From the NCBI RefSeq assembly GCF_007754155.1, contig NZ_CP037423.1:6506567-6570566 (forward strand): a stretch of 64,000 nt of DNA. The letters run 5' to 3'. The notes under the pieces were generated by a model. It was not told the DNA's origin. It saw nothing but the letters and a program-made list of their open reading frames with translations, and did not search any database. The DNA comes from Stieleria neptunia (GTDB lineage Bacteria; Planctomycetota; Planctomycetia; Pirellulales; Pirellulaceae). The position numbers and the translations under genes were made by a program. Position 1 is the stretch's first letter, and each line of letters begins with the position of its first letter. This document shows, in pieces, positions 1-64,000 of the stretch.

Positions 1-300
1 CGAAATTCAAATCTTCGGACTGGATCGAACGCGGCATGACGGACCATTCAGAAATACCAAATGAATGTTTCAGACTATTATATTGTAACGAATGAGCCAA
101 AGGTTTTACAATTGGCACCTCAAAACTCGTGGCGACGCAAGTCACAAAACTTGAAGTCACCCTCCTGGCAGGAGGGTCGAGCGCAGCGAGGGGAGGTCGA
201 TCGGTTGTGACGGCGTGAAATCGAGCCACAACGAACCCTCCCCGGCCGCTCGTACCTCGCGTTCAACCTTCCCCTCCCCATCCTTCTTCTCTTGAATCGT
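1..300. other. Leader region without a gene
   Basis: No convincing reading frame is present. Positions 55-125 are AT-rich compared with the rest of the window and could hold the promoter of the dehydrogenase gene at 301, but I cannot name -35/-10 boxes with confidence. The region also contains one copy of a 47-bp dispersed repeat (154-200). Confidence 0.5.
154..200. repeat. 47-bp dispersed repeat, copy 1
   Basis: This stretch is identical over 47 bases to 13615-13661. It contains a perfect hairpin, CCCTCCT-ggc-AGGAGGG, followed by a purine-rich tail. It lies about 100 bases before the dehydrogenase start. The high identity between two intergenic sites 13 kb apart points to a dispersed palindromic element. 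Confidence 0.8.
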
Positions 301-1440
301 ATGAGTTCTTATCGAATCGCGTTGTTGCCGGGCGATGGCATTGGACCGGAGTGCATGGACGCAACGCACCGGGTACTCGACCACATGGTCAACCAGATCG
401 ACGGTTTGGATCTGGGGTTCACGTCACACCGCGCGGGTGCAGAACTGTATCGCGACACGGGTGAAACGCTACCGGCGGCGGTACTGGACGATTGTTTGGC
501 CGCCGATGCGGTGTTGTTGTCCGCGATCGGTCTGCCCGACGTGCGCTACCCCGACGGCACCGAAGTCCAGCCGACGATGATGGTCGGATTGCGACGTGCG
601 TTGGCGGTGCATTCGGCGGTCCGTCCGGTCAAACTTTATCGCGGCGCCCCGGGCGTGCTCAAAGACACCGGCCCGGGCATCGATTTTGTCATCATCCGAG
701 AAAACCTGGAAGGACTGTTTGCATCCTTCGGCGGCGGCAGCAGGGTCGGCGACGAGGTGGCCACCGACACGCTGGTCGTGACCCGCAAAGGCACGTCGCA
801 GGTTTCGGATTTTGCCTTCCGGCTGGCCCGGCGTCGCAACGGACGTCCCGTCGACGGCAAAAAAATGGTCACCTGTGTCGACAAGGCGAACGTGTTCCAA
901 AGCATGGCGTTCTTTCGCAAAGTCTTTTTTGATGTCGCGAAAGACTATCCCGAAATTCAAGCCGACGCGGTGTATGTCGACGCGATGAGTTTGTACATGG
1001 TGCAAAACCCCTGGGACTTTGACGTCTTGGTGATGGAAAACCAGTTCGGCGACATTCTGTCGGATCTGGGAGCCGGCTTGGTCGGCGGGCTCGGCCTCGG
1101 CCCCTCGGCCGAGATCGGCCAAGAGCACGGTCTCTTTCAACCTTCCCACGGGACCGCACCGCAACTGGCCGGCAAGAACGTCGCCAATCCGCTGGCGACC
1201 ATACTGTCGGCCGCGATGATGTTGGACTGGCTGGGCGACAAACACAACGACGCCGTTTGTCTGGGCGCGGCCGTGGACTTGGAACAGGCGGTCGAGAAAG
1301 TGATCACCGACGGCAACGTGATCACACCCGACATGGGCGGCAACGCCACCACGTCCCAAGTCGCCGATGCAGTCTGTGACGCGTTGGGATGCGACACGCC
1401 GGGCCACGACGCACGCAGCGTCGCCACCCCCGCCACTTGA
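301..1440 (+). CDS. Isocitrate/isopropylmalate-family dehydrogenase
   Basis: A 379-residue NAD(P)-dependent beta-hydroxyacid oxidative decarboxylase. The N-terminus reads ALLPGDGIGPE, typical of the family. Further conserved blocks are an RENLEGLF segment (the family's REN-x-x-G substrate loop, with Phe where isopropylmalate dehydrogenases usually have Tyr), CVDKANV with the catalytic Lys, ENQFGDILSDLGAGLVGGLG with the metal-binding Asp residues, and the NAD-binding PSHGTAPQLAGKNVANP loop. The VDKAN form resembles 3-isopropylmalate or tartrate dehydrogenases more than NADP-isocitrate dehydrogenase, but the substrate cannot be fixed from sequence. An in-frame TTG at 292 exists; ATG 301 fits the family N-terminus better. 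It stands alone, with no leucine-pathway genes beside it. Confidence 0.9.
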   Translation: MSSYRIALLPGDGIGPECMDATHRVLDHMVNQIDGLDLGFTSHRAGAELYRDTGETLPAAVLDDCLAADAVLLSAIGLPDVRYPDGTEVQPTMMVGLRRALAVHSAVRPVKLYRGAPGVLKDTGPGIDFVIIRENLEGLFASFGGGSRVGDEVATDTLVVTRKGTSQVSDFAFRLARRRNGRPVDGKKMVTCVDKANVFQSMAFFRKVFFDVAKDYPEIQADAVYVDAMSLYMVQNPWDFDVLVMENQFGDILSDLGAGLVGGLGLGPSAEIGQEHGLFQPSHGTAPQLAGKNVANPLATILSAAMMLDWLGDKHNDAVCLGAAVDLEQAVEKVITDGNVITPDMGGNATTSQVADAVCDALGCDTPGHDARSVATPAT

Positions 1441-1525
1441 TTTCCACGCCTCGATTCCAAAACGTCGTTCCCCACGAAGCGTTTTCCCATTCCCCTGATT
1501 TCCCTCCCCTCCCCACCGGGCAAAC

Positions 1526-4500
1526 ATGATGAGACGAACCACACGACTGAAACCTCGCATCGTCACCACATTGGTGCTGCTCATTGCAGCCGTCACCGCA
1601 GCGTCTGTGCAGGCACGGCGCCCGATCGTCGATCAATCGGTCGTGTTCGCCGAACAGGACGGCTTGGTGGCCGTCGAAGCGGAACACTTTTTCAAACAAA
1701 CCGACGACGACGTTCGTGCGTTTTACTTGACGCATTCCGAATGGACGCCGTCGATCACACCGGACGGCGATCCGTCCCACGTCGCTGGAGCCAGCGGTGG
1801 CGCCTACTTGGAAATTCTGCCCGATACGCGTCGCACCCACGGCGACAAACTGATCCGCGGCACCAATTTTTCACCCCAGCCCGGCGCGATGGCCGTGCTG
1901 CACTACAAGGTCGACATCTCCACACCGGGGACCTACTACGTTTGGGTCCGCGCCCATTCGACCGGATCCGAAGACAACGGTCTGCACGTGGGGATCGATG
2001 GCACTTGGCCGGAAAGCGGCCAGCGATTGCAGTGGTGCCAGGGCAAACAGACCTGGCGATGGGAAAGCAAACAACGCACCGAGAAACAGCACTGCGGAGA
2101 ACCGTACAAGATCTTTTTGGAAATCGACGAACCGGGCGAGCACGTCATTCATTTTTCGATGCGGGAAGACGGTTTCGAATTCGACAAGTTCTTGATGACG
2201 ACCGACCGCGAATTCCAGCGTCCCGCCGACGCCGGCCCTGAACCGCGGCTGAAACATGGAACGCTCCCCAAAACATTCCCGCTGGTTGCGGCAACGAACA
2301 ATGGCGCGGCGTCAACCACCACGGCGACGACAGCCACCAAAACCTCAGCCGACGGTGACGCTGCGTCCTTGCAATTAACCGCCGCCGCATTCGCCGAAGG
2401 CAACAAATCGGGCTACTACCTGGACCAGGGCAAATGGCTGGCGATCAACCCCGAACAACACAAACGCGGATCGACCGCCAAAACGTTTCCGTTCCCCACC
2501 GGGCGCTACAACATCACCCTGAAAACGGTCGGCGAAAACGATGGCCGATCCAGTTATGAGGTGTCGGTCGATGAATCGAAAATCGGCCAGTACACCAATC
2601 CGCTCGCCGATGCGATGTACAAAGAAGGCAAAGCGTTTCACAAGACTTGGAACAACGTTCCGATCACCGAAGGTGCCATGATTGGCGTTTCATCAACGAT
2701 CGGCAGCAAGGACGGGCAAGAGTTCAGCCGGGCCCGATGGTCGGCCGTCGCCTTCACCGCCGCCGATGCTGCGACCGCCAAGTCGATCGCGCCGATCCTG
2801 GCAAAACAGGCCGCGCAGCCGCAACACGGCGCCACTGCCAAATCGAAAACCAGCCCCACCAAACCCTCCAGCGATCAACCGCTGCAACGGCCCCGCGGCG
2901 AAAACGGTGACGCCGGCGTCGACGTCTCCGGTGAATTGAAGCGTTGGCACAAGGTCACGTTGGATCTGAGCGGACCCTATGCCCACGAAAAAGACAACCA
3001 GCCCAATCCGTTCACCGACTATCGGATGACGGTGCGGCTAAAACACTCCGGCGGCACCGAGTACACGGTGCCGGGCTACTTCGCCGCCGATGGCAACGCC
3101 GGAAACACGTCGGCCGAATCCGGCACGGTCTGGCGCGCCCATTTTGCTCCCGATCAAACCGGCCAATGGACCTACACCGTTTCCTTTCATCAAGGCAGCT
3201 TGGCGGCGCTCGATTCCGACGCAGCCTCCAAGCCGCTGGCACCCTTTGATGGGGCCAGTGGATCGTTCACGATCGCCGAGAGCGACAAGACCGGCCGCGA
3301 CCTGCGTGGCCAAGGCCGATTGACGTATGTCGGCAAACACTATCTGCAATTCGCCGGATCGAAAAAGTATTTCCTGAAAGTCGGCGCCGACGCGCCAGAA
3401 ACCCTGCTCGCCTATGCCGACTTTGATAACACGATTGCCGGCAACCCCAGGAAAGCGCCTATCAAAACCTGGACACCACACGTCCAGGACTGGAAACCGG
3501 GCGACCCGACCTGGGGCGACGGCAAGGGCAAGGGCCTGATCGGTGCGGTCAATTACTTGTCCGGCAAAGGCTGCAACGCGTTTTCGTTTCTGACCTACAA
3601 CGCCGGAGGCGATGGCGACAACGTCTGGCCCTTCATCCAACGCGAGGACAAACTGCATTACGATTGCAGCAAGCTGGATCAGTGGGGAACCGTGTTCGAT
3701 CACGGGACCGCCAAAGGCATGTACCTGCACTTCAAATTGCAGGAAACCGAAAACGACGATCACAACAAACACAAGGCGTCCGGCGGCGTTCCGGAAAGTC
3801 TTGACGGCGGCAATCTCGGATCGCAACGCAAACTGTATTGCCGCGAAATGATCGCCCGCTACGGCCACAACCTGGCGCTCAACTGGAACCTGGGCGAAGA
3901 GAACACGCAAACGACCGAGCAGCAACAAGCGATGATCAACTATCTCGCCGACTTGGACGCCTACGGTCACAACATCGTCGTGCACACCTTTCCGTCCCAA
4001 CAGGACCAGGTCTATCGGCCGCTGCTGGGCGAGCGATCAAAACTCACCGGTGTCTCCCTGCAAAACAGCAGCCTGGAAACCACGCACGCTCAAACGGCCA
4101 AATGGGTCTCCGAATCCGCCAAGGCGGGCAAACCCTGGATCGTCGCGTTCGACGAATCCGGCAGTGCCGCCCACGCCCAGTGCCCCGATCTGGGCTACAA
4201 CGGCTTTGACGGACACGACCGGACGGGCAAGATGGCGTACACCCAGCACAAGGTCCGCAAACAAACGCTATGGGGAACCCTGATGGCCGGCGGTGCGGGT
4301 AACGAGTACTACTTCGGTTACCAGTTCGATGAAAACGATATCGTCTGTGAAGACTGGCGCAGCCGCGACCAGAGTTGGGACTATTGCCGCATCGCGATCG
4401 GGTTCTTTCACGACCATCAAATCCCATTTTGGGAAATGAAGAACGCCGATGAGCTGATCGGGAATCCCGATCGCAAGCCGACGAAGTACTGTTTCGCCAA

Positions 4501-4723
4501 AGCGAACGACACCTACCTGGTGTACCTTTGCGAGGGCGGATCCTCGTCGCTCGATCTATCCGGTGCCGCGGGAACCTATGACGTCCGCTGGTTCAACCCG
4601 CGTGACGGCGGACCGTTGCAATCGGGCGGCACGACAAGCGTTTCCGGCGGCGGCACGGTGTCACTAGGCAAAGCACCGTCGGATCCCGATCAAGATTGGT
4701 TGGTCGTGTTAAAAAAAAAGTAG
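1526..4723 (+). CDS. Secreted DUF5060/collagen-binding-like glycosidase-type protein
   Basis: A 1065-residue exported protein. It has an N-terminal signal peptide (hydrophobic stretch about residues 13-28, ending SVQARR). Next comes a carbohydrate-binding-like module similar to the GH115 C-terminal domain (VEAEHFF...GGAYLEI...FEFDKFLMT). A DUF5060 immunoglobulin-like domain starts near residue 475 ([13 protein letters not shown]). A TIM-barrel-like region follows ([16 protein letters not shown]), and the end resembles the putative collagen-binding domain Collagen_bind_2 (YLVYLCEGG...DWLVVL). This build is common in planctomycetes and is thought to act on polysaccharides. The gene ends in A AAA AAG followed directly by TAG; a -1 shift there enters the Kelch frame. 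The exact glycan is unknown. Confidence 0.85.
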
Positions 4724-5703
4724 TCGCTGACTCAGGACAGACTGACTCAGGACAGACTGACTCGGGCCGTCGATGGCAGTGGGAAACCATCGATGCGATC
4801 GGCAGCCCGACGGCCCGCCATGAAGCCAGTTTGGTGGCTTACCAGAACAAGCTGTATCTGATCGGCGGCCGTCGCGTGAACCCGGTCGACGTCTACGACC
4901 CCGCGACGAACACGTGGACGGCAAAGTCAAAGACGCCGCTGGAATTGCATCATTTTCAAGCTGTCGTGGTGGGTGACGCGATCTATCTGATGGGCGCGAT
5001 GACGGGGCCGTACCCTCATGAAACGCCGCTCGAAAAGATCGTCGTCTACTATCCCGATGAAGACCGTTTCGATTTCGTGCACAGTATTCCGGAGAGTCGT
5101 CGCCGTGGCGGTGCCGGAGCGGTCTACCATGACGGCATGATCTATCTGGTCGGCGGCATCACCAACGGCCACATCGACGGTTTCCAACCTTGGCTGGATC
5201 GATACGATCCGGTGACCGGCGATTGGGACGTGCTGGCCGATGCGCCCCATGCGCGGGATCACTTTCAGGCAGTTGTTTCAGCCAACCGTCTGTATTCGAT
5301 CGCCGGCCGAACGACGTCAAAAGCGACCAACGAGGTGTTTAGCCGTGTCGTGCCGCCGGTCGATGTGTACGATTTTGGAAGCGCCCGTTGGCTTCCCGAA
5401 TCTGAAAGCCCAATCCTTCCCACGCCGCGGGCAGGAAACATGGCCACCGTTTGGCGAAACGAAGTGATCGTCGGCGGCGGTGAGACGACTCAAAAGACCG
5501 CCCACAACGACGTCGAAGCCTTTGACACGGTGTCGGGTACTTGGCGGTCATGGCCCAAGCTTAATCGCGGACGTCACGGTTCGGGATTCGCGATCATGGG
5601 CGAGTACGTTTACACGGCGTCTGGATCGGGCAACCGCGGCGGGTCCCCGGAGTTGACGACGATTGAACGACTCAAATTGCCGGTCGTAAAATACCAACAG
5701 TGA
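4696..5703 (+). CDS. Kelch-repeat beta-propeller, probably made by frameshift
   Basis: The frame encodes about six Kelch-type blades with recurring LYLIGG, YLMGA, IYLVGG and YSIAGR strands and NTWTAKS-type turns, similar to galactose-oxidase/Kelch propellers. It overlaps the preceding gene by 28 bases. The only initiation codon at its 5' end is a TTG inside the upstream gene, with no ribosome binding site and no signal peptide, although neighbours and most such propellers are exported. No ATG or GTG start lies before the first blade. The simplest reading is that it is the C-terminal domain of the upstream DUF5060 protein, reached by a -1 frameshift. A broken fusion gene or a sequencing error would look the same. 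Confidence 0.75.
4711..4766 (+). promoter_or_regulatory. Putative -1 frameshift site and linker repeat
   Basis: Nine consecutive A residues (4711-4719) are followed by G and then by the stop codon TAG of the upstream gene. In the upstream frame the codons are TTA AAA AAA AAG TAG, so the classical bacterial heptamer A-AAA-AAG (as in dnaX) sits directly before the stop. A -1 slip, or one extra A from transcriptional slippage, joins the Kelch frame. Two copies of GACTCAGGACAGACT plus a partial third (4729-4766) follow and encode a short DSGQT-type linker. A homopolymer sequencing error is the main alternative. Confidence 0.55.
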
Positions 5704-5790
5704 TCACGCAATTGTGGGCGACCTCGATCAACCGCGGCCAACTGATCCGCAGCGGTTACGCCCAACGATCGCAAGCGGCCCCGACCGTTT
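5704..5790 (+). pseudogene. Decayed GH62 C-terminal fragment
   Basis: Directly after the Kelch stop codon, translation in the frame beginning at 5704 gives [19 protein letters not shown]. This closely matches NQDQSWATSYSHGELIRSGY in the intact GH62 protein encoded at 6092-7207, and the DNA is clearly similar over about 60 bases (5714-5775 against roughly 7039-7100). No start codon or further homology remains. It looks like the remnant of a second, tandem GH62 gene. Confidence 0.6.
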
Positions 5791-5891
5791 GCCGTCGTGG
5801 TCCGCCTAGCGGGAAATGTCATCCCTAGCTGAAGATTCGTTCCCAGGCCTTGCCCTTCGCCGTGAACCATTGATTCCTGCATTTGCCGAGG

Positions 5892-5969
5892 TTTTAGCGG
5901 CAGGGCGCGAGCGATCCGGCTTGCGCATCTTTGCCAACACACCGGAGGGCTCGCGCCCTGCCGCTAAAA
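5892..5969. repeat. Large inverted repeat (REP-like)
   Basis: Two perfectly complementary 21-base arms lie at 5892-5912 and 5949-5969; the left arm starts TTTTAGCGGCAGGGCG. They are separated by a 36-base spacer. A weaker relative occurs at 30077-30239. The unit is intergenic and would fold into a stable cruciform or RNA hairpin upstream of the GH62 gene. Confidence 0.75.
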
Positions 5970-6091
5970 GAATGGTAGGTCACCCTGTGCGTGACCGATG
6001 GCAGGCACAGCCCGCCCGACTCTTCTACAATGCACCGTCTCAATCATCCGATGGTGTGCGAATCGTCCTCCTAAGCTTGGTGTGATCGGGT

Positions 6092-7207
6092 ATGAAACGA
6101 CGTCTCCTTTGTAACGCGTTGCGGTCCGTCGCCGTGGCTTGTGTCGCGGTGCTGCTGTGTGTCACCACTTTCCCGTTGGGCTTGGTCGCGAGCGGCCAGG
6201 AAACAGCGAAAGCGGCGTCGCGCCCCGTGACGGATCGCAGCGCCGATGACCCGCTGGTTTCGGGCATCTTTCGTTGGCGCGTCGGGGCGCCGATCTTGGG
6301 GGTGGACGCAGAGCGTTTACCGGCCTCTTCCGAGCATCCTTGGTTGGCCGTGAAAGATCCCAGCATCGTGCGCTATGCCGACCGTTGGCATTTGTTTTGC
6401 ACGTTGCGAAAACGCAAAACCGGCGATGGCCGGATTCGAATCGGGTACCTTTCCTTTGCCGACTGGGCCGATGCCAAGGACGCCGACTGGAGTGTGTTGG
6501 ACCTGACGATGGGCTACCACGGTGCGCCACAGATTTTCTATTTCCAGCCGCATCGCAAGTGGTACCTGATCTATCAGGCCAGCGATGAAACCCGTGGTTT
6601 GAAGTACGGCCCTTGCTTTTCCACCAACGATTCGATTGACCAGCCCGACCGTTGGACGCGTCCCGAACCGCTGTATGTGGTCAAAGACGGCGCCAAGGCG
6701 GGACTCGATTTTTGGGTCATCTGTGACGACGACAAGGCGCATTTGTTCTTCACGACGCTGAACGGTCAGATGTGGCGTGCCGAAACCTCGCTCGACGATT
6801 TCCCGAATCGCGGCTGGTCGGATCCCCATGTGGTCTTGCAAGCCGACATCTTCGAAGCCAGTCACACGTACGCGATCCGAGGTCGGCACACGTATCTGAC
6901 GGTGGTCGAAGCCCAAGCCGGCCGCAGACGGTATTTCAAAGGCTTCGTCAGTGATCGACTGGACGGAACCTGGACGCCGTTAGCGGCAAGCCGCCAGCAG
7001 CCCTTCGTCTCACCGATCAATGTGGTCAATCAAGACCAATCGTGGGCGACCTCGTACAGCCACGGCGAACTGATTCGCAGCGGTTACGACCAACGTTTGG
7101 AAGTGGATCCTGACGGGATGCAATTGCTGTTTCAAGGAGCCGATGACACGGAATATCAACGCGGCAGTTATGGCGACATCCCCTGGCGACTGGGAATTCT
7201 AAAGTAG
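6092..7207 (+). CDS. Secreted GH62 alpha-L-arabinofuranosidase
   Basis: A 371-residue protein with a signal peptide (residues about 10-35, long hydrophobic core). The mature part matches glycoside hydrolase family 62, a five-bladed propeller that removes arabinose side chains from arabinoxylan. Landmarks are WLAVKDPSIV with the catalytic-base Asp, LDFWVICDDDKAHLFFTTLNGQMWRA, FEASHTY with the likely catalytic acid, and the closing SGYDQRLEVDP...LLFQGADD. The length is close to that of single-domain family members. With the upstream DUF5060 and Kelch proteins it suggests a small hemicellulose-use locus. A degraded copy of its C-terminal coding sequence lies at 5704-5790. Confidence 0.88.
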   Translation: MKRRLLCNALRSVAVACVAVLLCVTTFPLGLVASGQETAKAASRPVTDRSADDPLVSGIFRWRVGAPILGVDAERLPASSEHPWLAVKDPSIVRYADRWHLFCTLRKRKTGDGRIRIGYLSFADWADAKDADWSVLDLTMGYHGAPQIFYFQPHRKWYLIYQASDETRGLKYGPCFSTNDSIDQPDRWTRPEPLYVVKDGAKAGLDFWVICDDDKAHLFFTTLNGQMWRAETSLDDFPNRGWSDPHVVLQADIFEASHTYAIRGRHTYLTVVEAQAGRRRYFKGFVSDRLDGTWTPLAASRQQPFVSPINVVNQDQSWATSYSHGELIRSGYDQRLEVDPDGMQLLFQGADDTEYQRGSYGDIPWRLGILK

Positions 7208-7310
7208 CGACGCTCGCCAGAGCGTGGACGTTCAGGCTGGTTTGAATTGGCAGAATGATACGGGGCAGAATCATGTTCTGACCGCTGCGAATCGCGGAGC
7301 CAACACCCGC

Positions 7311-7376
7311 CATCCCCATCATTCTGCCATCCCCATCATTCTGCCATCCCCATCATTTTGCCCCCATCGTTTTGCC
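7311..7376. repeat. 17-bp tandem repeat
   Basis: Three and a half copies of a unit CATCCCCATCATTCTGC occur in a row, the last ones degenerate. The same GGGCAGAAT/ATTCTGCCC theme appears just upstream (7262-7275) and near 22040-22065. The region between the GH62 gene and the next gene (7208-7457) holds nothing else recognisable. Confidence 0.75.
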
Positions 7377-7457
7377 ACCCCCCATTTCCCCGAGGCCGCC
7401 GTCTGGGGGCGGTAGCGACCTCGCATCAGCGAGTCATCGTCTACTCGTCGCGAACAG

Positions 7458-8117
7458 CTATCCGCCGACCGCGTCTTCGTGCAACAGTCGGGCGACCGGC
7501 GATTGATCGGACGCGGATTCGGACTCTTCCAATTCCGTGATCTCCATGAACGACACGCGGGCGCGATTGACGATCGCCACATTCATCTGTTGCGGGCTCT
7601 CCGGCGACTCGGCATCGATGACACAGGCATCGGCGACGGGAAAGTAGTCGCGGTTGGCATGCAGAAACTCTTTGACGGTTTTGTTACTCGTCATGTGCAA
7701 CCGCCCCCGGACGATCCAACGATCGATGGCAACGACGGCATGGAACAATTGAAGCGCCCGCCGGCTACCGATCCGCTTTTCAGCAGCCTCATGGTGATTG
7801 CCCATGATTCCCGCAATCATGATCTCGGGCTTGCGAACCTTGACGCTGCCGATGTGATCGATCGCCTGGCCGCGTCGATACAGACTGGCGTTGGTGCATT
7901 CCATGTAGCCGCTGATCGACTGGTTCATCACATCGGAGATGCGGCGGCCGCCCAAATCGCAATCGGCATGGATTTCAAAACCGGTCGTCAGCAGGCGAAT
8001 GGCCGTCGATGAAGCTTCATCGGTTTTTCGCACAAGCGACTGACACACATTTAAATTTTTTAGAAGTTCGGCAACATCATCCATCGGAGCGCTCATCCAA
8101 GTTGATTCGGTGTTCAT
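7458..8117 (-). CDS. Conserved hypothetical protein
   Basis: A 219-residue soluble protein with no signal peptide or membrane segment. The C-terminal half contains IDRWIVRGRLHM...VKEFLHANRDYFPVADACVID...NVAIVNRARVSF. This loosely resembles the small beta-rich family often labelled DUF6812, but that assignment is tentative. The N-terminal half (GGRRISDVMNQSISGYMEC) is unfamiliar. The start MNTESTW at 8117 was chosen over the longest frame (8171), whose first residues look like upstream noncoding DNA; MSAPMDD a few codons later is another option. It stands alone, divergent from the sensor kinase gene. Confidence 0.6.
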   Translation of the reverse strand: MNTESTWMSAPMDDVAELLKNLNVCQSLVRKTDEASSTAIRLLTTGFEIHADCDLGGRRISDVMNQSISGYMECTNASLYRRGQAIDHIGSVKVRKPEIMIAGIMGNHHEAAEKRIGSRRALQLFHAVVAIDRWIVRGRLHMTSNKTVKEFLHANRDYFPVADACVIDAESPESPQQMNVAIVNRARVSFMEITELEESESASDQSPVARLLHEDAVGG

Positions 8118-8475
8118 GTGACCGCGTTGGTGAATTGACGGCAACGCATCATCAAAGCGGTGCGTCAGCAAAGCAGTGCGTCAGAAACGCACGTGCCGAA
8201 GAAAATCCGCGGGTATGGCATGAATTAGGTCATCGCTTTGTGGTTGCGATCACCAAAGTGGGCGAATGAGGGGCCAGCCTCACGGGGGCGGGCTAGCGTT
8301 TCCACCAGAATGCGAATAATCCGCACGACGACGTGGAATGAGGCGACGTCGCGGACGGGGGAAACCACCCACCTCTGGTGCGGGGGCGAGGCAACCGAAG
8401 CGGCCATAGAGGTGGTTCTCGATGCGAGGGTTCACTACAACAAGGCTTGCCCCATCCCCGTAGGGTCGCCAGAAA
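8118..8475. other. Divergent intergenic region
   Basis: A 358-base gap between divergently transcribed genes, so it should contain both promoters. No convincing reading frame, RNA gene or clear promoter boxes are visible. Confidence 0.4.
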
Positions 8476-11400
8476 ATGCTTCGTTCCGTCCAACTGTTGT
8501 TTCCGCTCGTCGCGTCCCTGTTCGCGATCAGCGGGCTCGCGCAGCAACCGGCCCCGATCGCGCGACACTGGCAAGTTCATTCGTTCTTTTATGATGCTGA
8601 ATTAGCGGAGAAGTCCGTCACGCATGCCGACGTCGCCGCCGATGGATCGGTTTGGTTTGCCGTTTCGGACGGGCTGTATCATTACGACGGATATCGCTGG
8701 AAACGTTACACGACCGCAGACGGTCTGCCGAGCAATTACGTTCGCTGTGTTCTGGTTGCCGACGACGGCACACTCTGGGTGGGCACGGACCGCGGCGCAG
8801 GACGCTTTGACGGTGAAACGTTTGACGACAGCATGCTGCAAGGCCGATTGGCCGGCCCCAGCATCCGTCGCATCGTCGAAGACACCGATGGATCACTCTG
8901 GTTTTGTTGTGACCAATGGCCCAAGGGCGATGTCACCGCGGGGCTGACCCGCATGAAAGACGGACAGTTCACGACCTGGCGCCAGGCTGACGGCTTGCCC
9001 AGCAGTTACACATCCGACTACGTCCGAGTTTCCAGCGGCCAACAGTTCGTCTTGACCAATCAAGGCCTGGCCGAGTTCACCGACGACGGCTTCCGACAAC
9101 CGCTCAAGGACGCCGGGCTCTGGGAAGAAGACACCTACGTTTGGTCCTTGGTCGAGAGTGCCCGGCATGGATTGATCGTCGCCACCGACACCCACTTCTT
9201 TCAATTCAAAGACGGATCGTGGCGCCGCATCCCGAATCAGATCGCCGGCCTGGAGCAAGCGAAACTGGTCGCGACCCGAGACGGTGAAGTGTTCACCTGC
9301 ACGCCGGGCCGCGGACCGGTGATCTATCGCTGGGTCGGCGAGGGTTGGACCGAAGCGTCTCGCCAACTGACCGACATCACCGGTGGCAACAACTACCTGT
9401 TCGAAGACAAACAGGGTGCGGTCTGGATCGCCGGTTCGGAGCGTCTGCTCCGCTGGGAGAGGATCGAGCCGGAGTGGCAGCTGCATCAAAACGTCAGCGG
9501 TCCGGTTCATCGCGATTCAGAGGGAGGAATCTGGTTCAAGAAAAGCCAGGGCGGCTTGGTGCGATGGGCATCGGGCCAGCCGACGCACTACCCCGACTTG
9601 ACCGCACCGATTGCGGAAGGACCCGACGGGGTGCTGTGGGTGGCGTCCGATGAGAAGCTGTACCGTTGGAACAACGATCGTCTCGACTGGGTTGATTTGG
9701 CCGGGCACGTCAAGCCGAAGCTGCTGGGAATCGACGGCCGCGGTGTGGTCTGGGTCTCCGCAACCGATGCCGATCGACGCCGATTTTTGATCGGGGTCGA
9801 CGGTGATCGATTGCACGTCAAAGACATTTCCGATTTTGAAGATCGGGTTCGTGTCCGTCGCTCCGACGCGGACCCGCGCGCCGGAATTTGGGCGATCCTG
9901 GGAGCGAACAATTTCCCGCCGTTTCACCTCGTCTACTGTGATACCGAATCGATCCAAACGATTCCGTTGCCCAAGCGGGCTCAGATCAGTCATCCGCCGA
10001 GTGTCACCGCGCTGGCCGACGGATCGGTTTTTGTGTCAGGTTTTTTTGGGCTGATGCGGACGACCGATCTGGGTGCGACCTGGTCAGAAGTCCCGATGCC
10101 GTCGTCGGCCGTGGGCAAGCTTCGCGTGCTCGGCGGAGAAGCGTGGGTGCAATGTCGCGGCGATCTGGGCGGTCGCGCGGCGTTGGCGCGGTATCGCGAT
10201 GGCGAGTGGGACATGATGTTCGATCGTCAAGGCAAGATCGTCGGTCAGAACGGAAGGAAACAACTGTTTGCGTCATCGCAAGGAAAGATCGAAGTGTTGA
10301 CCGCGGGGGTGCAGCGTCTGCCGCCACCGATTGCCACATCGCCCTTTGACACGCGCGTGACCCGTGTCGTCGCGGGCGATTCCGGTGGGCTGTGGGTGGC
10401 AGTGGGGACGCGATGCTATCGCTATCGCCCCGATACCCATCCGCCGGAAACCGAGGTCATCCACGGGGACCAAACGCTCAGCGAAGGTGAAACGCTGCAT
10501 CTGCGTGTCCGCGGCTTAGAACGATTCACCCCCCAACGACTGAAACGCTATTTCCGTGTCTCCACCCAGGTCGATGGCCAAGATTGGACGCCATTTGAAA
10601 CCCTCGGCGAGGAGATCACGTTTGACGCGATGCCGCTGGGCGAACACCACGTTCAGATTCGCGTCGAGGATGCGGCGGGGCAAATCGATCCCACACCCGC
10701 GACGTTCCGTTTCAGCGTGTTGCCGGTGCCGTTGCAATCGAAAGTCTGGTTCAAACCGGTCGTTGCGATCGGATTTGCCTCGATCCTCGCCTTGGCACTG
10801 TTGGCGTTTTTTAACTGGGCCAGGGTCGGCAGAATGGCCCGCGGTCTGGAGCGTGAGGTCGCCCGCAAGACCAATCGGGTTGTCTCCAGCGAGCGCGAAT
10901 TCCGGCTGCTATTTGAAGATTCTCAGGATGCGATTTGTCTGTTCGCGGACGATGGGACGTTACAGAGTTGTAACGATGTCGGGAAAGAACTGTTGGCGCA
11001 AACCGGACCCTCGACCGCTCATTTGCGGACCCTGTTTGTGGACCAAGACGAAGCGGATCGGTTTGAATCGGAGTTGCGCAAAACCAATCATCTCCGCGGC
11101 AGCCGCTTTAAAATGCAAACCCTCGATGGGAAACCCTTTGACGCGATCTTGTCGGTCAACACGCGAACCGACGCCGGCGGGAATCAGATCGGACACCAGG
11201 TCATCATTCGTGACATCTCCACGCTCGTCGATCTCCAGCAACAGCTCTCGGAGACCAAGAAGATGGAAGCGGTCGGCCGCATGGCCGGTGGAATCGCGCA
11301 TGATTTCAACAATTTTTTGGCGGTCGTGATGTACGGCGCCGAGTTTGTCCGTCTCAGTGCCAAGGGTGACCCCGCGGTGGATCAAGGCGTGCAGATGATC

Positions 11401-12396
11401 TTGGACGCGGCCGAACGCGGACGCCACTTGACCGGCCAGATCCAAACCTTCAGCCGCGCGTCGACGAACAAGATGGACATCGTCCAGACCGGCAAGGTGC
11501 TCGAGGGATTGGAACCGTTGCTGCAAGGCGTTGTCGATGCGTCGGTGGCCGTGAAGTATCACGTCGCCGAAGATCTTGACAACATCCGCGGCGATGAGAG
11601 TCAGCTGGAACAGATTTTCGTCAATCTGGCCATCAACGCCTCCCACGCGATGCCCGAGGGAGGAACACTCAGCATCCATGCGTCCAACGTTGACGTGACC
11701 GACCACCCCGTGCCCGAACTCCGTCTCGATGCTCCCGGTCCCCACGTGGTCCTCGAAGTCGCCGACACCGGCCACGGCATGGACGCGGCGACCTGTGAAC
11801 GGATCTTTGATCCATTCTTCACAACCAAACCGCACGGCCAAGGAACGGGCCTGGGGCTGGCGATCGTCTACGGCATCGTCCAACAGTTTCGCGGCCAGAT
11901 CTCGGTGGACAGCCAAGTTGGCCGCGGGACCCGTTTCAAAATCTTTCTTCCCGCTACCAAAGAACAGGGCGACGAGCCGGGCCCCCAGACGCCCGGCCAG
12001 GAACCCAGCAAAGGCAACGAGACGATCTTGTTGGTCGAAGACGAACAGGCGATCCGCGACCTGGCGTGCAATTCGTTGCGACATTACGGGTACCATGTCG
12101 TCGCCGCTGTCGATGGCTTGGACGCTAAACGCAAGATTGAATCCGATGGTGAATTTGATCTGGTGATTTCAGACGTCTTGATGCCTGGAATGACCGGAAC
12201 GGCGTTGTTGAAATGGATCCGCAAGACGAGACCGGATTTACCGATCATGCTAATCACCGGTCACGCCGATGCGGGCTCCGAGCACGCGATGGACGAGCTT
12301 GATGTGCCCTGTCTGAAGAAACCGTTTCTTCCGGCGACGTTGGCCTCGCGAGTCCGTGAATTGCTCGACCGTCGGCTGGCCGCGACGACACCTTGA
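8476..12396 (+). CDS. Hybrid sensor histidine kinase with beta-propeller sensor
   Basis: A 1306-residue membrane protein. A signal peptide (ending GLAQQ) is followed by a two-component-regulator propeller with repeated [17 protein letters not shown] / [11 protein letters not shown] blades to about residue 680. A Y_Y_Y-like domain and a transmembrane helix at about 758-780 come next. The cytoplasmic part has a PAS domain (about 810-920), a HisKA phosphoacceptor His942 in GGIAHDFNN, an HATPase domain ([13 protein letters not shown]) and a C-terminal receiver with phosphoacceptor Asp1233 in [12 protein letters not shown]. There is no DNA-binding output domain, unlike Bacteroides-type hybrid systems, so it must signal to another protein. 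The ligand is unknown; the nearby glycan genes make a polysaccharide fragment possible. Confidence 0.9.
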
Positions 12397-12414
12397 ATCT
12401 TTTCGGAAAAGATT
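12396..12414 (+). terminator. Possible 3' hairpin of the sensor kinase gene
   Basis: A perfect palindrome AATCTTTT-cgg-AAAAGATT overlaps the last base of the stop codon. The stem is 8 bp and AT-rich, and no clear U-tract follows, so it is only a weak candidate for a transcription terminator. Confidence 0.3.
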
Positions 12415-12551
12415 TGGTCGTCCCGATGGTGACCGTTGGTTCCGCCGACAAAGCATGAATCGACCTAGCGCCGCGTCAATCGTCGCCCTGCACGGTCAAG
12501 GTGCAATCTATGCTTCCGCAGAGATTTGCAACGTCCACCTGCGGGGTTCCC

Positions 12552-13349
12552 ATGAGTCGTCTATCCGTCATCCTGGTCGCGTTTCTGTTCATCGATTGTG
12601 GTCTTGCCCAAGCACAATGGTTTGGAAACCGGTCTCGCGCGATGCGTTCCGGTCGAGCCACCACCAGGGCACACGCAAGTGCCAACGTGCCCAACAAGTA
12701 TCGGACGCCGTATCCCACCACGACGCGCGGCATCAGCATCGGCGTGTTCAGCTATCCGGATTACAACTACCCGCGTCCCGGGGCGTTTGATCCCTACCGG
12801 TTCGACAACTACGTCTATGATCCCTATCGATTCGGCAGTTTCGAAGCACCGGATCTGTTGAACGATCCCTACTTTCGCGAGCGACATCGATACGACAGTC
12901 ATTTCCCGGGTCGACGGAAACCGCCCTTGGCACTGAAAACGCCGCAGGTGGAATTCAGTCATCCCTCGCCGCGAAATCCGTGGCTGTATCAAGGCAACCC
13001 GGAAGCGCTGCGGCATCCCTCCTCACGCAGTCTCTCGCGGACCGAGTCGGCTCCGGAGCGATTGATCGCCAGCCTGTCGGCGATGGAAGATGGAGAAGCA
13101 TGGATGGAGTTTTTGGCCCCGGACCGTGTCGACGACTTGATCGCCCAGGGCGATTCACCCGAGCTGCGAGAATTGCTCTCACACTACGACGGGATCCTCA
13201 ATAGTCCGGCGCTAAAACCCATCGCCACCGCGCCGGGATTCGAACCGACCCGGCGACTGCTGCAACAACAAGTCGAAACCGTCGATGAGTCAACGCACTC
13301 ACCGAGCGACACCCTGCCGATGGAAACCCTACCGGCGCCACAGATCTAA
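12552..13349 (+). CDS. Secreted Tyr/Pro-rich hypothetical protein
   Basis: A 265-residue protein of unknown function. The start ATG 12552 gives a good signal peptide (MSRLSVILVAFLFIDCGLAQAQ); the longer frame would bury it. The middle contains repeated aromatic stretches such as FDPYRFDNYVYDPYRFGSF and is rich in Tyr, Arg and Pro. The C-terminal 100 residues are more ordinary and probably helical (RLIASLSAMEDGEAWMEFL). It follows the sensor kinase by 155 bases in the same direction, but a shared transcript is unproven. No domain is recognised. Confidence 0.6.
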   Translation: MSRLSVILVAFLFIDCGLAQAQWFGNRSRAMRSGRATTRAHASANVPNKYRTPYPTTTRGISIGVFSYPDYNYPRPGAFDPYRFDNYVYDPYRFGSFEAPDLLNDPYFRERHRYDSHFPGRRKPPLALKTPQVEFSHPSPRNPWLYQGNPEALRHPSSRSLSRTESAPERLIASLSAMEDGEAWMEFLAPDRVDDLIAQGDSPELRELLSHYDGILNSPALKPIATAPGFEPTRRLLQQQVETVDESTHSPSDTLPMETLPAPQI

Positions 13350-13406
13350 CCTGCATCCGCCCCCGTTGGTGTCCAGGCTTACCGGACCGTCCAGCCTAAG
13401 GACGAC

Positions 13407-13530
13407 CGCTTTTCAAGTACGACGGCCCTTCCGGGCCGTCGTCCGCTGGACTCCCAACGACGACCTAGAAAGGACGTCGTACAACGGTCCGCTTTTCAAG
13501 TACGACGGCCCTTCCGGGCCGTCGTCCGCG
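13407..13530. repeat. GACGGCCC hairpin element, one full and one partial copy
   Basis: The core is a 10-bp perfect stem, ACGACGGCCC-ttcc-GGGCCGTCGT, preceded by CTTTTCAAGT. It ends with GACCTAGAAAGGACGTCGTA about 50 bases later. A second core starts at once (13493-13530). Reverse-complement relatives are at 47855-47930 and 48051-48126. A diverged form of the 17-bp end found at 47967/48154 lies just before (13385-13400). Confidence 0.8.
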
Positions 13531-13614
13531 GGTACACCGAACTTCAGTCGCAACAGCGCACCGCCATGGACGGGGACCGAAGGTTCTCCTGCCCGATGAG
13601 GTCGTGCAGCTCTA

Positions 13615-13661
13615 AAGTCACCCTCCTGGCAGGAGGGTCGAGCGCAGCGAGGGGAGGTCGA
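13615..13661. repeat. 47-bp dispersed repeat, copy 2
   Basis: Identical over its whole length to 154-200, including the CCCTCCT-ggc-AGGAGGG hairpin. Flanking sequences are unrelated, so the boundaries of the element are well defined. Confidence 0.8.
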
Positions 13662-13905
13662 GCGGTGAATCGCGGTGTTCACTTCAAGATTGGTCGGCGC
13701 GGCCAAGCAGCAACCGAAACCCTCACTTCGCTGCGCTCGATTCTCCCAAAGGGGGCATGTATCGACACATCGTATGCACGTCAGATCTGTTCTGAGTGGA
13801 TGGTTTCGGCCAACGGCCGTTTACATCCATCGCCTTGGGCATCGCCCAAGGTCCGCAAACGAGAAGCAGAGGGATTGGCCAACGGCCATCAACAAATGCC
13901 TCGTC

Positions 13906-14253
13906 CAACGCGAAGAGGCGCGGTTGTATTGATGATGCCCCGCGGGTGATGCCTCGGCTGGAGATGAAGGTAGGAAAATTTGGGGTAGGAAAAGAGAGCT
14001 CGGGGTTTGCCGGGTGTCTCGTTCTTCAGCCACCCATTTTCCTACCTGCAATTTTCCTACCTTCTTTCTGAGTCCCCGCGGTTCGAAAACGACTTGCCCC
14101 AGCGATCGCTCCCGATGGTTCGGACGGTCTTCGGGGTTTCCGTTTTGCAGCAGGCTGCGCTCGGCGGGGTGGTGGGATTTGCTGCGACCCCGTCCGGGGT
14201 CGAGGGGAGGATTGGGCGCGTGGCCCGGAGGTGGCGCTGCGCTGACCTCCGGC
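13906..14253. repeat. Long direct repeat, copy A (~348 bp)
   Basis: It aligns with 17951-18284 in the same orientation at high identity with small indels. Shared landmarks are GAGGCGCGGTTGTATTGATG at the start, two GGTAGGAAAA motifs facing TTTTCCTACC, CTTTCTGAGTCC, the GACCCC-gtcc-GGGGTC hairpin, and GCTGACCTCCGGC at the end. It is noncoding. Together with copy B it brackets a 3.7-kb block of small genes. Confidence 0.8.
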
Positions 14254-14662
14254 TACTCGCTGCAATCCCTACGGGATGCCGTGGACGCTGCGTTGGTGGC
14301 GTCGGTTTGGTCGTGCATGCCCGTTGGGCAAACGCGTCAGGTCGGACGGCGCTCCCGGCTTGGCCGAGGAAGACAAACCAACGCCTGACGGTCGAGTACG
14401 AGTACCGCAATGCTGAGCAGGAGTACGATTTAAGACAAATCGGCGACTGAAGGCCCGACCGTTGATTGGGACACAAAATTTTCCACGGCGTTTCCGATCG
14501 AGTACATTGGCCATCAGCGGCGATGGCACGGGCTGGCATCGAGGCCGAAAGCGCGAACCATCCGTTGCACACGCAAGCACGGTCGCGGCGTCAACTGAAA
14601 ACACCATGTCGTCCGCCGTGCCGTGCCGCGGTGAACGGTCGACTTTACCCGACTGTAGCAAG

Positions 14663-15148
14663 ATGACATCAATCTACCGCTACGAATTTCGCTACCGGTC
14701 GCTCTTTCAGATTTGGTCGGGCGTCGTGCTGATCGCTTTGGCGATAGCTTGCTTTCTTGCGATCCAGTTGCATCTGGTCTTTCTGGTGCTGTCGTTGCTT
14801 CTGTTTGCAGGGGCGATAGCGGTTTGGATTGGGATCGCGAGAAACGATGTCGCATGGTTGGAACTGAACCAAGACGCCATTGCTTGGTCGTCAACGGGCA
14901 TAGGTGCGGGCGGAGACGCTATTCCGTATTCTCACATCGCATCCCTCAACCTGCGCAACCTGTCAGACAGTCAGTCTCTGCTGATAGAGAGACACGATGG
15001 GTCTGTCGTGGCATGTTCTGACTTGTATTTCGGCGACGGGATGGAGATACTTGCTGCACTCGCTTCCGCACGGCCCGAATTGCAGCTAATGCTGAACGAC
15101 ACGGCTTACGACAGCGAACCATCGGTCGCAACGGAGGCCGCGAGTTAA
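14663..15148 (+). CDS. Small two-helix membrane protein
   Basis: A 161-residue protein starting MTSIYRYEFRYRS. Two close transmembrane helices (about residues 14-34 and 37-55) are followed by a ~90-residue soluble part (WLELNQDAIAWSS...IPYSHIASLNLR). That layout and strand pattern resemble bacterial PH-like domains attached to helix pairs. The family is not recognised with certainty. The longer frame from 14462 was rejected because its first 67 residues look like translated noncoding sequence. It is the first gene inside the segment bounded by the long direct repeats. Confidence 0.55.
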   Translation: MTSIYRYEFRYRSLFQIWSGVVLIALAIACFLAIQLHLVFLVLSLLLFAGAIAVWIGIARNDVAWLELNQDAIAWSSTGIGAGGDAIPYSHIASLNLRNLSDSQSLLIERHDGSVVACSDLYFGDGMEILAALASARPELQLMLNDTAYDSEPSVATEAAS

Positions 15149-15967
15149 CGTTTCTGAAGTGGTGAGTCGTTCGCGGCGACCACGTGATCCCTCTTGTTCG
15201 CACTGCTAACCAACGCCCCTCAACGGATCGCCCGTTCTCTTTTCGCGACTTCTCGTGTTTTTTGTGGCAATTGATCTGCGGCGGTCTGACTGGTGCGCCG
15301 GCGTACTTGCTGGAGGGTGCTCGCGCAAAGTCGCCAAGGCTCAGCGGGCCGACACAATTCGGGGCTCGTGAGATCAGGCACTGTGTCGGCCTTCCAGGCC
15401 TGCGCCGCGATCACCATCGAACACCGGGCCCTGACGGGTCCGGCAAACACTCTGTCAGCCCGCTGGGCTTCAATGACTCGCTTTTGGCCATCGCGGTTTG
15501 GGACGGAATGGCATTCGTCCTACTTGTTGCGCAAGATGCAAAGCGTGTCCGGACGGCTATCGCGAGTCGTTGGATCTTGACGGAGCGTCGCTTTTGGGAC
15601 ACCGCAATAAGTAGTGGTTTTTCGCACTTGGGTACGAATGGTACCTGAAAAATGAACAAATACGTGCAAAGGAGCCGGAACCCGAACTAGACCGTGTTCC
15701 CGCCATTCAGCTCGAGTTCGCCTGGGCCTGAAAAACTGGCACCCTCTGGCAGGATCCGCTCTAATCCAGACTTGTAACCGGCCCACCTGAGGTCGACCAG
15801 GTTTGGCGTCCGATGGATCCCCGTTCCTCCACATGCGCGGATCGATCGCACATCGTTCGCGTTGTCTGCTGTTTGAAACGGCATCAGAGATTCGCGTTCA
15901 TCAGCGTCGATTAGCGGTTCGTGTTTCCGGAGTTGTGCACCGCCGTGCTACCAATTAGATCTGTTCA
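15149..15967. other. Gene-poor interval
   Basis: 819 bases without a supportable gene. Open frames across it (for example about 150 codons from 15184) lack family resemblance, a ribosome binding site and consistent codon use. The stretch 15380-15480 has short palindromes such as GGGCCCTGACGGGTCC. I looked for integron attC ends here and did not find them. Confidence 0.45.
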
Positions 15968-16438
15968 ATGTGTCAATTGAAAGTCAGCGTCTACGTCTAC
16001 GCATGCGTTGGATTCTTGGCTCTGGGATGTCAGAGAAATGTCACCATCGCAAACCCGGACGGAGAGTCAGCAAGCATCGGGACCCTTTGGATGGCACCGA
16101 TGCAGATTACCCAATGGGCGCTTCCGTTGACGTATTTCACTTTTGCCGTCGCAGCATTGATCGCCCTGTGTCGCTACAAATCCATCACTTCGCTTCTCCT
16201 AAGTGTCGCCTTTGTGTTGATTCTTGCTGGTACACTTGGAAGCATTGCGGCAGAGTATCCGATGAGAGGTGCGACGATCGATGACTTTCGCTCTGGGGCA
16301 GCCCATCCAATTGTATGGCTGCTGAATCTTTCAAACTCATTGGTCGCGTCTGGCTACTCCATTGCAGTCTTGGGTGGACTTGCGGCTTTGCGCCAAGTCA
16401 CACGTCACCGTGCAAATGAACGTGAGGCACAAGTATGA
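15968..16438 (+). CDS. Small membrane protein with lipobox-like N-terminus
   Basis: A 156-residue protein. The N-terminus (VYACVGFLALGCQR) ends in a lipobox-like LALGC, so it may be a lipoprotein or simply start with a helix. Three further hydrophobic helices lie at about residues 48-67, 73-92 and 115-135. No domain is recognised. Its stop codon overlaps the start of the next gene in an ATGA, showing translational coupling. Base composition looks less GC-rich than the surrounding conserved genes, which fits an acquired segment. Confidence 0.6.
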   Translation: MCQLKVSVYVYACVGFLALGCQRNVTIANPDGESASIGTLWMAPMQITQWALPLTYFTFAVAALIALCRYKSITSLLLSVAFVLILAGTLGSIAAEYPMRGATIDDFRSGAAHPIVWLLNLSNSLVASGYSIAVLGGLAALRQVTRHRANEREAQV

Positions 16439-17217
16439 CGCAACAGCGTGCGAGCCCATTGAATCCAAAGCGATGGACGGCTTTGACGTGGCTGGCAGTT
16501 CTGCTTTGGGGTTGGTCCGCATTTTCAGGAAACGACGCGCCCTCCGAGTCGTATTCCGTGGATCCTGTCACCGGCGCACTCTCAGAGTCGACGCGTTACC
16601 AGAGCCTTTCCGAGCTTCCGCTCCCCGTTGGCTGGCCACTGTACTACGTTAAGCCGAGCGACCTTACGGCGGCCGCAGTTCCGATGCCTGTTGGCGGGCC
16701 AATGCCCCCTCCGCCGCCCTCGACGGTTTATCCGTTGGCAATTGTAGCGAATGGATTGCTTGTTGCTGTAGCAATGGCATCACTGGTTTACTTCCTTCAG
16801 CAGACCATGTACCGCTTTTCGCTCTTGTCGCTTCTCGGCGTCACGGTAACCTTGCCATTGTACTTCGGGCTGGGCCGGTTCGTCGCAATCATCGCTGGGT
16901 ACGACGCATGGCAATGGTATTCGATTGCGGTCTATTTCTCACCGGTGCCCGCCGCTCTCGCCGTAAGATTCTCGCTCGTTCCGCGCCTGGATGGAGGGCG
17001 TTTTCGGTCAATGTGGAAGCACGGCCAGCGTTCCTTCGAGGATTACGTCAATGCGGATGATGCAATCGCGGCAGCATCGAGCTTGGAAATGCGCGGCGAT
17101 TGGAACGCTTCAATTGCCTTGTACCAGCACGCTGCCGAACGTTGGCCGGAGCACGGCAAATATGCCCAACGGTGTATTGACCACATTACGAACAAGCAAT
17201 CAATGGCCCAATCGTAG
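16435..17217 (+). CDS. Membrane protein with TPR-like C-terminus
   Basis: A 260-residue protein overlapping the preceding gene by 4 bases. A first hydrophobic helix (about residues 15-31) is followed by a ~65-residue extracytoplasmic segment ending in a proline run (GGPMPPPPPS). Three more helices occupy about 96-180. The last 60 residues (FEDYVNADDAIAAASSLEMRGDWNASIALYQHAAERWPEH) look like one or two TPR helices. Function is unknown. With the gene before it, it probably forms a membrane complex. Confidence 0.6.
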   Translation: MTQQRASPLNPKRWTALTWLAVLLWGWSAFSGNDAPSESYSVDPVTGALSESTRYQSLSELPLPVGWPLYYVKPSDLTAAAVPMPVGGPMPPPPPSTVYPLAIVANGLLVAVAMASLVYFLQQTMYRFSLLSLLGVTVTLPLYFGLGRFVAIIAGYDAWQWYSIAVYFSPVPAALAVRFSLVPRLDGGRFRSMWKHGQRSFEDYVNADDAIAAASSLEMRGDWNASIALYQHAAERWPEHGKYAQRCIDHITNKQSMAQS

Positions 17218-17327
17218 ATCACATTCGGCAGGACGATAAAATGCACCAAAGCACGACTTATGCGGTGTCTAAAATGGACCGCCCACTGCCTATCTTCGGG
17301 GATTGTCGCCTCTTCCCGAGAAAAACG

Positions 17328-17747
17328 ATGCGTGTGCTTTTCGCGACGTCCTTGCTAGCGACTTGCATTGGGTGCTTCAGTTCCTCATCCGGTCCAATGA
17401 CCGATGAACGAATTGCAATCGTCGCAAACACCCGAATACAGTCAGTGTCAGTAACGTTTCCGGACAATACCGAGATAATGATACCACCGGATGACTTCGA
17501 ACGATTCAGGGCCCTTTTTCGCACCTTGGCTCCGATTAAGTCCACAGAGAATGGTGACAAGTTGGAAGCCTTCGGAACCTATCAACTCCAGCTGTTCGCG
17601 GCTGGGAATGTCGCAGATATCGATGTCTTGGTCGACGATACAGATGAGCTAGTCTTTGCCCTGGATGGTTACACGTACCATGGAGGTCAGCGAGATCGAT
17701 TTGTTTCCGCCGCCGAGGCGATCCGTGAGCGACTCGGCACTGAATGA
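17328..17747 (+). CDS. Putative lipoprotein
   Basis: A 139-residue protein. Start ATG 17328 gives a compact lipoprotein signal, MRVLFATSLLATCIGC, with Cys16 as the modified residue followed by a Ser-rich spacer. The mature domain is small and mixed alpha/beta (VSVTFPDNTEIMIPPDDFERFRALF) with no family I recognise. It follows the two membrane-protein genes by 110 bases on the same strand and may belong with them. Confidence 0.6.
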   Translation: MRVLFATSLLATCIGCFSSSSGPMTDERIAIVANTRIQSVSVTFPDNTEIMIPPDDFERFRALFRTLAPIKSTENGDKLEAFGTYQLQLFAAGNVADIDVLVDDTDELVFALDGYTYHGGQRDRFVSAAEAIRERLGTE

Positions 17748-17950
17748 CAATCGTAAGGAACCATCCCGTACACAAGATCCGGGCTTGCGAGCGGTTTGGC
17801 AATCGTTGACGCTACCTTCCCGGTCGCGTGACGGGCGAAGCTGAGCTTGATCGAATTGCTTTCCGCTGCGATGTCTGACGTGCGGTCGCGGTGGGCTGAG
17901 GTTCCGTCAGAGTTGCAACCCAATTGCGTTGGCATGCTTGCCAACTTCCT

Positions 17951-18284
17951 CAACGTGAAGAGGCGCGGTTGTATTGATGATGATCCGCGGGTGATGCCTC
18001 GGTTGGAGATGGAGGTAGGAAAATTTGGGGTAGGAAAAGAGTGCACGGTGTGTGCCGGGTGTCTCGCGCTTCATCCACCCTTTTCCTACCTTCTTTCTGA
18101 GTCCTCGCGGTGGGACAACGATTTGCCGCCAACGATCGCCCCCGGTTTCTCGGACAGTCTCTGAGGTTTCGATTGAGCCGAAGGCTTCGCTCGGCGGGGT
18201 GCCGGGATTTGCTGCGACCCCGTCCGGGGTCGTGGGGAGGATTGGGGTGCGTGGTCCGGTGGTGCCGCGGCGCTGACCTCCGGC
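17951..18284. repeat. Long direct repeat, copy B (~334 bp)
   Basis: Second copy of the repeat at 13906-14253, same orientation. It lacks about 14 bases near the CACCC/TTTTCCTACC block relative to copy A. It sits in a noncoding gap (17748-18510) before the helicase gene. No other feature is visible in that gap. Confidence 0.8.
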
Positions 18285-18510
18285 GAATCGGTTTCACCCG
18301 GTCGGTGTAGACGGGCGGAGCTTTCGGTGATGGACGACCGGCGTGGAGGGAAGGGAGGGCATCACTCGCCGCTCGCTGACTCGTCCCGCTGGGGTGTGTG
18401 TTTCGGCGCGTCATCTGGCCTCGATCATTTTGCTCACGTCGCTACAATTGGCACCACGATCGGCGATTCCACGATAATTGAACCTGCCCCCGAATGGACT
18501 GGGTAACAAC

Positions 18511-21500
18511 ATGAAGTTAACAGCGGCCGCGACGGACGAATTTGAATCCGGAGATCGCCGTCGCGGTGACACGGTGGAGATGATCGAAAAGGTCCAATTG
18601 GTCGATGTCGGAAAACTGGGCGTGCGTGCCGCAGTCGAGGGATCGATGGGCGAAACGTACGAGGTCCTGCTCGATTTCAGTGAACTCGTCGATTCCTCAC
18701 TGGGCGTCTCGTGTGACTGCCCCAGGTTCTGCGACGGGTACAATTGCAAACACCTTTGGGCGACGATCACAAAGTTCGATCTGCTCTACGCCAGCCCCTT
18801 CGTCGACATCGACACGCTGGATTTATTCGAGGTCGACGACGTATTGATCGGAGACTCGTTGACGTCGAGGATCGCGAACCGCGTGTCTGGCCCTGCGAGG
18901 GGTGCGAAAAAAGCGGCGTCCGGCTCGAAACCCCAGGCACCGCGCAAGCCCCAGCCACCGGCTTGGAAGTCGCAACTAAGCGGCATCGCCAGTTCGCTGG
19001 CCGCTTCGCCCCGTCCCTCCCCGTTGGGCTTGCCCACCGGACATCAGCCCGATTCGATTCAACAAGCTCAACACTGGTTTGTTTTTTCAATCTCCGACCC
19101 CGCCAATTCCGGCGCGCTGCGTGTCGCCTCGATGCAGAGTTACCGCAAGGCAGACGGTGATTGGAGCCGGCCGACCTCCGTCGAACTGCTGGATTCGGAC
19201 ATCGCCGATCTAAGCGATCCCCAAGAACGGCACGCGTTGGCCATGCTGGAGCCTGTCAGGGAAACCAACGGCTATCGCTTCTACGGGAATTATCGCCAAG
19301 GCCATCGGCTGTTCTCCGTCGAGCCGCTGTTGGTTCGGGAATCGCTCGAAGCCTTGCATGCCACCGGACGGCTGGCCTGGAAACTCGGCGATTCCAAACA
19401 ACACTTTGAAGACGCCCGCCGGGTTGACGACGTTTCGGTCGCGGCGTTGACGACGATGCAGTTGCGAGTCGCGCCCGATCCCGATCAACGGACCAAGTTG
19501 ATCGTCACACCCGAATTGGTCGTTCCCGACATCGGGGTCTGTTCGATCGAGCAACTGATGTGGTCGTCGACGATCGGTTGCGCGCTACTGCAATTCGACT
19601 CGGAACCGACGGACTTGCCAGACAACGAGGAGTCGCCCGAGACGCTCCGCACCCGTCTGGTCACGATCGCACCGAACGATTGCCGTCGGATGCGGGCGTG
19701 GCAAAAAACGCCGTCGATCCAGGTACCGCGCACCAGTTTGAAGTCTCTGTTGGTCGAACTGTCCACACACCACGGCGACGTCGATCTGGAACTGCATGAA
19801 TCCCTAAAGATTCCTAAACGCGTCGACGAACCGGTGGCGCACTGCTTGTTGGAACAGCGCGAACCCAAGGCGACCGACTTCACCGTTTCGATGTCGATCC
19901 AGTATCCGAATCGAGACTTGACGTTCGACTCCACGGCACGGTGGTGGTTCGACGATGATGCCGGCGCCGTGCAGCTTCGCAACTGGGACGCCGAACGGAA
20001 TTGGTTGTCGAAGCTGGACCACGACGTGCTGGATTTTTCAATCGATCGCCATTCGTCCAATGTAAGTCTGGCTCCCGATCGGTTCCTGACGGTCGTCGAA
20101 TCGTTGCGTGAATCGGGATGGAGCGTGACGGCCAACGGCGCGCCGCTGCGGATCGCATCCGACATCGACATTCAAGTCACCAGCGGTGTCGATTGGTTTG
20201 ACCTGGACGCCGAAGTGGCCTTCGACGACGTCAACGCTTCCCTGCCCAAGTTGCTCGAAGCGCTTCAATCGGGTGCATCCACCATCCAACTGGACGACGG
20301 CACGGTCGGCATGTTGCCCCAAGACTGGTTGTCCAAGTTTGTCGGGATTCGCGAATCGGGACAAGAACACGACGGTTCGATTCGCTTTCACCGATCCCAA
20401 GGCCTGTTGTTGGACCTGTTGTTGGAGGAACAAGGCGGCGTTAAACGCGACCACGATTTTTCAAAGTTCCTGCGTCAGGTGAAATCGTTCGACGGCATCA
20501 AGCCGGCCGCCCCACCGAAGACCTTTGCGGGTGAGTTGCGTGATTATCAACGGACCGGACTGGGATGGTTGCGGTTTCTGCAAAAATTCGGCTTCGGCGG
20601 TTGCCTGGCCGACGACATGGGGCTGGGGAAAACAATTCAAGTGCTGGCGCTGCTCGAGGCGCGTCGCAAACGACGTGTGCCCAAGGGGCAAACGCGCAAC
20701 CCGTCGATCGTCGTGGTCCCCAAAAGTCTGGTGTTCAATTGGCTGGACGAAGCATCAAGATTCACGCCCAAATTGCGTGTCCGCAACCATACCGGCACCG
20801 AACGCAAATCCGACTGGGACGCCTTTACCGAGGCGCCCGATTCGATCGATGTCCTGTTGACCACGTACGGCACAATGCGTATCGACGCGCCGCTGTTGGC
20901 GCAGATGCAATTCGACTACGCCATCCTGGACGAGGCCCAAGCGATCAAGAACCCGAAAAGCTTGGTCGCCCGGGCGTCGCGTTTGCTGCCCGCCGAACAC
21001 CGCTTGGCGATGACGGGGACGCCGATCGAAAACCACTTGGGCGACCTGTGGTCCCTGTTCGATTTTCTGAATCCGGGAATGCTCGCCAACGCCAAACCCT
21101 CGTCGGGCCAGTTGCCCGATTTAGAAGACGAGGCGCAACGCCGGCACGTGGAACGCTTGGGTAAATCACTGCAACCGTTCATCCTGCGACGCACCAAATC
21201 GGAAGTCCTGACGGAGTTGCCGGAAAAGGTCGAACAGACGTTGTCCTGCTCGATCGACAAGAAACAACGCAAACTGTACGACGAACTGCGGGAGCATTAT
21301 CGCGTCCACTTGAGCAACAAGGTGAAGGAACTCGGTTTGAAGAAGGCCAAGATCCATGTGCTCGAAGCGTTGTTGCGATTACGCCAAGCCGCGTGCGATC
21401 CGCGGTTGATCCATCCCGATTGCGGCGTGCGGGGGGCTAAAATCGAGGAACTACTCGAACGACTGGACGAACTGCATCGCGAAGGCCGCAAGGCACTCGT

Positions 21501-21939
21501 GTTTTCGCAATTCACTTCGCTCCTGGGGCTGCTGAAACAAGATCTGGATCAACGGGGTTGGAACTACGAATACCTGGACGGCAAAACGCGAAAACGTGCC
21601 GAGAAGGTGCGGCGTTTCCAAAACGATCCCGAATGCCAACTGTTTTTGATCAGCTTGAAGGCCGGCGGCAACGGTTTGAATCTGACGGCGGCCGAGTACG
21701 TGTTCATCTTGGATCCCTGGTGGAACCCGGCGGTGGAGGCCCAGGCGATCGATCGGGCCCATCGAATGGGGCAGACCCAGAGTGTGAACGCCTACCGAAT
21801 GATTTGCAGCGGGACCGTGGAAGAGAAGATCGTCGAGTTGCAGAAGTCCAAACGCAATCTGGCCGATGCCATCGTCAGCCAAAACAAATCGCTGATCGGA
21901 CAGCTGACGGCCCAGGATTTGCAAGACCTGCTGGGATGA
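18511..21939 (+). CDS. SWIM/SNF2-family DEAD-like helicase
   Basis: A 1142-residue DNA-dependent ATPase of the bacterial SNF2 (RapA/HepA-like) class. Near the N-terminus is a SWIM zinc finger (Cys68, Cys70, Cys79, His81). About 600 residues of poorly conserved SNF2-associated sequence follow. The ATPase core has Walker A DDMGLGKT (from residue 701), motif II LDEAQ, motif III LAMTGTPIEN, and the helicase C-lobe with ALVFSQFT, SLKAGGNGLNLTAA and the final DRAHRMGQTQSVN. Such proteins remodel protein-DNA or RNA polymerase complexes; a specific role is not known. ATG 18511 was preferred over TTG 18478. It is monocistronic. Confidence 0.9.
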   Translation: MKLTAAATDEFESGDRRRGDTVEMIEKVQLVDVGKLGVRAAVEGSMGETYEVLLDFSELVDSSLGVSCDCPRFCDGYNCKHLWATITKFDLLYASPFVDIDTLDLFEVDDVLIGDSLTSRIANRVSGPARGAKKAASGSKPQAPRKPQPPAWKSQLSGIASSLAASPRPSPLGLPTGHQPDSIQQAQHWFVFSISDPANSGALRVASMQSYRKADGDWSRPTSVELLDSDIADLSDPQERHALAMLEPVRETNGYRFYGNYRQGHRLFSVEPLLVRESLEALHATGRLAWKLGDSKQHFEDARRVDDVSVAALTTMQLRVAPDPDQRTKLIVTPELVVPDIGVCSIEQLMWSSTIGCALLQFDSEPTDLPDNEESPETLRTRLVTIAPNDCRRMRAWQKTPSIQVPRTSLKSLLVELSTHHGDVDLELHESLKIPKRVDEPVAHCLLEQREPKATDFTVSMSIQYPNRDLTFDSTARWWFDDDAGAVQLRNWDAERNWLSKLDHDVLDFSIDRHSSNVSLAPDRFLTVVESLRESGWSVTANGAPLRIASDIDIQVTSGVDWFDLDAEVAFDDVNASLPKLLEALQSGASTIQLDDGTVGMLPQDWLSKFVGIRESGQEHDGSIRFHRSQGLLLDLLLEEQGGVKRDHDFSKFLRQVKSFDGIKPAAPPKTFAGELRDYQRTGLGWLRFLQKFGFGGCLADDMGLGKTIQVLALLEARRKRRVPKGQTRNPSIVVVPKSLVFNWLDEASRFTPKLRVRNHTGTERKSDWDAFTEAPDSIDVLLTTYGTMRIDAPLLAQMQFDYAILDEAQAIKNPKSLVARASRLLPAEHRLAMTGTPIENHLGDLWSLFDFLNPGMLANAKPSSGQLPDLEDEAQRRHVERLGKSLQPFILRRTKSEVLTELPEKVEQTLSCSIDKKQRKLYDELREHYRVHLSNKVKELGLKKAKIHVLEALLRLRQAACDPRLIHPDCGVRGAKIEELLERLDELHREGRKALVFSQFTSLLGLLKQDLDQRGWNYEYLDGKTRKRAEKVRRFQNDPECQLFLISLKAGGNGLNLTAAEYVFILDPWWNPAVEAQAIDRAHRMGQTQSVNAYRMICSGTVEEKIVELQKSKRNLADAIVSQNKSLIGQLTAQDLQDLLG

Positions 21940-22157
21940 CCACCGTGCACTTGGCGGTCTGCGGAGGAATCGGTTCGGCAACCGTTGGTGTTCAGCCTTG
22001 GGGTGCTCGGCGGGGCCGTTTGGCAGCGGTGGGGAAATGACAGGAAAATGGGGGGCAGAAAAATGGGGCGGGACCGTTGGGAGACGGGCGACAAGAAAAG
22101 AGGGTGCAGCGGTGATCCACGCATCCGCGATAAATCACTGTGCCTACTGCCTACTGC

Positions 22158-22847
22158 CTACTCATTTACGGCATCGATCCTTAAATCGTCGATGCCCTCG
22201 TCCAAAACGATGACCTTCTCGTCGCCTTCAACCAAATGGGCGGCAATGGTGTCCATCACGCGACGAGCGAATTCCGGGCTGTCGTTGGGGCCTGGAACGA
22301 AACAGGGCCTGCCATCGCGACCGAATTGAAACGTGCGGGTGCATTGCGATTCGTCGACGTCGTGCCAGATGCCACTGATTCGCTGGTAGTCGCGGTGGGG
22401 GGCGAGTCCGAACTGTTTCGCCCATTCGACCGAGTCGGTCACCAATTTCTTGCCCACCACGGGATCGCACTTGGCGACGTCCCCCGACGACCGCAACCCG
22501 CGAAGATGATCTGAAAATTGGCTTGGCGTGACCAAATTTGCAAACGAGTCTTTGACGCCCAAGCAATACTTGTCGACCAAGAAACAGGCGAACACCAGTC
22601 TTCCATCGGGGATCGGGCGGGTGACCAAGACACCGCCGAGGCCGGCATCCAGGCCCTGTTCTGATTCGTCGTCAAGAATCGAGCCGGAAACATAGCATTG
22701 GCTGATCTTGGATCGTGCTGCGATCGCAATCTGCCCCGCCACGGAACTCAACGCATTTTTCTCGGCCGCCAATCGCTTCCGTTTCGCGATTTCTTTGCTG
22801 CGTTTTTTCGCCAGCTTCTTTTGACGACTCTGTTCCGTTTTCGCCAT
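22158..22847 (-). CDS. Conserved hypothetical protein with basic N-terminus
   Basis: A 229-residue protein. The start at 22847 is supported by a GGAG motif a few bases upstream. The first 35 residues are highly basic and helical (SRQKKLAKKRSKEIAKRKR), suggesting nucleic-acid or ribosome contact. The rest is a soluble domain (GGVLVTRPIPDGRLVFACFLVDKYCLGVKD...WAKQFGLAPHRDY) I cannot assign. The C-terminus is acidic. It lies tail-to-tail with the SNF2 helicase gene. Confidence 0.6.
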   Translation of the reverse strand: MAKTEQSRQKKLAKKRSKEIAKRKRLAAEKNALSSVAGQIAIAARSKISQCYVSGSILDDESEQGLDAGLGGVLVTRPIPDGRLVFACFLVDKYCLGVKDSFANLVTPSQFSDHLRGLRSSGDVAKCDPVVGKKLVTDSVEWAKQFGLAPHRDYQRISGIWHDVDESQCTRTFQFGRDGRPCFVPGPNDSPEFARRVMDTIAAHLVEGDEKVIVLDEGIDDLRIDAVNE

Positions 22848-23235
22848 CGTGGTTTCTCCATAGCAGCGGAGGGAAATATTTTGCGGCCGAAAGCTCGCCG
22901 ATCGATTTCGAATTTGACCGTTGCGGTTGCCAGATTGTCCAGCCCCGTGTCCAGGCCGGTATTCAGCCCAGAACGAACGCATCGCGGCGACCGAAAGTCC
23001 ACGCTCCGGAAGGGATTCCGGCGACCCAATGGAACTGTCTAGCTGCCACCGTCGTCAAATTGCGCCCTATCTTGTGCATAGAGTGGGTTTCTGTGCGGCG
23101 ATCGTTAGAGTAGCAGAGTTTTCCAGGCGTTCGTACCGATCCAAGATCCAGCGGTGGTCGCGAGAGGGCGACGAAGCAACGTTGCGGTTAAGATGAGACG
23201 GAGATCTCGCGTGAACGGACATTGAGAGACAAAGC
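22848..23235. other. Divergent intergenic region upstream of sigma factor
   Basis: 388 bases between divergent genes. A GAGAGA ribosome-binding-like motif precedes the sigma factor start. No RNA gene, repeat or obvious promoter could be identified. Confidence 0.4.
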
Positions 23236-23931
23236 ATGACCAGTATTTCCATTGACCGAACCGACACGAGCGAAATCGACGTCCCGCAATTGCTGTCCGC
23301 GGCTCGCCAGGATGCGGCGTGTCCGGATGCGGCGTGTCAGGATGCCAGCGGCAGCGGCGACGCGGAGGCACTCGGGCAGCTATTGCAGCTGTACCGCAAT
23401 TATCTGACGATTCTGGCGACCACACAACTCGATCGCCGGCTGCGGCGGCGGATGAGTCCGTCCGACTTGGTCCAGGACACGATGCTGGCGGCCCATCGCG
23501 ATTTCCGGGCCTTTCGAGGGGTCAGCGAGCCGGAGTTTTTATGTTGGCTGAGACAAATCTTGGTGAACTGTCTGCGTGATGCCGTCGACATGCATTTGAA
23601 CGCCCAGAAACGCGACATGCGACGTGAAGTGTCGATCGAACAGGTCGGCGCATCACTGAACAAAAGTGCCTGTCATCTGGCCAATGTGTTGGCCGATCGC
23701 GGACCGTCGCCCAGCGAGCCGGCCAGACGGCGTGAGCGTGCGGTCGAACTGGCCGATCAATTGGCAAAGCTTCGTCCGGAGTACCGCGACGTGATCGTGT
23801 TGCGCAATTTGCAGGGACTCTCGTTCAACGAAATCGCCGACCGACTCGATCGTCGTCCCGGCACCGTGCGGATGCTGTGGTTGCGGGCGATGGACAAGTT
23901 CAAACAGACCTACGAGCATCCCCGAGCGTAA
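23236..23931 (+). CDS. ECF-type RNA polymerase sigma factor
   Basis: A 231-residue sigma-70 family protein. Region 2 (RRRMSPSDLVQDTMLAAHRDF) and region 4 (LRPEYRDVIVLRNLQGLSFNEIADRLDRRPGTVRMLWLRAM, a helix-turn-helix recognising the -35 box) are clear. The gene ends 12 bases before a Ser/Thr kinase gene, the arrangement known in planctomycetes for kinase-linked ECF sigma factors. The kinase probably controls its activity, replacing a classical anti-sigma factor. The first 45 residues contain a Cys-bearing repeat (DAACPDAACQDA) encoded by a 15-bp DNA duplication. Confidence 0.9.
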   Translation: MTSISIDRTDTSEIDVPQLLSAARQDAACPDAACQDASGSGDAEALGQLLQLYRNYLTILATTQLDRRLRRRMSPSDLVQDTMLAAHRDFRAFRGVSEPEFLCWLRQILVNCLRDAVDMHLNAQKRDMRREVSIEQVGASLNKSACHLANVLADRGPSPSEPARRRERAVELADQLAKLRPEYRDVIVLRNLQGLSFNEIADRLDRRPGTVRMLWLRAMDKFKQTYEHPRA

Positions 23932-23943
23932 CGACCGAGCGAC

Positions 23944-26724
23944 GTGTTGGACTATTCTTCGATCTCCGATTTAAGCGTCGAACCCTCGGCGACGCGACAT
24001 CTGTCCGATTCTCAAAAGGATCGGATGACGTTGTTGCTCGATCGCTACCTGTCGGCATTGGAACAGGGCGCACCGCCGGCACTGGAGGATCTGGCGGTCG
24101 ACGATCCGGAACTGATTGATCCGCTGCGTTGTTACATCAACGGGCTGGACGATCTGCACCAGGTCGCGGCCGGATTCGCTCCGCAATCCGATGCCGATCG
24201 CCACGACGGTTTCGAAGACCAGCGTCTGCTGGGCGACTTTCGTTTACTGGACGAAGTCGGCCGCGGCGGCATGGGAGTGGTCTATCGCGCACGGCAGTTG
24301 TCGTTGGAGCGGATTGTCGCGATCAAGTTATTGCCGTTTGCCGCCGTCTTGGACGCTCGTCAAATCGCCCGATTCAAGAACGAAGCCCACGCGGCGGCGC
24401 AACTGAATCACCCCCACATCGTGCCGGTGCACACCGTCGGCGTCCAGCGTGGCGTCCACTACTATGCGATGCAGTTCATCGAGGGACGATCGCTGGATGC
24501 GGTGATCGCCGATCAGTCCGACCGCGGGGCGATGCCCGACATCGACGTCACGTTGCGGCGGGCGATCGACGTCGCCCATGCGCTGCACGCCGCCCACGAG
24601 TTTGGTGTCGTGCACCGGGATGTCAAACCGTCGAACTTAATCTTGGACAACGACGACAAAATCTGGGTGACCGATTTCGGATTGGCTCGCTGCCAGACCG
24701 ACGCCAGCATGACGAAGACGGGTGACATTGTCGGGACGGTGAAGTACATGAGTCCCGAACAGGCCCGTGGCGAATCGGCGATCGTCGACGGGCGGACCGA
24801 CGTCTATTCGTTGGGTGCGACGTTGTATGAAATGCTGTGCTTGCGCCCGGCGCATGACGGCAACGACACGCCGGCAGTGCTGCGTCAAATCGGCGAGCGC
24901 TCTCCGGCCCCGCTGCGGACGATGCGTGACGACATCCCCAGGGACTTGGAAACCGTGGTGGCCAAAGCCATGTCCAAATCGCGCGACAACCGTTACGAAA
25001 CCGCGTTGCAATTCGCCGAAGACATGCAGCGTGTGTTGCGGGGCCAGCCCACCGTCGCCCGACCGCCGACGATGATCGACCGGTTGTCCCATTGGGCACA
25101 CGCCCATCGCAACATGGTGGCGATGACGTTTGTGTTCGGATGGTTCGCCGTGCTGGGGCTGTCGGCCAGCATCGCGATGGTCGCCGCGGCGAAACAGGAA
25201 TCCGACGCCAACGCGGTGCTGGCCCAACGCAGCGACGCCCTGGCCCGCGCGACGGTCGATCGCTTGGGCGCCCAAATGGCAGAACTGTTGTCCGAGATCC
25301 CGGCGGCCAGTTCCGTGCGACAACAACTGCTCCGCGAAACGTTGGCCTACTACCAAGCGTTTGCCGATCAGGCCGACGACGACGTCAGTTTGACCGAAGA
25401 TCTGGCGATCACCTACGGCAAGATCGGCTCGTTGCAAAACGAAATCGGCTCGCCCGGCGAAGCCATCGAGTCGCTTCAAGAGTCGATGCGATTGTTTCAA
25501 CAGTTGTCCAATAGCGACCAGGCCAGCCGGTCGATCAATCACCAATTGGCAACCAGCGAAAATAATCTGGCGCTGGCGTTAGAACGCGGCGGCCAATACC
25601 AAGCCGCCCAACGGCACTACGAATCCGCGATCGGGCGCTGGCAAGCCTTGCTCGATGCCGCCCCCGATGACGTGGCGACGCGTGCGGGGTTGGCGATGGC
25701 GGTCGGCAATTTTGCGTTGTTGTTGAGCAAGACCGATCGCCCGGATCAAGCCGAAGTGATGTTTCAACGCAGCTTGGCGATCGCCCAGAACGAACCGCAC
25801 AACGAAGTCTTGGCCAAACAGCTGGCATCGACCTACCAGAATCTCAGCGGATTGTTGGCCGAACGCGATCCGCAGCGGTCGGTCGGCTACGCCCGCGCCG
25901 CCCTTGAGCTACAGCTGCAGGAGCTTTCCGACGACCACGCCAGCCCCGCCTCGGCCGGCCGTGTCGCGCTCACGATGAACAGCCTGGGTGCGGCCCAATC
26001 GGCGAGCGGAGATTTGGACGCCGCGATCGAATCCTATCGTCAAGCCGCCCAGATCCAACAACAATTGATCGATCGCTGGCCGGACGAATTGACCTACCAA
26101 CGCGACTTGGCCGTGACACAAAACAACCTCGGCATGGCGCTGGCATCGCAAGATCAATTCGACGCGGCAAGGCGGGCGTTTGACCAAGCGCTCGTGTACC
26201 AAGTCGGCTTGACCGAAGCGTTCGACGATGACGCGGAGCTGCAAAGTACCCTGGGCGGGATCTACAACAACCACGCCTTTGTGTTGGAACAATTGGGCCA
26301 ACCGCATCAAGCACTCGACTCCTATCGACTGGCGGTCGAGCATCAACACCTGGCCCATTTGGCTGCCCCCGAAGTCCCGCGCTATCGCGACTACCTGAGC
26401 AAACATTTTTACAATTGCGGCAGGCTGTTGCGGGACCACCAAAACTTCGACGAAGCACTCGCGTTTGCACTCCGTCGCCGCCAATTGTGGCTCGATGATG
26501 GAGAACGTCTGGCCGGTGTCGCCGAAGAATTGTTGACGACCGCGCTGCAGATCGTTCGCTCGGGTGTCACGGCAGAGGGACGGGTGACGAAGTCCGATTG
26601 TATCGAGTATGCCAACGAGACGCTGCAGATGGCGATCCAGACGGGCTATGCCAACGACGCCGACTTGCTCGATCGTCCAGAGTTCGCGGAATTGCTGCAA
26701 AAGCAACCACTCGACGAAACATGA
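23944..26724 (+). CDS. Membrane Ser/Thr protein kinase with TPR repeats
   Basis: A 926-residue protein beginning at a GTG. A short N-terminal helical region precedes an intact kinase domain (about residues 97-360): GRGGMGVVYRA, VAIKLL, HRDVKPSNLIL, TDFGLA and GTVKYMSPEQARG are all present, so it should be active. One transmembrane helix follows (about 387-410). The extracytoplasmic part is a long series of TPR motifs (YESAIGRWQALLDAAPDD, AAIESYRQAAQIQQQLIDRWP). It forms an operon with the ECF sigma factor 12 bases upstream. The likely role is to sense an envelope signal and phosphorylate the sigma factor. Confidence 0.92.
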   Translation: MLDYSSISDLSVEPSATRHLSDSQKDRMTLLLDRYLSALEQGAPPALEDLAVDDPELIDPLRCYINGLDDLHQVAAGFAPQSDADRHDGFEDQRLLGDFRLLDEVGRGGMGVVYRARQLSLERIVAIKLLPFAAVLDARQIARFKNEAHAAAQLNHPHIVPVHTVGVQRGVHYYAMQFIEGRSLDAVIADQSDRGAMPDIDVTLRRAIDVAHALHAAHEFGVVHRDVKPSNLILDNDDKIWVTDFGLARCQTDASMTKTGDIVGTVKYMSPEQARGESAIVDGRTDVYSLGATLYEMLCLRPAHDGNDTPAVLRQIGERSPAPLRTMRDDIPRDLETVVAKAMSKSRDNRYETALQFAEDMQRVLRGQPTVARPPTMIDRLSHWAHAHRNMVAMTFVFGWFAVLGLSASIAMVAAAKQESDANAVLAQRSDALARATVDRLGAQMAELLSEIPAASSVRQQLLRETLAYYQAFADQADDDVSLTEDLAITYGKIGSLQNEIGSPGEAIESLQESMRLFQQLSNSDQASRSINHQLATSENNLALALERGGQYQAAQRHYESAIGRWQALLDAAPDDVATRAGLAMAVGNFALLLSKTDRPDQAEVMFQRSLAIAQNEPHNEVLAKQLASTYQNLSGLLAERDPQRSVGYARAALELQLQELSDDHASPASAGRVALTMNSLGAAQSASGDLDAAIESYRQAAQIQQQLIDRWPDELTYQRDLAVTQNNLGMALASQDQFDAARRAFDQALVYQVGLTEAFDDDAELQSTLGGIYNNHAFVLEQLGQPHQALDSYRLAVEHQHLAHLAAPEVPRYRDYLSKHFYNCGRLLRDHQNFDEALAFALRRRQLWLDDGERLAGVAEELLTTALQIVRSGVTAEGRVTKSDCIEYANETLQMAIQTGYANDADLLDRPEFAELLQKQPLDET

Positions 26725-26774
26725 CAAACTAATCTTCAACGCGGTTTCTCGTTCAACCGATCCAGACGCCTCCC

Positions 26775-27884
26775 ATGAAACACGACTCCGTCAACCGTTC
26801 ATCACGCCCCCGTCGCAGCGCCGCAGCTGGAAGAATGCCCTTGAAAGTCGAACGACTTGAGAGCCGGACGATGCTGGCTGGTGATGTCGATTTGGGGCTT
26901 GCGATGGACGCCGAAGCGGAGGCGACAGGTCAGATGACGGCATCGCAGGTCGCCGCAGTCTCGCAGGTCTCCGCAGTGCGGCCGGGGACGACAGCCGCGG
27001 AAACCGCGCCGGCGATTCGCCTTGAGTCGATCCGACCGACATCGCCGGATGCCCTGGATCGGACGTCGGACCATCCAGCGATCGACGTTCTGGCCGACGA
27101 TCTGCCGCAAGAGCCGTCGGACAAAAAACGCAAAACCGGTCCGATGGCTCCTTCGACCGACGATGCGTCATCGTCGAACAAGCCGCCATCGGATAACGAA
27201 GGCGGAATGATCGCCGTCCGCACTCCGGAGTTGCCCTCCGATCACGCGGACGAACTGGCGAGCATGGATTTCACCACGGACTTGGAGATTCATTTTCTGA
27301 CCGTGGATTACGCCGGCAGTGATGCTCAGCGGACACCTGCTCAATCGCCGGCAACGCTTCGAACCTCGGGCCTGTCGCAATCAGCCGTGACGGCATCGAC
27401 GCCGCTGACGCAAACCGCGTCCACGCAGGTTGAACACCCCGTCCAGCCGCTGGCGGAAAACCCAGTCCAGCCGCTGGTGCAAAACCCGGTACGGCCACTC
27501 GCTGAAACCCCCGCGGCCTCCGTCAGTGACGGCGGTGGCATGATTCGCGTCTACAGCACCGCCCTGCCGACCTTGGGCCCCACGGCATTGTCATCCCAGA
27601 TTCGAATTCAACTTGATCCCAGCATGGGACACTACCGAAACTTTCGAATCGCCGAGACGCCGGGGCTGGATTCCGAACACGATTCCAAACGCTCCGGCAC
27701 CCTGGTCAGCCGATGGACGCAGGGCGACCCCGTCGAAAGAAATCGATTCAAACGGAAGTCGGCGGGGGTCCGAGGACTGTCCCGCCCCGTCGCAACCACC
27801 CCCTCGGTGGTCTCCGGAAGCGCCTTGTTGAGTGGCGAAATCGCCGGCCGCGGCGAAGCGGTAAACGCGGCGCGTTCCCAGTAG
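26775..27884 (+). CDS. Surface-type protein with LE-x-R-x-ML motif
   Basis: A 369-residue low-complexity protein with no known domain. The N-terminus is basic and contains LKVERLESRTMLAGDV, the planctomycete LE-x-R-x-(M/L)L motif typical of large exported or surface proteins. Two related modules appear, GGMIAVRTPELPS (about residue 139) and GGMIRVYSTALPT (about 255), each followed by a short strand (TDLEIHFL / SQIRIQLD). Between them are PVQPLAENPVQPLVQNP repeats. It starts 50 bases after the kinase gene on the same strand and may be co-transcribed with it. Confidence 0.6.
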   Translation: MKHDSVNRSSRPRRSAAAGRMPLKVERLESRTMLAGDVDLGLAMDAEAEATGQMTASQVAAVSQVSAVRPGTTAAETAPAIRLESIRPTSPDALDRTSDHPAIDVLADDLPQEPSDKKRKTGPMAPSTDDASSSNKPPSDNEGGMIAVRTPELPSDHADELASMDFTTDLEIHFLTVDYAGSDAQRTPAQSPATLRTSGLSQSAVTASTPLTQTASTQVEHPVQPLAENPVQPLVQNPVRPLAETPAASVSDGGGMIRVYSTALPTLGPTALSSQIRIQLDPSMGHYRNFRIAETPGLDSEHDSKRSGTLVSRWTQGDPVERNRFKRKSAGVRGLSRPVATTPSVVSGSALLSGEIAGRGEAVNAARSQ

Positions 27885-27896
27885 CCTTCAAATGAG

Positions 27897-27949
27897 ACAG
27901 GCTTTCGAACCTGTCGATGCTGAATTGACAGGCTGGAAGCCGATCCCAC
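27897..27949. repeat. Partial copy of the GACAGGCTGGAAGCC element
   Basis: An imperfect palindrome GACAGGCTTTCGAACCTGTC is followed by GACAGGCTGGAAGCCGATCC and CAC. The second part equals the inner arm of the 97-bp elements at 29184 and 49231. The outer inverted ends are missing, so this is a half copy in the gap 27885-28163, which holds no gene. Confidence 0.65.
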
Positions 27950-28163
27950 TCCAATCGATCCGACGGTTGATTTCCGTTCGATGCGGATCGGTTCGTGATC
28001 TTTTCTCACAAAAACATCCTCCATGCCGTGACACTCGCGGCGGGGATTCCGCCTGGAACCAGATCGGCCGCGTCTGGTTCGGCGTTGCCGCCGCAGGTCC
28101 CACCGGTATTTGATTGGCAATCCGCCAGCGCCCATCGGTACCGCAGCTGCGGACCCTACGCCA

Positions 28164-29177
28164 ATGAATGCTTGTCTGATGAATCCCCTGGAATCCGATC
28201 CGGTCACAGAACTATTGTCCAAGCTGTACCTGCCCAGGTGGCAGGCCGCGTATTGGCATCTGCCGACCCGATGGGGGCTGGACGTCCCCGCCGGCATCGT
28301 CAGCATGTACGTCATCACGCGGGGCGGGGGCTGGTTCGTTCCGGGCGGCAATGATCGGGGCGGCAATGAATGGGATGACAACACGCAGGGCAAAACGACC
28401 GCCGAACCGATCCGTGTCATCGCCGGCGACCACCTGATCACCACCGATGGCGGTCGACACCAACTGTTGCGGGAACTTGGCAGCGACACCGAACCGGTCG
28501 CCGAACGCCTCTCCGATGGCATCTGGCCGATTTTGCCGGACCCGCACGTTTCGACCACCGTCCTGTATGGACAATTTGAATTGACAGGGTTGTCGATCAA
28601 TCCCTTGGCAATCGGGTTGCCTGCCCTGATCCACCTCAATCACCGCCGCGACGGGGATCTCAAAACGTGCCTGCCGCTATTGGATCTGGCACACCAGGTG
28701 ATCCATGATGCGGCACCGGGTTGGCAACTGACGGTACGCAAGTTGGCCGAGCTGGTCTTGATTCAAACCCTGGCCACCGAGCTGCATCGCAACAGCCAGT
28801 CGGTCGACGAGGTAGATCAATCGGGGTTGCTGCGGGCGATGACCGACACCGTGATCGGTCCGGTGTTGAAGACGATGATCGAAACCCCCGAGTCTGCCTG
28901 GAACGTCCCCACGATGGCTCAGCGAGCCAGAGTTTCCAAGTCCGCGTTTTCCGACCGCTTTCGCAATCTTCTCGGTCGCGCCCCGCTGCAATACTTGACG
29001 GAATTGCGGATGCAAAAAGCGCGACGGTTGTTGCGTGAAACCGACGTCGAAATCGCCAGCATCGCGACTCAAGTCGGCTACGAGTCACCCTCGTCGTTCA
29101 GCAGCGTGTTCAAACGATGGAACGATTGCTCTCCGGCCGAATTTCGACGCTCGCGGTCGCTGGTCAAAACCGTATAA
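28164..29177 (+). CDS. AraC-family transcriptional regulator
   Basis: A 337-residue regulator. The N-terminal half is a cupin-like ligand domain (VSMYVITRGGGWFVPGG...IRVIAGDHLITTDGG). The C-terminal about 100 residues carry the two helix-turn-helix motifs: WNVPTMAQRARVSKSAFSDRFRNLLGRAPLQYL and IASIATQVGYESPSSFSSVFKRWNDCSPAEFRR, the latter the AraC signature. ATG 28164 was chosen because the 18 extra residues of the longest frame look unordered; ATG 28182 is also possible. Its stop codon touches the 97-bp element that follows. The target is unknown. Confidence 0.88.
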   Translation: MNACLMNPLESDPVTELLSKLYLPRWQAAYWHLPTRWGLDVPAGIVSMYVITRGGGWFVPGGNDRGGNEWDDNTQGKTTAEPIRVIAGDHLITTDGGRHQLLRELGSDTEPVAERLSDGIWPILPDPHVSTTVLYGQFELTGLSINPLAIGLPALIHLNHRRDGDLKTCLPLLDLAHQVIHDAAPGWQLTVRKLAELVLIQTLATELHRNSQSVDEVDQSGLLRAMTDTVIGPVLKTMIETPESAWNVPTMAQRARVSKSAFSDRFRNLLGRAPLQYLTELRMQKARRLLRETDVEIASIATQVGYESPSSFSSVFKRWNDCSPAEFRRSRSLVKTV

Positions 29178-29183
29178 GGACCG

Positions 29184-29280
29184 TCGGAACAATATGTGGG
29201 ATAGGCTTCCAGCCTGTCATGGTGAAAACGACAGGCTGGAAGCCTCTCCCACACTCAATTCCCGTCACTTATTGTTCCGA
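29184..29280. mobile_element. 97-bp MITE-like element, copy 1
   Basis: The outer ends TCGGAACAAT (29184-29193) and ATTGTTCCGA (29271-29280) are exact inverted repeats. Inside is a second palindrome: GTGGGATAGGCTTCCAGCC and its complement around a short ATGGTGAAAA spacer. A copy of the same length lies at 49231-49327. It contains no gene, so it would depend on a transposase elsewhere. Its right end overlaps the final codons of the cohesin gene. Confidence 0.75.
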
Positions 29281-29890
29281 AGTTCCTAACCGTTTCATCC
29301 GGGTCACGTTCGCTCGGCAACCAACTGGCCATCAACGCGTCGACACGATCGGGGCGCAACGGCCCCATCGGTAGATCGCCAGAGTGATCGATCCGACGCG
29401 AGGACGAATCGGCGAGCTGCGAGAACGGTTGCAGGACCGGCTGCCGATCCATCGGTGCGGTGACCGACAACGCGGCGGCACGTTCATCGAAATGCACATG
29501 GCTGACGGTGATCGGTGCGGCACCGGGTTGGCTCACACAAGCTTCCTCTTGGAAATCGATGCGGATCAAATCGCCCGCGGTCGCAGCCACCGGCTCCGCG
29601 GTAAACAAGAACGCCGTGATCGTACCGGCATCCTGGTCGATGTTGACGGACAGGGAGACCCTGCCATTCCAAAACTCCCCCGGTTCGACTTTCCATTCTT
29701 CCGCGCGAACCACGTTGGGGTCGTATTCGATTCGAATTTCCGCGGCGCGGACGTCCTGCGCGTTTTCAACACGCAGCGGCAAACGCAGCTCGCGCGCGGA
29801 TTCGTCGAAGGATTGCTCCACCGAAACGGTTGCTAACAATCGCCTGGATTCCAACCGCTCGGCGGCAAGCCTGCGTGTCTGAACTGCCAT
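29255..29890 (-). CDS. Cohesin-domain secreted protein
   Basis: A 211-residue protein starting MAVQTRRLAAERLESRRLLA, again the planctomycete LE-x-R-x-LL export-type motif. It is followed by a cohesin-like beta-sandwich (LRLPLRVENAQDVRAAEIRIEYDPNVV...GDLIRIDF). Cohesins bind dockerins or act as structural or carbohydrate-binding domains; no dockerin is visible nearby. The much longer frame from 30244 was rejected because its first 118 residues look noncoding. The last residues (NFGTISDGN and the stop) are encoded by the 97-bp mobile-like element, so the original C-terminus was probably lost. Confidence 0.75.
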   Translation of the reverse strand: MAVQTRRLAAERLESRRLLATVSVEQSFDESARELRLPLRVENAQDVRAAEIRIEYDPNVVRAEEWKVEPGEFWNGRVSLSVNIDQDAGTITAFLFTAEPVAATAGDLIRIDFQEEACVSQPGAAPITVSHVHFDERAAALSVTAPMDRQPVLQPFSQLADSSSRRIDHSGDLPMGPLRPDRVDALMASWLPSERDPDETVRNFGTISDGN

Positions 29891-30076
29891 CCTGGTCCCA
29901 CGGATCGAGAAGATCGAGAAGCGTGGCATCCCGCCACGGTGCATCACCCCGTGTCCTTTACCTGCTCGCCGATCCGCAGAACAAGGCCAACCGACGATCG
30001 TTGGCGAACTGGGCGGTCGATTTGGACGATCGAGAAAGTCGCCACGCCGGCGATTCCGTCGCGCAGTGCCATCTAC

Positions 30077-30239
30077 GTTAAAAGACCGGAGGGCTTGCGG
30101 GCTGTCGATTGAGTCGGGATCTGCTGAGTCAATGGTGAGCCGCTGGCCGTAAGGCCTCGGGCAGCGTCGCAGTGCCCGGCCGCTGACGCGGCGCGCGCGG
30201 CTCACAAAAACGACAGCCCGCTTGCGCCCCGCCGCTAAC
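30077..30239. repeat. Nested inverted repeats
   Basis: The outer arms GCGGGCTGTCG (30097-30107) and CGACAGCCCGC (30211-30221) enclose inner arms GTGAGCCGC (30135-30143) and GCGGCTCAC (30197-30205), plus a small GGCC-gtaa-GGCC hairpin. The flanks (CCGGAGGGCTTGCGG, GCCCCGCCGCTAA) resemble the repeat at 5892-5969. It fills most of the gap 29891-30302, where no gene is seen. Confidence 0.7.
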
Positions 30240-30302
30240 ATCACGTCCCCCGCTCGGCGTCAAAGAGACACCGACGCCTGGGCGATTTTCGCTGCCGGTC
30301 GG

Positions 30303-31490
30303 TTACCAAAGCTGCGTCATGGCGTAGACCTCTTCGAGGGTCTCGTCTTCATCCTGGTCGTCGGATGGGGGCACCACGGCGCTCATCGCAGCCGTGACGT
30401 CGGACGTCCCGAAGCTCTCGTCGGCCGCTGCCGGAATCGCTTCCCCCTCGCCGCCGGAAACTGACAGCAACGACTCGGAGGTCGCTGCAGCGGCGGTCGC
30501 GGATTCATTCGACGCGGCAAGCGAAGAAAGAGACGTCGCGGCATCAGCGGCGAAAGTTGTCGTGGGTGCCGTCGCGACACTCCCCGATTCCGCGTCGTCA
30601 TTGATTCGACCGATTTCGTTGGACCATGCATCGGAGCCGACGGGCATGACAAGCGTTGTCAGCAGCCGGTTGTACAAATATCCCGGAAGCAGGCCGAGTT
30701 CGGTGAAATTCTGGTCCTGCAACGCTTCGCCGGCCGTCAGCGTCGCCGTCAATTCATTGTTCCCGCCATCCAAGTAGGCGACAGGTTGTTGTTGGGTGAT
30801 GGTGTACGTCCCCGCCGCCAACTCGGTGAACTGGTAACTGCCATCGGCCGCCGTCACCGTTTGCTGCTCCGCGCCGGTGGTCGTGTGGATCAACCTGATC
30901 GTGACACCCGGAATTGCCTCTCCGGTATCCAAGCTGCCGTTGGCATTGGCGTCTGCAAACACGAATCCGGAGATCGTGTCCGAACCGCTTGCGACGATCG
31001 TCAGGGTTCCGTCGGTTTCATCGTCCCCCGCGATGGGTGACGGCGTGACACTGAGTTGGCCTTCGTTCAACACGACCGAGGTCAGATCGATCGTGGTCGC
31101 CGTCCCGACCGTTGCATCCCCGCCGACGGTGAACTGCAACTCGACCAGGCTTCCCGCGGTCGCGGCTTGTTCGGATGACGACGAGATGAAAATGACGATC
31201 GTGCCGGTTGCATCGTCGACATTCACGGTCACCTGGGTGTCATTGCCACTGTCCCAGACCGAGCCGGCGGTGACATCGGCTTGTTCCAGATCCAACAGGT
31301 CGCTGTCATAGCGGAGCCGGATCTCGGCACCACGGACTCCATCGGCGTCATCGATGTTGACGGGAACGGAAACCACCGACGCCGGCGCTGCCGTCAAATC
31401 ATCGGCGATGTCGACCGCGGCCAGTAACCGACGGGCCGAAAGACTCTCGATCGTCGGGCGTCGTCGTCTGTTTCTGGGAATCAATTTCAT
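30303..31490 (-). CDS. Cohesin and SdrD_B-like domain secreted protein
   Basis: A 395-residue protein. The N-terminus PTIESLSARRLLAAVDI carries the LE-x-R-like export motif in the variant form ES-L-S-A-R-R-LL. A cohesin domain (SVVSVPVNIDDADGVRGAEIRLRYDSDLLDL...GSLVELQF) covers about residues 35-160. An SdrD_B/Cna-B-type domain with a calcium-loop-like VFADANANGSLDTGEAIPG spans about 175-260. The acidic, Ala/Ser-rich C-terminus is unstructured. It lies just upstream of the other cohesin gene on the same strand, separated by repeats. The two probably act at the cell surface; no partner is known. Confidence 0.8.
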   Translation of the reverse strand: MKLIPRNRRRRPTIESLSARRLLAAVDIADDLTAAPASVVSVPVNIDDADGVRGAEIRLRYDSDLLDLEQADVTAGSVWDSGNDTQVTVNVDDATGTIVIFISSSSEQAATAGSLVELQFTVGGDATVGTATTIDLTSVVLNEGQLSVTPSPIAGDDETDGTLTIVASGSDTISGFVFADANANGSLDTGEAIPGVTIRLIHTTTGAEQQTVTAADGSYQFTELAAGTYTITQQQPVAYLDGGNNELTATLTAGEALQDQNFTELGLLPGYLYNRLLTTLVMPVGSDAWSNEIGRINDDAESGSVATAPTTTFAADAATSLSSLAASNESATAAAATSESLLSVSGGEGEAIPAAADESFGTSDVTAAMSAVVPPSDDQDEDETLEEVYAMTQLW

Positions 31491-31711
31491 GGGGCTGTCA
31501 GGCGGGGATTCGGGTAGGTGCTCAGGAACAAGGCGGATTCCGTCGCCCCGATGTCACAGAGTATCTGAAAAAAACCTGACGTCGACGTTTTTGATGTGCT
31601 GTTCTCCGATGCAATGGCCCTTGGGGGCAAGCGATGATCGCGCCAGAACGGACTTGTGTCGATCCCCATGCCGGTCGGGAGGTTCGATTCGTCGACCGAG
31701 GCGCGGTGGGA

Positions 31712-32314
31712 TCAGTGTTTGTTCTTGAACGACGAAATCACGTCCAGGGCGACGCGGTGCAGTTTGCGATTGCTGTCCATCGCCATCTTTCGCAGCATCC
31801 GGTGCGCTTCGGCTTCGCCCAGGCGCTCGTGCCGCATCAACAGCGACTTGGCCAGATCGATCTCCTTTCGTGAATCGAGCTGTGTCCGATATTTGTCGGC
31901 TTCATTTCGCAAGCGACGATAGGCCGCAAAGGTCGCCATCGCCAAGTCGATTGCCGGCTTGACTTTGACACGATCGACGCTGTCCACCATGTAGGCACAG
32001 ACGCCCGAGTCGACCGCCGCGTGGACGGTTTGAGCGTCTTGATCTTGAGCGAACATGACCACGGGCGTGGGTTGACGTTGCCGGATCTCGCGCAGTTGTT
32101 CCAGCGTGTCGCGTTTCGGACTATCCAGTTCGATCAGGACAACGTCGGGTTTGACGGTCGCCACCAGCGCGAACAGATCGTCCAGCCCCGACGTCGAAAA
32201 GACGTTGGTGTAACCGTTGTCCCGAAGGATCTTTTCCAGAATCGCGCGACGCTGGCTCGACTGGTCGACCAGCATCAGCTTGAGCGTCGGTGGCGGAAGC
32301 GGTGTCGCCATCAC
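31712..32314 (-). CDS. ANTAR-domain response regulator (NasT-like)
   Basis: A 200-residue regulator. A receiver-like domain (LKLMLVDQSSQRRAILEKIL...VVLIELDSPKRD) precedes a C-terminal ANTAR RNA-binding domain (RKEIDLAKSLLMRHERLGEAEAHRMLRKMAMDSNRKL). ANTAR proteins bind paired stem-loops in leader RNA and prevent premature termination, often in nitrogen genes. The acidic pocket is reduced: the phosphorylation position reads ELDSP. The GTG start directly follows the cyanase stop codon, with an ATG one codon later, so the genes are translationally coupled. It probably regulates its own cyanate operon. Confidence 0.88.
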   Translation of the reverse strand: MMATPLPPPTLKLMLVDQSSQRRAILEKILRDNGYTNVFSTSGLDDLFALVATVKPDVVLIELDSPKRDTLEQLREIRQRQPTPVVMFAQDQDAQTVHAAVDSGVCAYMVDSVDRVKVKPAIDLAMATFAAYRRLRNEADKYRTQLDSRKEIDLAKSLLMRHERLGEAEAHRMLRKMAMDSNRKLHRVALDVISSFKNKH

Positions 32315-32782
32315 TTAGAACTTTTTGTAGGGAAGAAATTTGCCGCTGAAGGTGATTTTCACTCGGTCTCCCTTCGGATCGGGTTCACGATCCACGTCAA
32401 TCGAAAAATCGATTGCGCTCATGATTCCGTCTCCGAATTCCTCTTGTGCCACTTCTTTCATCGCCATGCCGTAGACCTGCATGATTTCATAGAAGCGATA
32501 GACAAAAGGGTCGCTGGGAATCGTTTGCGTCAGCGAACCCCGATAGGGATAGCCTTGCAAGACCTTGCAGTCGGCGTCGGTCAACTCCAACACCTCCTTG
32601 ACCGCGGCGCAGTCGTCGTCGCTCATGGAGCATTGACCGGTCAGTGCCGCCGCGACCCAGACGGGACTCTGGCCGATCTTTTCGGCCAGTTCGGCCCAGG
32701 TCAGACTTTTGGCGACCTTGACCGATTCGATCTTGGTGACGACTTGCTCGAGGCTGGGCATGGGTTCTGTCATCGTGGTCAT
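32315..32782 (-). CDS. cynS: Cyanase (cyanate hydratase)
   Basis: A 155-residue enzyme, equal in size to E. coli CynS (156). It converts cyanate plus bicarbonate to ammonia and CO2 (via carbamate). The N-terminal helical DNA-binding-like fold (AKSLTWAELAEKIGQSPVWVAAALTGQ) and the catalytic C-terminal domain are complete. The active-site Arg and Glu are in VYRFYEIMQVYG and the Ser in FGDGIMSAIDF. The end, GKFLPYKKF, matches the family's GKYLP-x-K-x-F. ATG 32782 was chosen by alignment; the longer frame adds unrelated residues. It lies 70 bases after the transporter ATPase gene and directly before the ANTAR regulator. Confidence 0.95.
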   Translation of the reverse strand: MTTMTEPMPSLEQVVTKIESVKVAKSLTWAELAEKIGQSPVWVAAALTGQCSMSDDDCAAVKEVLELTDADCKVLQGYPYRGSLTQTIPSDPFVYRFYEIMQVYGMAMKEVAQEEFGDGIMSAIDFSIDVDREPDPKGDRVKITFSGKFLPYKKF

Positions 32783-32852
32783 TGAGAGTACTCTGCGAAA
32801 GGAGAAAGAAACTGCGGGGTCAAAGGTTCGGAATCCAACAAAACGAAGCCGT

Positions 32853-33770
32853 TCAATCCGAGACGGATGCATCACTCTGGGGATAGGCATCCATCGCGTG
32901 GGCGGTGTCATCCAACGCCGTCGGCCGGCGGTTGTGGTCGATCAAAAATCGCAAGATGCGTGTCCGCAACCGCATGTAGTCGTCCGATTCGATCAGTTGT
33001 TCACGCGTTCTCGGACGCGGGATATTGATATCGACGATTTCAGCGACCCGTGCTTCGGGGCCGTTGGTCATCAATGCAATTCGGTCGCTCAACAGAATCG
33101 CTTCGTCCACATCGTGGGTGACCATACAGACGGTCGCGCCGGCCACATCCCACATCCGAATCAGCTCGTCCTGGATCGATCCACGCGTCAACGCGTCGAT
33201 CTGAGCGAACGGCTCATCCAGCAGCAGGGCTTTGGGTTGCACCGCAAACGCGCGGGCCAGTCCGACGCGTTGGCGCATTCCGCCGGACAAGTGGGCGGGC
33301 ATTTTTTTACCGATATCGGTCAGGCCCATCAGATGCAAATAGCGCGTCGTGTGTTGGGCAACCTGTTTGCTGTCCCAAGACGGGAACGCCGAACGCACGG
33401 CCACGCGGACGTTGTCAAAGGCTGACATCCACGGCATCAGCGCGAACGACTGGAACACCACCATCCGGTCCAACCCCGGACCGTGCACCTTCTTGCCGTC
33501 GACCAGGATTTCGCCGGACGTCGGTTGGTCGAATCCCGCGATAATGTTCAGCAGCGTGCTTTTCCCGCAACCGCTATGCCCGATGATCGAAACAAATTCC
33601 CCGTTCGCGATCTCCAGCGACACGTCGCGGAAAACGCAGACCTGGCCGTCGCCGGTCAACGACGGAAAAAACTTTGATGCGTTGCGGACGGACAATTGAC
33701 CGTCGCTCGATTGGTCCGCTTCGGCAGGCGGAGCGGATTGAAGATCAGGAGTTGGCATTTCAAGTTGCAT
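32853..33770 (-). CDS. Cyanate/nitrate-type ABC transporter ATPase
   Basis: A 305-residue ATP-binding subunit of the nitrate/sulfonate/taurine class (NrtD/CynD-like). Walker A GHSGCGKST, Q-loop VFQSFALMPWM, signature LSGGMRQRVGLARA, Walker B ALLLDEPF and the switch His in VTHDVDEA are all present. It should energise the permease encoded upstream. The start ATG 33770 overlaps the permease stop codon by 11 bases, indicating translational coupling. The gene order with cyanase suggests cyanate as substrate; nitrate or nitrite cannot be excluded. Confidence 0.92.
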   Translation of the reverse strand: MQLEMPTPDLQSAPPAEADQSSDGQLSVRNASKFFPSLTGDGQVCVFRDVSLEIANGEFVSIIGHSGCGKSTLLNIIAGFDQPTSGEILVDGKKVHGPGLDRMVVFQSFALMPWMSAFDNVRVAVRSAFPSWDSKQVAQHTTRYLHLMGLTDIGKKMPAHLSGGMRQRVGLARAFAVQPKALLLDEPFAQIDALTRGSIQDELIRMWDVAGATVCMVTHDVDEAILLSDRIALMTNGPEARVAEIVDINIPRPRTREQLIESDDYMRLRTRILRFLIDHNRRPTALDDTAHAMDAYPQSDASVSD

Positions 33771-34665
33771 AGCTGGCCGCCTTGGAGAGTTTTGAGAACA
33801 GGGCATCCATCAGAAAGCCCACGAAGCCGACCACAAGGATGGCGAACAACACGCCGGCAATGTCCAAGTTGTTCCACTCGATCCACGTCAGATAGCCGAC
33901 ACCGAGTTCGCCGAGCAGCATTTCAGCCGGCACGACGGCCACCAGCGCCGAACCGAAACTGATCCTCAACCCCGCCACGATCGCCGGGGCCGCCGCCGGC
34001 AGGATCACCGTGAACAGTCGCCGGAACCAGCCGAATTCCAACATCCGAGAAACCCGCAAGTAATCCTTGTCGATCGATGACAACCCGAACGCCGTGTTCG
34101 CGATCGTCGGCCAAAGCGACGCCATGAACACCACCAGGATCGCGGTGATCGTCGGTTTTTGGACGGTGTACAACAGCAGGGGCATCCAAGCCAACGGGGA
34201 GATCGGCTTGAGCACCTGCAGGAACGGATTGACGGCATGAAAGATGACGGGGTTGAGTCCCACGACCACGCCGACCAGGATCGCGACCACGCTCGCCAGC
34301 ACGAACCCGACGCTGAATCGCGACACCGTGTAAAAAATCAGGTGACCGATTCCATGATCGTTGGTTCCGTTCTTGTGAAACGGATGCGAAAGCTCCTCGA
34401 CGATCTTTTTACCGACCAGCAGCGGTCCGGGCACGCCGCTGGTCTTTTCCTCGTTGAACACATAATCGCCGGCGTCGTTCATCACGATGTCGCCGTTGAA
34501 TTCCAGCAACATCAGTTCGTCTTCGGTTTTACCCGTCGGGTCGAACGCGGGCCGACTGGTCGCGTACTGCCAGCCGCCCAGCAGGGCAACTAAAATCACG
34601 ACGCTTAAAATCTTGGCTTGCCACCACTTCGGATCGCGCGGCAAACGCCAGGTTTTGGGATTCAT
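33760..34665 (-). CDS. Cyanate/nitrate-type ABC transporter permease
   Basis: A 301-residue inner-membrane subunit (NrtB/CynB-like). The first helix (about residues 20-36) is followed by a ~70-residue periplasmic insertion (FDPTGKTEDELMLLEFNGDI...), longer than in typical family members. Five further helices make up the BPD-type permease domain. The EAA-like coupling loop is IDKDYLRVSRMLEFGWFRRLFTVILPAAAPAIVAGLR. ATG 34665 was preferred over the longer frame. It lies 19 bases after the substrate-binding protein gene and overlaps the ATPase gene. Confidence 0.92.
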   Translation of the reverse strand: MNPKTWRLPRDPKWWQAKILSVVILVALLGGWQYATSRPAFDPTGKTEDELMLLEFNGDIVMNDAGDYVFNEEKTSGVPGPLLVGKKIVEELSHPFHKNGTNDHGIGHLIFYTVSRFSVGFVLASVVAILVGVVVGLNPVIFHAVNPFLQVLKPISPLAWMPLLLYTVQKPTITAILVVFMASLWPTIANTAFGLSSIDKDYLRVSRMLEFGWFRRLFTVILPAAAPAIVAGLRISFGSALVAVVPAEMLLGELGVGYLTWIEWNNLDIAGVLFAILVVGFVGFLMDALFSKLSKAASYAT

Positions 34666-34684
34666 CTTGAATTCGCCTGCGGGA

Positions 34685-36154
34685 TTAAAGGTTGTTGATC
34701 GGGAAACTCGCCAAGTACTCGTCGGGTTTGGCCGGATCAAATTCTTTGCCCATGATCACGTGTTTGGTGTAGGTTTTGGTGCGATCTTCGTAGCCCATTT
34801 CCGAGGCCAGTTCGTTGCACTTGGTTGCCATGTAGACTTCTTCGGCGACCGTCTTGTAATCGAAGTCGGTATCGACGTGCTTCCAACGTTTCATCTGGGT
34901 CAGGATCCAGACGGCCATCGAATGCCAGGGCATGGGGTCGAAATCGATCCGATCGGGAACGTTGCCGATGCCGCCCAAGCCTGTCGCGTAGCGACCGGTC
35001 AGCACTTGTTCCAGCACGGTGACGGGCTGGTTCAAGTAGTTTCGCGGCGCGATCGCTTTGGCGATTTCTTTGCGGTTGGACTTGTCCGACGCATAGGCCG
35101 TCGCGTCGACGATCGAGCGGAACAGTGCCAGGAACGTGTTGGGGTGTGTGTGGGCGAACTCTTGCGAGATCGCAAACGCACAACAGGGATGTCCTTCCCA
35201 GATTTCTTTGGAAAGCTTGAAAATGAACCCCGCATTTTCGTACACCGCCCGCTGGTTGAACGGATCCGGGGCCAAGTACCCGTCGACGTTGCCGGCTTTC
35301 AAATTCGCCACCATCTCCGGCGGCGGAACCACGCGGATTTGCACGTCTTTGTCCGGATGCAATCCTCCTTCGGCGAGGTAATAGCGAAGCAGGTAATTGT
35401 GCATGGAATATTCAAAGGGCACGCAGAACCGAAAACCTTTCATGTCCTGAGCGGTTCTGACGCCCTTGTGCTTGTTGGCCAGCGTGATCGCTTGACCGTT
35501 GATGTTCTCAACCGCCGGCATATAGAACGGAACCTTGGGCGATCCGGCACCGAGGGTGATCGACAGTGGCATCGGCGACAGCATGTGCGCCGCGTCGACT
35601 TCTTTGGTGATCGCCCAGTCACGGACCATCGCCCAGCCGCTGGCGCGTCGCACCTTCGCATTCAGACCGTGTTTTTCATAGAACCCCATCGGCTCGGCCA
35701 TGATGATGGGCGTGGCGCAGGTGATCGGGATAAAGCCGATCGAAAGATCCGGTTTTTCGATCTTGCCGATTTCCATCGCCATCGCTTTGGCCGTGTCCAA
35801 AGGAAACATGCCGCGGACGATTTCAGCGACCACACCGGCCCCCGCAGCCGCCAGTACCTTCCGCCGCGAAACATCACTCTGCCCAAAGATCGCCTTGACC
35901 ACCGCCGTTTCGACCGCGCGGCTCATCGCGTCTTCGGACGACAGTGTCGCTTGCGTGACGTCATGGTCGGTGTTGCGCTGCTCGTCTTGTTCGTGGCATT
36001 CTTGTTCGTGGCATCTCTCTTGATGGCATCTCTCTCGATGGCACTGCGATGGAGAGGCCGGTTCGCGATGCGAGTGCCCATGGCCGCATCCCGCGTGGTG
36101 TTGATGTTCAAGCGATTGATCGGGATCAAAGGGATCACGCCGAAAGACACTCAT
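34685..36154 (-). CDS. Cyanate/nitrate substrate-binding protein with Cys/His repeat
   Basis: A 489-residue binding protein of the NrtA/CmpA/CynA family (LSIGFIPITCATPIIMAEPMGFYEKHGL, WAMVRDWAITKEVDAAHMLSP, DGYLAPDPFN). A Tat-type signal SRRKVLAAAGAGVV begins only at about residue 91. Before it lies an unusual extension: residues 17-64 contain 11 His and 5 Cys, including four tandem C-H-x-x-x pentapeptides (residues 38-57). That composition suggests metal binding and is not part of the known family. The start at 36154 has a good AAGGA ribosome binding site. It is the first gene of the transporter-cyanase-ANTAR operon behind a sigma-54-like promoter. Confidence 0.88.
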   Translation of the reverse strand: MSVFRRDPFDPDQSLEHQHHAGCGHGHSHREPASPSQCHRERCHQERCHEQECHEQDEQRNTDHDVTQATLSSEDAMSRAVETAVVKAIFGQSDVSRRKVLAAAGAGVVAEIVRGMFPLDTAKAMAMEIGKIEKPDLSIGFIPITCATPIIMAEPMGFYEKHGLNAKVRRASGWAMVRDWAITKEVDAAHMLSPMPLSITLGAGSPKVPFYMPAVENINGQAITLANKHKGVRTAQDMKGFRFCVPFEYSMHNYLLRYYLAEGGLHPDKDVQIRVVPPPEMVANLKAGNVDGYLAPDPFNQRAVYENAGFIFKLSKEIWEGHPCCAFAISQEFAHTHPNTFLALFRSIVDATAYASDKSNRKEIAKAIAPRNYLNQPVTVLEQVLTGRYATGLGGIGNVPDRIDFDPMPWHSMAVWILTQMKRWKHVDTDFDYKTVAEEVYMATKCNELASEMGYEDRTKTYTKHVIMGKEFDPAKPDEYLASFPINNL

Positions 36155-36317
36155 GGTTAGATTCCTTGGAATGCGAAGATTCGAGCAGCAGCGCGCTGGC
36201 TCGCGATGGCGGAAGGGTCCGCGGTTTAGAAAGTCGGAACGACGTAGTGCGCATCCGCTTGTTTTTGATCGCTCAAAACATCCGATCACTCCGATGCTTC
36301 GCTGGCGAAATCACGTC
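36155..36317 (-). promoter_or_regulatory. Leader with two hairpins ahead of the cyanate operon
   Basis: Between the predicted promoter and the first start codon, the transcript can form a hairpin at 36209-36222 (GCGGA-ccct-TCCGC) and another at 36182-36203 (CGAGC...GCTCG with an inner CAG/CTG stem), 5 bases apart. The operon encodes an ANTAR protein, whose usual RNA target is a pair of stem-loops. The first could be drawn with a hexaloop, but the typical A1/G4 loop bases are not both there, so this is only a candidate. Confidence 0.35.
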
Positions 36318-36332
36318 GCAACAGTTGTGCCA
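36318..36332 (-). promoter_or_regulatory. Sigma-54 promoter of the cyanate operon
   Basis: On the minus strand the sequence reads TTGGCAC-AACTG-TTGCG. It matches the sigma-54 consensus TGGCAC-N5-TTGC exactly, with the required spacing. Transcription would start about 12 bases downstream (near 36306), giving a leader of about 150 bases. Sigma-54 control fits nitrogen scavenging and implies an enhancer-binding activator elsewhere in the genome. Confidence 0.65.
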
Positions 36333-36689
36333 ATCCACTCTTGGGATCACACGGATCGGGGAGTGAACTCCGATGAATCGCTTGTTTGTCAATGATTTGT
36401 CGATGTCGACGGCAGAAAAAATCGGTTCGGTTTCGTGTTCCACTCAATCGGTCTGGCAGCACCGCTGCGTAAGGTCGGTGCAGGGCTGCTTGCGGAGCGT
36501 GCAATGCATGACGAAGGACCGGTCAGACGAAGCACCGGTCAACCGGCCAAACGCTTGACCGCGATTGCACCTTGGTTGCCAAAACACAAAATCAATCACG
36601 TGGCCCGGATTGATCGGTCTCTGGATGAATGGTCTGCCGGGAATCCGTTAGAATTGCCTCAGCTCGATTCCCCACGTCCGGAGACAACC

Positions 36690-38309
36690 ATGATTTCCCG
36701 CAAGACTTTGTGCTCGATCACAGCCTGTGGGCTGTGTTGGATGGTTTTGTTGATGCCATCCGTTTCGTCGGCACAAACCGCCGAAAAACTGTCCAGCCAG
36801 TACATCCCGGACGACGCGGTCGCCGCCGGGTTTCTTTCTCCGCGCCAAATGCTGACTTCACCAGAGTGGGAATTGGCCCCGATCGAAGTCGCGCAAGCCG
36901 CGGGCATGCAGTATGTCGGCGTCGACCCGCTGAATATCGACGATGTCAAAGTCATCGTCGGCATGCCCGGCCCGATGGGCCCGCAGGCCGGCGCGGTGAT
37001 TCAGTTCAACGTCGACACCGGCATCGGTCAATTGAACCCGATGATTCTCAATGAGCTTGAAGCGAAACAAGTCGACGGGCTGGAGGTCTACGAGAGTCGA
37101 CGCCCGCCGATCGTTCGGCTTCATCAAGCCGGTCCACGCACGATTCTGGTCGGCAGCGGAGGCTACCTGACAAAGATGCTGGCCGCCGGTGAGGGTGGGA
37201 CCGGGCAAGTGCCAAGTCTGGTTTCACGGATCCCGCGCCGAAACGGTGTCACACTGGTCGCCGGGATGCAACAGATCCGCCCCCTGGTCACCGGCATGCT
37301 GCGACAAAACGCCGGGCTATTGCCGCCTCCACTGAGAGATCTGACCGAGATCGGCGAACTGACCGATGCGTTGTACGTCAACATGGACTACGCACCGATG
37401 TCCGGATCGTTGATGATCTCGGCGATCGGACGCGATGATGATTCCGCGGCCAAGTTGGAGGACGCGCTGAATCAGGCGATCGATTTCGGGCGCATGATCG
37501 CGACATCCGAAATGATGAACAACGTCCAAGGCGAAGATCCGGTCAACCAGGCGATGGCAAAGTACATCGAACGGCTGGGCACGGAGATTGCCGCGATGAT
37601 TCGTCCCGAACGCAAGGGCAAGGTCGTCACCGTGCGACTCTCCGGCAACATGGGCACCACCGGGGTCCTTGTCGGTCTACTAATGCCCGCGGTCCAAGCC
37701 TCACGCGCAGCCGCACGTCGCATGCAGGCTAGCAACGAACTGAAGCAAATCGGTTTGGCCATGCATAACTACCATTCCGTTTACAAAAGCCTTCCCGATC
37801 GCGCGATCCGAGATGAAAACGGAAAAGCCTTGCTCAGTTGGCGGGTCGCCATCTTGCCCTTCATCGAACAGCAGGCGCTCTACGAGCAGTTCCATTTGGA
37901 TGAACCTTGGGACAGCCCCAACAACCGCCCGTTGTTGGATCAGATGCCGAGAACCTACGCCGATCCCAGCGCGATCGTTCCCCCGGGACACACCGTGTTT
38001 CAGGTGCCCCAGGGAGAGGAATTGATGTTCCATGATGCTGGTCCAACCGCGTTCCGCGACGTGCGTGATGGCCTCTCCAATACGATCATGGCGATCGAAA
38101 GCAGTTCGCAGGCCGCCGTACCGTGGACCAAACCGGTGGACTTGGAAATTGACCTTACCGATCCGCTGGCAGAAACGGGTGACAGCCGTCCGGGTGGCTT
38201 TCACGTGTTAATGGGCGACGGTGCGGTGAGGTTCATCGCCGATGCGATCGATCCGGAAGTGTTCAAAAAACTGTTGACGCGGGCCGGGGCAGAACCGGTC
38301 AATTTTTGA
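36690..38309 (+). CDS. DUF1559 protein with exported N-terminal domain
   Basis: A 539-residue protein. ATG 36690 has a GGAG ribosome binding site and yields a signal peptide (LCWMVLLMPSVSSAQT). The first ~300 residues form an unfamiliar domain (DDVKVIVGMPGPMGPQAG...MLAAGEGGTGQVPSLVSRIPRRNG). The C-terminal part is DUF1559, the pilin-like family greatly expanded in planctomycetes: LLMPAVQASRAAARRMQASNELKQIGLAMHNYH, then FRDVRDGLSNTIMAIES and HVLMGDGAVRFI. Unlike most relatives, the pilin-like helix is internal and the prepilin cleavage motif is absent. The next gene, a sigma factor, starts 78 bases later on the same strand. Function is unknown. Confidence 0.8.
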   Translation: MISRKTLCSITACGLCWMVLLMPSVSSAQTAEKLSSQYIPDDAVAAGFLSPRQMLTSPEWELAPIEVAQAAGMQYVGVDPLNIDDVKVIVGMPGPMGPQAGAVIQFNVDTGIGQLNPMILNELEAKQVDGLEVYESRRPPIVRLHQAGPRTILVGSGGYLTKMLAAGEGGTGQVPSLVSRIPRRNGVTLVAGMQQIRPLVTGMLRQNAGLLPPPLRDLTEIGELTDALYVNMDYAPMSGSLMISAIGRDDDSAAKLEDALNQAIDFGRMIATSEMMNNVQGEDPVNQAMAKYIERLGTEIAAMIRPERKGKVVTVRLSGNMGTTGVLVGLLMPAVQASRAAARRMQASNELKQIGLAMHNYHSVYKSLPDRAIRDENGKALLSWRVAILPFIEQQALYEQFHLDEPWDSPNNRPLLDQMPRTYADPSAIVPPGHTVFQVPQGEELMFHDAGPTAFRDVRDGLSNTIMAIESSSQAAVPWTKPVDLEIDLTDPLAETGDSRPGGFHVLMGDGAVRFIADAIDPEVFKKLLTRAGAEPVNF

Positions 38310-38386
38310 GCAGCCTGCCGCCTGAACTGCGATGGGCAGCGGGTTGTCCATCGCAGCCATCCAATCGGCACACCTGGTGGGATTCA

Positions 38387-39103
38387 ATGGAACGTGATGA
38401 CCCGACACGAATCCGCGACATCGCGACCCGTTGGAGTTTGATCCGCCGGGCGCATGCGGGTGAGGACACATCCGCCACGTCGGCGCGACACGCGCTGGTC
38501 GACCGCTACAGCGGAGCGGCATGGCGTTATTTGCTGGCCGTCACTCGCGACGAACAAATCACCGAAGACCTGTTTCAAGAATTGGCACTGCGCGTTTTGC
38601 GTGGTGATTTGCGTCACGCCGAATCGAGCAAGGGCAGGTTCCGAGACTATCTCAAAACCGTCCTGGTCAACTTGGCCAGGGACTACTACCGGAATCGCCG
38701 CGATGCAGAACTGCCGCCGGCGTTGGCCGATTCGCTGGCCGACAACAACGTCTCTGCCGCGGTCGGCGACGAGCGTGAATTCATCGATTGCTGGCGTGAT
38801 GAATTGTTGCAAAAGACCTGGACTGCACTCGATGACGTGAACGCAAGGCTCGCTGCGGTGTTGCGAATCCACGTCGAAAACGAAGACCTGTCGGCAGCCG
38901 AAAAAGGCAGGCTCGTCCAGGAGTTGCTGGACAGCCCGTTTTCGGCAAACCGCTACCGAGTGACGCTGCATCGGGCCCGCGACAAGTTTGCCAAGTTGCT
39001 GGCCGATGAGGTCGCTGCTACTCTTGATTCCCCGACCGAAGAAGCGCTTCGGCAGGAGTTGCGAACGTTGCGGTTGCTAAAATACTGCGAACCCAAGACA
39101 TGA
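38387..39103 (+). CDS. ECF-type sigma factor convergent with a kinase
   Basis: A 238-residue sigma-70 family protein. Region 2 is clear (WRYLLAVTRDEQITEDLFQELALRVLRGDL...KGRFRDYLKTVLVNLARDYYR). The region 4 part is diverged (LSAAEKGRLVQELLDSPFSANRYRVTLHRARDKFAKLL), as in several planctomycete kinase-linked groups. ATG 38387 was chosen over a frame starting inside the previous gene. Its last 86 bases overlap the 3' end of the opposite-strand Ser/Thr kinase gene, so the two form a physical pair. Confidence 0.82.
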   Translation: MERDDPTRIRDIATRWSLIRRAHAGEDTSATSARHALVDRYSGAAWRYLLAVTRDEQITEDLFQELALRVLRGDLRHAESSKGRFRDYLKTVLVNLARDYYRNRRDAELPPALADSLADNNVSAAVGDEREFIDCWRDELLQKTWTALDDVNARLAAVLRIHVENEDLSAAEKGRLVQELLDSPFSANRYRVTLHRARDKFAKLLADEVAATLDSPTEEALRQELRTLRLLKYCEPKT

Positions 39104-40994
39104 GCTTTCCCGTGCCGGCATCGGTTTTCGCAGGTGGTTTCACCGTCATCACCGCAACCACCTCGTTCAGAAACGCGGTGGCCGTCATGCTGAGCCAAAA
39201 GCCGGCCATCGCCAGGGCGATCAGGACCACCACGGTGTGACGAAATTGATGGTAGCTGTCGGCGGTGAAGTGTTCTGGCCCGACCAAGATCAACAGCGTT
39301 GCGGCGCCCAAGGGGGTCAAGCCGGCGATGATCTGGCAGATGCGATTTTTGCCCGGAACGTCGGCGATCTCGTTCGACGCCGTTTCTCGTAATCGATCAA
39401 CGTCACGCCACAGCGACATGTAGACGGCTCGCAAGACGACAAATGCAACGACGTAATAGTTCGTCACGATGCCGACCAGCCCCGTCACCACAAACGCGAC
39501 GCCGGTGTGGAGCATCACGCCACGGTCGACCGGTCCGGCCAGCAACTCCATGCCCAACGGAATCGTGATCGCGAACGGCAGCCACCCGACGCTGCCGAGG
39601 ACAAAGGTCCAGAACGGTAGACGCAACGTTTGTCGCCTGGCTTCGCGGAGTTCTTCGGCACCGAGCAATCGATCGCCGCGCAATTTTTGCCAACTGTTTG
39701 CGGCCCGGAACAAGGTTCGATGCAGCATCACGCCCATCAGCGAGATCACGGCGACGTTGTACCCACCGACCATCTGAAAAAACGCCGTCTGCTGCGCCGA
39801 CGTCAGGTCCTTGATCACCACCACACCGATGTACAGCAGGTTGATGGCACTGGCGGTCAGATTCGGAACACAGGTGCACAGCAAAATAAACCACAGCGGG
39901 TACTTTTGGGCGACGGCGGTGAGCGTTCCCTTGGCGGGCAAGGAGCGTTCGACGCGCAACAATTCGAAGCAGCCCGACAATGCGTCGGCAAGTTCTTTCG
40001 CCGAAGAATACCGATCCTGTTTGTTCGGTTCGAGGCAGCGACCGATGATGCGACGGAGAGCCGGTGCGACATTCGCGTTGCCTGGTTGGACCACTTCAGG
40101 GCGCGTGCGTTCATGGCCCGCCATCGCCAACTCCAGCAGCACCGCGCCGAGGGAATAGAGATCGCTTTGCTCGGTGACTTGATCGGGACCGCTGGGGTGA
40201 TGGGGATTGAGGGCGTCAAAATGCTCGGGTGCCATGTAGCCGATCGTCCCACCAAAAATGGCGTCACGATCATTCGAAACGTCCGCCGCGGGCAATGACA
40301 AACTGAAATCCATCAACAACGGCTTTCCGTATTGATTGACCATGATATTGCCGGGCTTGATGTCCCGATGCAGCACGCCCCGCCCGTGCGCATACGACAG
40401 TGCTTCGGCCAGTTGTTGACCGATCCAGCAGGCGGCTTCGTCGCGGTTGCACTGAGCCAACTGCTCGCGGCTTCTTAGACTTGCCGGATCCATGACGGCC
40501 GGATGCGTGTTGAGATCGTCAACAATGTCCAGGATCGCGTTTCCGTCCCATTGCTTTCGGCCCGGAAAACTCAAACCCCGAATCACATCATGCAAGGTTC
40601 CCCCAGGCACATATTGCATGCACAGCAGCCGGATTCCGCGATCGGAAACCACCTCTTCGGAAAACACCTGCACGACATGCGAGTGTTCCAGACGGGCCAT
40701 CGTCCGACCCTCGTGGCCCAAGTCCGCGGTGATCTTTAGCGCAACGTCGCGATCGAGCGAACGCTGTCGTGCCAAGAAAACTTTGCCGAACGATCCCTCA
40801 CCGGCCAAGCTGACCAGTTGAAAGTCGCCGATGCAATGCCCCAGTTTTGAAAACGCCGAAGCGAGCCGCCGTGACTTTGAAATCATCTCGGGCAGGCTGG
40901 GCGCCATTCCGCTTCGCGTCTCCGATGGCACGCGTGACTGGGGCGTGGTGGATTTGATCTCGGAACGCAAAGGCCGAATCAGTTCAGTCGTCAT
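39018..40994 (-). CDS. Multi-pass membrane Ser/Thr kinase (DFS variant)
   Basis: A 658-residue protein starting MTTELIRPL, with a GGAG-type ribosome binding site; 130 extra residues in the longest frame are unlikely. The kinase domain has GEGSFGKVF, VALKI, HRDIKPGNIMV and GTIGYMAPEHF. The magnesium-binding DFG is changed to DFS (LLMDFSLSL), which may lower or alter activity. The second half has about six hydrophobic helices (WFILLCTCVPNLTASAINLLYIGVV onward) rather than the single helix of most bacterial kinases. The 3' end overlaps the convergent ECF sigma factor gene by 86 bases. Control of that sigma factor is a reasonable inference. Confidence 0.88.
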   Translation of the reverse strand: MTTELIRPLRSEIKSTTPQSRVPSETRSGMAPSLPEMISKSRRLASAFSKLGHCIGDFQLVSLAGEGSFGKVFLARQRSLDRDVALKITADLGHEGRTMARLEHSHVVQVFSEEVVSDRGIRLLCMQYVPGGTLHDVIRGLSFPGRKQWDGNAILDIVDDLNTHPAVMDPASLRSREQLAQCNRDEAACWIGQQLAEALSYAHGRGVLHRDIKPGNIMVNQYGKPLLMDFSLSLPAADVSNDRDAIFGGTIGYMAPEHFDALNPHHPSGPDQVTEQSDLYSLGAVLLELAMAGHERTRPEVVQPGNANVAPALRRIIGRCLEPNKQDRYSSAKELADALSGCFELLRVERSLPAKGTLTAVAQKYPLWFILLCTCVPNLTASAINLLYIGVVVIKDLTSAQQTAFFQMVGGYNVAVISLMGVMLHRTLFRAANSWQKLRGDRLLGAEELREARRQTLRLPFWTFVLGSVGWLPFAITIPLGMELLAGPVDRGVMLHTGVAFVVTGLVGIVTNYYVVAFVVLRAVYMSLWRDVDRLRETASNEIADVPGKNRICQIIAGLTPLGAATLLILVGPEHFTADSYHQFRHTVVVLIALAMAGFWLSMTATAFLNEVVAVMTVKPPAKTDAGTGKLMSWVRSILATATFATPAEALLRSGNQE

Positions 40995-41280
40995 CGAGCT
41001 CTCCAATCGGCGATGGGATCGCGACTTGCGGTCACGCCTCGCAAATGCCCGCTGCTCAGATGATCGTGGCGACCGAACGGATGTTGCGAGAAAAAATGAA
41101 AAAATCAGATGCGACGTATTTTCCCTCCGGCGTCCGTTTCCCGAGACAGCGCAGCACTCGAGTGCCGGACCGTTCGGCAATCTCCTGCGACGGCGCCGGA
41201 TCGAGGGGCTATCATGGACGCGTCGCGCCGCAACGTTCCGGCGCCGTCTTCCCTTCCCGGTATCCCGCCTCGCCCCCGAC

Positions 41281-43170
41281 ATGTTCAGACTTTTTCTCCC
41301 ATCCTGTTTTGTCGCTTGCTGTGTTTCCGTTTCACTCGCATCCGATTCGCGTCCCAACGTCCTGTGGCTCTCCTGTGAAGACATCAGTGCACACCTGGGA
41401 TGCTACGGAGACCCGCACGCGATCACGCCCAACATCGATCAATTGGCCGGCGAGGGCGTTCGATACACCCACGCGTTCACGACCGCCGGGGTGTGCGCGC
41501 CCTGCCGCAGTGGGATCATCACAGGCATGTACCAAACGACGCTCGGGACGCATCACATGCGGTGCACGGCCACGCTGCCCGACTCGATCCGTCCCTTTCC
41601 CCGATACCTCCGCGACGCCGGCTACTTCTGCACCAACAACTCCAAACAGGACTACCAATTCAAGACGCCCCGCGACACCTGGGACGTTTCATCGGGCAAG
41701 GCACATTGGCGCGACCGCGGCGATGACGCGACGCCGTTCTTCTCCGTTTTTAATTTCACCGGTTGCCACGAATCCGGCATCGCATCCAAAAGCAAATACG
41801 AATCCGTCACGGAAGTTCTCACCGACGACCAGCGTCAAGACCCTGCCGCGTTGCAGTTGCCGCCGTACTACTGCGATACACCGGTCACGCGCGAAGACTG
41901 GAAACGCAATTACGAACTGATCACGGCCATGGACCACTGGGTCGGCAAACTGATCGGCCAATTGAAAGACGACGGTTTGTACGAGAACACGATCATCATG
42001 TTTTGGTCCGATCACGGCGTTGGGCTGCCGCGGGCGAAACGCTGGTTGTACGATTCGGGCACGCACATTCCACTGGTCGTTCGCATTCCCAAGGCGTATC
42101 GCGTTGACGGACAGGGCACCCCCGGTCAGGTCTCCGATCGACTGGTCAGCTCGATCGACTTCGGCCCCACCGTCTTGAACCTCGCCGGACTGGATGTCCC
42201 GCCCCACGTCCAGGGACAACCATTTTTGGGCAAAGACCTGCCGGCGGCGCGGCAATACGTTTACGGGGCCCGCGACCGGATGGACGAACGCTACGACATC
42301 ATCCGCATGGTGCGCGACAAACGCTTCCGCTATCTCCGCAATTTTGAACCACTGAAAAGCTATTACCAGTACATCAACACCTGCGAGAAAGGTGCCACGA
42401 TGCGTGAGTTGCGTCGCTTGCATGACGCCGGCGAGTTGACGGCCGAAGCGGAATACTATTTCTCGCCGACCAAGCCGGTCGAGGAACTCTACGATTGCGT
42501 GGCCGATCCGCACGAGGTCAACAATTTGGCGGGCGACAGTGATTATGCCGATGTGTTGAAACGAATGCGTGCAGCACAAACCGAGTGGATCGGCGAAACG
42601 GGAGACTTGGGGTTGATCCCCGAAGCGATCATTGCCGAACGAGCAAAAGAATTGGGCAGTGAATTTGCGATCCTCCGGCAGGCCGACGCGGAACGCTACA
42701 ACGCGCAACTCGGTGACATCGCCGTCGCCGCTTCCAGCGGACCGTCGGCGCTCCAAAAGCTGGTCGATTCTGCCGACGACGGCGATAGCGTGATTCGCTA
42801 TTGGGCGGCCACCGGCATCGGCAATCTGGGCGTGGCGGCAAAGGGAGCGGCGGTGGAACCGATGAAAAAGTTGTTGACCGATCGCTCCTCGGCGGTCCGG
42901 ACCGCAGCCGCACGAGCGCTGTGCCGGATGGAGTTGCCCGATCAGGCGTTACCGGTTTTGATCCATGAAATGACCACCGGCGCCCAGTGGGAGCGGTTGC
43001 AGGCGGCCATCGTGCTGGACGAAATCGACGACCAGGCGCGGCCGGTGATCGATCCGATGCGGCAAGGATTGGAGTATCAAAAAGGCTTCAACTCCGACGG
43101 CAAGTACCGTGTTCGCGTGATGAATCGAGCCTTGAACGAACTCAACGGGACGGCGAATGTGGTGGATTGA
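41281..43170 (+). CDS. Secreted sulfatase with HEAT-like C-terminus
   Basis: A 629-residue arylsulfatase-family enzyme. A signal peptide (FVACCVSVSLAS) precedes RPNVLWLSCEDISAHLGCYGD with the metal-binding Asp. The formylglycine motif is C72-A-P-C-R76 in CAPCRSGIITGMYQTTLGTHHMR, a proper C-x-P-x-R site needing maturation by a formylglycine-generating enzyme. WSDHGVGLPRAKRWLYD supplies the second metal-site residues. After about residue 480, HEAT-like helical repeats follow (IRYWAATGIGNLGVAAKG, VRTAAARALCRMEL). It probably removes sulfate from marine polysaccharides. The frame continues upstream to 40831, but the signal peptide fixes ATG 41281. It is divergent from the kinase gene (286-base gap). 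Confidence 0.92.
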   Translation: MFRLFLPSCFVACCVSVSLASDSRPNVLWLSCEDISAHLGCYGDPHAITPNIDQLAGEGVRYTHAFTTAGVCAPCRSGIITGMYQTTLGTHHMRCTATLPDSIRPFPRYLRDAGYFCTNNSKQDYQFKTPRDTWDVSSGKAHWRDRGDDATPFFSVFNFTGCHESGIASKSKYESVTEVLTDDQRQDPAALQLPPYYCDTPVTREDWKRNYELITAMDHWVGKLIGQLKDDGLYENTIIMFWSDHGVGLPRAKRWLYDSGTHIPLVVRIPKAYRVDGQGTPGQVSDRLVSSIDFGPTVLNLAGLDVPPHVQGQPFLGKDLPAARQYVYGARDRMDERYDIIRMVRDKRFRYLRNFEPLKSYYQYINTCEKGATMRELRRLHDAGELTAEAEYYFSPTKPVEELYDCVADPHEVNNLAGDSDYADVLKRMRAAQTEWIGETGDLGLIPEAIIAERAKELGSEFAILRQADAERYNAQLGDIAVAASSGPSALQKLVDSADDGDSVIRYWAATGIGNLGVAAKGAAVEPMKKLLTDRSSAVRTAAARALCRMELPDQALPVLIHEMTTGAQWERLQAAIVLDEIDDQARPVIDPMRQGLEYQKGFNSDGKYRVRVMNRALNELNGTANVVD

Positions 43171-43440
43171 CGTTGCCAGGGGACGCACAACGCTCAGGCT
43201 CTCTCTTTGTCTTCGTATCCCGAAAGGGATAGCCAGCAAGTAGCCGGCGGTCGAGCGCAGCGACCACCGCCGGGGTCGAAACGAAGCGACAGCATGACCC
43301 CGACGCGCATCGCAGAAATCGCTGTGACCCCGTCGGGGTCAAACCGTCATTTGGTCGAGGTTTCCGGTGGTGCGCGATCGCGACCACCGGCTACTGGCTT
43401 TCACCCCTTTCGGGGTGACGCATGGCCTGCACAGCATGCC
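43171..43440. repeat. Palindrome cluster between convergent genes
   Basis: This gap holds several short palindromes rather than a gene: GACCCC-gtc-GGGGTC (about 43326-43340), CACCCC-tttc-GGGGTG (about 43412-43428), and GGCCTGC-aca-GCATGCC (43424-43440) abutting the stop codon of the next gene. The same GACCCCG theme appears in the long direct repeats. They may act as bidirectional 3' ends. Confidence 0.5.
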
Positions 43441-45441
43441 CTACCGACGGTCCAATTCGCTCAGCTTCAGCCGGACGCTCAGGATGTACGGCTGCTCGCC
43501 CTTGGTCCAATGGCCATAGGTGGTGGTGACGATGGTGTCGTCCGGCAACACTTCGACGCCGGGATAGGCGGTGTCGGCGCCTTTGGTGTTGTCGCCCAGG
43601 CGCACAAAGTATTGGCCGTCGCGGCCTTCGACAAGATCGTCCCAGGTTCCGACCCAGCCCACCCAATCGCCTTCGAAAACGCGATCTTTGCGGGATTGAA
43701 CGGGCGACTGGCAACGATAGCTGATGAACAGTCTTCCGTCGGCAGTGTACTTTCCGGTGTGGCGGTCTCCGGTCAGGGCAAGCGGTACTTCCCGAGGCGA
43801 CGACCACGTTTTGCCTTCGTCATCGGAGAAGATGATGTGTGAAGTCTTTCGCCGGGCGTTTTCGCGCAGCAGCACCGCCAGCCGTTTTCCGTCGGGAGAG
43901 CGGATGCAACCGGGTTCGCAAAGATGAACGTCGGAGGATTGATAAACGGACTGGGGGGCTGACCAAGTCAGGCCGCCGTCGGTGGAGAAGGTTTTGTAGA
44001 GCGTGAAGGTATCGGAGCGTTTTCCATCGGCGGCGAAGAACCGCCCGTCGTCATGGAACATCGCCAGGTAGTGGCCGGGTCCGGTCTGGAGCGCTTCGAC
44101 AAATCCCATCACGACGATCCCGCCCCAATTGCCGACGGGTTTCAGCGGACTCCAATCCAGTCCATCGTTTTCCGAGACCGCCAGTCGAGCCGGATACAGC
44201 CCGGACCACATGATGATGCGTTTGGTGCCGTCGGGGCCGATCACGCGGTGAAGTGTCGGGACTTCCTTGGACGTCGACCAGTTCTCTGGGGTCGGCAATC
44301 GGTCGCTCCACGTCAGTCCGCCATCGTCACTGCGTTTGTAAACGATGCCGCCGCGGCCATGCCCTTTCGGATACACGCACAGCATCGTCTTGCCGTCTTC
44401 CAACAAACACGTGGTCGGGTGTCCGAGGTATTGCCCCGGCTCGCGATCGACGATCACCTGACGGTCGACGTCGTTGCTAAGATCAATGGTGGTCAATCGT
44501 GGTGAATCTTGGGAACGGGGTGGTTCCAAAAAACCATGTTTGACGAGGAATCGGTCCAACTGCCGGATCGAGGTTTCGTAGCTGGAATTGTCGCCGCGAC
44601 CGTGGTTAAAGAATCCGTGTCCCTGGCCTTCGAATCCGACCAGTTCGCAGTCACCGCCGGCCTTTTCCATCGCCCCGCAGTACTCCTGGACCGTCCAATA
44701 CGGGACCGTCGCGTCGGCTTTCCCATGGAAGATGATCGTTGGCGGAGCCTCCGCACCGATGTGGTGGATGGGCGAGAGTGCTTTGGGATCGGTGCCCATT
44801 CGTTCGGGAAGGCCGGCGACCTTTTCCGGGTCTAGCGGCGGCCGATCATCGATCCCGGCCAAGACGACGGCCGGATTGAACAGTGCCAGCGCGTCGGGGC
44901 GACTGCTGACCGACGTGTTTTCGCCGGATTCGTCCAACCCTTTGATCACGCCGGTGCACGCGGCGACGTGTCCTCCGGCTGAGCCTCCGCCGGCGACGAT
45001 TCGTTCGGGATCAACACCCAGACGATCGGCCTGCTGGCGGATCCAGCGGACGGCCGATTTGCCGTCGGCGACACATTTCAGTGCCTTCGTCCCTTGGCGA
45101 TTGAGAACACGATAGTCGGCCGTCATCGCGACCATACCGCGTGAAGCAAGGTACTTGCAATGCTCGACGAACTGGTTCGGCGTGCCATTTTTCCATCCGC
45201 CGCCGAAGAAGAAAACGATGGCCGAACGCCGGTCGGTCGGTTTGTGATCGGCGGGATAAAAAACGTACGCGTTCAACGACACCGGAGCCCCCTCGGCGTC
45301 CTCGGTGGTCTTGTACACCTCGACCGCCGCTCCGGCGTCGCGCATCTTTGTTTCGGTTTCTTGGTCCTGGGCCTGGAGGCCGGAATCGGGGATCGCGATG
45401 AGTGCGATCAGCACCAGAAGAACGGGAATTCTGTGGGACAT
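43441..45441 (-). CDS. Alpha/beta-hydrolase esterase fused to sialidase-like propeller
   Basis: A 666-residue exported protein. MSHRIPVLLVLIALIAIPDSG is the signal peptide, supporting the 45441 start. An esterase domain (about residues 40-300) has the oxyanion FFFGGGW, the nucleophile elbow GGGSAGG and a late catalytic His (GQGHGFF). The C-terminal half is a BNR/sialidase propeller with Asp-box-like turns: SDDGGLTWSD, SENDGLDWS, STDGGLTWSA and SDDEGKTWSS. Such a fusion could deacetylate and bind or cleave an acidic sugar. Conserved sialidase Arg residues could not be checked. The stop codon overlaps a 3' palindrome. Confidence 0.82.
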   Translation of the reverse strand: MSHRIPVLLVLIALIAIPDSGLQAQDQETETKMRDAGAAVEVYKTTEDAEGAPVSLNAYVFYPADHKPTDRRSAIVFFFGGGWKNGTPNQFVEHCKYLASRGMVAMTADYRVLNRQGTKALKCVADGKSAVRWIRQQADRLGVDPERIVAGGGSAGGHVAACTGVIKGLDESGENTSVSSRPDALALFNPAVVLAGIDDRPPLDPEKVAGLPERMGTDPKALSPIHHIGAEAPPTIIFHGKADATVPYWTVQEYCGAMEKAGGDCELVGFEGQGHGFFNHGRGDNSSYETSIRQLDRFLVKHGFLEPPRSQDSPRLTTIDLSNDVDRQVIVDREPGQYLGHPTTCLLEDGKTMLCVYPKGHGRGGIVYKRSDDGGLTWSDRLPTPENWSTSKEVPTLHRVIGPDGTKRIIMWSGLYPARLAVSENDGLDWSPLKPVGNWGGIVVMGFVEALQTGPGHYLAMFHDDGRFFAADGKRSDTFTLYKTFSTDGGLTWSAPQSVYQSSDVHLCEPGCIRSPDGKRLAVLLRENARRKTSHIIFSDDEGKTWSSPREVPLALTGDRHTGKYTADGRLFISYRCQSPVQSRKDRVFEGDWVGWVGTWDDLVEGRDGQYFVRLGDNTKGADTAYPGVEVLPDDTIVTTTYGHWTKGEQPYILSVRLKLSELDRR

Positions 45442-45631
45442 GTGGGCCACCAAAGCGGGAAAGAAAACGGAAGGAGCGTGGAACACGCTGGAGGCGGGAA
45501 TGGATTAGAGTATAGCCCCACCGCAGCCTCGTGTCTTCGAGCGACGCCGAGTGATCGTGCGCCTTGCTGTCGACACCAGCCTCCAACCAAAACGCCCTTC
45601 CATTCCCCTGCCCCACCGAACGCATCCGCTC

Positions 45632-47779
45632 ATGATCCGATTCAAGAGTTTTCCGCTATTGGTTTTTCTTTTGGCGTCGTCAATTGGCTCCAATGCATCC
45701 ATCGCCGAAGACCCCAGAACTGCTGCCCCGCCATCCGCCGACAAGCTCGACTTTGCCACGCCAGAGTTTTGGGAAACGCTCGACAAAAAGCCGGTGACCG
45801 ACAGTTGGGAGTTTGCCGACGGGGAGGTCCGGTTGGTCCATCCGCGTGGCGGCAACGGCAGTCTTGTCAGCGGCCCGCTGCCGCCGAATTTTGAATTGTC
45901 GTGGGAATGGAAGATCGAAGAAAAAACGAACACGGGATTGAAGTACCGCGTCCGCCGGTTCGGCAGGCACCTGTTCAGCAACAACTATCTGGGGATCGAG
46001 TATCAGATCATCGACGACAAACCGACCAGTCTGGCCAAGGGCAGCACGGCGTCGATCTACGATCTGGTCGCGCCGGGGGCCGAAAAGGTGCTGCATCCGG
46101 TCGGCCAGTGGAACCAGTCCCGTGTCGTCGCCAGCGGCCATCGACTGGAACATTACTTGAACGGTCAGCTGGTTGCCGCTGCCAAGACGACCGGACCGAG
46201 TTGGGACAAGACGATCGCGCTGAGCAAGTTCTATGGTTCAGAGGATTTTGGCAGCCCCAAGCCCGGTGACCGCATCATGCTGACCGACCACGGCGGGAAA
46301 GCGGCCTATCGAAAGTTTCAGTTCACCGCCAAAGACGTCGACCCCACCGATCTCGAAACTCCGACCGCGACAGGGCCGTTTCTCGGCAATGCGATGCGCA
46401 ACAGTTGGGCGGATCAAGATTCGATTGTGATCTGGACACGCACGACCGCCCGACCCGATTTCGTCGCCGATGGCAAGGAATTTGTTTCGATCTCCAGGAG
46501 CGACGCGTCAAAGCTGTCTAAAAAGACCGATCCCGAAAAACTGCTCGGCGAACAACTTCCCCAGGGCGCAACGCTTTCGCAAATGCTGGGGGCATGCCCG
46601 GGGGCGGCCGGACGCGTTCGGCTGATGTACTTTCCCGGCAAACAACGGTACGCAACCAAGACCACCGATTGGATCACGACAGGCCCCGAGAGTGACTTCA
46701 CGGCCCAGTGGAAGATCGAGGGCTTGAAACCGGACACACAGTACGCCGCCATTATCGAAGCCCAGTCACTCGACGGCGACGAAACCACGGCGGTCCTCCG
46801 CGGGGCCTTTCGAACCGCACCGAAGGTCAACGCAGCAAAGGACGTCAAGTTTTGCATCACGACCTGTCATGATTTCATCCGCCGCGACGATGGGATGAAA
46901 GGCCACAAGATCTATCCGACGATGACCAAAATGCAACCGGATTTCATTGTCCACGCCGGTGACATCGAATACTACGACCAACCCGATCCCTGGGCGATGA
47001 CGCTGGAATTGATGCGTTTCAAATGGGGTCGAATCTTTGCCCTGCCTAGAAACCGAGACTTCTACAGCCGAACGACCAGCTACTTTTTGAAAGACGACCA
47101 CGACACGTTGAAGAATGATTGCTGGGCCGGACAAACGTATGGGTCGGTCAGTTTCGAGCAGGGGGTCAAACTGTTCAACGAAGAACAATTTCCGTCGTTA
47201 ACCCCACGCTACACCAGCGTCCGGTGGGGGCGTGATCTGGAAGTCTGGTTCTTGGAAGGACGCGACTACCGCAGTCCCAATTCCATGCCGGACGGACCGG
47301 AGAAGACGATTCTGGGTGACGAGCAAAAAGAATGGCTGTTCAAAACGCTCGATGAATCGACCGCGAAATTCAAAGTGATCTGCAGCCCGACGCCTGTCGT
47401 CGGCCCCGACCGGGCGAACAAGAAGGACAATCACGCCAACGAGATCTTTGCCTACGAAGGCGATGAGATTCGCGCCAAGCTGGCGACGCTCGAGAATGTG
47501 ATCGTGCTCTGTGGCGACCGCCATTGGCAATACGCGTCGTTTGACCCGGAGTCCAAGCTTTGGGAATTCGGCTGCGGCCCGGGAAGCGAGAAACATCAAC
47601 TGGGCTGGAAACCCGGCGACCAGCGGCCGCAACACCGATTCCTACGCGTCGCCGGCGGATTCCTGTCCGGTGAATTGCAATACACCGGCGACGAGAAAGA
47701 GCCGCATTTGACGCTGCGGCATCACAAGGTCGACGGAGAAACCGTCAGCGAGTTTGTGTTTCCGGTCGAGGACGAGTGA
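45632..47779 (+). CDS. DUF1080-PhoD phosphatase fusion
   Basis: A 715-residue exported protein (signal peptide FPLLVFLLASSIGSNASIA, start ATG 45632). The first domain is DUF1080, a concanavalin-like fold common in planctomycetes (ELSWEWKIEEKTNTGLKYRV...YLGIEYQIIDD). A fibronectin-like linker leads to a PhoD-type metallophosphatase: CITTCHD, FIVHAGDIEYYD, FLKDDHD and IVLCGDRHWQYASF provide the metal ligands. PhoD enzymes hydrolyse phosphodiesters; the added domain suggests a sugar-linked phosphate substrate. It is divergent from the esterase-sialidase gene (190-base gap), so the two may share regulation. Confidence 0.88.
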   Translation: MIRFKSFPLLVFLLASSIGSNASIAEDPRTAAPPSADKLDFATPEFWETLDKKPVTDSWEFADGEVRLVHPRGGNGSLVSGPLPPNFELSWEWKIEEKTNTGLKYRVRRFGRHLFSNNYLGIEYQIIDDKPTSLAKGSTASIYDLVAPGAEKVLHPVGQWNQSRVVASGHRLEHYLNGQLVAAAKTTGPSWDKTIALSKFYGSEDFGSPKPGDRIMLTDHGGKAAYRKFQFTAKDVDPTDLETPTATGPFLGNAMRNSWADQDSIVIWTRTTARPDFVADGKEFVSISRSDASKLSKKTDPEKLLGEQLPQGATLSQMLGACPGAAGRVRLMYFPGKQRYATKTTDWITTGPESDFTAQWKIEGLKPDTQYAAIIEAQSLDGDETTAVLRGAFRTAPKVNAAKDVKFCITTCHDFIRRDDGMKGHKIYPTMTKMQPDFIVHAGDIEYYDQPDPWAMTLELMRFKWGRIFALPRNRDFYSRTTSYFLKDDHDTLKNDCWAGQTYGSVSFEQGVKLFNEEQFPSLTPRYTSVRWGRDLEVWFLEGRDYRSPNSMPDGPEKTILGDEQKEWLFKTLDESTAKFKVICSPTPVVGPDRANKKDNHANEIFAYEGDEIRAKLATLENVIVLCGDRHWQYASFDPESKLWEFGCGPGSEKHQLGWKPGDQRPQHRFLRVAGGFLSGELQYTGDEKEPHLTLRHHKVDGETVSEFVFPVEDE

Positions 47780-47854
47780 AGTAGGGCACGCTGTGCGTGC
47801 CGATCCGTGGGTGTTTCGCTTTGAGCCGCTTGAGTGTGATGTGGTCAGCGGAGC

Positions 47855-47930
47855 GTTGTACGACGTCCTTTCGAGGTCGTCGTCGCGAGTCCAACGGACG
47901 ACGGCCCGGAAGGGCCATCGTACTCGCAAA
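47855..47930. repeat. GACGGCCC hairpin element, reverse copy
   Basis: It reads GTTGTACGACGTCCTTTC at its left and GGCCCGGAAGGGCCATCGTA near its right, the reverse complement of the unit at 13407-13490. The central hairpin has mismatches compared with the 13.4-kb copies. Confidence 0.75.
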
Positions 47931-47966
47931 ACCGGTCGCTGCGAAGCAGCGACGGTGGGCGGCTGA

Positions 47967-48154
47967 AGAGACCGTCCAGCTTAGGGCTAGCGCGAAACGC
48001 GACAAATCTGAATGATCTGACCGATTGGGTGAGAGGTGGTCGGCGGAGGGGTGTACGACGTCCTTTCTAGGTCGTCGCGCAGAGCCCCACGGGCGACGGC
48101 CCGGAAGGGCCATCGTACATCAGAAAAGCGATCGTCTTAAGCTGGACGGTCTCT
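47967..48154. mobile_element. 188-bp MITE-like element with perfect 17-bp ends
   Basis: The ends AGAGACCGTCCAGCTTA (47967-47983) and TAAGCTGGACGGTCTCT (48138-48154) are exact inverted repeats. The interior carries a GACGGCCC hairpin copy (48051-48126). A related, more diverged end plus hairpin occurs at 13385-13490. It has no coding capacity. I see no clear target duplication, so transposition is inferred. Confidence 0.7.
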
Positions 48155-48197
48155 GAAGCCTGCACACCAACACTCCCCCCCGTGCCATGCTCAGGTC

Positions 48198-49175
48198 TTA
48201 GCCGTCCAACCGTTCGCGGATGAAGGTCGGTTTGGGGGTTCCGCGTCCTTTGCGGTCACAGCGAAAGAATTCGGAAACGTATCGCACCGGCGTTTTCTTT
48301 TCGGGGACTTTGAAACGGTCACCTTTTTGCAGCACGGGGCGTGTCTCGTCCATGCGTCCGAATTGTCGGGTCCCGGCAGCTTGACAGGGATACCAGTGCC
48401 CGTTTCCATCGGCGTCTTCGAGATAGAACTCGGGATAGCAGTGATCGGGAATCCAGACGACACGTGCGGGAATTTTCAAGTTGCGACAAATCGCGACGAA
48501 CAAACTGGTCATTTCTTCGCAGTCGCCTTTGCCCTCTTTCAGCGCCAACGAGGCGTTTTTCAGATCGCCTTCGACGTACTGCACTTTGTCGCGGACGTAG
48601 TCATAGGCTAGTTCCACGCGCCGCCAATCGTTGTCCGCTTCCATCTGTGCAACTTCATTCGCTGCCTCGCGAATCGAGCGGTGCGAGGCATCGATGAAGG
48701 GACTGTTGCCGGTGTAAAGTTTCAGATCGCGTGAAAGTCGTTTGGGAATCACCAGCGTCGACGTGTCATCCGGGGGCAGGATGCGCGAACGCTGAATATC
48801 GACGTCGATGGTGAATTCGACCGTCGATCCGGCAGCGACGCGCGGCATTTGCAAGACGACCTGTTTCGTGCCTCCGCCCAACTCGCGCACCTCCCAACGT
48901 GTGACTTGGGGGGCGATGTTCTGATTCCGCACCGTGACCGTTTGTTCGGGCCAGTCGGTGGGCACGGGAAAGGTCGCCAGGACGTTGGTGCAGGTCACCG
49001 GTGTGGTCAAGACCAGACCGATCCGCCAATGGGTCATCGGCTGTTCTTCGTACACCAGTGCCTGGGCGTTGGCCGACGAGCCAACAAGGGAATCGATCGA
49101 GCCGACGGCTGCGGCGCCCCACAGCGCCGAGCGTTTCATCCAAGCTCGCCGAAGGATCGAATCGTTAAATCGCAT
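48198..49175 (-). CDS. Transglutaminase-like cysteine protease-fold protein
   Basis: A 325-residue exported protein. Start 49175 gives MRFNDSILRRAWMKRSALWG and a signal-like stretch to SSANAQA. A ~130-residue beta-rich domain (TNVLATFPVPTDWPEQTVTV) comes first. The transglutaminase core has the catalytic Cys in GKGDCEEMTSLFVAICRNLKIPARVV, the His in DHCYPEFYLED and the Asp/Trp in the following GNGHWYPC. Such proteins cross-link or cut peptides in the envelope. The ORF could extend to 49370 but would cross the 97-bp element, so that was rejected. Confidence 0.85.
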   Translation of the reverse strand: MRFNDSILRRAWMKRSALWGAAAVGSIDSLVGSSANAQALVYEEQPMTHWRIGLVLTTPVTCTNVLATFPVPTDWPEQTVTVRNQNIAPQVTRWEVRELGGGTKQVVLQMPRVAAGSTVEFTIDVDIQRSRILPPDDTSTLVIPKRLSRDLKLYTGNSPFIDASHRSIREAANEVAQMEADNDWRRVELAYDYVRDKVQYVEGDLKNASLALKEGKGDCEEMTSLFVAICRNLKIPARVVWIPDHCYPEFYLEDADGNGHWYPCQAAGTRQFGRMDETRPVLQKGDRFKVPEKKTPVRYVSEFFRCDRKGRGTPKPTFIRERLDG

Positions 49176-49230
49176 GGAATTGCCTAGGGATGTGCCGGTC
49201 GGGAATGGGTATCTGCCTACGAAGGATCGA

Positions 49231-49327
49231 TCGGAACAATCAGTGGGATAGGCTTCCAGCCTGTCATGGCGAAAACGACAGGCTGGAAGCCGATCCCACA
49301 ATCTATTCCCGTCACTTGTTGTTCCGA
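49231..49327. mobile_element. 97-bp MITE-like element, copy 2
   Basis: Same length and order as 29184-29280: TCGGAACAAT at the left end and GTTGTTCCGA at the right. The inner palindrome AGGCTTCCAGCCTGTC / GACAGGCTGGAAGCC surrounds ATGGCGAAAAC. About 90% of positions match copy 1, and both are followed by AGTTCCTAA. It sits between the transglutaminase gene and the lipoprotein gene. Confidence 0.75.
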
Positions 49328-49461
49328 AGTTCCTAAGAGTAGTCTGAACGATAAAATGCACGAAACGCAAACGTGTGGGGATCCCCGTGCCTGTCCCACC
49401 CGCTTGCGTCTCGTGCGTTGGTCGTTGGTCGATTTGATGGCTGGATCAGTTGAATACCGGT

Positions 49462-49983
49462 TCAGTTGACCGCTCGGGCTCCGTCCGGTAGCGGTTCCTC
49501 ATAGATGATTCGATCGCCATCGGCGTCGACTCGGTAGCCGACATCGGGATATCCCCAGTAGTTTGCCCGGTAGCCTTGGCTGTCGGTCGGGCGGGGTTGC
49601 CAAGCGCCGCTGTACGGTTGAATGTAGCCCTGGCCGTTGACGATTCCACCCTGGGCCGCACCGTAGCCGGGGGGGCAGCAATAGGGATCCGCCGGGTAGG
49701 CGCTCATCGTTCGGGCCGCCGGGGCATAGCCGGTCGCGCAGGGATCCGGATTGCATCCGTAACCGGCCGCCGGCGGGGTGTAACGGGGTTGAGCCGCCAG
49801 GGGTTGGTTGCAGGTCGGTTGGGCCGCTGCCAGCGGAGCTTGCCTGCGGAGCGGAGTGGACAATCGCGTGCACAAGCCGCAGTTTGCCCCGCGACCGAAA
49901 AAGAAGTTTCGGAACGGCGTGCAGCCCGAAGTCGTCGTTACGACGGCGACAGTCATTGCGACTAGAATAATACGATTGTTCAT
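49462..49983 (-). CDS. Cys/Tyr/Pro-rich lipoprotein
   Basis: A 173-residue protein starting MNNRIILVAMTVAVVTTTSGC, a good lipoprotein signal with lipidation at Cys21. The mature part is low-complexity, with many Cys, Tyr, Gly and Pro (YGCNPDPCATGYAPA, YPADPYCCPPGYGAA) and a more polar end (VDADGDRIIYEEPLPDG). No domain is known. The Cys pairs could form disulfides outside the membrane. A GGAAT-type ribosome binding site precedes the chosen start. Confidence 0.65.
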   Translation of the reverse strand: MNNRIILVAMTVAVVTTTSGCTPFRNFFFGRGANCGLCTRLSTPLRRQAPLAAAQPTCNQPLAAQPRYTPPAAGYGCNPDPCATGYAPAARTMSAYPADPYCCPPGYGAAQGGIVNGQGYIQPYSGAWQPRPTDSQGYRANYWGYPDVGYRVDADGDRIIYEEPLPDGARAVN

Positions 49984-50161
49984 TGGAGATTCCGCGATTT
50001 GCACAGGGAGCGTATTCGTTGGTCTCGGATCGAGAACCACACAAAACTAGGACGCTCTGAATGATGTGCAAACGCAACATCGTTTTTTTTCAGCAACAAT
50101 TTGTTGCGTCCGGTAAGACGCTAGTTCTCACCCACCCGCCTTTGATCCCACCTCAAGCCAT

Positions 50162-51280
50162 ATGATGCGGATGTTCCCGTCAATCCGAATCTTCGTGTTG
50201 CTCGTCTGCGTCGCGATGCCCGTTGTGTGCATGGATGATCATGTCGCGGCAACCGACCACGAAGCGATCGCCGATGTCGTCGAACACACGATCGACTCGC
50301 CCGAGCCGAATGAATCGGATCCCTTGCCCCTGATCGCGGCGCACGGTGATCACGAGGAAGCGGCGGTGGCCGACTTTTTGGCCTCAAGCGAATGTTGCGT
50401 TTGTGATTCCGATCGAGTCTTCCTGATTTCGACCCGTCACCTCACCGCGGATGCCTGTCGCGCCCCGTTGGTCGAAATTCCCTTTCGGATGTGGCGAATC
50501 GATTGTGGATCGACCTGCGAGATCAACCAGAACGACTACCTGGCCTCGCTCTCCCCCGATCGTCCCGTCGTTTTCTATGTCCACGGCAACCGAATGCCGG
50601 TGCGCGAAGTCGTCAGCCGATCGGCCATGATTCGAAACCGGATCCGAATGCGTGGCGCACGCGGTCCGATTGATTGGATGATCTACAGTTGGCCGAGTGA
50701 AAAGGAATTGATCGGCGTCCAAGATTTTCGACTCAAGGCAGACCGCTGTGATGCACAAGGGCTCTACTTGGCTTCGTTTTTGCGCCAGCACGTCCAGGCC
50801 TGTGTTCCAATGGCAATGATCGGATACAGCTTCGGGGCGCGGGTGACCACCGGGGCACTTCACGCCCTGGCCGGGGGAACACTTTCGGGGCGACAATTGC
50901 CCGAGCCTGCGTTGACGGGTGCAAACGTTCGCGTCGGTTTGGTGGCGCCCGCGATCGAGTCGAAATGGCTTGGCGGCAATGGTTACCATCGCTGTGCGAC
51001 CAAAAACATGGACGAACTGGTGTTGCTCTACAACCGACGTGACGTGGTGCTGAAACGCTATTGGTTGTTGGAAAAGATTCGCCGCGACACGGCGCTGGGG
51101 TACAGCGGGCCGACCGTTTTTGCCTCACGCGTCGACGGCACGCGACTGCCCGTTCGCTCGCGCGATTGCGCCTCGATCGTCAAACTCCGCCACTCGGAAC
51201 TGGACTACTATCAAGGCGGTTGCAACGCCGGAGTCGATATGGCGAGGCTGATCAATGGCATCCGACAAATCAGTTTCTGA
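50162..51280 (+). CDS. Exported alpha/beta hydrolase
   Basis: A 372-residue protein with an N-terminal signal peptide (SIRIFVLLVCVAMPVVCM). The fold is a serine hydrolase related to the DUF900-type group: VVFYVHGNRMPVREV (oxyanion strand), then WMIYSWPSEKEL, and the nucleophile elbow MIGYSFGAR (G-x-S-x-G with Ser). A catalytic Asp/His pair near the end is not certain; DYYQGG and NRRDVVLKRYW are conserved-looking. The substrate is unknown. Its 3' end overlaps the next gene by 26 bases in another frame, suggesting co-translation. Confidence 0.75.
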   Translation: MMRMFPSIRIFVLLVCVAMPVVCMDDHVAATDHEAIADVVEHTIDSPEPNESDPLPLIAAHGDHEEAAVADFLASSECCVCDSDRVFLISTRHLTADACRAPLVEIPFRMWRIDCGSTCEINQNDYLASLSPDRPVVFYVHGNRMPVREVVSRSAMIRNRIRMRGARGPIDWMIYSWPSEKELIGVQDFRLKADRCDAQGLYLASFLRQHVQACVPMAMIGYSFGARVTTGALHALAGGTLSGRQLPEPALTGANVRVGLVAPAIESKWLGGNGYHRCATKNMDELVLLYNRRDVVLKRYWLLEKIRRDTALGYSGPTVFASRVDGTRLPVRSRDCASIVKLRHSELDYYQGGCNAGVDMARLINGIRQISF

Positions 51281-52151
51281 TTCCCCACGTCCGATCGAGC
51301 CAGACCCTGCACGTCTGGCGTACCACAACGGATCGTGGATCAATGGTGATGACCTCTGTTTGTCCTCACGAGACCCCGCGGTCACTCAAGCGGTGACGGC
51401 CGTCGAACGCATCCGATGCTACAACGGGCGTTTATTTGAACTCGACCGGCACTTGGATCGTTGGCAACGGACCACCGAGGCCTTGGCAATCTCCGGTCTC
51501 CCTTCCCGCCAATCGCTGTCGCAATTGATTGACGAAGTCATTCAGCGGAACGGGTCATGGTTCAAGACGCAAAAAGAATTCGGCGTCTTGTGGTTCGCGT
51601 CACCCGGAACGACCGATGCACCGACCCTGGTGATCGATCTGTACCCGATCGACTCGGCATTGGTGCAGCGGCGAACACGATCGGGCAGCCCCCTGGTCGT
51701 CACGTCGGTCCAGCAGCCGCCGAGTGCCTGTTGGTCACGCAACATCAAGGTGCGCTGTCGATTGCACTACTACCTGGCCGATCGGCAGGCACGTCGATTG
51801 GATCCCCAAGCACTCGGCGTCTTACTGGATTCTGATGGCACGGTCACCGAAACCAGCCTCGCCAACTTGTTGATCGTCCAAGGTGGCGGGCTGATTTCGC
51901 CAGCGCGCGATCAAGTCTTGCAGGGCGTTTCGCTGCAAGTCGTGCGTCATCTGGCCGACACGTTGGGGGTGTCCTGGCTGGAGCGACGCATCGATCCCGA
52001 TGAATTGCGGGCCGCTGACGAAGTCCTGTTGACCGGCACCAGTTGTGGCATCTGGTTTGCCAACTCGATCGACGGATCCCCCCAGCGGCCGCCCGGACCT
52101 GTCTATCAAGCATTGCGGTCTGGTTTCGACGCCTACGTGGCGAACCGCTGA
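51255..52151 (+). CDS. Class IV PLP aminotransferase
   Basis: A 298-residue enzyme of the fold-type IV group (branched-chain or D-amino-acid aminotransferase, aminodeoxychorismate lyase). The N-terminus (LAYHNGSWINGDDLCLSSRDPAV...AVERIRCYNGRLFELDRHLDR) is typical. The PLP-binding Lys lies in SRNIKVRCRLHYYLADRQA, and the cofactor-binding Glu is in DSDGTVTETSLANLLIV. LLTGTSCGIW resembles the family's late T-G-T-x-x loop. Sequence alone does not separate the activities. It overlaps the hydrolase gene by 26 bases. Confidence 0.85.
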   Translation: MASDKSVSDSPRPIEPDPARLAYHNGSWINGDDLCLSSRDPAVTQAVTAVERIRCYNGRLFELDRHLDRWQRTTEALAISGLPSRQSLSQLIDEVIQRNGSWFKTQKEFGVLWFASPGTTDAPTLVIDLYPIDSALVQRRTRSGSPLVVTSVQQPPSACWSRNIKVRCRLHYYLADRQARRLDPQALGVLLDSDGTVTETSLANLLIVQGGGLISPARDQVLQGVSLQVVRHLADTLGVSWLERRIDPDELRAADEVLLTGTSCGIWFANSIDGSPQRPPGPVYQALRSGFDAYVANR

Positions 52152-52311
52152 GCTGGATTCAGCGGTCTCGATCTGGCAACGCCGAATTTTTCTGAAATCG
52201 TGCGCAGGAAATCTGCTCCCGCCGGTTAGTCATTCCCGAACGCGTCAAACATCGTGTCGGACGCCACTTGTTTTCGCCAGACCGCTGGCAAGCCATTCGG
52301 AGCAAAACACC

Positions 52312-52632
52312 ATGCACAGCAAGCGAAATCGATTGACAAACGGAATTTTGGGCCTGATCATTGCCGTCGGACTCATCGTCGGCTCGGCATCCAACGCATC
52401 CGCTGCCGTGTTTAGCGGGGAGCAGCAACTGACGGTGAAGAACGACGGAATTGCGTCGCTCGACTATTGGCTGTACGACGATCGTTACAACGTCTCGGTC
52501 TTTCAATCGCTCGAAACCCCGTTGAACGCCATCGGCACACCGATCGGTCCCGGGATGGGCACCCTGCTGCGGATGGCCGACGAGACCGATTTCCAGTCCC
52601 TTCTTTATATCTTGGATCAGGGACCAAGTTGA
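52312..52632 (+). CDS. Small secreted hypothetical protein
   Basis: A 106-residue protein with a strong signal peptide (MHSKRNRLTNGILGLIIAVG, cleavage probably after ASNASA). The mature ~70 residues (VFSGEQQLTVKNDGIASLDYWLYDDRYNVSVFQSL) have no recognised family. The frame is open further upstream, to 52045, but that part overlaps the aminotransferase gene. The next gene starts 116 bases later. Confidence 0.55.
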   Translation: MHSKRNRLTNGILGLIIAVGLIVGSASNASAAVFSGEQQLTVKNDGIASLDYWLYDDRYNVSVFQSLETPLNAIGTPIGPGMGTLLRMADETDFQSLLYILDQGPS

Positions 52633-52748
52633 AGGCATTCGGGCGAAATCATTCTGGCGAAATGAATGCGTGAGAACTGCTGGTGGGGCCAACATGGTTA
52701 CAATGGCCACTTGGTTTCCGTGACACCTCAAACTAGCCAGAAGATCAA

Positions 52749-55553
52749 ATGGTTTTGCGTCTGTTGTTCGTCGGGTTCGTCGCCTGGATCGTCTCATTTC
52801 CGGCCCGCGGGACCGCAGCCGATCGCGTTGAGTTCGTCCGTGACGTCTATCCCATCTTGGAAACCTACTGCGTCGGCTGTCACACCGCCGATGATCCGCA
52901 GGGTGGACTCGTGCTGGAGCACTATGCCGGGTTGGCCAAGGGGGGCGAAACCGGAGTCGCCGTCACGCCGGGCGTGCCGGCCAGCAGCCGATTGCTGATG
53001 ATGGTCCGTGGCGAAGTCGAACCGGTGATGCCGCCCGACGATGCCGCCGGCCCCGACGAACGTGAACTGGAAATCCTCGCGCGATGGATCGAACAGGGCG
53101 CCGCCGGACCACAAGGCGAGATGCCGGTCAAACGCGAACTGCGGACGCCCTCGATCAAGCCGTCTCCCGGCGTCGTCGCTCCGATCACCGCGATCGCCCG
53201 TTCAGCTGACGGACGGGTTACCGCGCGCGCTTCCTATGGACGAATCGAAATCGAGCATGCCTCGCGGGATTCGGAGACGAATGAGAAAACGGAAATCTCG
53301 GATGAGGACCTTGGAAAGATCAACTCGTTAACGTTTTCTTCGGATGCGACGCATGTGTTGGCCGCTTCGGGTCTGACCGGGGCGTACGGTCGTGCGGCGA
53401 TCTACGACACCGAATCGGGAGCCTTGATTCGAGAATTCGTCGGGCACCAAGACACGTTGTACGCCGCCGTGTTTTCGCCCGATGGTGCGCTGGTGGCGAC
53501 CGCGGGCTATGACCGAACGATCGTGTTGTGGGATGCCGAATCGGGCGACGTGGTTCGTCGCTTGACCGGACACAACGGCGCGATCTTTGACTTGGCGTTC
53601 TCGCCCGATGGAACGGTGCTGGTCAGCGCGTGTGCCGACGAGACGGTCAAGGTCTGGAACGTCGAGCAAGGTATCCGGCTGGACACGCTCAGCCAACCCG
53701 AAGGCGAGGTGTTTGCCGTCGCGATCACGCATGATGGAAGACACATTGTGGCGGTCAGTGCCGACAACCGACTTCGCGCCTGGCGATTGCGATCAATCCG
53801 CACGCCGCGAATCAACCCGTTGGTGGCCACGCGGTTCATGGACGAGACGCCGATCGTCAATTTCGCCATCGCCCCAGACGACCAATCGCTCGTCGCGATC
53901 TCGGAATCCGGCAGCGTCAAACGGGTCCGCCGGGTCGATTGGCAACCGCTGGCGTCGCTGGAGTCTCTGCCGGAATCGGGCACGGATCTGTTCATCACGC
54001 CGGACAGTCGACACGTGATGATTTCGATGATGAACGGACAAGTCGTCTCCCGCCCCTTGCCGCCGATCGAATCGTCGAGCACGAGTCGCCCCGAAAACGA
54101 ACTGCGGCCGGTCTGGATGGATTTGGGGGAACCGATTTCGCTGGACGAATCAACCTTGCGTCAAGCGATGACGCAACCCGGCGGCTCACCGGATTCCGCC
54201 GCCGCCATCCTGGACGTCGATCGTCACGTGTCGATCAAGGGGCAGATCGGCCGGGCCGGTGAAGTGGACCTGTTTCGTTGGCAGGCACGCAAGGGTGAAG
54301 TCTGGGCGATCGATGCCGACGCTGCAACGGACAGCCGACTCGACCCGATCGTGACGGTGCTCAGCGCCGCTGGCGAGCCCGTTCTGAGAGTCCGTCTGCA
54401 AGCCGTTCGTGATTCGTACTTCACCTTTCGCGGGAAAGACAGCAATCAGATCGGCGACTTTCGCGTGTTCAACTGGGAAGAAATGCAGCTGAACGACTAC
54501 CTGTACGCGGCCGGCGAAGTGACGCGTTTGCAGATGCATCCGCGCGGTCCCGATTCGGGATTCAATGTGTATCCCGGTCAAGGGAATCGTTGGACGTATT
54601 TCGGTACCAGCGGGACGACCCATGCGCTCGGCGAACCGGCCTACATCGTTCGACCATTGCCGCCCGGCGGCGAACCGTTGGCCAACGGATTGCCCGTGTT
54701 TGATGTGTTCTATGAAAACGACGACGATCCGCGGCGGCTGGCGGGCAAGAACAGTCGGTTGTTGTTCACCGCACCGGCCGATGGACTGTACACCGTTCGC
54801 ATCGGTGACACACGCGGCGAAGGCGGTCCGGCGTACGGGTATCGGTTGGCCATCCGCCCGGCACGACCGGGGTTCCGGCCGACGACCAAACCGATCAGCA
54901 AACCGCTGCATCCGGCCACCGGACGCGAATTTCAAGTCCAGATCGATCGGCTGGACGGATTCGACGGCGCCGTGACACTCGAGATCAACGGGCTGCCGGA
55001 TCGGTTGGTCAGCAATTTCCCCCTCACGATCGAAGCCGGTCAACGATCCGCAACCGCTGTGATTTGGGCGGATCCCAACGAGAAGGGCTGGGAGGGCGAG
55101 ATCGAACCGACGCTGACCGCATCGGCGCTGATCAACGGGACGCGCGTCGAGCGGCGGGCGGGATCGCCGGGGAAATTAAAATTCGATCCCAGTCCGGCAC
55201 AGGTCATCCCGATCCTGAAACCGGTCGATGCCGAGATCGCCGCCCACGAAAACTGGACGCTGCGAGTGCGGCGGGGCGAAACGGTTTCGGCACGCGTGTC
55301 GGTTCAGCGTCGCGAAGGGTTTCAGAACGAAGTTTCGTTCGGCAAAGAGCAATCCGGTCGCAACGCCAGCCAAGGCGTCTACGTCGACAACATCGGACTG
55401 AACGGATTGTTGATCCTTGCCGGCGCGTCGCAGCGAGAGTTTTTCGTGACCGCCGATCCGACCGCCGTCCCCGGCAAGCGGTCGTTCTTTCTGACCGCCG
55501 GCGTCGACGGCGGCCTGGCCTCGCACCCGATCACCGTGGAAGTGCTGCCGTAG
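52749..55553 (+). CDS. PSC1 cytochrome c-WD40 propeller protein
   Basis: A 934-residue exported protein (signal MVLRLLFVGFVAWIVSFPARG). A planctomycete cytochrome-type domain follows at once: YPILETYCVGCH gives the C-x-x-C-H haem site, then PPDDAAGPDERELEILARWIEQGA. WD40 blades run from about residue 190 to 440 (LIREFVGHQDTLYAAVFSPDGALVATAGYDRTIVLWDAESG). The C-terminal half contains a pre-peptidase/PPC-like beta domain (GRAGEVDLFRWQARKGEVWAIDADA). Proteins of this kind are numerous and uncharacterised in planctomycetes. It is convergent with a DUF1501 gene, its usual neighbour type. Confidence 0.88.
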   Translation: MVLRLLFVGFVAWIVSFPARGTAADRVEFVRDVYPILETYCVGCHTADDPQGGLVLEHYAGLAKGGETGVAVTPGVPASSRLLMMVRGEVEPVMPPDDAAGPDERELEILARWIEQGAAGPQGEMPVKRELRTPSIKPSPGVVAPITAIARSADGRVTARASYGRIEIEHASRDSETNEKTEISDEDLGKINSLTFSSDATHVLAASGLTGAYGRAAIYDTESGALIREFVGHQDTLYAAVFSPDGALVATAGYDRTIVLWDAESGDVVRRLTGHNGAIFDLAFSPDGTVLVSACADETVKVWNVEQGIRLDTLSQPEGEVFAVAITHDGRHIVAVSADNRLRAWRLRSIRTPRINPLVATRFMDETPIVNFAIAPDDQSLVAISESGSVKRVRRVDWQPLASLESLPESGTDLFITPDSRHVMISMMNGQVVSRPLPPIESSSTSRPENELRPVWMDLGEPISLDESTLRQAMTQPGGSPDSAAAILDVDRHVSIKGQIGRAGEVDLFRWQARKGEVWAIDADAATDSRLDPIVTVLSAAGEPVLRVRLQAVRDSYFTFRGKDSNQIGDFRVFNWEEMQLNDYLYAAGEVTRLQMHPRGPDSGFNVYPGQGNRWTYFGTSGTTHALGEPAYIVRPLPPGGEPLANGLPVFDVFYENDDDPRRLAGKNSRLLFTAPADGLYTVRIGDTRGEGGPAYGYRLAIRPARPGFRPTTKPISKPLHPATGREFQVQIDRLDGFDGAVTLEINGLPDRLVSNFPLTIEAGQRSATAVIWADPNEKGWEGEIEPTLTASALINGTRVERRAGSPGKLKFDPSPAQVIPILKPVDAEIAAHENWTLRVRRGETVSARVSVQRREGFQNEVSFGKEQSGRNASQGVYVDNIGLNGLLILAGASQREFFVTADPTAVPGKRSFFLTAGVDGGLASHPITVEVLP

Positions 55554-55570
55554 TGGACGCCGTAGTTCGG

Positions 55571-55660
55571 TAGGGCATGCTGAGCATGCCAACGTCACGA
55601 CCGTCCGCCGTCACGCACAGCGTGACCTACGTGCGTCCGCTGTCACGCACAGCGTGACCT
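55571..55660. repeat. Three 17-bp palindromes between convergent genes
   Basis: GGCATGC-tga-GCATGCC (55574-55590) and two copies of GTCACGC-aca-GCGTGAC (55610-55626, 55642-55658) lie in a 128-base gap. The last two are part of a 32-base tandem unit. Similar palindromes occur at about 5974-5992, 43424-43440 and 47785-47801, each linked to TAGG and each near a gene 3' end. They could be bidirectional terminators. Confidence 0.7.
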
Positions 55661-55681
55661 ACGACCTATCCCACGACCGTC

Positions 55682-57058
55682 CTACGCCAGCACCTCGTCC
55701 ACGACGCGTCCGTGGACATCGGTCAGACGGAAATCGCGTCCGGCATAGCGGTAGGTCAATCGTTTGTGGTCCAGCCCCATCAATCGCAACAGAGTCGCGT
55801 GGAGGTCGTGGACATGGACGCGATTTTCGACCGCCTGGAATCCGATCTCGTCGGTCGCGCCGACGGTTTGGCCGCCTTTGACGCCGCCACCGGCCATCCA
55901 CACGGTAAAGCCGTAGTGGTTGTGATCGCGGCCGTTCATTTTGCCTTGGTTGGTGCCCTTGCGAGGCATCTCGACGACGGGGGTGCGGCCGAATTCACCT
56001 CCCCAGATCACGATCGTTTCGTCGAGCAGCCCGGTGCGTTTGAGGTCCGCCAACAGGGCGGCGATCGGCTGGTCGACCTGCTGGGCCAGTTTGCGGTGCT
56101 GCTTTTCCAAGTCGTCGTGATTGTCCCAGGGTTGTCCCGCGCCGGTGTAGAGCTGCACGTAGCGAACGCCGCGTTCGACCAACCGTCGCGCGATCAGGGT
56201 CTGGCGGGCAAAGTCGCCGTCGCCGTATTCGTCCCGGACCGATTGTGGTTCGCGCGTGATGTCGAACGCGTCGGCCGCTTCGCTTTGCATCCGATAGGCC
56301 AATTCGAACGACTCGATCCGCGACTGCAAGCGTTCGTCATGGCGTCGGGCCGCGGCATGTTGCCGGTTCAGGTTGGCCAACAGATCCAATTGTTGACGTT
56401 GATCCGTCGACGCCACCAATTCGCTGCGAATGTTCTCCAGCAACCGATCGACTTGACGGTGGCTGGTGTCGACATAGGTCGCCTGGTACTTGCCTGGCAG
56501 AAACGCGTTTTGCCAGTTCTGTGATTCCTTGATCGGATAGCCGCCCGGGCACATGGTCACAAACGACGGCAGGTTGCTGTTTTCGCTGCCCAGCCCATAG
56601 GTCAGCCAAGATCCGACGCTGGGGCGAACCAAACGCGATTCACCCGTGTTCATCAGCATCAGTGACGGTTCGTGATTGGGGACATCGGCGTGCATCGAAT
56701 GGATCAAGCAGATGTCGTCGATGTGCTCGGCCGTCTTGGCGAACAACTCGCTGACGTGGATTCCCGACTGTCCATACGGTTTGAACTGGAACGGTGTGCC
56801 CAGAACATTGCCGGTGGGGCGTTCCGTTTTCAGTGTCCCGGTCGGCGCGGTCTTGCCGGCGAACTGGTTCAGTTGGGGTTTGTAGTCGAACGTATCGACT
56901 TGGCTGGGGCCACCATTCATGAACAAATGAATGACGTGTTTGGCTTTGGCCGGAAAATGCAATCCGCTCGCCGAAGCATCTCGGGCGAGCAGATCCGAGA
57001 GCGCCAAAGATCCCAGGCCGGTGCCGCAGCTTGCCAGCAGTTGTCGTCGTGTCAGCAT
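55682..57058 (-). CDS. DUF1501 Tat-exported protein
   Basis: A 458-residue protein. MLTRRQLLASCGTGLGSLALS is a twin-arginine signal and fixes the start at 57058. The mature part is DUF1501, an alkaline-phosphatase-fold (sulfatase-like) family: VIHLFMNGGPSQVDTFDYKP, SMHADVPNHEPSLMLMNTGE, TVIWGGEFGRTPV and GRDHNHYGFTVWMAGGGVKGG. These proteins are usually paired with PSC1/PSD1 cytochrome proteins, and here such a gene lies convergent on the other side. The reaction is unknown. Confidence 0.9.
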   Translation of the reverse strand: MLTRRQLLASCGTGLGSLALSDLLARDASASGLHFPAKAKHVIHLFMNGGPSQVDTFDYKPQLNQFAGKTAPTGTLKTERPTGNVLGTPFQFKPYGQSGIHVSELFAKTAEHIDDICLIHSMHADVPNHEPSLMLMNTGESRLVRPSVGSWLTYGLGSENSNLPSFVTMCPGGYPIKESQNWQNAFLPGKYQATYVDTSHRQVDRLLENIRSELVASTDQRQQLDLLANLNRQHAAARRHDERLQSRIESFELAYRMQSEAADAFDITREPQSVRDEYGDGDFARQTLIARRLVERGVRYVQLYTGAGQPWDNHDDLEKQHRKLAQQVDQPIAALLADLKRTGLLDETIVIWGGEFGRTPVVEMPRKGTNQGKMNGRDHNHYGFTVWMAGGGVKGGQTVGATDEIGFQAVENRVHVHDLHATLLRLMGLDHKRLTYRYAGRDFRLTDVHGRVVDEVLA

Positions 57059-57111
57059 CGTGTCGGTGTCGCGGGGCGGGGCGGGTTGGGGTGGGGCGAG
57101 GCAGGGCGGGG

Positions 57112-57960
57112 TCAAAACAACCAAAAGCGTTTCTTCGAGACGTCTTTGCGATTCACGTTCAAGACTTCGTTGTAACCAGCCTTGTCAAAACGTTCCAGCA
57201 AGCGTTCGGTACCGTATTTTAGTTTGAAATCCATTTCGTTCTGCAGCAACGGGATCGCGGCGAGAAAGTAGATGGATTTTTCGTCCGAGATCTTCAGCCG
57301 AATGAACTCTTCGCCGGTCGTCGATGGGAACGTCAGCAACCAACCGATAAAATCGGTGCTGGGGTCAAGCGAATCGGCGGGGTCACCGTTGGGGATCGTG
57401 TGACCATCAAACAGCCAGGTTTCATATTCGTGCGGAAATCGGGCCAAGAACTTCAGCCACTGGATCGGCCAATAGTTGGCCGTGTCCTGCAACGATTGTT
57501 CGTCCAGTTTCCATTCCGGCGGCAAGCAGAGCATCAACTCGGCGTACGCCAATTCTTCGGCACCCTCCGGTGGCGACATCGGTCGATCGCTCATTCCGGT
57601 GGTGATCAGGGTGTGGAAGGGACGCTCCGCGGAGGGTTTGACCCAGTGCACGTCGATGTGCACCAGATCCGAAACAAGCTCATGCCAGACGCTGTCGACC
57701 TCGCCGAGGTGTTTGGCGATATGGGCTTCGACACGTTCGATGTTCTCGCTGTCGCCGATCGCCAATTCAAACTCGCGCGATCTGGCTTCATGGCGATAAA
57801 CCGTGCTGCCGCCGTCGGTCACCTCGTCGGGGATTTCCAGCGGGGGAAAAGGGACCTCGATCGTTTCGCCACAACCGCTGCATCGGGTTTTCTTGCCCGA
57901 ATGGGTTTCATCGGTTTTATAGCGTTTGGCGCATTTCGGGCACCGGAATTCTACGTCCAC
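57112..57960 (-). CDS. Zinc-ribbon protein with SUFU domain
   Basis: A 282-residue cytoplasmic protein. Residues 5-40 form a zinc ribbon with two CxxC knuckles (FRCPKCAKRY...TRCSGCGETI). After a short linker, residues 60-260 resemble the suppressor-of-fused (SUFU) domain: WHELVSDLVHIDVHWVKPS, PFHTLITTGMSDRPM, AYAELMLCLPPEWKL and FIGWLLTFPS. In bacteria SUFU-family proteins are often immunity proteins of polymorphic toxin systems, but no toxin gene is adjacent. It ends 54 bases before the DUF1501 start, on the same strand. Confidence 0.8.
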   Translation of the reverse strand: MDVEFRCPKCAKRYKTDETHSGKKTRCSGCGETIEVPFPPLEIPDEVTDGGSTVYRHEARSREFELAIGDSENIERVEAHIAKHLGEVDSVWHELVSDLVHIDVHWVKPSAERPFHTLITTGMSDRPMSPPEGAEELAYAELMLCLPPEWKLDEQSLQDTANYWPIQWLKFLARFPHEYETWLFDGHTIPNGDPADSLDPSTDFIGWLLTFPSTTGEEFIRLKISDEKSIYFLAAIPLLQNEMDFKLKYGTERLLERFDKAGYNEVLNVNRKDVSKKRFWLF

Positions 57961-58057
57961 CTGGGTTCACCGTTCAGGGTTGCGTCGCACAGATTCAATC
58001 AACGCAACAGTCTAACAGTTGTTCCGTGGCGACATTCCCGATGCATCTTTGCGGCGC

Positions 58058-59806
58058 CTATTTTTCTGCCAATTCCTTTGCCGTTTTGCCTCGTCCCGCC
58101 GCGGCGATGACTTCGGGGTGATCCAGAACCAGATAGTGACCGTGGTCGGCGGTGACGATGACCGCGGTGTGGTCCCAGGCGTTGTTCTCGTCGACCCAGT
58201 CCATCACTTTGACAAACGCCGCTTCGCCGCTGAATACCGCGCCGATGCTGTTGTCCAGGTTATTGGCATGATTGGCCCAATCCACATCGCCGACTTCGAT
58301 CATCAACCAAAACCCGTCGATCGACTGTTCCAAAACCAGCAGCGCCGCTTCGGTCATCTCGGCGAGCGTCGGGTTCTCGTCGATGTCGGCGGCGGAATAG
58401 ATCTCCGCGTCCCAGACGTCCGCCGCCGGGTTGTAGCCGCCGTCGGCGGTCGCGTATGGCAGGTGACCGCCTTTGGTCCCAAACAATCCGAGCAGTCGCT
58501 CTTGGTTGTCGGCGGCGGCTTGCGCGGCACGACGCAGCGATTGGCGGCCCGATTTGCCCGCCGCGCGTTGGACGACTCGGTACCGGCCACCGTTTCGCAG
58601 ATCGACAGCGCGCAAGTCGTCTTCATGCAAGTACCGGTTGCCCGTGGCAAAGTTGCTGCCTTGCAGCTCGTCTTCGTCTTTGTGCTCGCCCCAGCCCGCG
58701 CCCAACAGCACATCGATGCCGGGTAGCGGATCGTTGCGATGGGCGGCCGATGGCAAACCGATCAGGTCGCGGGCAAGGTCTTGGTAGTCTTTGCGTGAAA
58801 CGTTGTTCGCGTAGGCCGCTGCCGGCGTCGCGTGGCTGACGGGAACATTGGTCACCACGCCGACCATGAAGTCCTGGTCGCGTTGCAATTCACGCGCCAG
58901 GGGGACGGCTTGCGTCCCATCGAGCGCGACGTTGATCGAACCGTTGTACGTCTTGATGCCGCTGCACAGGCCGGTCCCCGATGCGGCGGAGTCGGTCACG
59001 GTATGCGGACGCGACAGATCTGCGCCGATCAAGTATCCGCTACCGTTCCGCTCATTCCATGGCGTTCGGCCGCCTAATCGAACGTCGTACCCGAACGACG
59101 ACTGCTCGCTGACGCTGAGCACCCGTTGCGCGTCGACGTCGGTCTTCGCGCTTCCGGCGGCCGCGCTGGTCGATAGCAATCCGAAGTCCGTTTGCGTGCG
59201 TCGGTCGTCTTGAAATGCCAGTCCGGTGCCGCGACCGGATTCAAAAGCGATGCGTCCGGTTTTGTAGATGGCCGCGGCCCGCGCGGTTTGCCAGTCCATC
59301 CCGTCCAACACCAACAAGATGATATTGCTGTAACCGGCGTCGACGGCCGCTCGCTGCAATTGACACACGTCGGTCTGGTCAAAGTACATCGCGGTGGGAT
59401 TGATCGAACTGGTCTCCGAAGACCGCTCCAGCGTTTTCAACCGCTCGGCGTCGGCGTACAAACTGCCCCGATCACGCCAGTCCGAAAGCGTCAGACCGAA
59501 GGTGTAAACCGGTACCAAGCGGTTGCTGTGCTCGTTCCAACTGCTGTACTTGGTCGCGTCCAATCCCCAATGGCCGTAGACGGGGGACTGTGTGTCAACC
59601 GATTGCTGCTGCAGCCAACGCATCGGATCGCCCTTGTCATGCGTTTGGCCCTCTGACTTCGCCGCCTCGGACTTCGCCGGGGCCACAGGCACCGGCTTCG
59701 CGGCTGATGCAGGACACGCCAGCGAGACGAGTGCCGCCAACGAGGCCATCACCAGTCCCGGGGCAGGAAAGAAACGCCGATCAGCGTCTACTTGGCGAGG
59801 ATTCAT
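58058..59806 (-). CDS. Alkaline phosphatase (PhoA-type)
   Basis: A 582-residue exported phosphomonoesterase. The start at 59806 precedes a signal peptide (PGLVMASLAALVSLACPASA). The catalytic parts are ILLVLDGMDW (metal Asp), VTDSAASGTGLCSG (nucleophile Ser), VPVSHATPAA, MIEVGDVDWANHANN and VTADHGH (metal ligands). It is longer than E. coli PhoA, partly from an N-terminal extension of about 100 residues (THDKGDPMRWLQQQ...). It probably frees phosphate from organic esters outside the cell. It stands alone; no Pho-box-like repeat was recognised upstream. Confidence 0.92.
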   Translation of the reverse strand: MNPRQVDADRRFFPAPGLVMASLAALVSLACPASAAKPVPVAPAKSEAAKSEGQTHDKGDPMRWLQQQSVDTQSPVYGHWGLDATKYSSWNEHSNRLVPVYTFGLTLSDWRDRGSLYADAERLKTLERSSETSSINPTAMYFDQTDVCQLQRAAVDAGYSNIILLVLDGMDWQTARAAAIYKTGRIAFESGRGTGLAFQDDRRTQTDFGLLSTSAAAGSAKTDVDAQRVLSVSEQSSFGYDVRLGGRTPWNERNGSGYLIGADLSRPHTVTDSAASGTGLCSGIKTYNGSINVALDGTQAVPLARELQRDQDFMVGVVTNVPVSHATPAAAYANNVSRKDYQDLARDLIGLPSAAHRNDPLPGIDVLLGAGWGEHKDEDELQGSNFATGNRYLHEDDLRAVDLRNGGRYRVVQRAAGKSGRQSLRRAAQAAADNQERLLGLFGTKGGHLPYATADGGYNPAADVWDAEIYSAADIDENPTLAEMTEAALLVLEQSIDGFWLMIEVGDVDWANHANNLDNSIGAVFSGEAAFVKVMDWVDENNAWDHTAVIVTADHGHYLVLDHPEVIAAAGRGKTAKELAEK

Positions 59807-60098
59807 ATTTGTGAAGATTGGATGAATGTTCGAGGTCGGGGACGATCTTGCCCGCAAGCACCACCAAGTGCAGGGGGCCGATGGATTGATTCAGCCGATG
59901 GGCGCGAGCCCACCAGCCACAGCGAGTCACCGGGCACGGTGTGTCCTTTCCGCTAGGATTCACCCCTTGCGCTAGCGTGCAGCGGCACCTTCGCGGCACC
60001 TTTCAGGTGTGATCGGAAGGGATCGACAGACCGCCGTGACGCGTTGTCATTGGAGGGCGGTCAGAATAGTCGTTGCCGAGCCGTTCTCCGAGTGGGGC
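59807..60098. other. Intergenic region
   Basis: 292 bases upstream of the alkaline phosphatase gene and at the 3' end of radC. Small inverted motifs occur at 59948-60010 (for example GCGGCACC repeated). No gene is seen. Confidence 0.4.
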
Positions 60099-61052
60099 TC
60101 ACGCCAATTCTCGAATGCTGACCGACCCCTCCGACGCGACCACGATATGGTCCAACACCGTGATCCCCAACAGCTGTCCGACTTCGGTCATCCGATCGGT
60201 GACTTGATGATCCTCGCGGCTCGGTGTCGCATCCCCTGAGGGATGGTTGTGCACCAGGATGACGGCCGATGCGGAATCGCGGATGGCCGGCCGAAAGACT
60301 TCGCGAGGATGCACCAGACTCGCGTCCAACGTGCCGCGGGTGATCAGATGGGTGTTGATCGGCAGGTGTTTGGTGCTCAACGTGACGATATGGAATTCCT
60401 CTTGGACCCCGCTGATCGCCAGCCCGCTGAAGGCGTCGTCACAAAACTCCACCGCCGCGCTGGTGCTGGTGATCGGGCCGTGGGCCCGGCGGTGCAGCTG
60501 TTCGTGCCGCGCGACGCGACGTCCCAGTTCGATGCCGGCCATGATCGCCGCGTAGCTGGTCACCGTGATCGCCGGGCTGATGTTTCGCAATTCGTCTTTG
60601 CCGCTGCGTCGCAGATCGGACAGCTTGTCGGAAAACGTCTTGGACAACCGCTTCCCGGCTTCGATCGCCGATTCGCCTTTCACGCCCACCCGGATCAAGA
60701 TCGCTAACAGGTCGGCATCGCTGAGCGTCTCGGCGCCGGACGACAGCAATCGCTCCCGCGGTCGCTCCTGTTCCGGCTGCGCCGTGACCTGGTTGCCGCT
60801 GACTTGTCGTTCGATCCAATGCGACGGATCGACGCGGATCTGGGCGTTCCGCCAGGCATAGGTCTCTTGATCGGACGATTCATAGCGGTCCAAAATCCCT
60901 TCGCGGACCAGATCTTTGAGCGCCAACGAGACGAACTGCGGCGTCAGGTCGGCACACCGCTCCCGCGCCTGTTGTTTGGAAAATGCACTGATGGGTGAGA
61001 GTGTCTTGAAGAGTTGCAGAAGTTTTTCTTTCCGCTTCTTTTGCTGCCCCAT
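60099..61052 (-). CDS. radC: RadC-family JAB protein with N-terminal helical extension
   Basis: A 317-residue protein; typical RadC proteins have about 225. The C-terminal JAB/MPN domain has the metal motif HNHPSGDATPSREDHQVTD (H-x-H-P-x-S...D) with the upstream Glu in EEFHIVTL. The usual helix-hairpin-helix N-domain (RPRERLLSSGAETLSDADLLAILIRVG) starts only near residue 97. The added first 95 residues (KLLQLFKTLSPISAFSKQQARERCADLTPQFVSLALKDLVREGILDRY) resemble a winged helix. Despite the name, RadC's biochemical role is unsettled. Start 61052 was chosen over the longer frame because GQQKKRKEKLLQ begins an ordered helix. Confidence 0.88.
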   Translation of the reverse strand: MGQQKKRKEKLLQLFKTLSPISAFSKQQARERCADLTPQFVSLALKDLVREGILDRYESSDQETYAWRNAQIRVDPSHWIERQVSGNQVTAQPEQERPRERLLSSGAETLSDADLLAILIRVGVKGESAIEAGKRLSKTFSDKLSDLRRSGKDELRNISPAITVTSYAAIMAGIELGRRVARHEQLHRRAHGPITSTSAAVEFCDDAFSGLAISGVQEEFHIVTLSTKHLPINTHLITRGTLDASLVHPREVFRPAIRDSASAVILVHNHPSGDATPSREDHQVTDRMTEVGQLLGITVLDHIVVASEGSVSIRELA

Positions 61053-61452
61053 GGCCGGATCCCGCTGATTCCCTGCGTGATGACGTCTAATTGTTACGCA
61101 GATCGTAACGAACCTGGAACCGTCCGTGGGGTGCCCGGTCCCATCTGCGGGGACGCATGATCGACTGCGGCGTCGCACGGCGAACATCGGATGGGATTGC
61201 CGGCGGCCCGATCAATCGCCGTGCCGGTCGCCAGAAGGCGGGTCCCTTCTGATTTCCACACTCTGGTGAACCGTGCGATCGCGCGTCATGGACGCGACCG
61301 CCACTGTCCGAGTTGCTAAACTGGGACGCAGAACGTTGTCGATCCAACCACGCTGCGTTGTTCCAACGGCAAACACTCGATCGGCTCGATCAAGCCGAGC
61401 GTGTTGTTGTCATCCCGCCCCATTTCTTCCAGACGAACGAACAAAACCGAAG
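61053..61452. other. Divergent intergenic region
   Basis: 400 bases between radC and the flavoprotein gene. Frames crossing it lack start signals and family resemblance. No repeat family of the window is present. It should hold both promoters. Confidence 0.4.
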
Positions 61453-62694
61453 ATGAAGTCTGCCTACGATTGTGTTGTCATTGGTGCAGGGCCTGCCGGA
61501 GGCTCGGCGGCTTCCATCACCGCCGAAGCCGGTCTTGAAACACTGTTGATCGAGCGGGAGCGTGTTCCCCGGTTTCACGTCGGCGAGTCGCTGATGCCGG
61601 AAACGTTCTGGCCACTCCAACGATTGGGGCTGACCGATCGGATTCGAGCGGCCGGATGGCAGGTCAAAAAAAGTGTGCAATTCGTCTCCCACCGCGGCAA
61701 TGAATCGGCACCGTTTTTCTTTCGCGAGCACGACCAGCGCGAGTGCAGCGACACGTGGCAGGTCGAACGAAGTGAATTCGACAAGATGTTGTTTGATCGA
61801 GCGGCGGAGTTGGGTGCCGACTGCTACGACGAGACCCGCTTGGCCGATGTGCGTTTTGATGATGCCGGCAAGGCGATCGGCGTCGTCGTCAAAGATCAAT
61901 CGGGCCAATCCAAGCAGATCGATTGCAAGGTCGTCATCGATGCGACCGGCCAACAATCCTTCCTCGCCAACAAGCTGGGATTGAAAGAGGTCAATCCCGA
62001 CCTGAAGAAAGCCGCAATCTGGGGCTACTACCGTGACGCCGTGCGGGGCGACGGCGACAACGAAGGGGCGACGATCATTCTGCAAACCGAATCCAAAAAC
62101 GCTTGGTTTTGGTTCATCCCGCTGTCCCGCGGCATCACCAGCATCGGTTGCGTCGCCGACAACGACTTTTTGCTTAAAGGCCGAGGGACTCAGGAACAGG
62201 TCTTTGCGGAGGAATTGGAGCGGTGCCCGGGACTGAAACCGCGCTTGGAACCGGCGACCCGACTGGGCGGATTGCGAACCGCCAAAGAGTTTTCTTACAT
62301 GACCAAGCAACACGCCGGCGATGGCTGGGTGTTGGTCGGCGACGCCTTCGGGTTCATCGACCCGGTCTATTCCTCCGGTGTTTACTTTGCACTGGACATG
62401 GGCGTGCGAGCCGGTGATGCCGTCGTACAAGGCATCCGGGAAAACGACGTGTCCGGAGAACGGCTGGCCGCTTGGGCCGACGAATTCAAACAAGGGGCGA
62501 TGTGGGTGCGAAAGCTGGTCCATGCGTTCTATACCAAAGAATTCAGCATCGGCCACTTCATGAAAGAACATCCCGAGCATCGCGGCACGTTGACCGATTT
62601 GCTGATCGGACGAATTTTCAAAGAGGGCGCCGAAAAGATGTTCGACGACATGGAAAAATCGATCCAGCAGGCCAAGGTGGCGATGGCGTCGTAG
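61453..62694 (+). CDS. FAD-dependent oxidoreductase, halogenase-like
   Basis: A 413-residue flavoprotein. The N-terminal Rossmann motif is DCVVIGAGPAGGSAA; then come RVPRFHVGESLMPETFWPL and the FAD-binding WVLVGDAFGFIDPVYSSGV. Residues 218-223 read WFWFIP, matching the W-x-W-x-I-P motif of flavin-dependent halogenases, where it limits monooxygenase activity. The length fits the CmlS/tryptophan-halogenase group or related geranylgeranyl-reductase-like proteins. The halogenase Lys was not identified with certainty, and no biosynthetic cluster surrounds it, so the activity is open. ATG 61453 matches the family start. Confidence 0.8.
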   Translation: MKSAYDCVVIGAGPAGGSAASITAEAGLETLLIERERVPRFHVGESLMPETFWPLQRLGLTDRIRAAGWQVKKSVQFVSHRGNESAPFFFREHDQRECSDTWQVERSEFDKMLFDRAAELGADCYDETRLADVRFDDAGKAIGVVVKDQSGQSKQIDCKVVIDATGQQSFLANKLGLKEVNPDLKKAAIWGYYRDAVRGDGDNEGATIILQTESKNAWFWFIPLSRGITSIGCVADNDFLLKGRGTQEQVFAEELERCPGLKPRLEPATRLGGLRTAKEFSYMTKQHAGDGWVLVGDAFGFIDPVYSSGVYFALDMGVRAGDAVVQGIRENDVSGERLAAWADEFKQGAMWVRKLVHAFYTKEFSIGHFMKEHPEHRGTLTDLLIGRIFKEGAEKMFDDMEKSIQQAKVAMAS

Positions 62695-62810
62695 CGCATG
62701 GCTGCCAGAGGAGCTCTCGTCGGGCGGACGCCTCCGCCCGACGGACATATTCTGGTCGTTGCGTCCCTCGTCCCGGCAGACTCCCTCGGCCCCGCAGACT
62801 ACGTCCAGCT

Positions 62811-63896
62811 ATGTTCTACAGATCACTCTTGGTTGTCGCGATCCTGTCCGCGACGGCCGTCAACGCATCGGTTTTGCTTGCCCAGGCCGCACCGCCGGAA
62901 ACCCAACCGGTGTTGCTGCAAATGATCCGCGACGATGCAGTGCATCGGGAATTGAACCTGTCCGACGATCAGATCCGCCAGATTCATGACGCGCTGGCGC
63001 CAATCGACGGGCCTTGGTTTCGCGTCCGAATCCGTCCCGTCGCGGAACGAATCGAAACGATCAGTCGCTTGACCGACCAACTGACCGATGCCTTGGCCAA
63101 AATTCTGGATCAAAAACAGATGGAGCGTCTGGATCAGTTGCACAACCAGGCCCTCGGCACCCGGATGATCGTCCGCGACAAAACCGCTGCGGCGCTGGGG
63201 GTGTCGCCGGCGAAACGAGAATCACTGTATGAAGTCTTCGCAGAGACCGATCGCGTTGTCACAGCGGTTCAGCAACAAGTGCAGGATCAGCAAGCGGACA
63301 ATGCCGCCGCTGCCAAGCAAATCAACCAGGCGAAAGCGGACGAGAAGCAAGCGGTTGTCGATGCGTTGACGAACCAGCAAAAACGCACGCTCAGTGCGTT
63401 GACCGGTCCGTCGTTCGATTTTTCCGCCGTCAAACGCATGTATCCCGCGGCACCGGAGTTGACCCGCGAAGGGGCAAGTTGGTTGCAGGGCGATCCGGGA
63501 ACACTCAATGATCTGAAAGGCAAGGTCGTCGCGGTCCATTTCTACGCGTTCCAATGCATCAACTGCCGACGCAATCTGCCCCACTACAACGGCTGGCATG
63601 CCGACTATGCCGACGACGGGTTGGTGGTGATCGGAATCCAAACCCCGGAAACCCCCGCCGAACGATCGGCCGAGCGGGTCGCCGCGGCCATCGAGACCGA
63701 ACAGATCCAATACCCGGTGTTGATGGACGCCCAGTCGGCCAATTGGAAACAGTGGTCCAACACGATGTGGCCGACCGTGTATCTGATCGACAAACAAGGT
63801 TTCTTGCGGCGTTGGTGGCAGGGGGAAATGAATTGGAAGGGGACGCCGGGGGAGAAGCAAATGCGGGAGACGATCGAGCAGTTGCTCGCGGAGTGA
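62811..63896 (+). CDS. Secreted thioredoxin-like protein
   Basis: A 361-residue exported protein (signal SLLVVAILSATAVNASVLLAQ). The first ~190 residues are helical and charged (LSDDQIRQIHDALAPIDGPW, LDQKQMERLDQLHNQALG), similar to the Spy/LTXXQ-like helical repeats of planctomycetes. The C-terminal ~150 residues are a TlpA/redoxin-type thioredoxin: VVAVHFYAFQCINCRRNLPHY has a C-I-N-C redox pair, and WPTVYLIDKQGFL contains the cis-Pro. It likely handles disulfide or peroxide chemistry outside the cytoplasm. It starts 116 bases after the flavoprotein gene. Confidence 0.82.
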   Translation: MFYRSLLVVAILSATAVNASVLLAQAAPPETQPVLLQMIRDDAVHRELNLSDDQIRQIHDALAPIDGPWFRVRIRPVAERIETISRLTDQLTDALAKILDQKQMERLDQLHNQALGTRMIVRDKTAAALGVSPAKRESLYEVFAETDRVVTAVQQQVQDQQADNAAAAKQINQAKADEKQAVVDALTNQQKRTLSALTGPSFDFSAVKRMYPAAPELTREGASWLQGDPGTLNDLKGKVVAVHFYAFQCINCRRNLPHYNGWHADYADDGLVVIGIQTPETPAERSAERVAAAIETEQIQYPVLMDAQSANWKQWSNTMWPTVYLIDKQGFLRRWWQGEMNWKGTPGEKQMRETIEQLLAE

Positions 63897-63912
63897 TGGG
63901 GGAGAGGAAGGA

Positions 63913-63952
63913 GACACGGAGACACGGAGACACGGAGACAAGGAGACAAGGA
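63913..63952. repeat. 8-bp microsatellite
   Basis: Three copies of GACACGGA followed by two of GACAAGGA lie just after the thioredoxin gene stop codon. The rest of the window end (63897-64000) is purine-rich and has no gene. Confidence 0.8.
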
Positions 63953-64000
63953 GAAAGGGAGTAGGACGCTGCCGGAAGAATGGGGAGGGAAGACAAGAAA

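Follow-up and report, generated by a model that had tools for sequence, protein, structure and literature searches.

How a Kelch propeller comes to be translated when its reading frame has no evident start of its own is the question raised by a locus in Stieleria neptunia, where a gene for a DUF5060 protein stops directly before the propeller. The locus lies in a stretch of 64,000 nucleotides from contig NZ_CP037423.1 that was analysed as a whole and is called the window here. A sequence-only reading had proposed that a dnaX-type slippery heptamer at the end of the DUF5060 gene lets ribosomes shift by −1 into the Kelch frame, giving a secreted protein of 1065 residues and a second version of about 1400 with an added propeller. 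Comparison with relatives makes it very probable that a DUF5060-Kelch fusion is made via a run of nine A's at this junction, and it shifts the preferred explanation of the slip from the ribosome toward RNA polymerase. The features on which the argument turns are as follows.

1526..4723, + strand: DUF5060 gene, 1065 aa, with hydrophobic leader, GH115_C-like module, DUF5060 and Collagen_bind_2 (open frame, Pfam, leader hydrophobicity 2.82)
4696..4698, + strand: TTG, the sole ATG/GTG/TTG that the Kelch frame has before its core; both relatives have CTG
4711..4720, + strand: predicted slippage site, nine A's then G, with in-frame A_AAA_AAA and A_AAA_AAG; identical in TBK1r (L086) and S. sedimenti (L087)
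4721..4723, + strand: zero-frame stop TAG, adjoining the A run (sequence)
4720..5703, + strand: −1 frame extension, coordinates including the stop, with a linker and Kelch propeller that lengthen the 1065 aa by 327 (open frame, Pfam, dN/dS 0.096-0.172)
4732..4779, + strand: DSGQT-type linker containing a short tandem repeat (sequence); 18 bases longer in both relatives
4780..5691, + strand: Kelch core, 304 codons compared (AlphaFold, PDB Kelch matches), with near-invariant W, P, R, H, E and A before TTG 4831 and GTG 4834
6092..7207, + strand: next gene, GH62-like with its own leader (open frame, Pfam); leaderless and continuous with the Kelch frame in S. sedimenti

The Junction and Its Run of A's

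The DUF5060 frame ends in GTG TTA AAA AAA AAG TAG, with the nine A's at 4711-4719, the G at 4720, and the stop at 4721-4723, which bears out the earlier observation of A-AAA-AAG directly before the stop. The Kelch frame lies one base back from the DUF5060 frame, opens at 4606, remains open to 5703, and reaches its core with WET at 4780. Translation in the zero frame gives 1065 aa and the −1 product would be 1392 aa, so that the longer form is close to the length of about 1400 first proposed, and both the exported protein and the propeller-bearing form are well supported by comparison. The sequence-only reading had suggested a search for the same junction in relatives, and an identical A9-G-TAG is common to three Stieleria species: that of the window, TBK1r (G012), and S. 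sedimenti ICT_E10.1 (G002). In all three, a run of at least nine A's, as expected for transcriptional slippage, lies at the frame junction, and A_AAA_AAA and A_AAA_AAG, which have the X_XXY_YYZ form used in dnaX-type −1 ribosomal frameshifting, are the only heptamers of this form in frame within the last 39 codons.

The letters alone are no rarer than chance would have them. Shuffling of the window gives an expectation of 0.64 for A9, with at least one in 38 of 100 shuffles, and AAAAAAG is found four times against 6.3 expected. Over the whole genome (10.98 Mb in one piece), 22 distinct runs of at least nine A's were counted on both strands from 26 overlapping matches, as against about 110 when the window shuffle is scaled up. 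What stands above chance is where the run lies: in three species it marks the junction to a frame under selection. Conservation of A9 was considered as stand-alone proof and dropped: its sharing among close junction species is weak evidence by itself because A9 is likewise present in topA of those species. Across 14 genomes of the genus, topA has A9 in four (G000, G002, G005, and G012), A8 in two, and six A's or fewer in eight, which means that its A9 drifts. As for run length beyond the drift of close species, the comparison offers the three close junction species, with topA A9 in the same ones, and one further genus member, G005, in which the Kelch part has been lost save for a 23-residue match and the A run is broken and one base shorter; this joint loss is a single case, and the junction is carried by three species only.

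A Selected Frame with No Shared Start

Over the 304 compared codons of the Kelch core there is no stop codon, and pairwise dN/dS is 0.096 between the window and TBK1r, 0.101 between the window and S. sedimenti, and 0.172 between TBK1r and S. sedimenti. The differences fall at third positions in 57 of 83, 62 of 89, and 35 of 56 cases, respectively. The Kelch frame is under purifying selection, and the frame that slippage would reach is thus both conserved and selected; the DUF5060 part has pairwise values of 0.105-0.116 in the junction species. The DSGQT linker noticed in the first reading is present, and its 18-base difference in length between the window and both relatives means that the frame relation between Kelch and DUF5060 is kept. 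These results weigh on the explanation that the nine A's are a sequencing error for ten, so that the locus is really one continuous gene, or that a fixed frameshift has left a dead Kelch remnant. Homopolymers are prone to such errors and in-frame DUF5060-Kelch fusions are known in other lineages, but A9 occurs in three separate assemblies, the one from S. sedimenti being described as Illumina MiSeq (PMC9692418), the Kelch dN/dS near 0.1 and the absence of stops do not suit a decayed gene, and none of the 120 DUF5060 relatives listed, out of 6322, is a version of about 1400 aa from the Stieleria clade. Error or decay is thereby rendered highly improbable.

No ATG, GTG, or TTG upstream of the Kelch core is common to the three junction species, and the other two species have none there at all. 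An NTG codon does occupy the 4696 position in each of them because it is fixed by the Asp-Trp codons (GAY TGG) of the DUF5060 frame. The next Kelch-frame starts after 4696, TTG 4831 and GTG 4834, lie inside the core and 3′ of the motif WETxxxxGxPTARHEA, which is identical in the three species and in which W, P, R, H, E, and A reach at least 90% invariance when 46 sequences, clipped ones among them, are aligned. No ribosome-binding sequence was seen before the Kelch frame, which means little since none was seen by eye at four neighboring starts either. A strongly hydrophobic leader is found in 105 of the 111 Kelch relatives having at least 15 residues before the core (among 120 database relatives taken), and none is found in the three junction Kelch frames; DUF5060 has one. 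The earlier claim that the Kelch frame has no start, ribosome site, or signal peptide of its own consequently holds for a shared start and for the leader, while its ribosome-site element is uninformative.

Separate translation of the Kelch part, from TTG 4696 (CTG in the relatives), from another unusual start, or by re-initiation after TAG, would yield a leaderless intracellular propeller. The NTG codon at the same place in all three species could be read in its favor, as could the coupling that Antonov et al. (2013, PMC3711429) describe beside frameshifting in several clusters and the example of G212 (L084), whose Kelch gene behind a DUF5060 gene has its own start and leader. Yet the NTG is imposed by the overlapping codons, no ordinary start is held in common, Kelch relatives are exported, going by their leaders, and the GH62 domain of S. 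sedimenti would stay inside the cell. We regard separate translation as improbable.

The propeller class is supported in both repeats and fold by a Kelch match in Pfam, an AlphaFold model with mean pLDDT 92.7 for 4735-5700, and Foldseek matches to Kelch structures in the PDB. In the model, residues 17-18 form a short strand while the last blade has only three others (286-288, 291-295, and 310-314); this strand order suggests that the N-terminal strand closes the propeller ring. Identity as NanM (N-acetylneuraminate epimerase) was rejected at an NCBIfam score of 31.8 bits against a cut-off of 416. For the DUF5060 protein, a sequence search against solved structures gave no match at E 0.01; the protein bears a leader for export and is probably sugar- or glycan-acting.

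Kelch Relatives and the History of the Fusion

Of 241 genomes belonging to the family, 32 contain a close Kelch at E ≤ 1e-40, and 30 of these loci, all but G190 and G192, were inspected. Three have the A9-TAG junction, three have DUF5060 and Kelch in one frame (G191, G198, and G200), three have Kelch and DUF5060 in one frame in the opposite order (G160, G176, and G183), one has another fusion (G065), and 20 are stand-alone Kelch genes, with leaders judged by eye. The G212 locus, which places a stand-alone Kelch gene about 48% identical to that of the window directly behind a DUF5060 gene, illustrates that adjacency alone does not imply fusion. Relatives in which Kelch has its own start and signal peptide had been named as grounds for abandoning the fusion; they exist, these 20 with G212 among them, but none sits at an A9 junction and the fusion is not refuted by them. 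The Kelch of Stieleria sp. TO1_6 (P0009, G004), whose propeller is 70% identical to that of the window, differs in having its own start and leader and in lying elsewhere in the genome, not behind DUF5060. The proteins of Allorhodopirellula heiligendammensis (P0163, 1368 aa) and Neorhodopirellula lusitana (P0175, 1397 aa) have the same domains as the window in the same order, but in one continuous frame and with a Kelch about 48% identical that belongs to another tree branch.

A Kelch tree of 48 rows, in which 17 of 42 inner branches are well supported, has C-terminal DUF5060 fusions at three positions other than the junction clade, and N-terminal fusions at two or more. A single origin of all DUF5060-Kelch fusions was considered and is not supported, given this scatter of the C-terminal ones. 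Kelch-DUF5060 in one frame also occurs beyond the family, in G039 and in two loci of Flavobacteriaceae. In these two loci (L089 and L090), the same Kelch family is fused in frame ahead of DUF5060, perhaps by transfer between phyla. Four database Kelch sequences, P0001, P0003, P0006, and P0007, are 80-91% identical and begin inside the core; three of the four branch as sisters of the Stieleria clade. They may be start-less as well, or contig ends may have truncated them, their contigs being 1094-3168 bases long, and they were left out of the junction counts.

RNA Polymerase or Ribosome

Slippage on A runs that gives two C-terminal variants of a protein is already known (PMC1088944, PMC3711429, and PMC5009743). 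The dnaX gene of Thermus thermophilus is described as having nine A's on which RNA polymerase slips, giving two C-terminal forms (PMC1088944). The DUF5060-Kelch junction has the same number of A's and, by prediction, two such forms, but the arrangement is reversed: in Thermus the long form comes from the unslipped message and slipped messages yield truncated products, whereas here the unslipped message would encode the short form. Also comparable are two-ORF dnaX genes with a run of ten A's, for which slippage by RNA polymerase has been proposed (Antonov et al. 2013, PMC3711429; PMC5009743); as in the window, their zero frame stops directly behind the run and the longer product requires slippage. 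They differ in that the run lies within one protein, encoded by a replication gene, and has ten A's, whereas the nine A's here lie between two domains of a protein that is exported.

We propose that RNA polymerase would sometimes add one A or drop two at the nine-A run. Unslipped messages would yield the 1065-aa exported DUF5060 protein, and ten-A messages would be read through the TAG into the Kelch frame to yield the 1392-aa protein. The DUF5060 leader would then export DUF5060 and Kelch on one chain, and the propeller may serve to hold or present the protein on its glycan. Transcriptional slippage is probably the main slipping step, though a ribosomal −1 slip may contribute alongside it.

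In the alternative that follows the original proposal, programmed −1 ribosomal frameshifting, the tRNA-Lys on the slippery heptamer would slip back one base before the stop. The same fusion product would result, and the peptide at the joint would read LKKKVV whether the ribosome shifts by −1 or the message has ten A's. Both heptamers stand in frame in all three species with the stop directly behind them, A_AAA_AAG and the −1 direction are those of E. coli dnaX (PMC3711429), and some shifts are reported to function without stimulators (PMC5009743). The comparison with E. coli has its limits, since its shift shortens the protein and its stimulators were not found at DUF5060-Kelch.

In E. coli dnaX, these stimulators are an upstream Shine-Dalgarno sequence and a downstream stem. 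At the usual distances from the window site, no Shine-Dalgarno-like element was found upstream by eye, and no close stem appeared downstream in folds of 40, 60, 100, and 150 bases. A hairpin about 40-60 bases downstream is kept in the three junction species at differing distances. It was considered as a stimulator and rejected: the z score of the 100-base fold is −3.3 in the window but only −1.3 and −1.6 in the relatives, and the hairpin is far off and varies in its distance. At least three tRNA-Lys(CUU) genes stand beside at least two for UUU (ARAGORN on fetched regions, 150 of 282 candidates scored), which counts against ribosomal slippage, and dnaX genes of the order have A_AAA_AAG in frame in only 15 of 44 cases while keeping a run of nine or ten. 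A ribosomal shift is possible on its in-frame heptamers, but it takes second place and we consider it unlikely to be the main event; slippage by RNA polymerase appears the better mechanism because no stimulator stands at the usual distance and because the dnaX runs are of nine to ten A's.

dnaX and ThuA-DUF7133 as Comparisons

The dnaX gene of the window genome (TIGR02397 match; L226, G000:C1:1495136) carries a run of ten A's in CCG CAA AAA AAA AAG CTA GCG GCT GAT. Among 60 related genomes, 56 have a dnaX over the cut-off, and DNA was taken for 51, the window genome included (G036, G038, G043, G055, and G057 were left out). In this Pirellulales set (L260-L309 and the window genome's own), 44 of 51 genes have one run, A10 in 26 and A9 in 18, at residues 398-455; the window genome and 43 of the 50 fetched relatives thus have A9-A10 at one place. 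The remaining seven have no run above six A's, and A7 or A8 is the longest run in none of the 51. Behind the run, the −1 frame is closed by a stop within 0-10 codons and the +1 frame within 1-13, or 28 in one case. An A_AAA_AAR heptamer of some kind stands in frame in 44 of 44 because any A9 must give one, so dnaX does not exclude ribosomes. The run is likely a tau/gamma slippage site in Pirellulales; the pattern resembles that of Thermus and suggests that the length of the run is the decisive feature, and a lineage-wide length of nine to ten A's is a pointer to RNA polymerase.

A further candidate is a 973-residue protein with ThuA and DUF7133/GSDH domains, whose gene has A10 at the border of its halves (L241/L310, G000:C1:8496925; further loci L311-L315, L322, and L324-L328). 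The run is present in seven of 14 genus genomes, and the other seven are without any run of at least eight A's. The frame is unbroken in five, while in TBK1r and the more distant G011 the second half lies in the −1 frame. The zero frame meets a stop within 18 codons in TBK1r and within 6 in G011, and their second halves share 98% and 78% identity, respectively, with that of the window genome. In these two genomes the layout matches that of DUF5060-Kelch, and ThuA-DUF7133 is a second exported-type gene with an A10 at a domain border. With dnaX and DUF5060-Kelch, it brings up the reading that runs of nine to ten A's at domain borders are a general dosage device in Stieleria that can be set either way. 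The shared layout lifts this reading from rather doubtful to a tentative standing somewhat short of even.

The GH62 Gene Downstream

In S. sedimenti (L087:5849-7828), the Kelch frame runs on into GH62, and the −1 product would be 1735 aa; the joint is seen in one Illumina contig. Its GH62 is without the part corresponding to the leader of the window's GH62-like gene and has dN/dS of 0.082-0.088 against three relatives. If slippage is confirmed, it would be the sole visible export route for this domain. In the window, a long inverted repeat, whose arms of roughly 21 bases are TTTTAGCGGCAGGGCGCGAGC and the complement of that sequence, was seen by eye at 5892-5969, past the Kelch stop and ahead of the GH62 gene.

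Implications for Stieleria and the Planctomycetes

What appears to be new is such slippage on an exported, probably glycan-acting planctomycete protein that would gain a propeller by it, together with an order-wide A9-A10 run in dnaX. A search of mostly open-access literature found nothing on frameshift-made carbohydrate-active fusions and, on planctomycete transcriptional slippage, nothing in the text it covered other than the genome count given in PMC3711429 and a paper on soil viruses that contains the words. Gene callers clip the Kelch part to an internal start, as in the nearest database entry, P0001, of 305 aa, so whole exported planctomycete domains may be hidden. If confirmed, slippage would set the propeller-bearing share of an exported protein. 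Were the general device also true, one gene would give short and long forms, exported glycan-acting proteins included. The phylum would gain a testable recoding system that comes with its own yardstick in dnaX.
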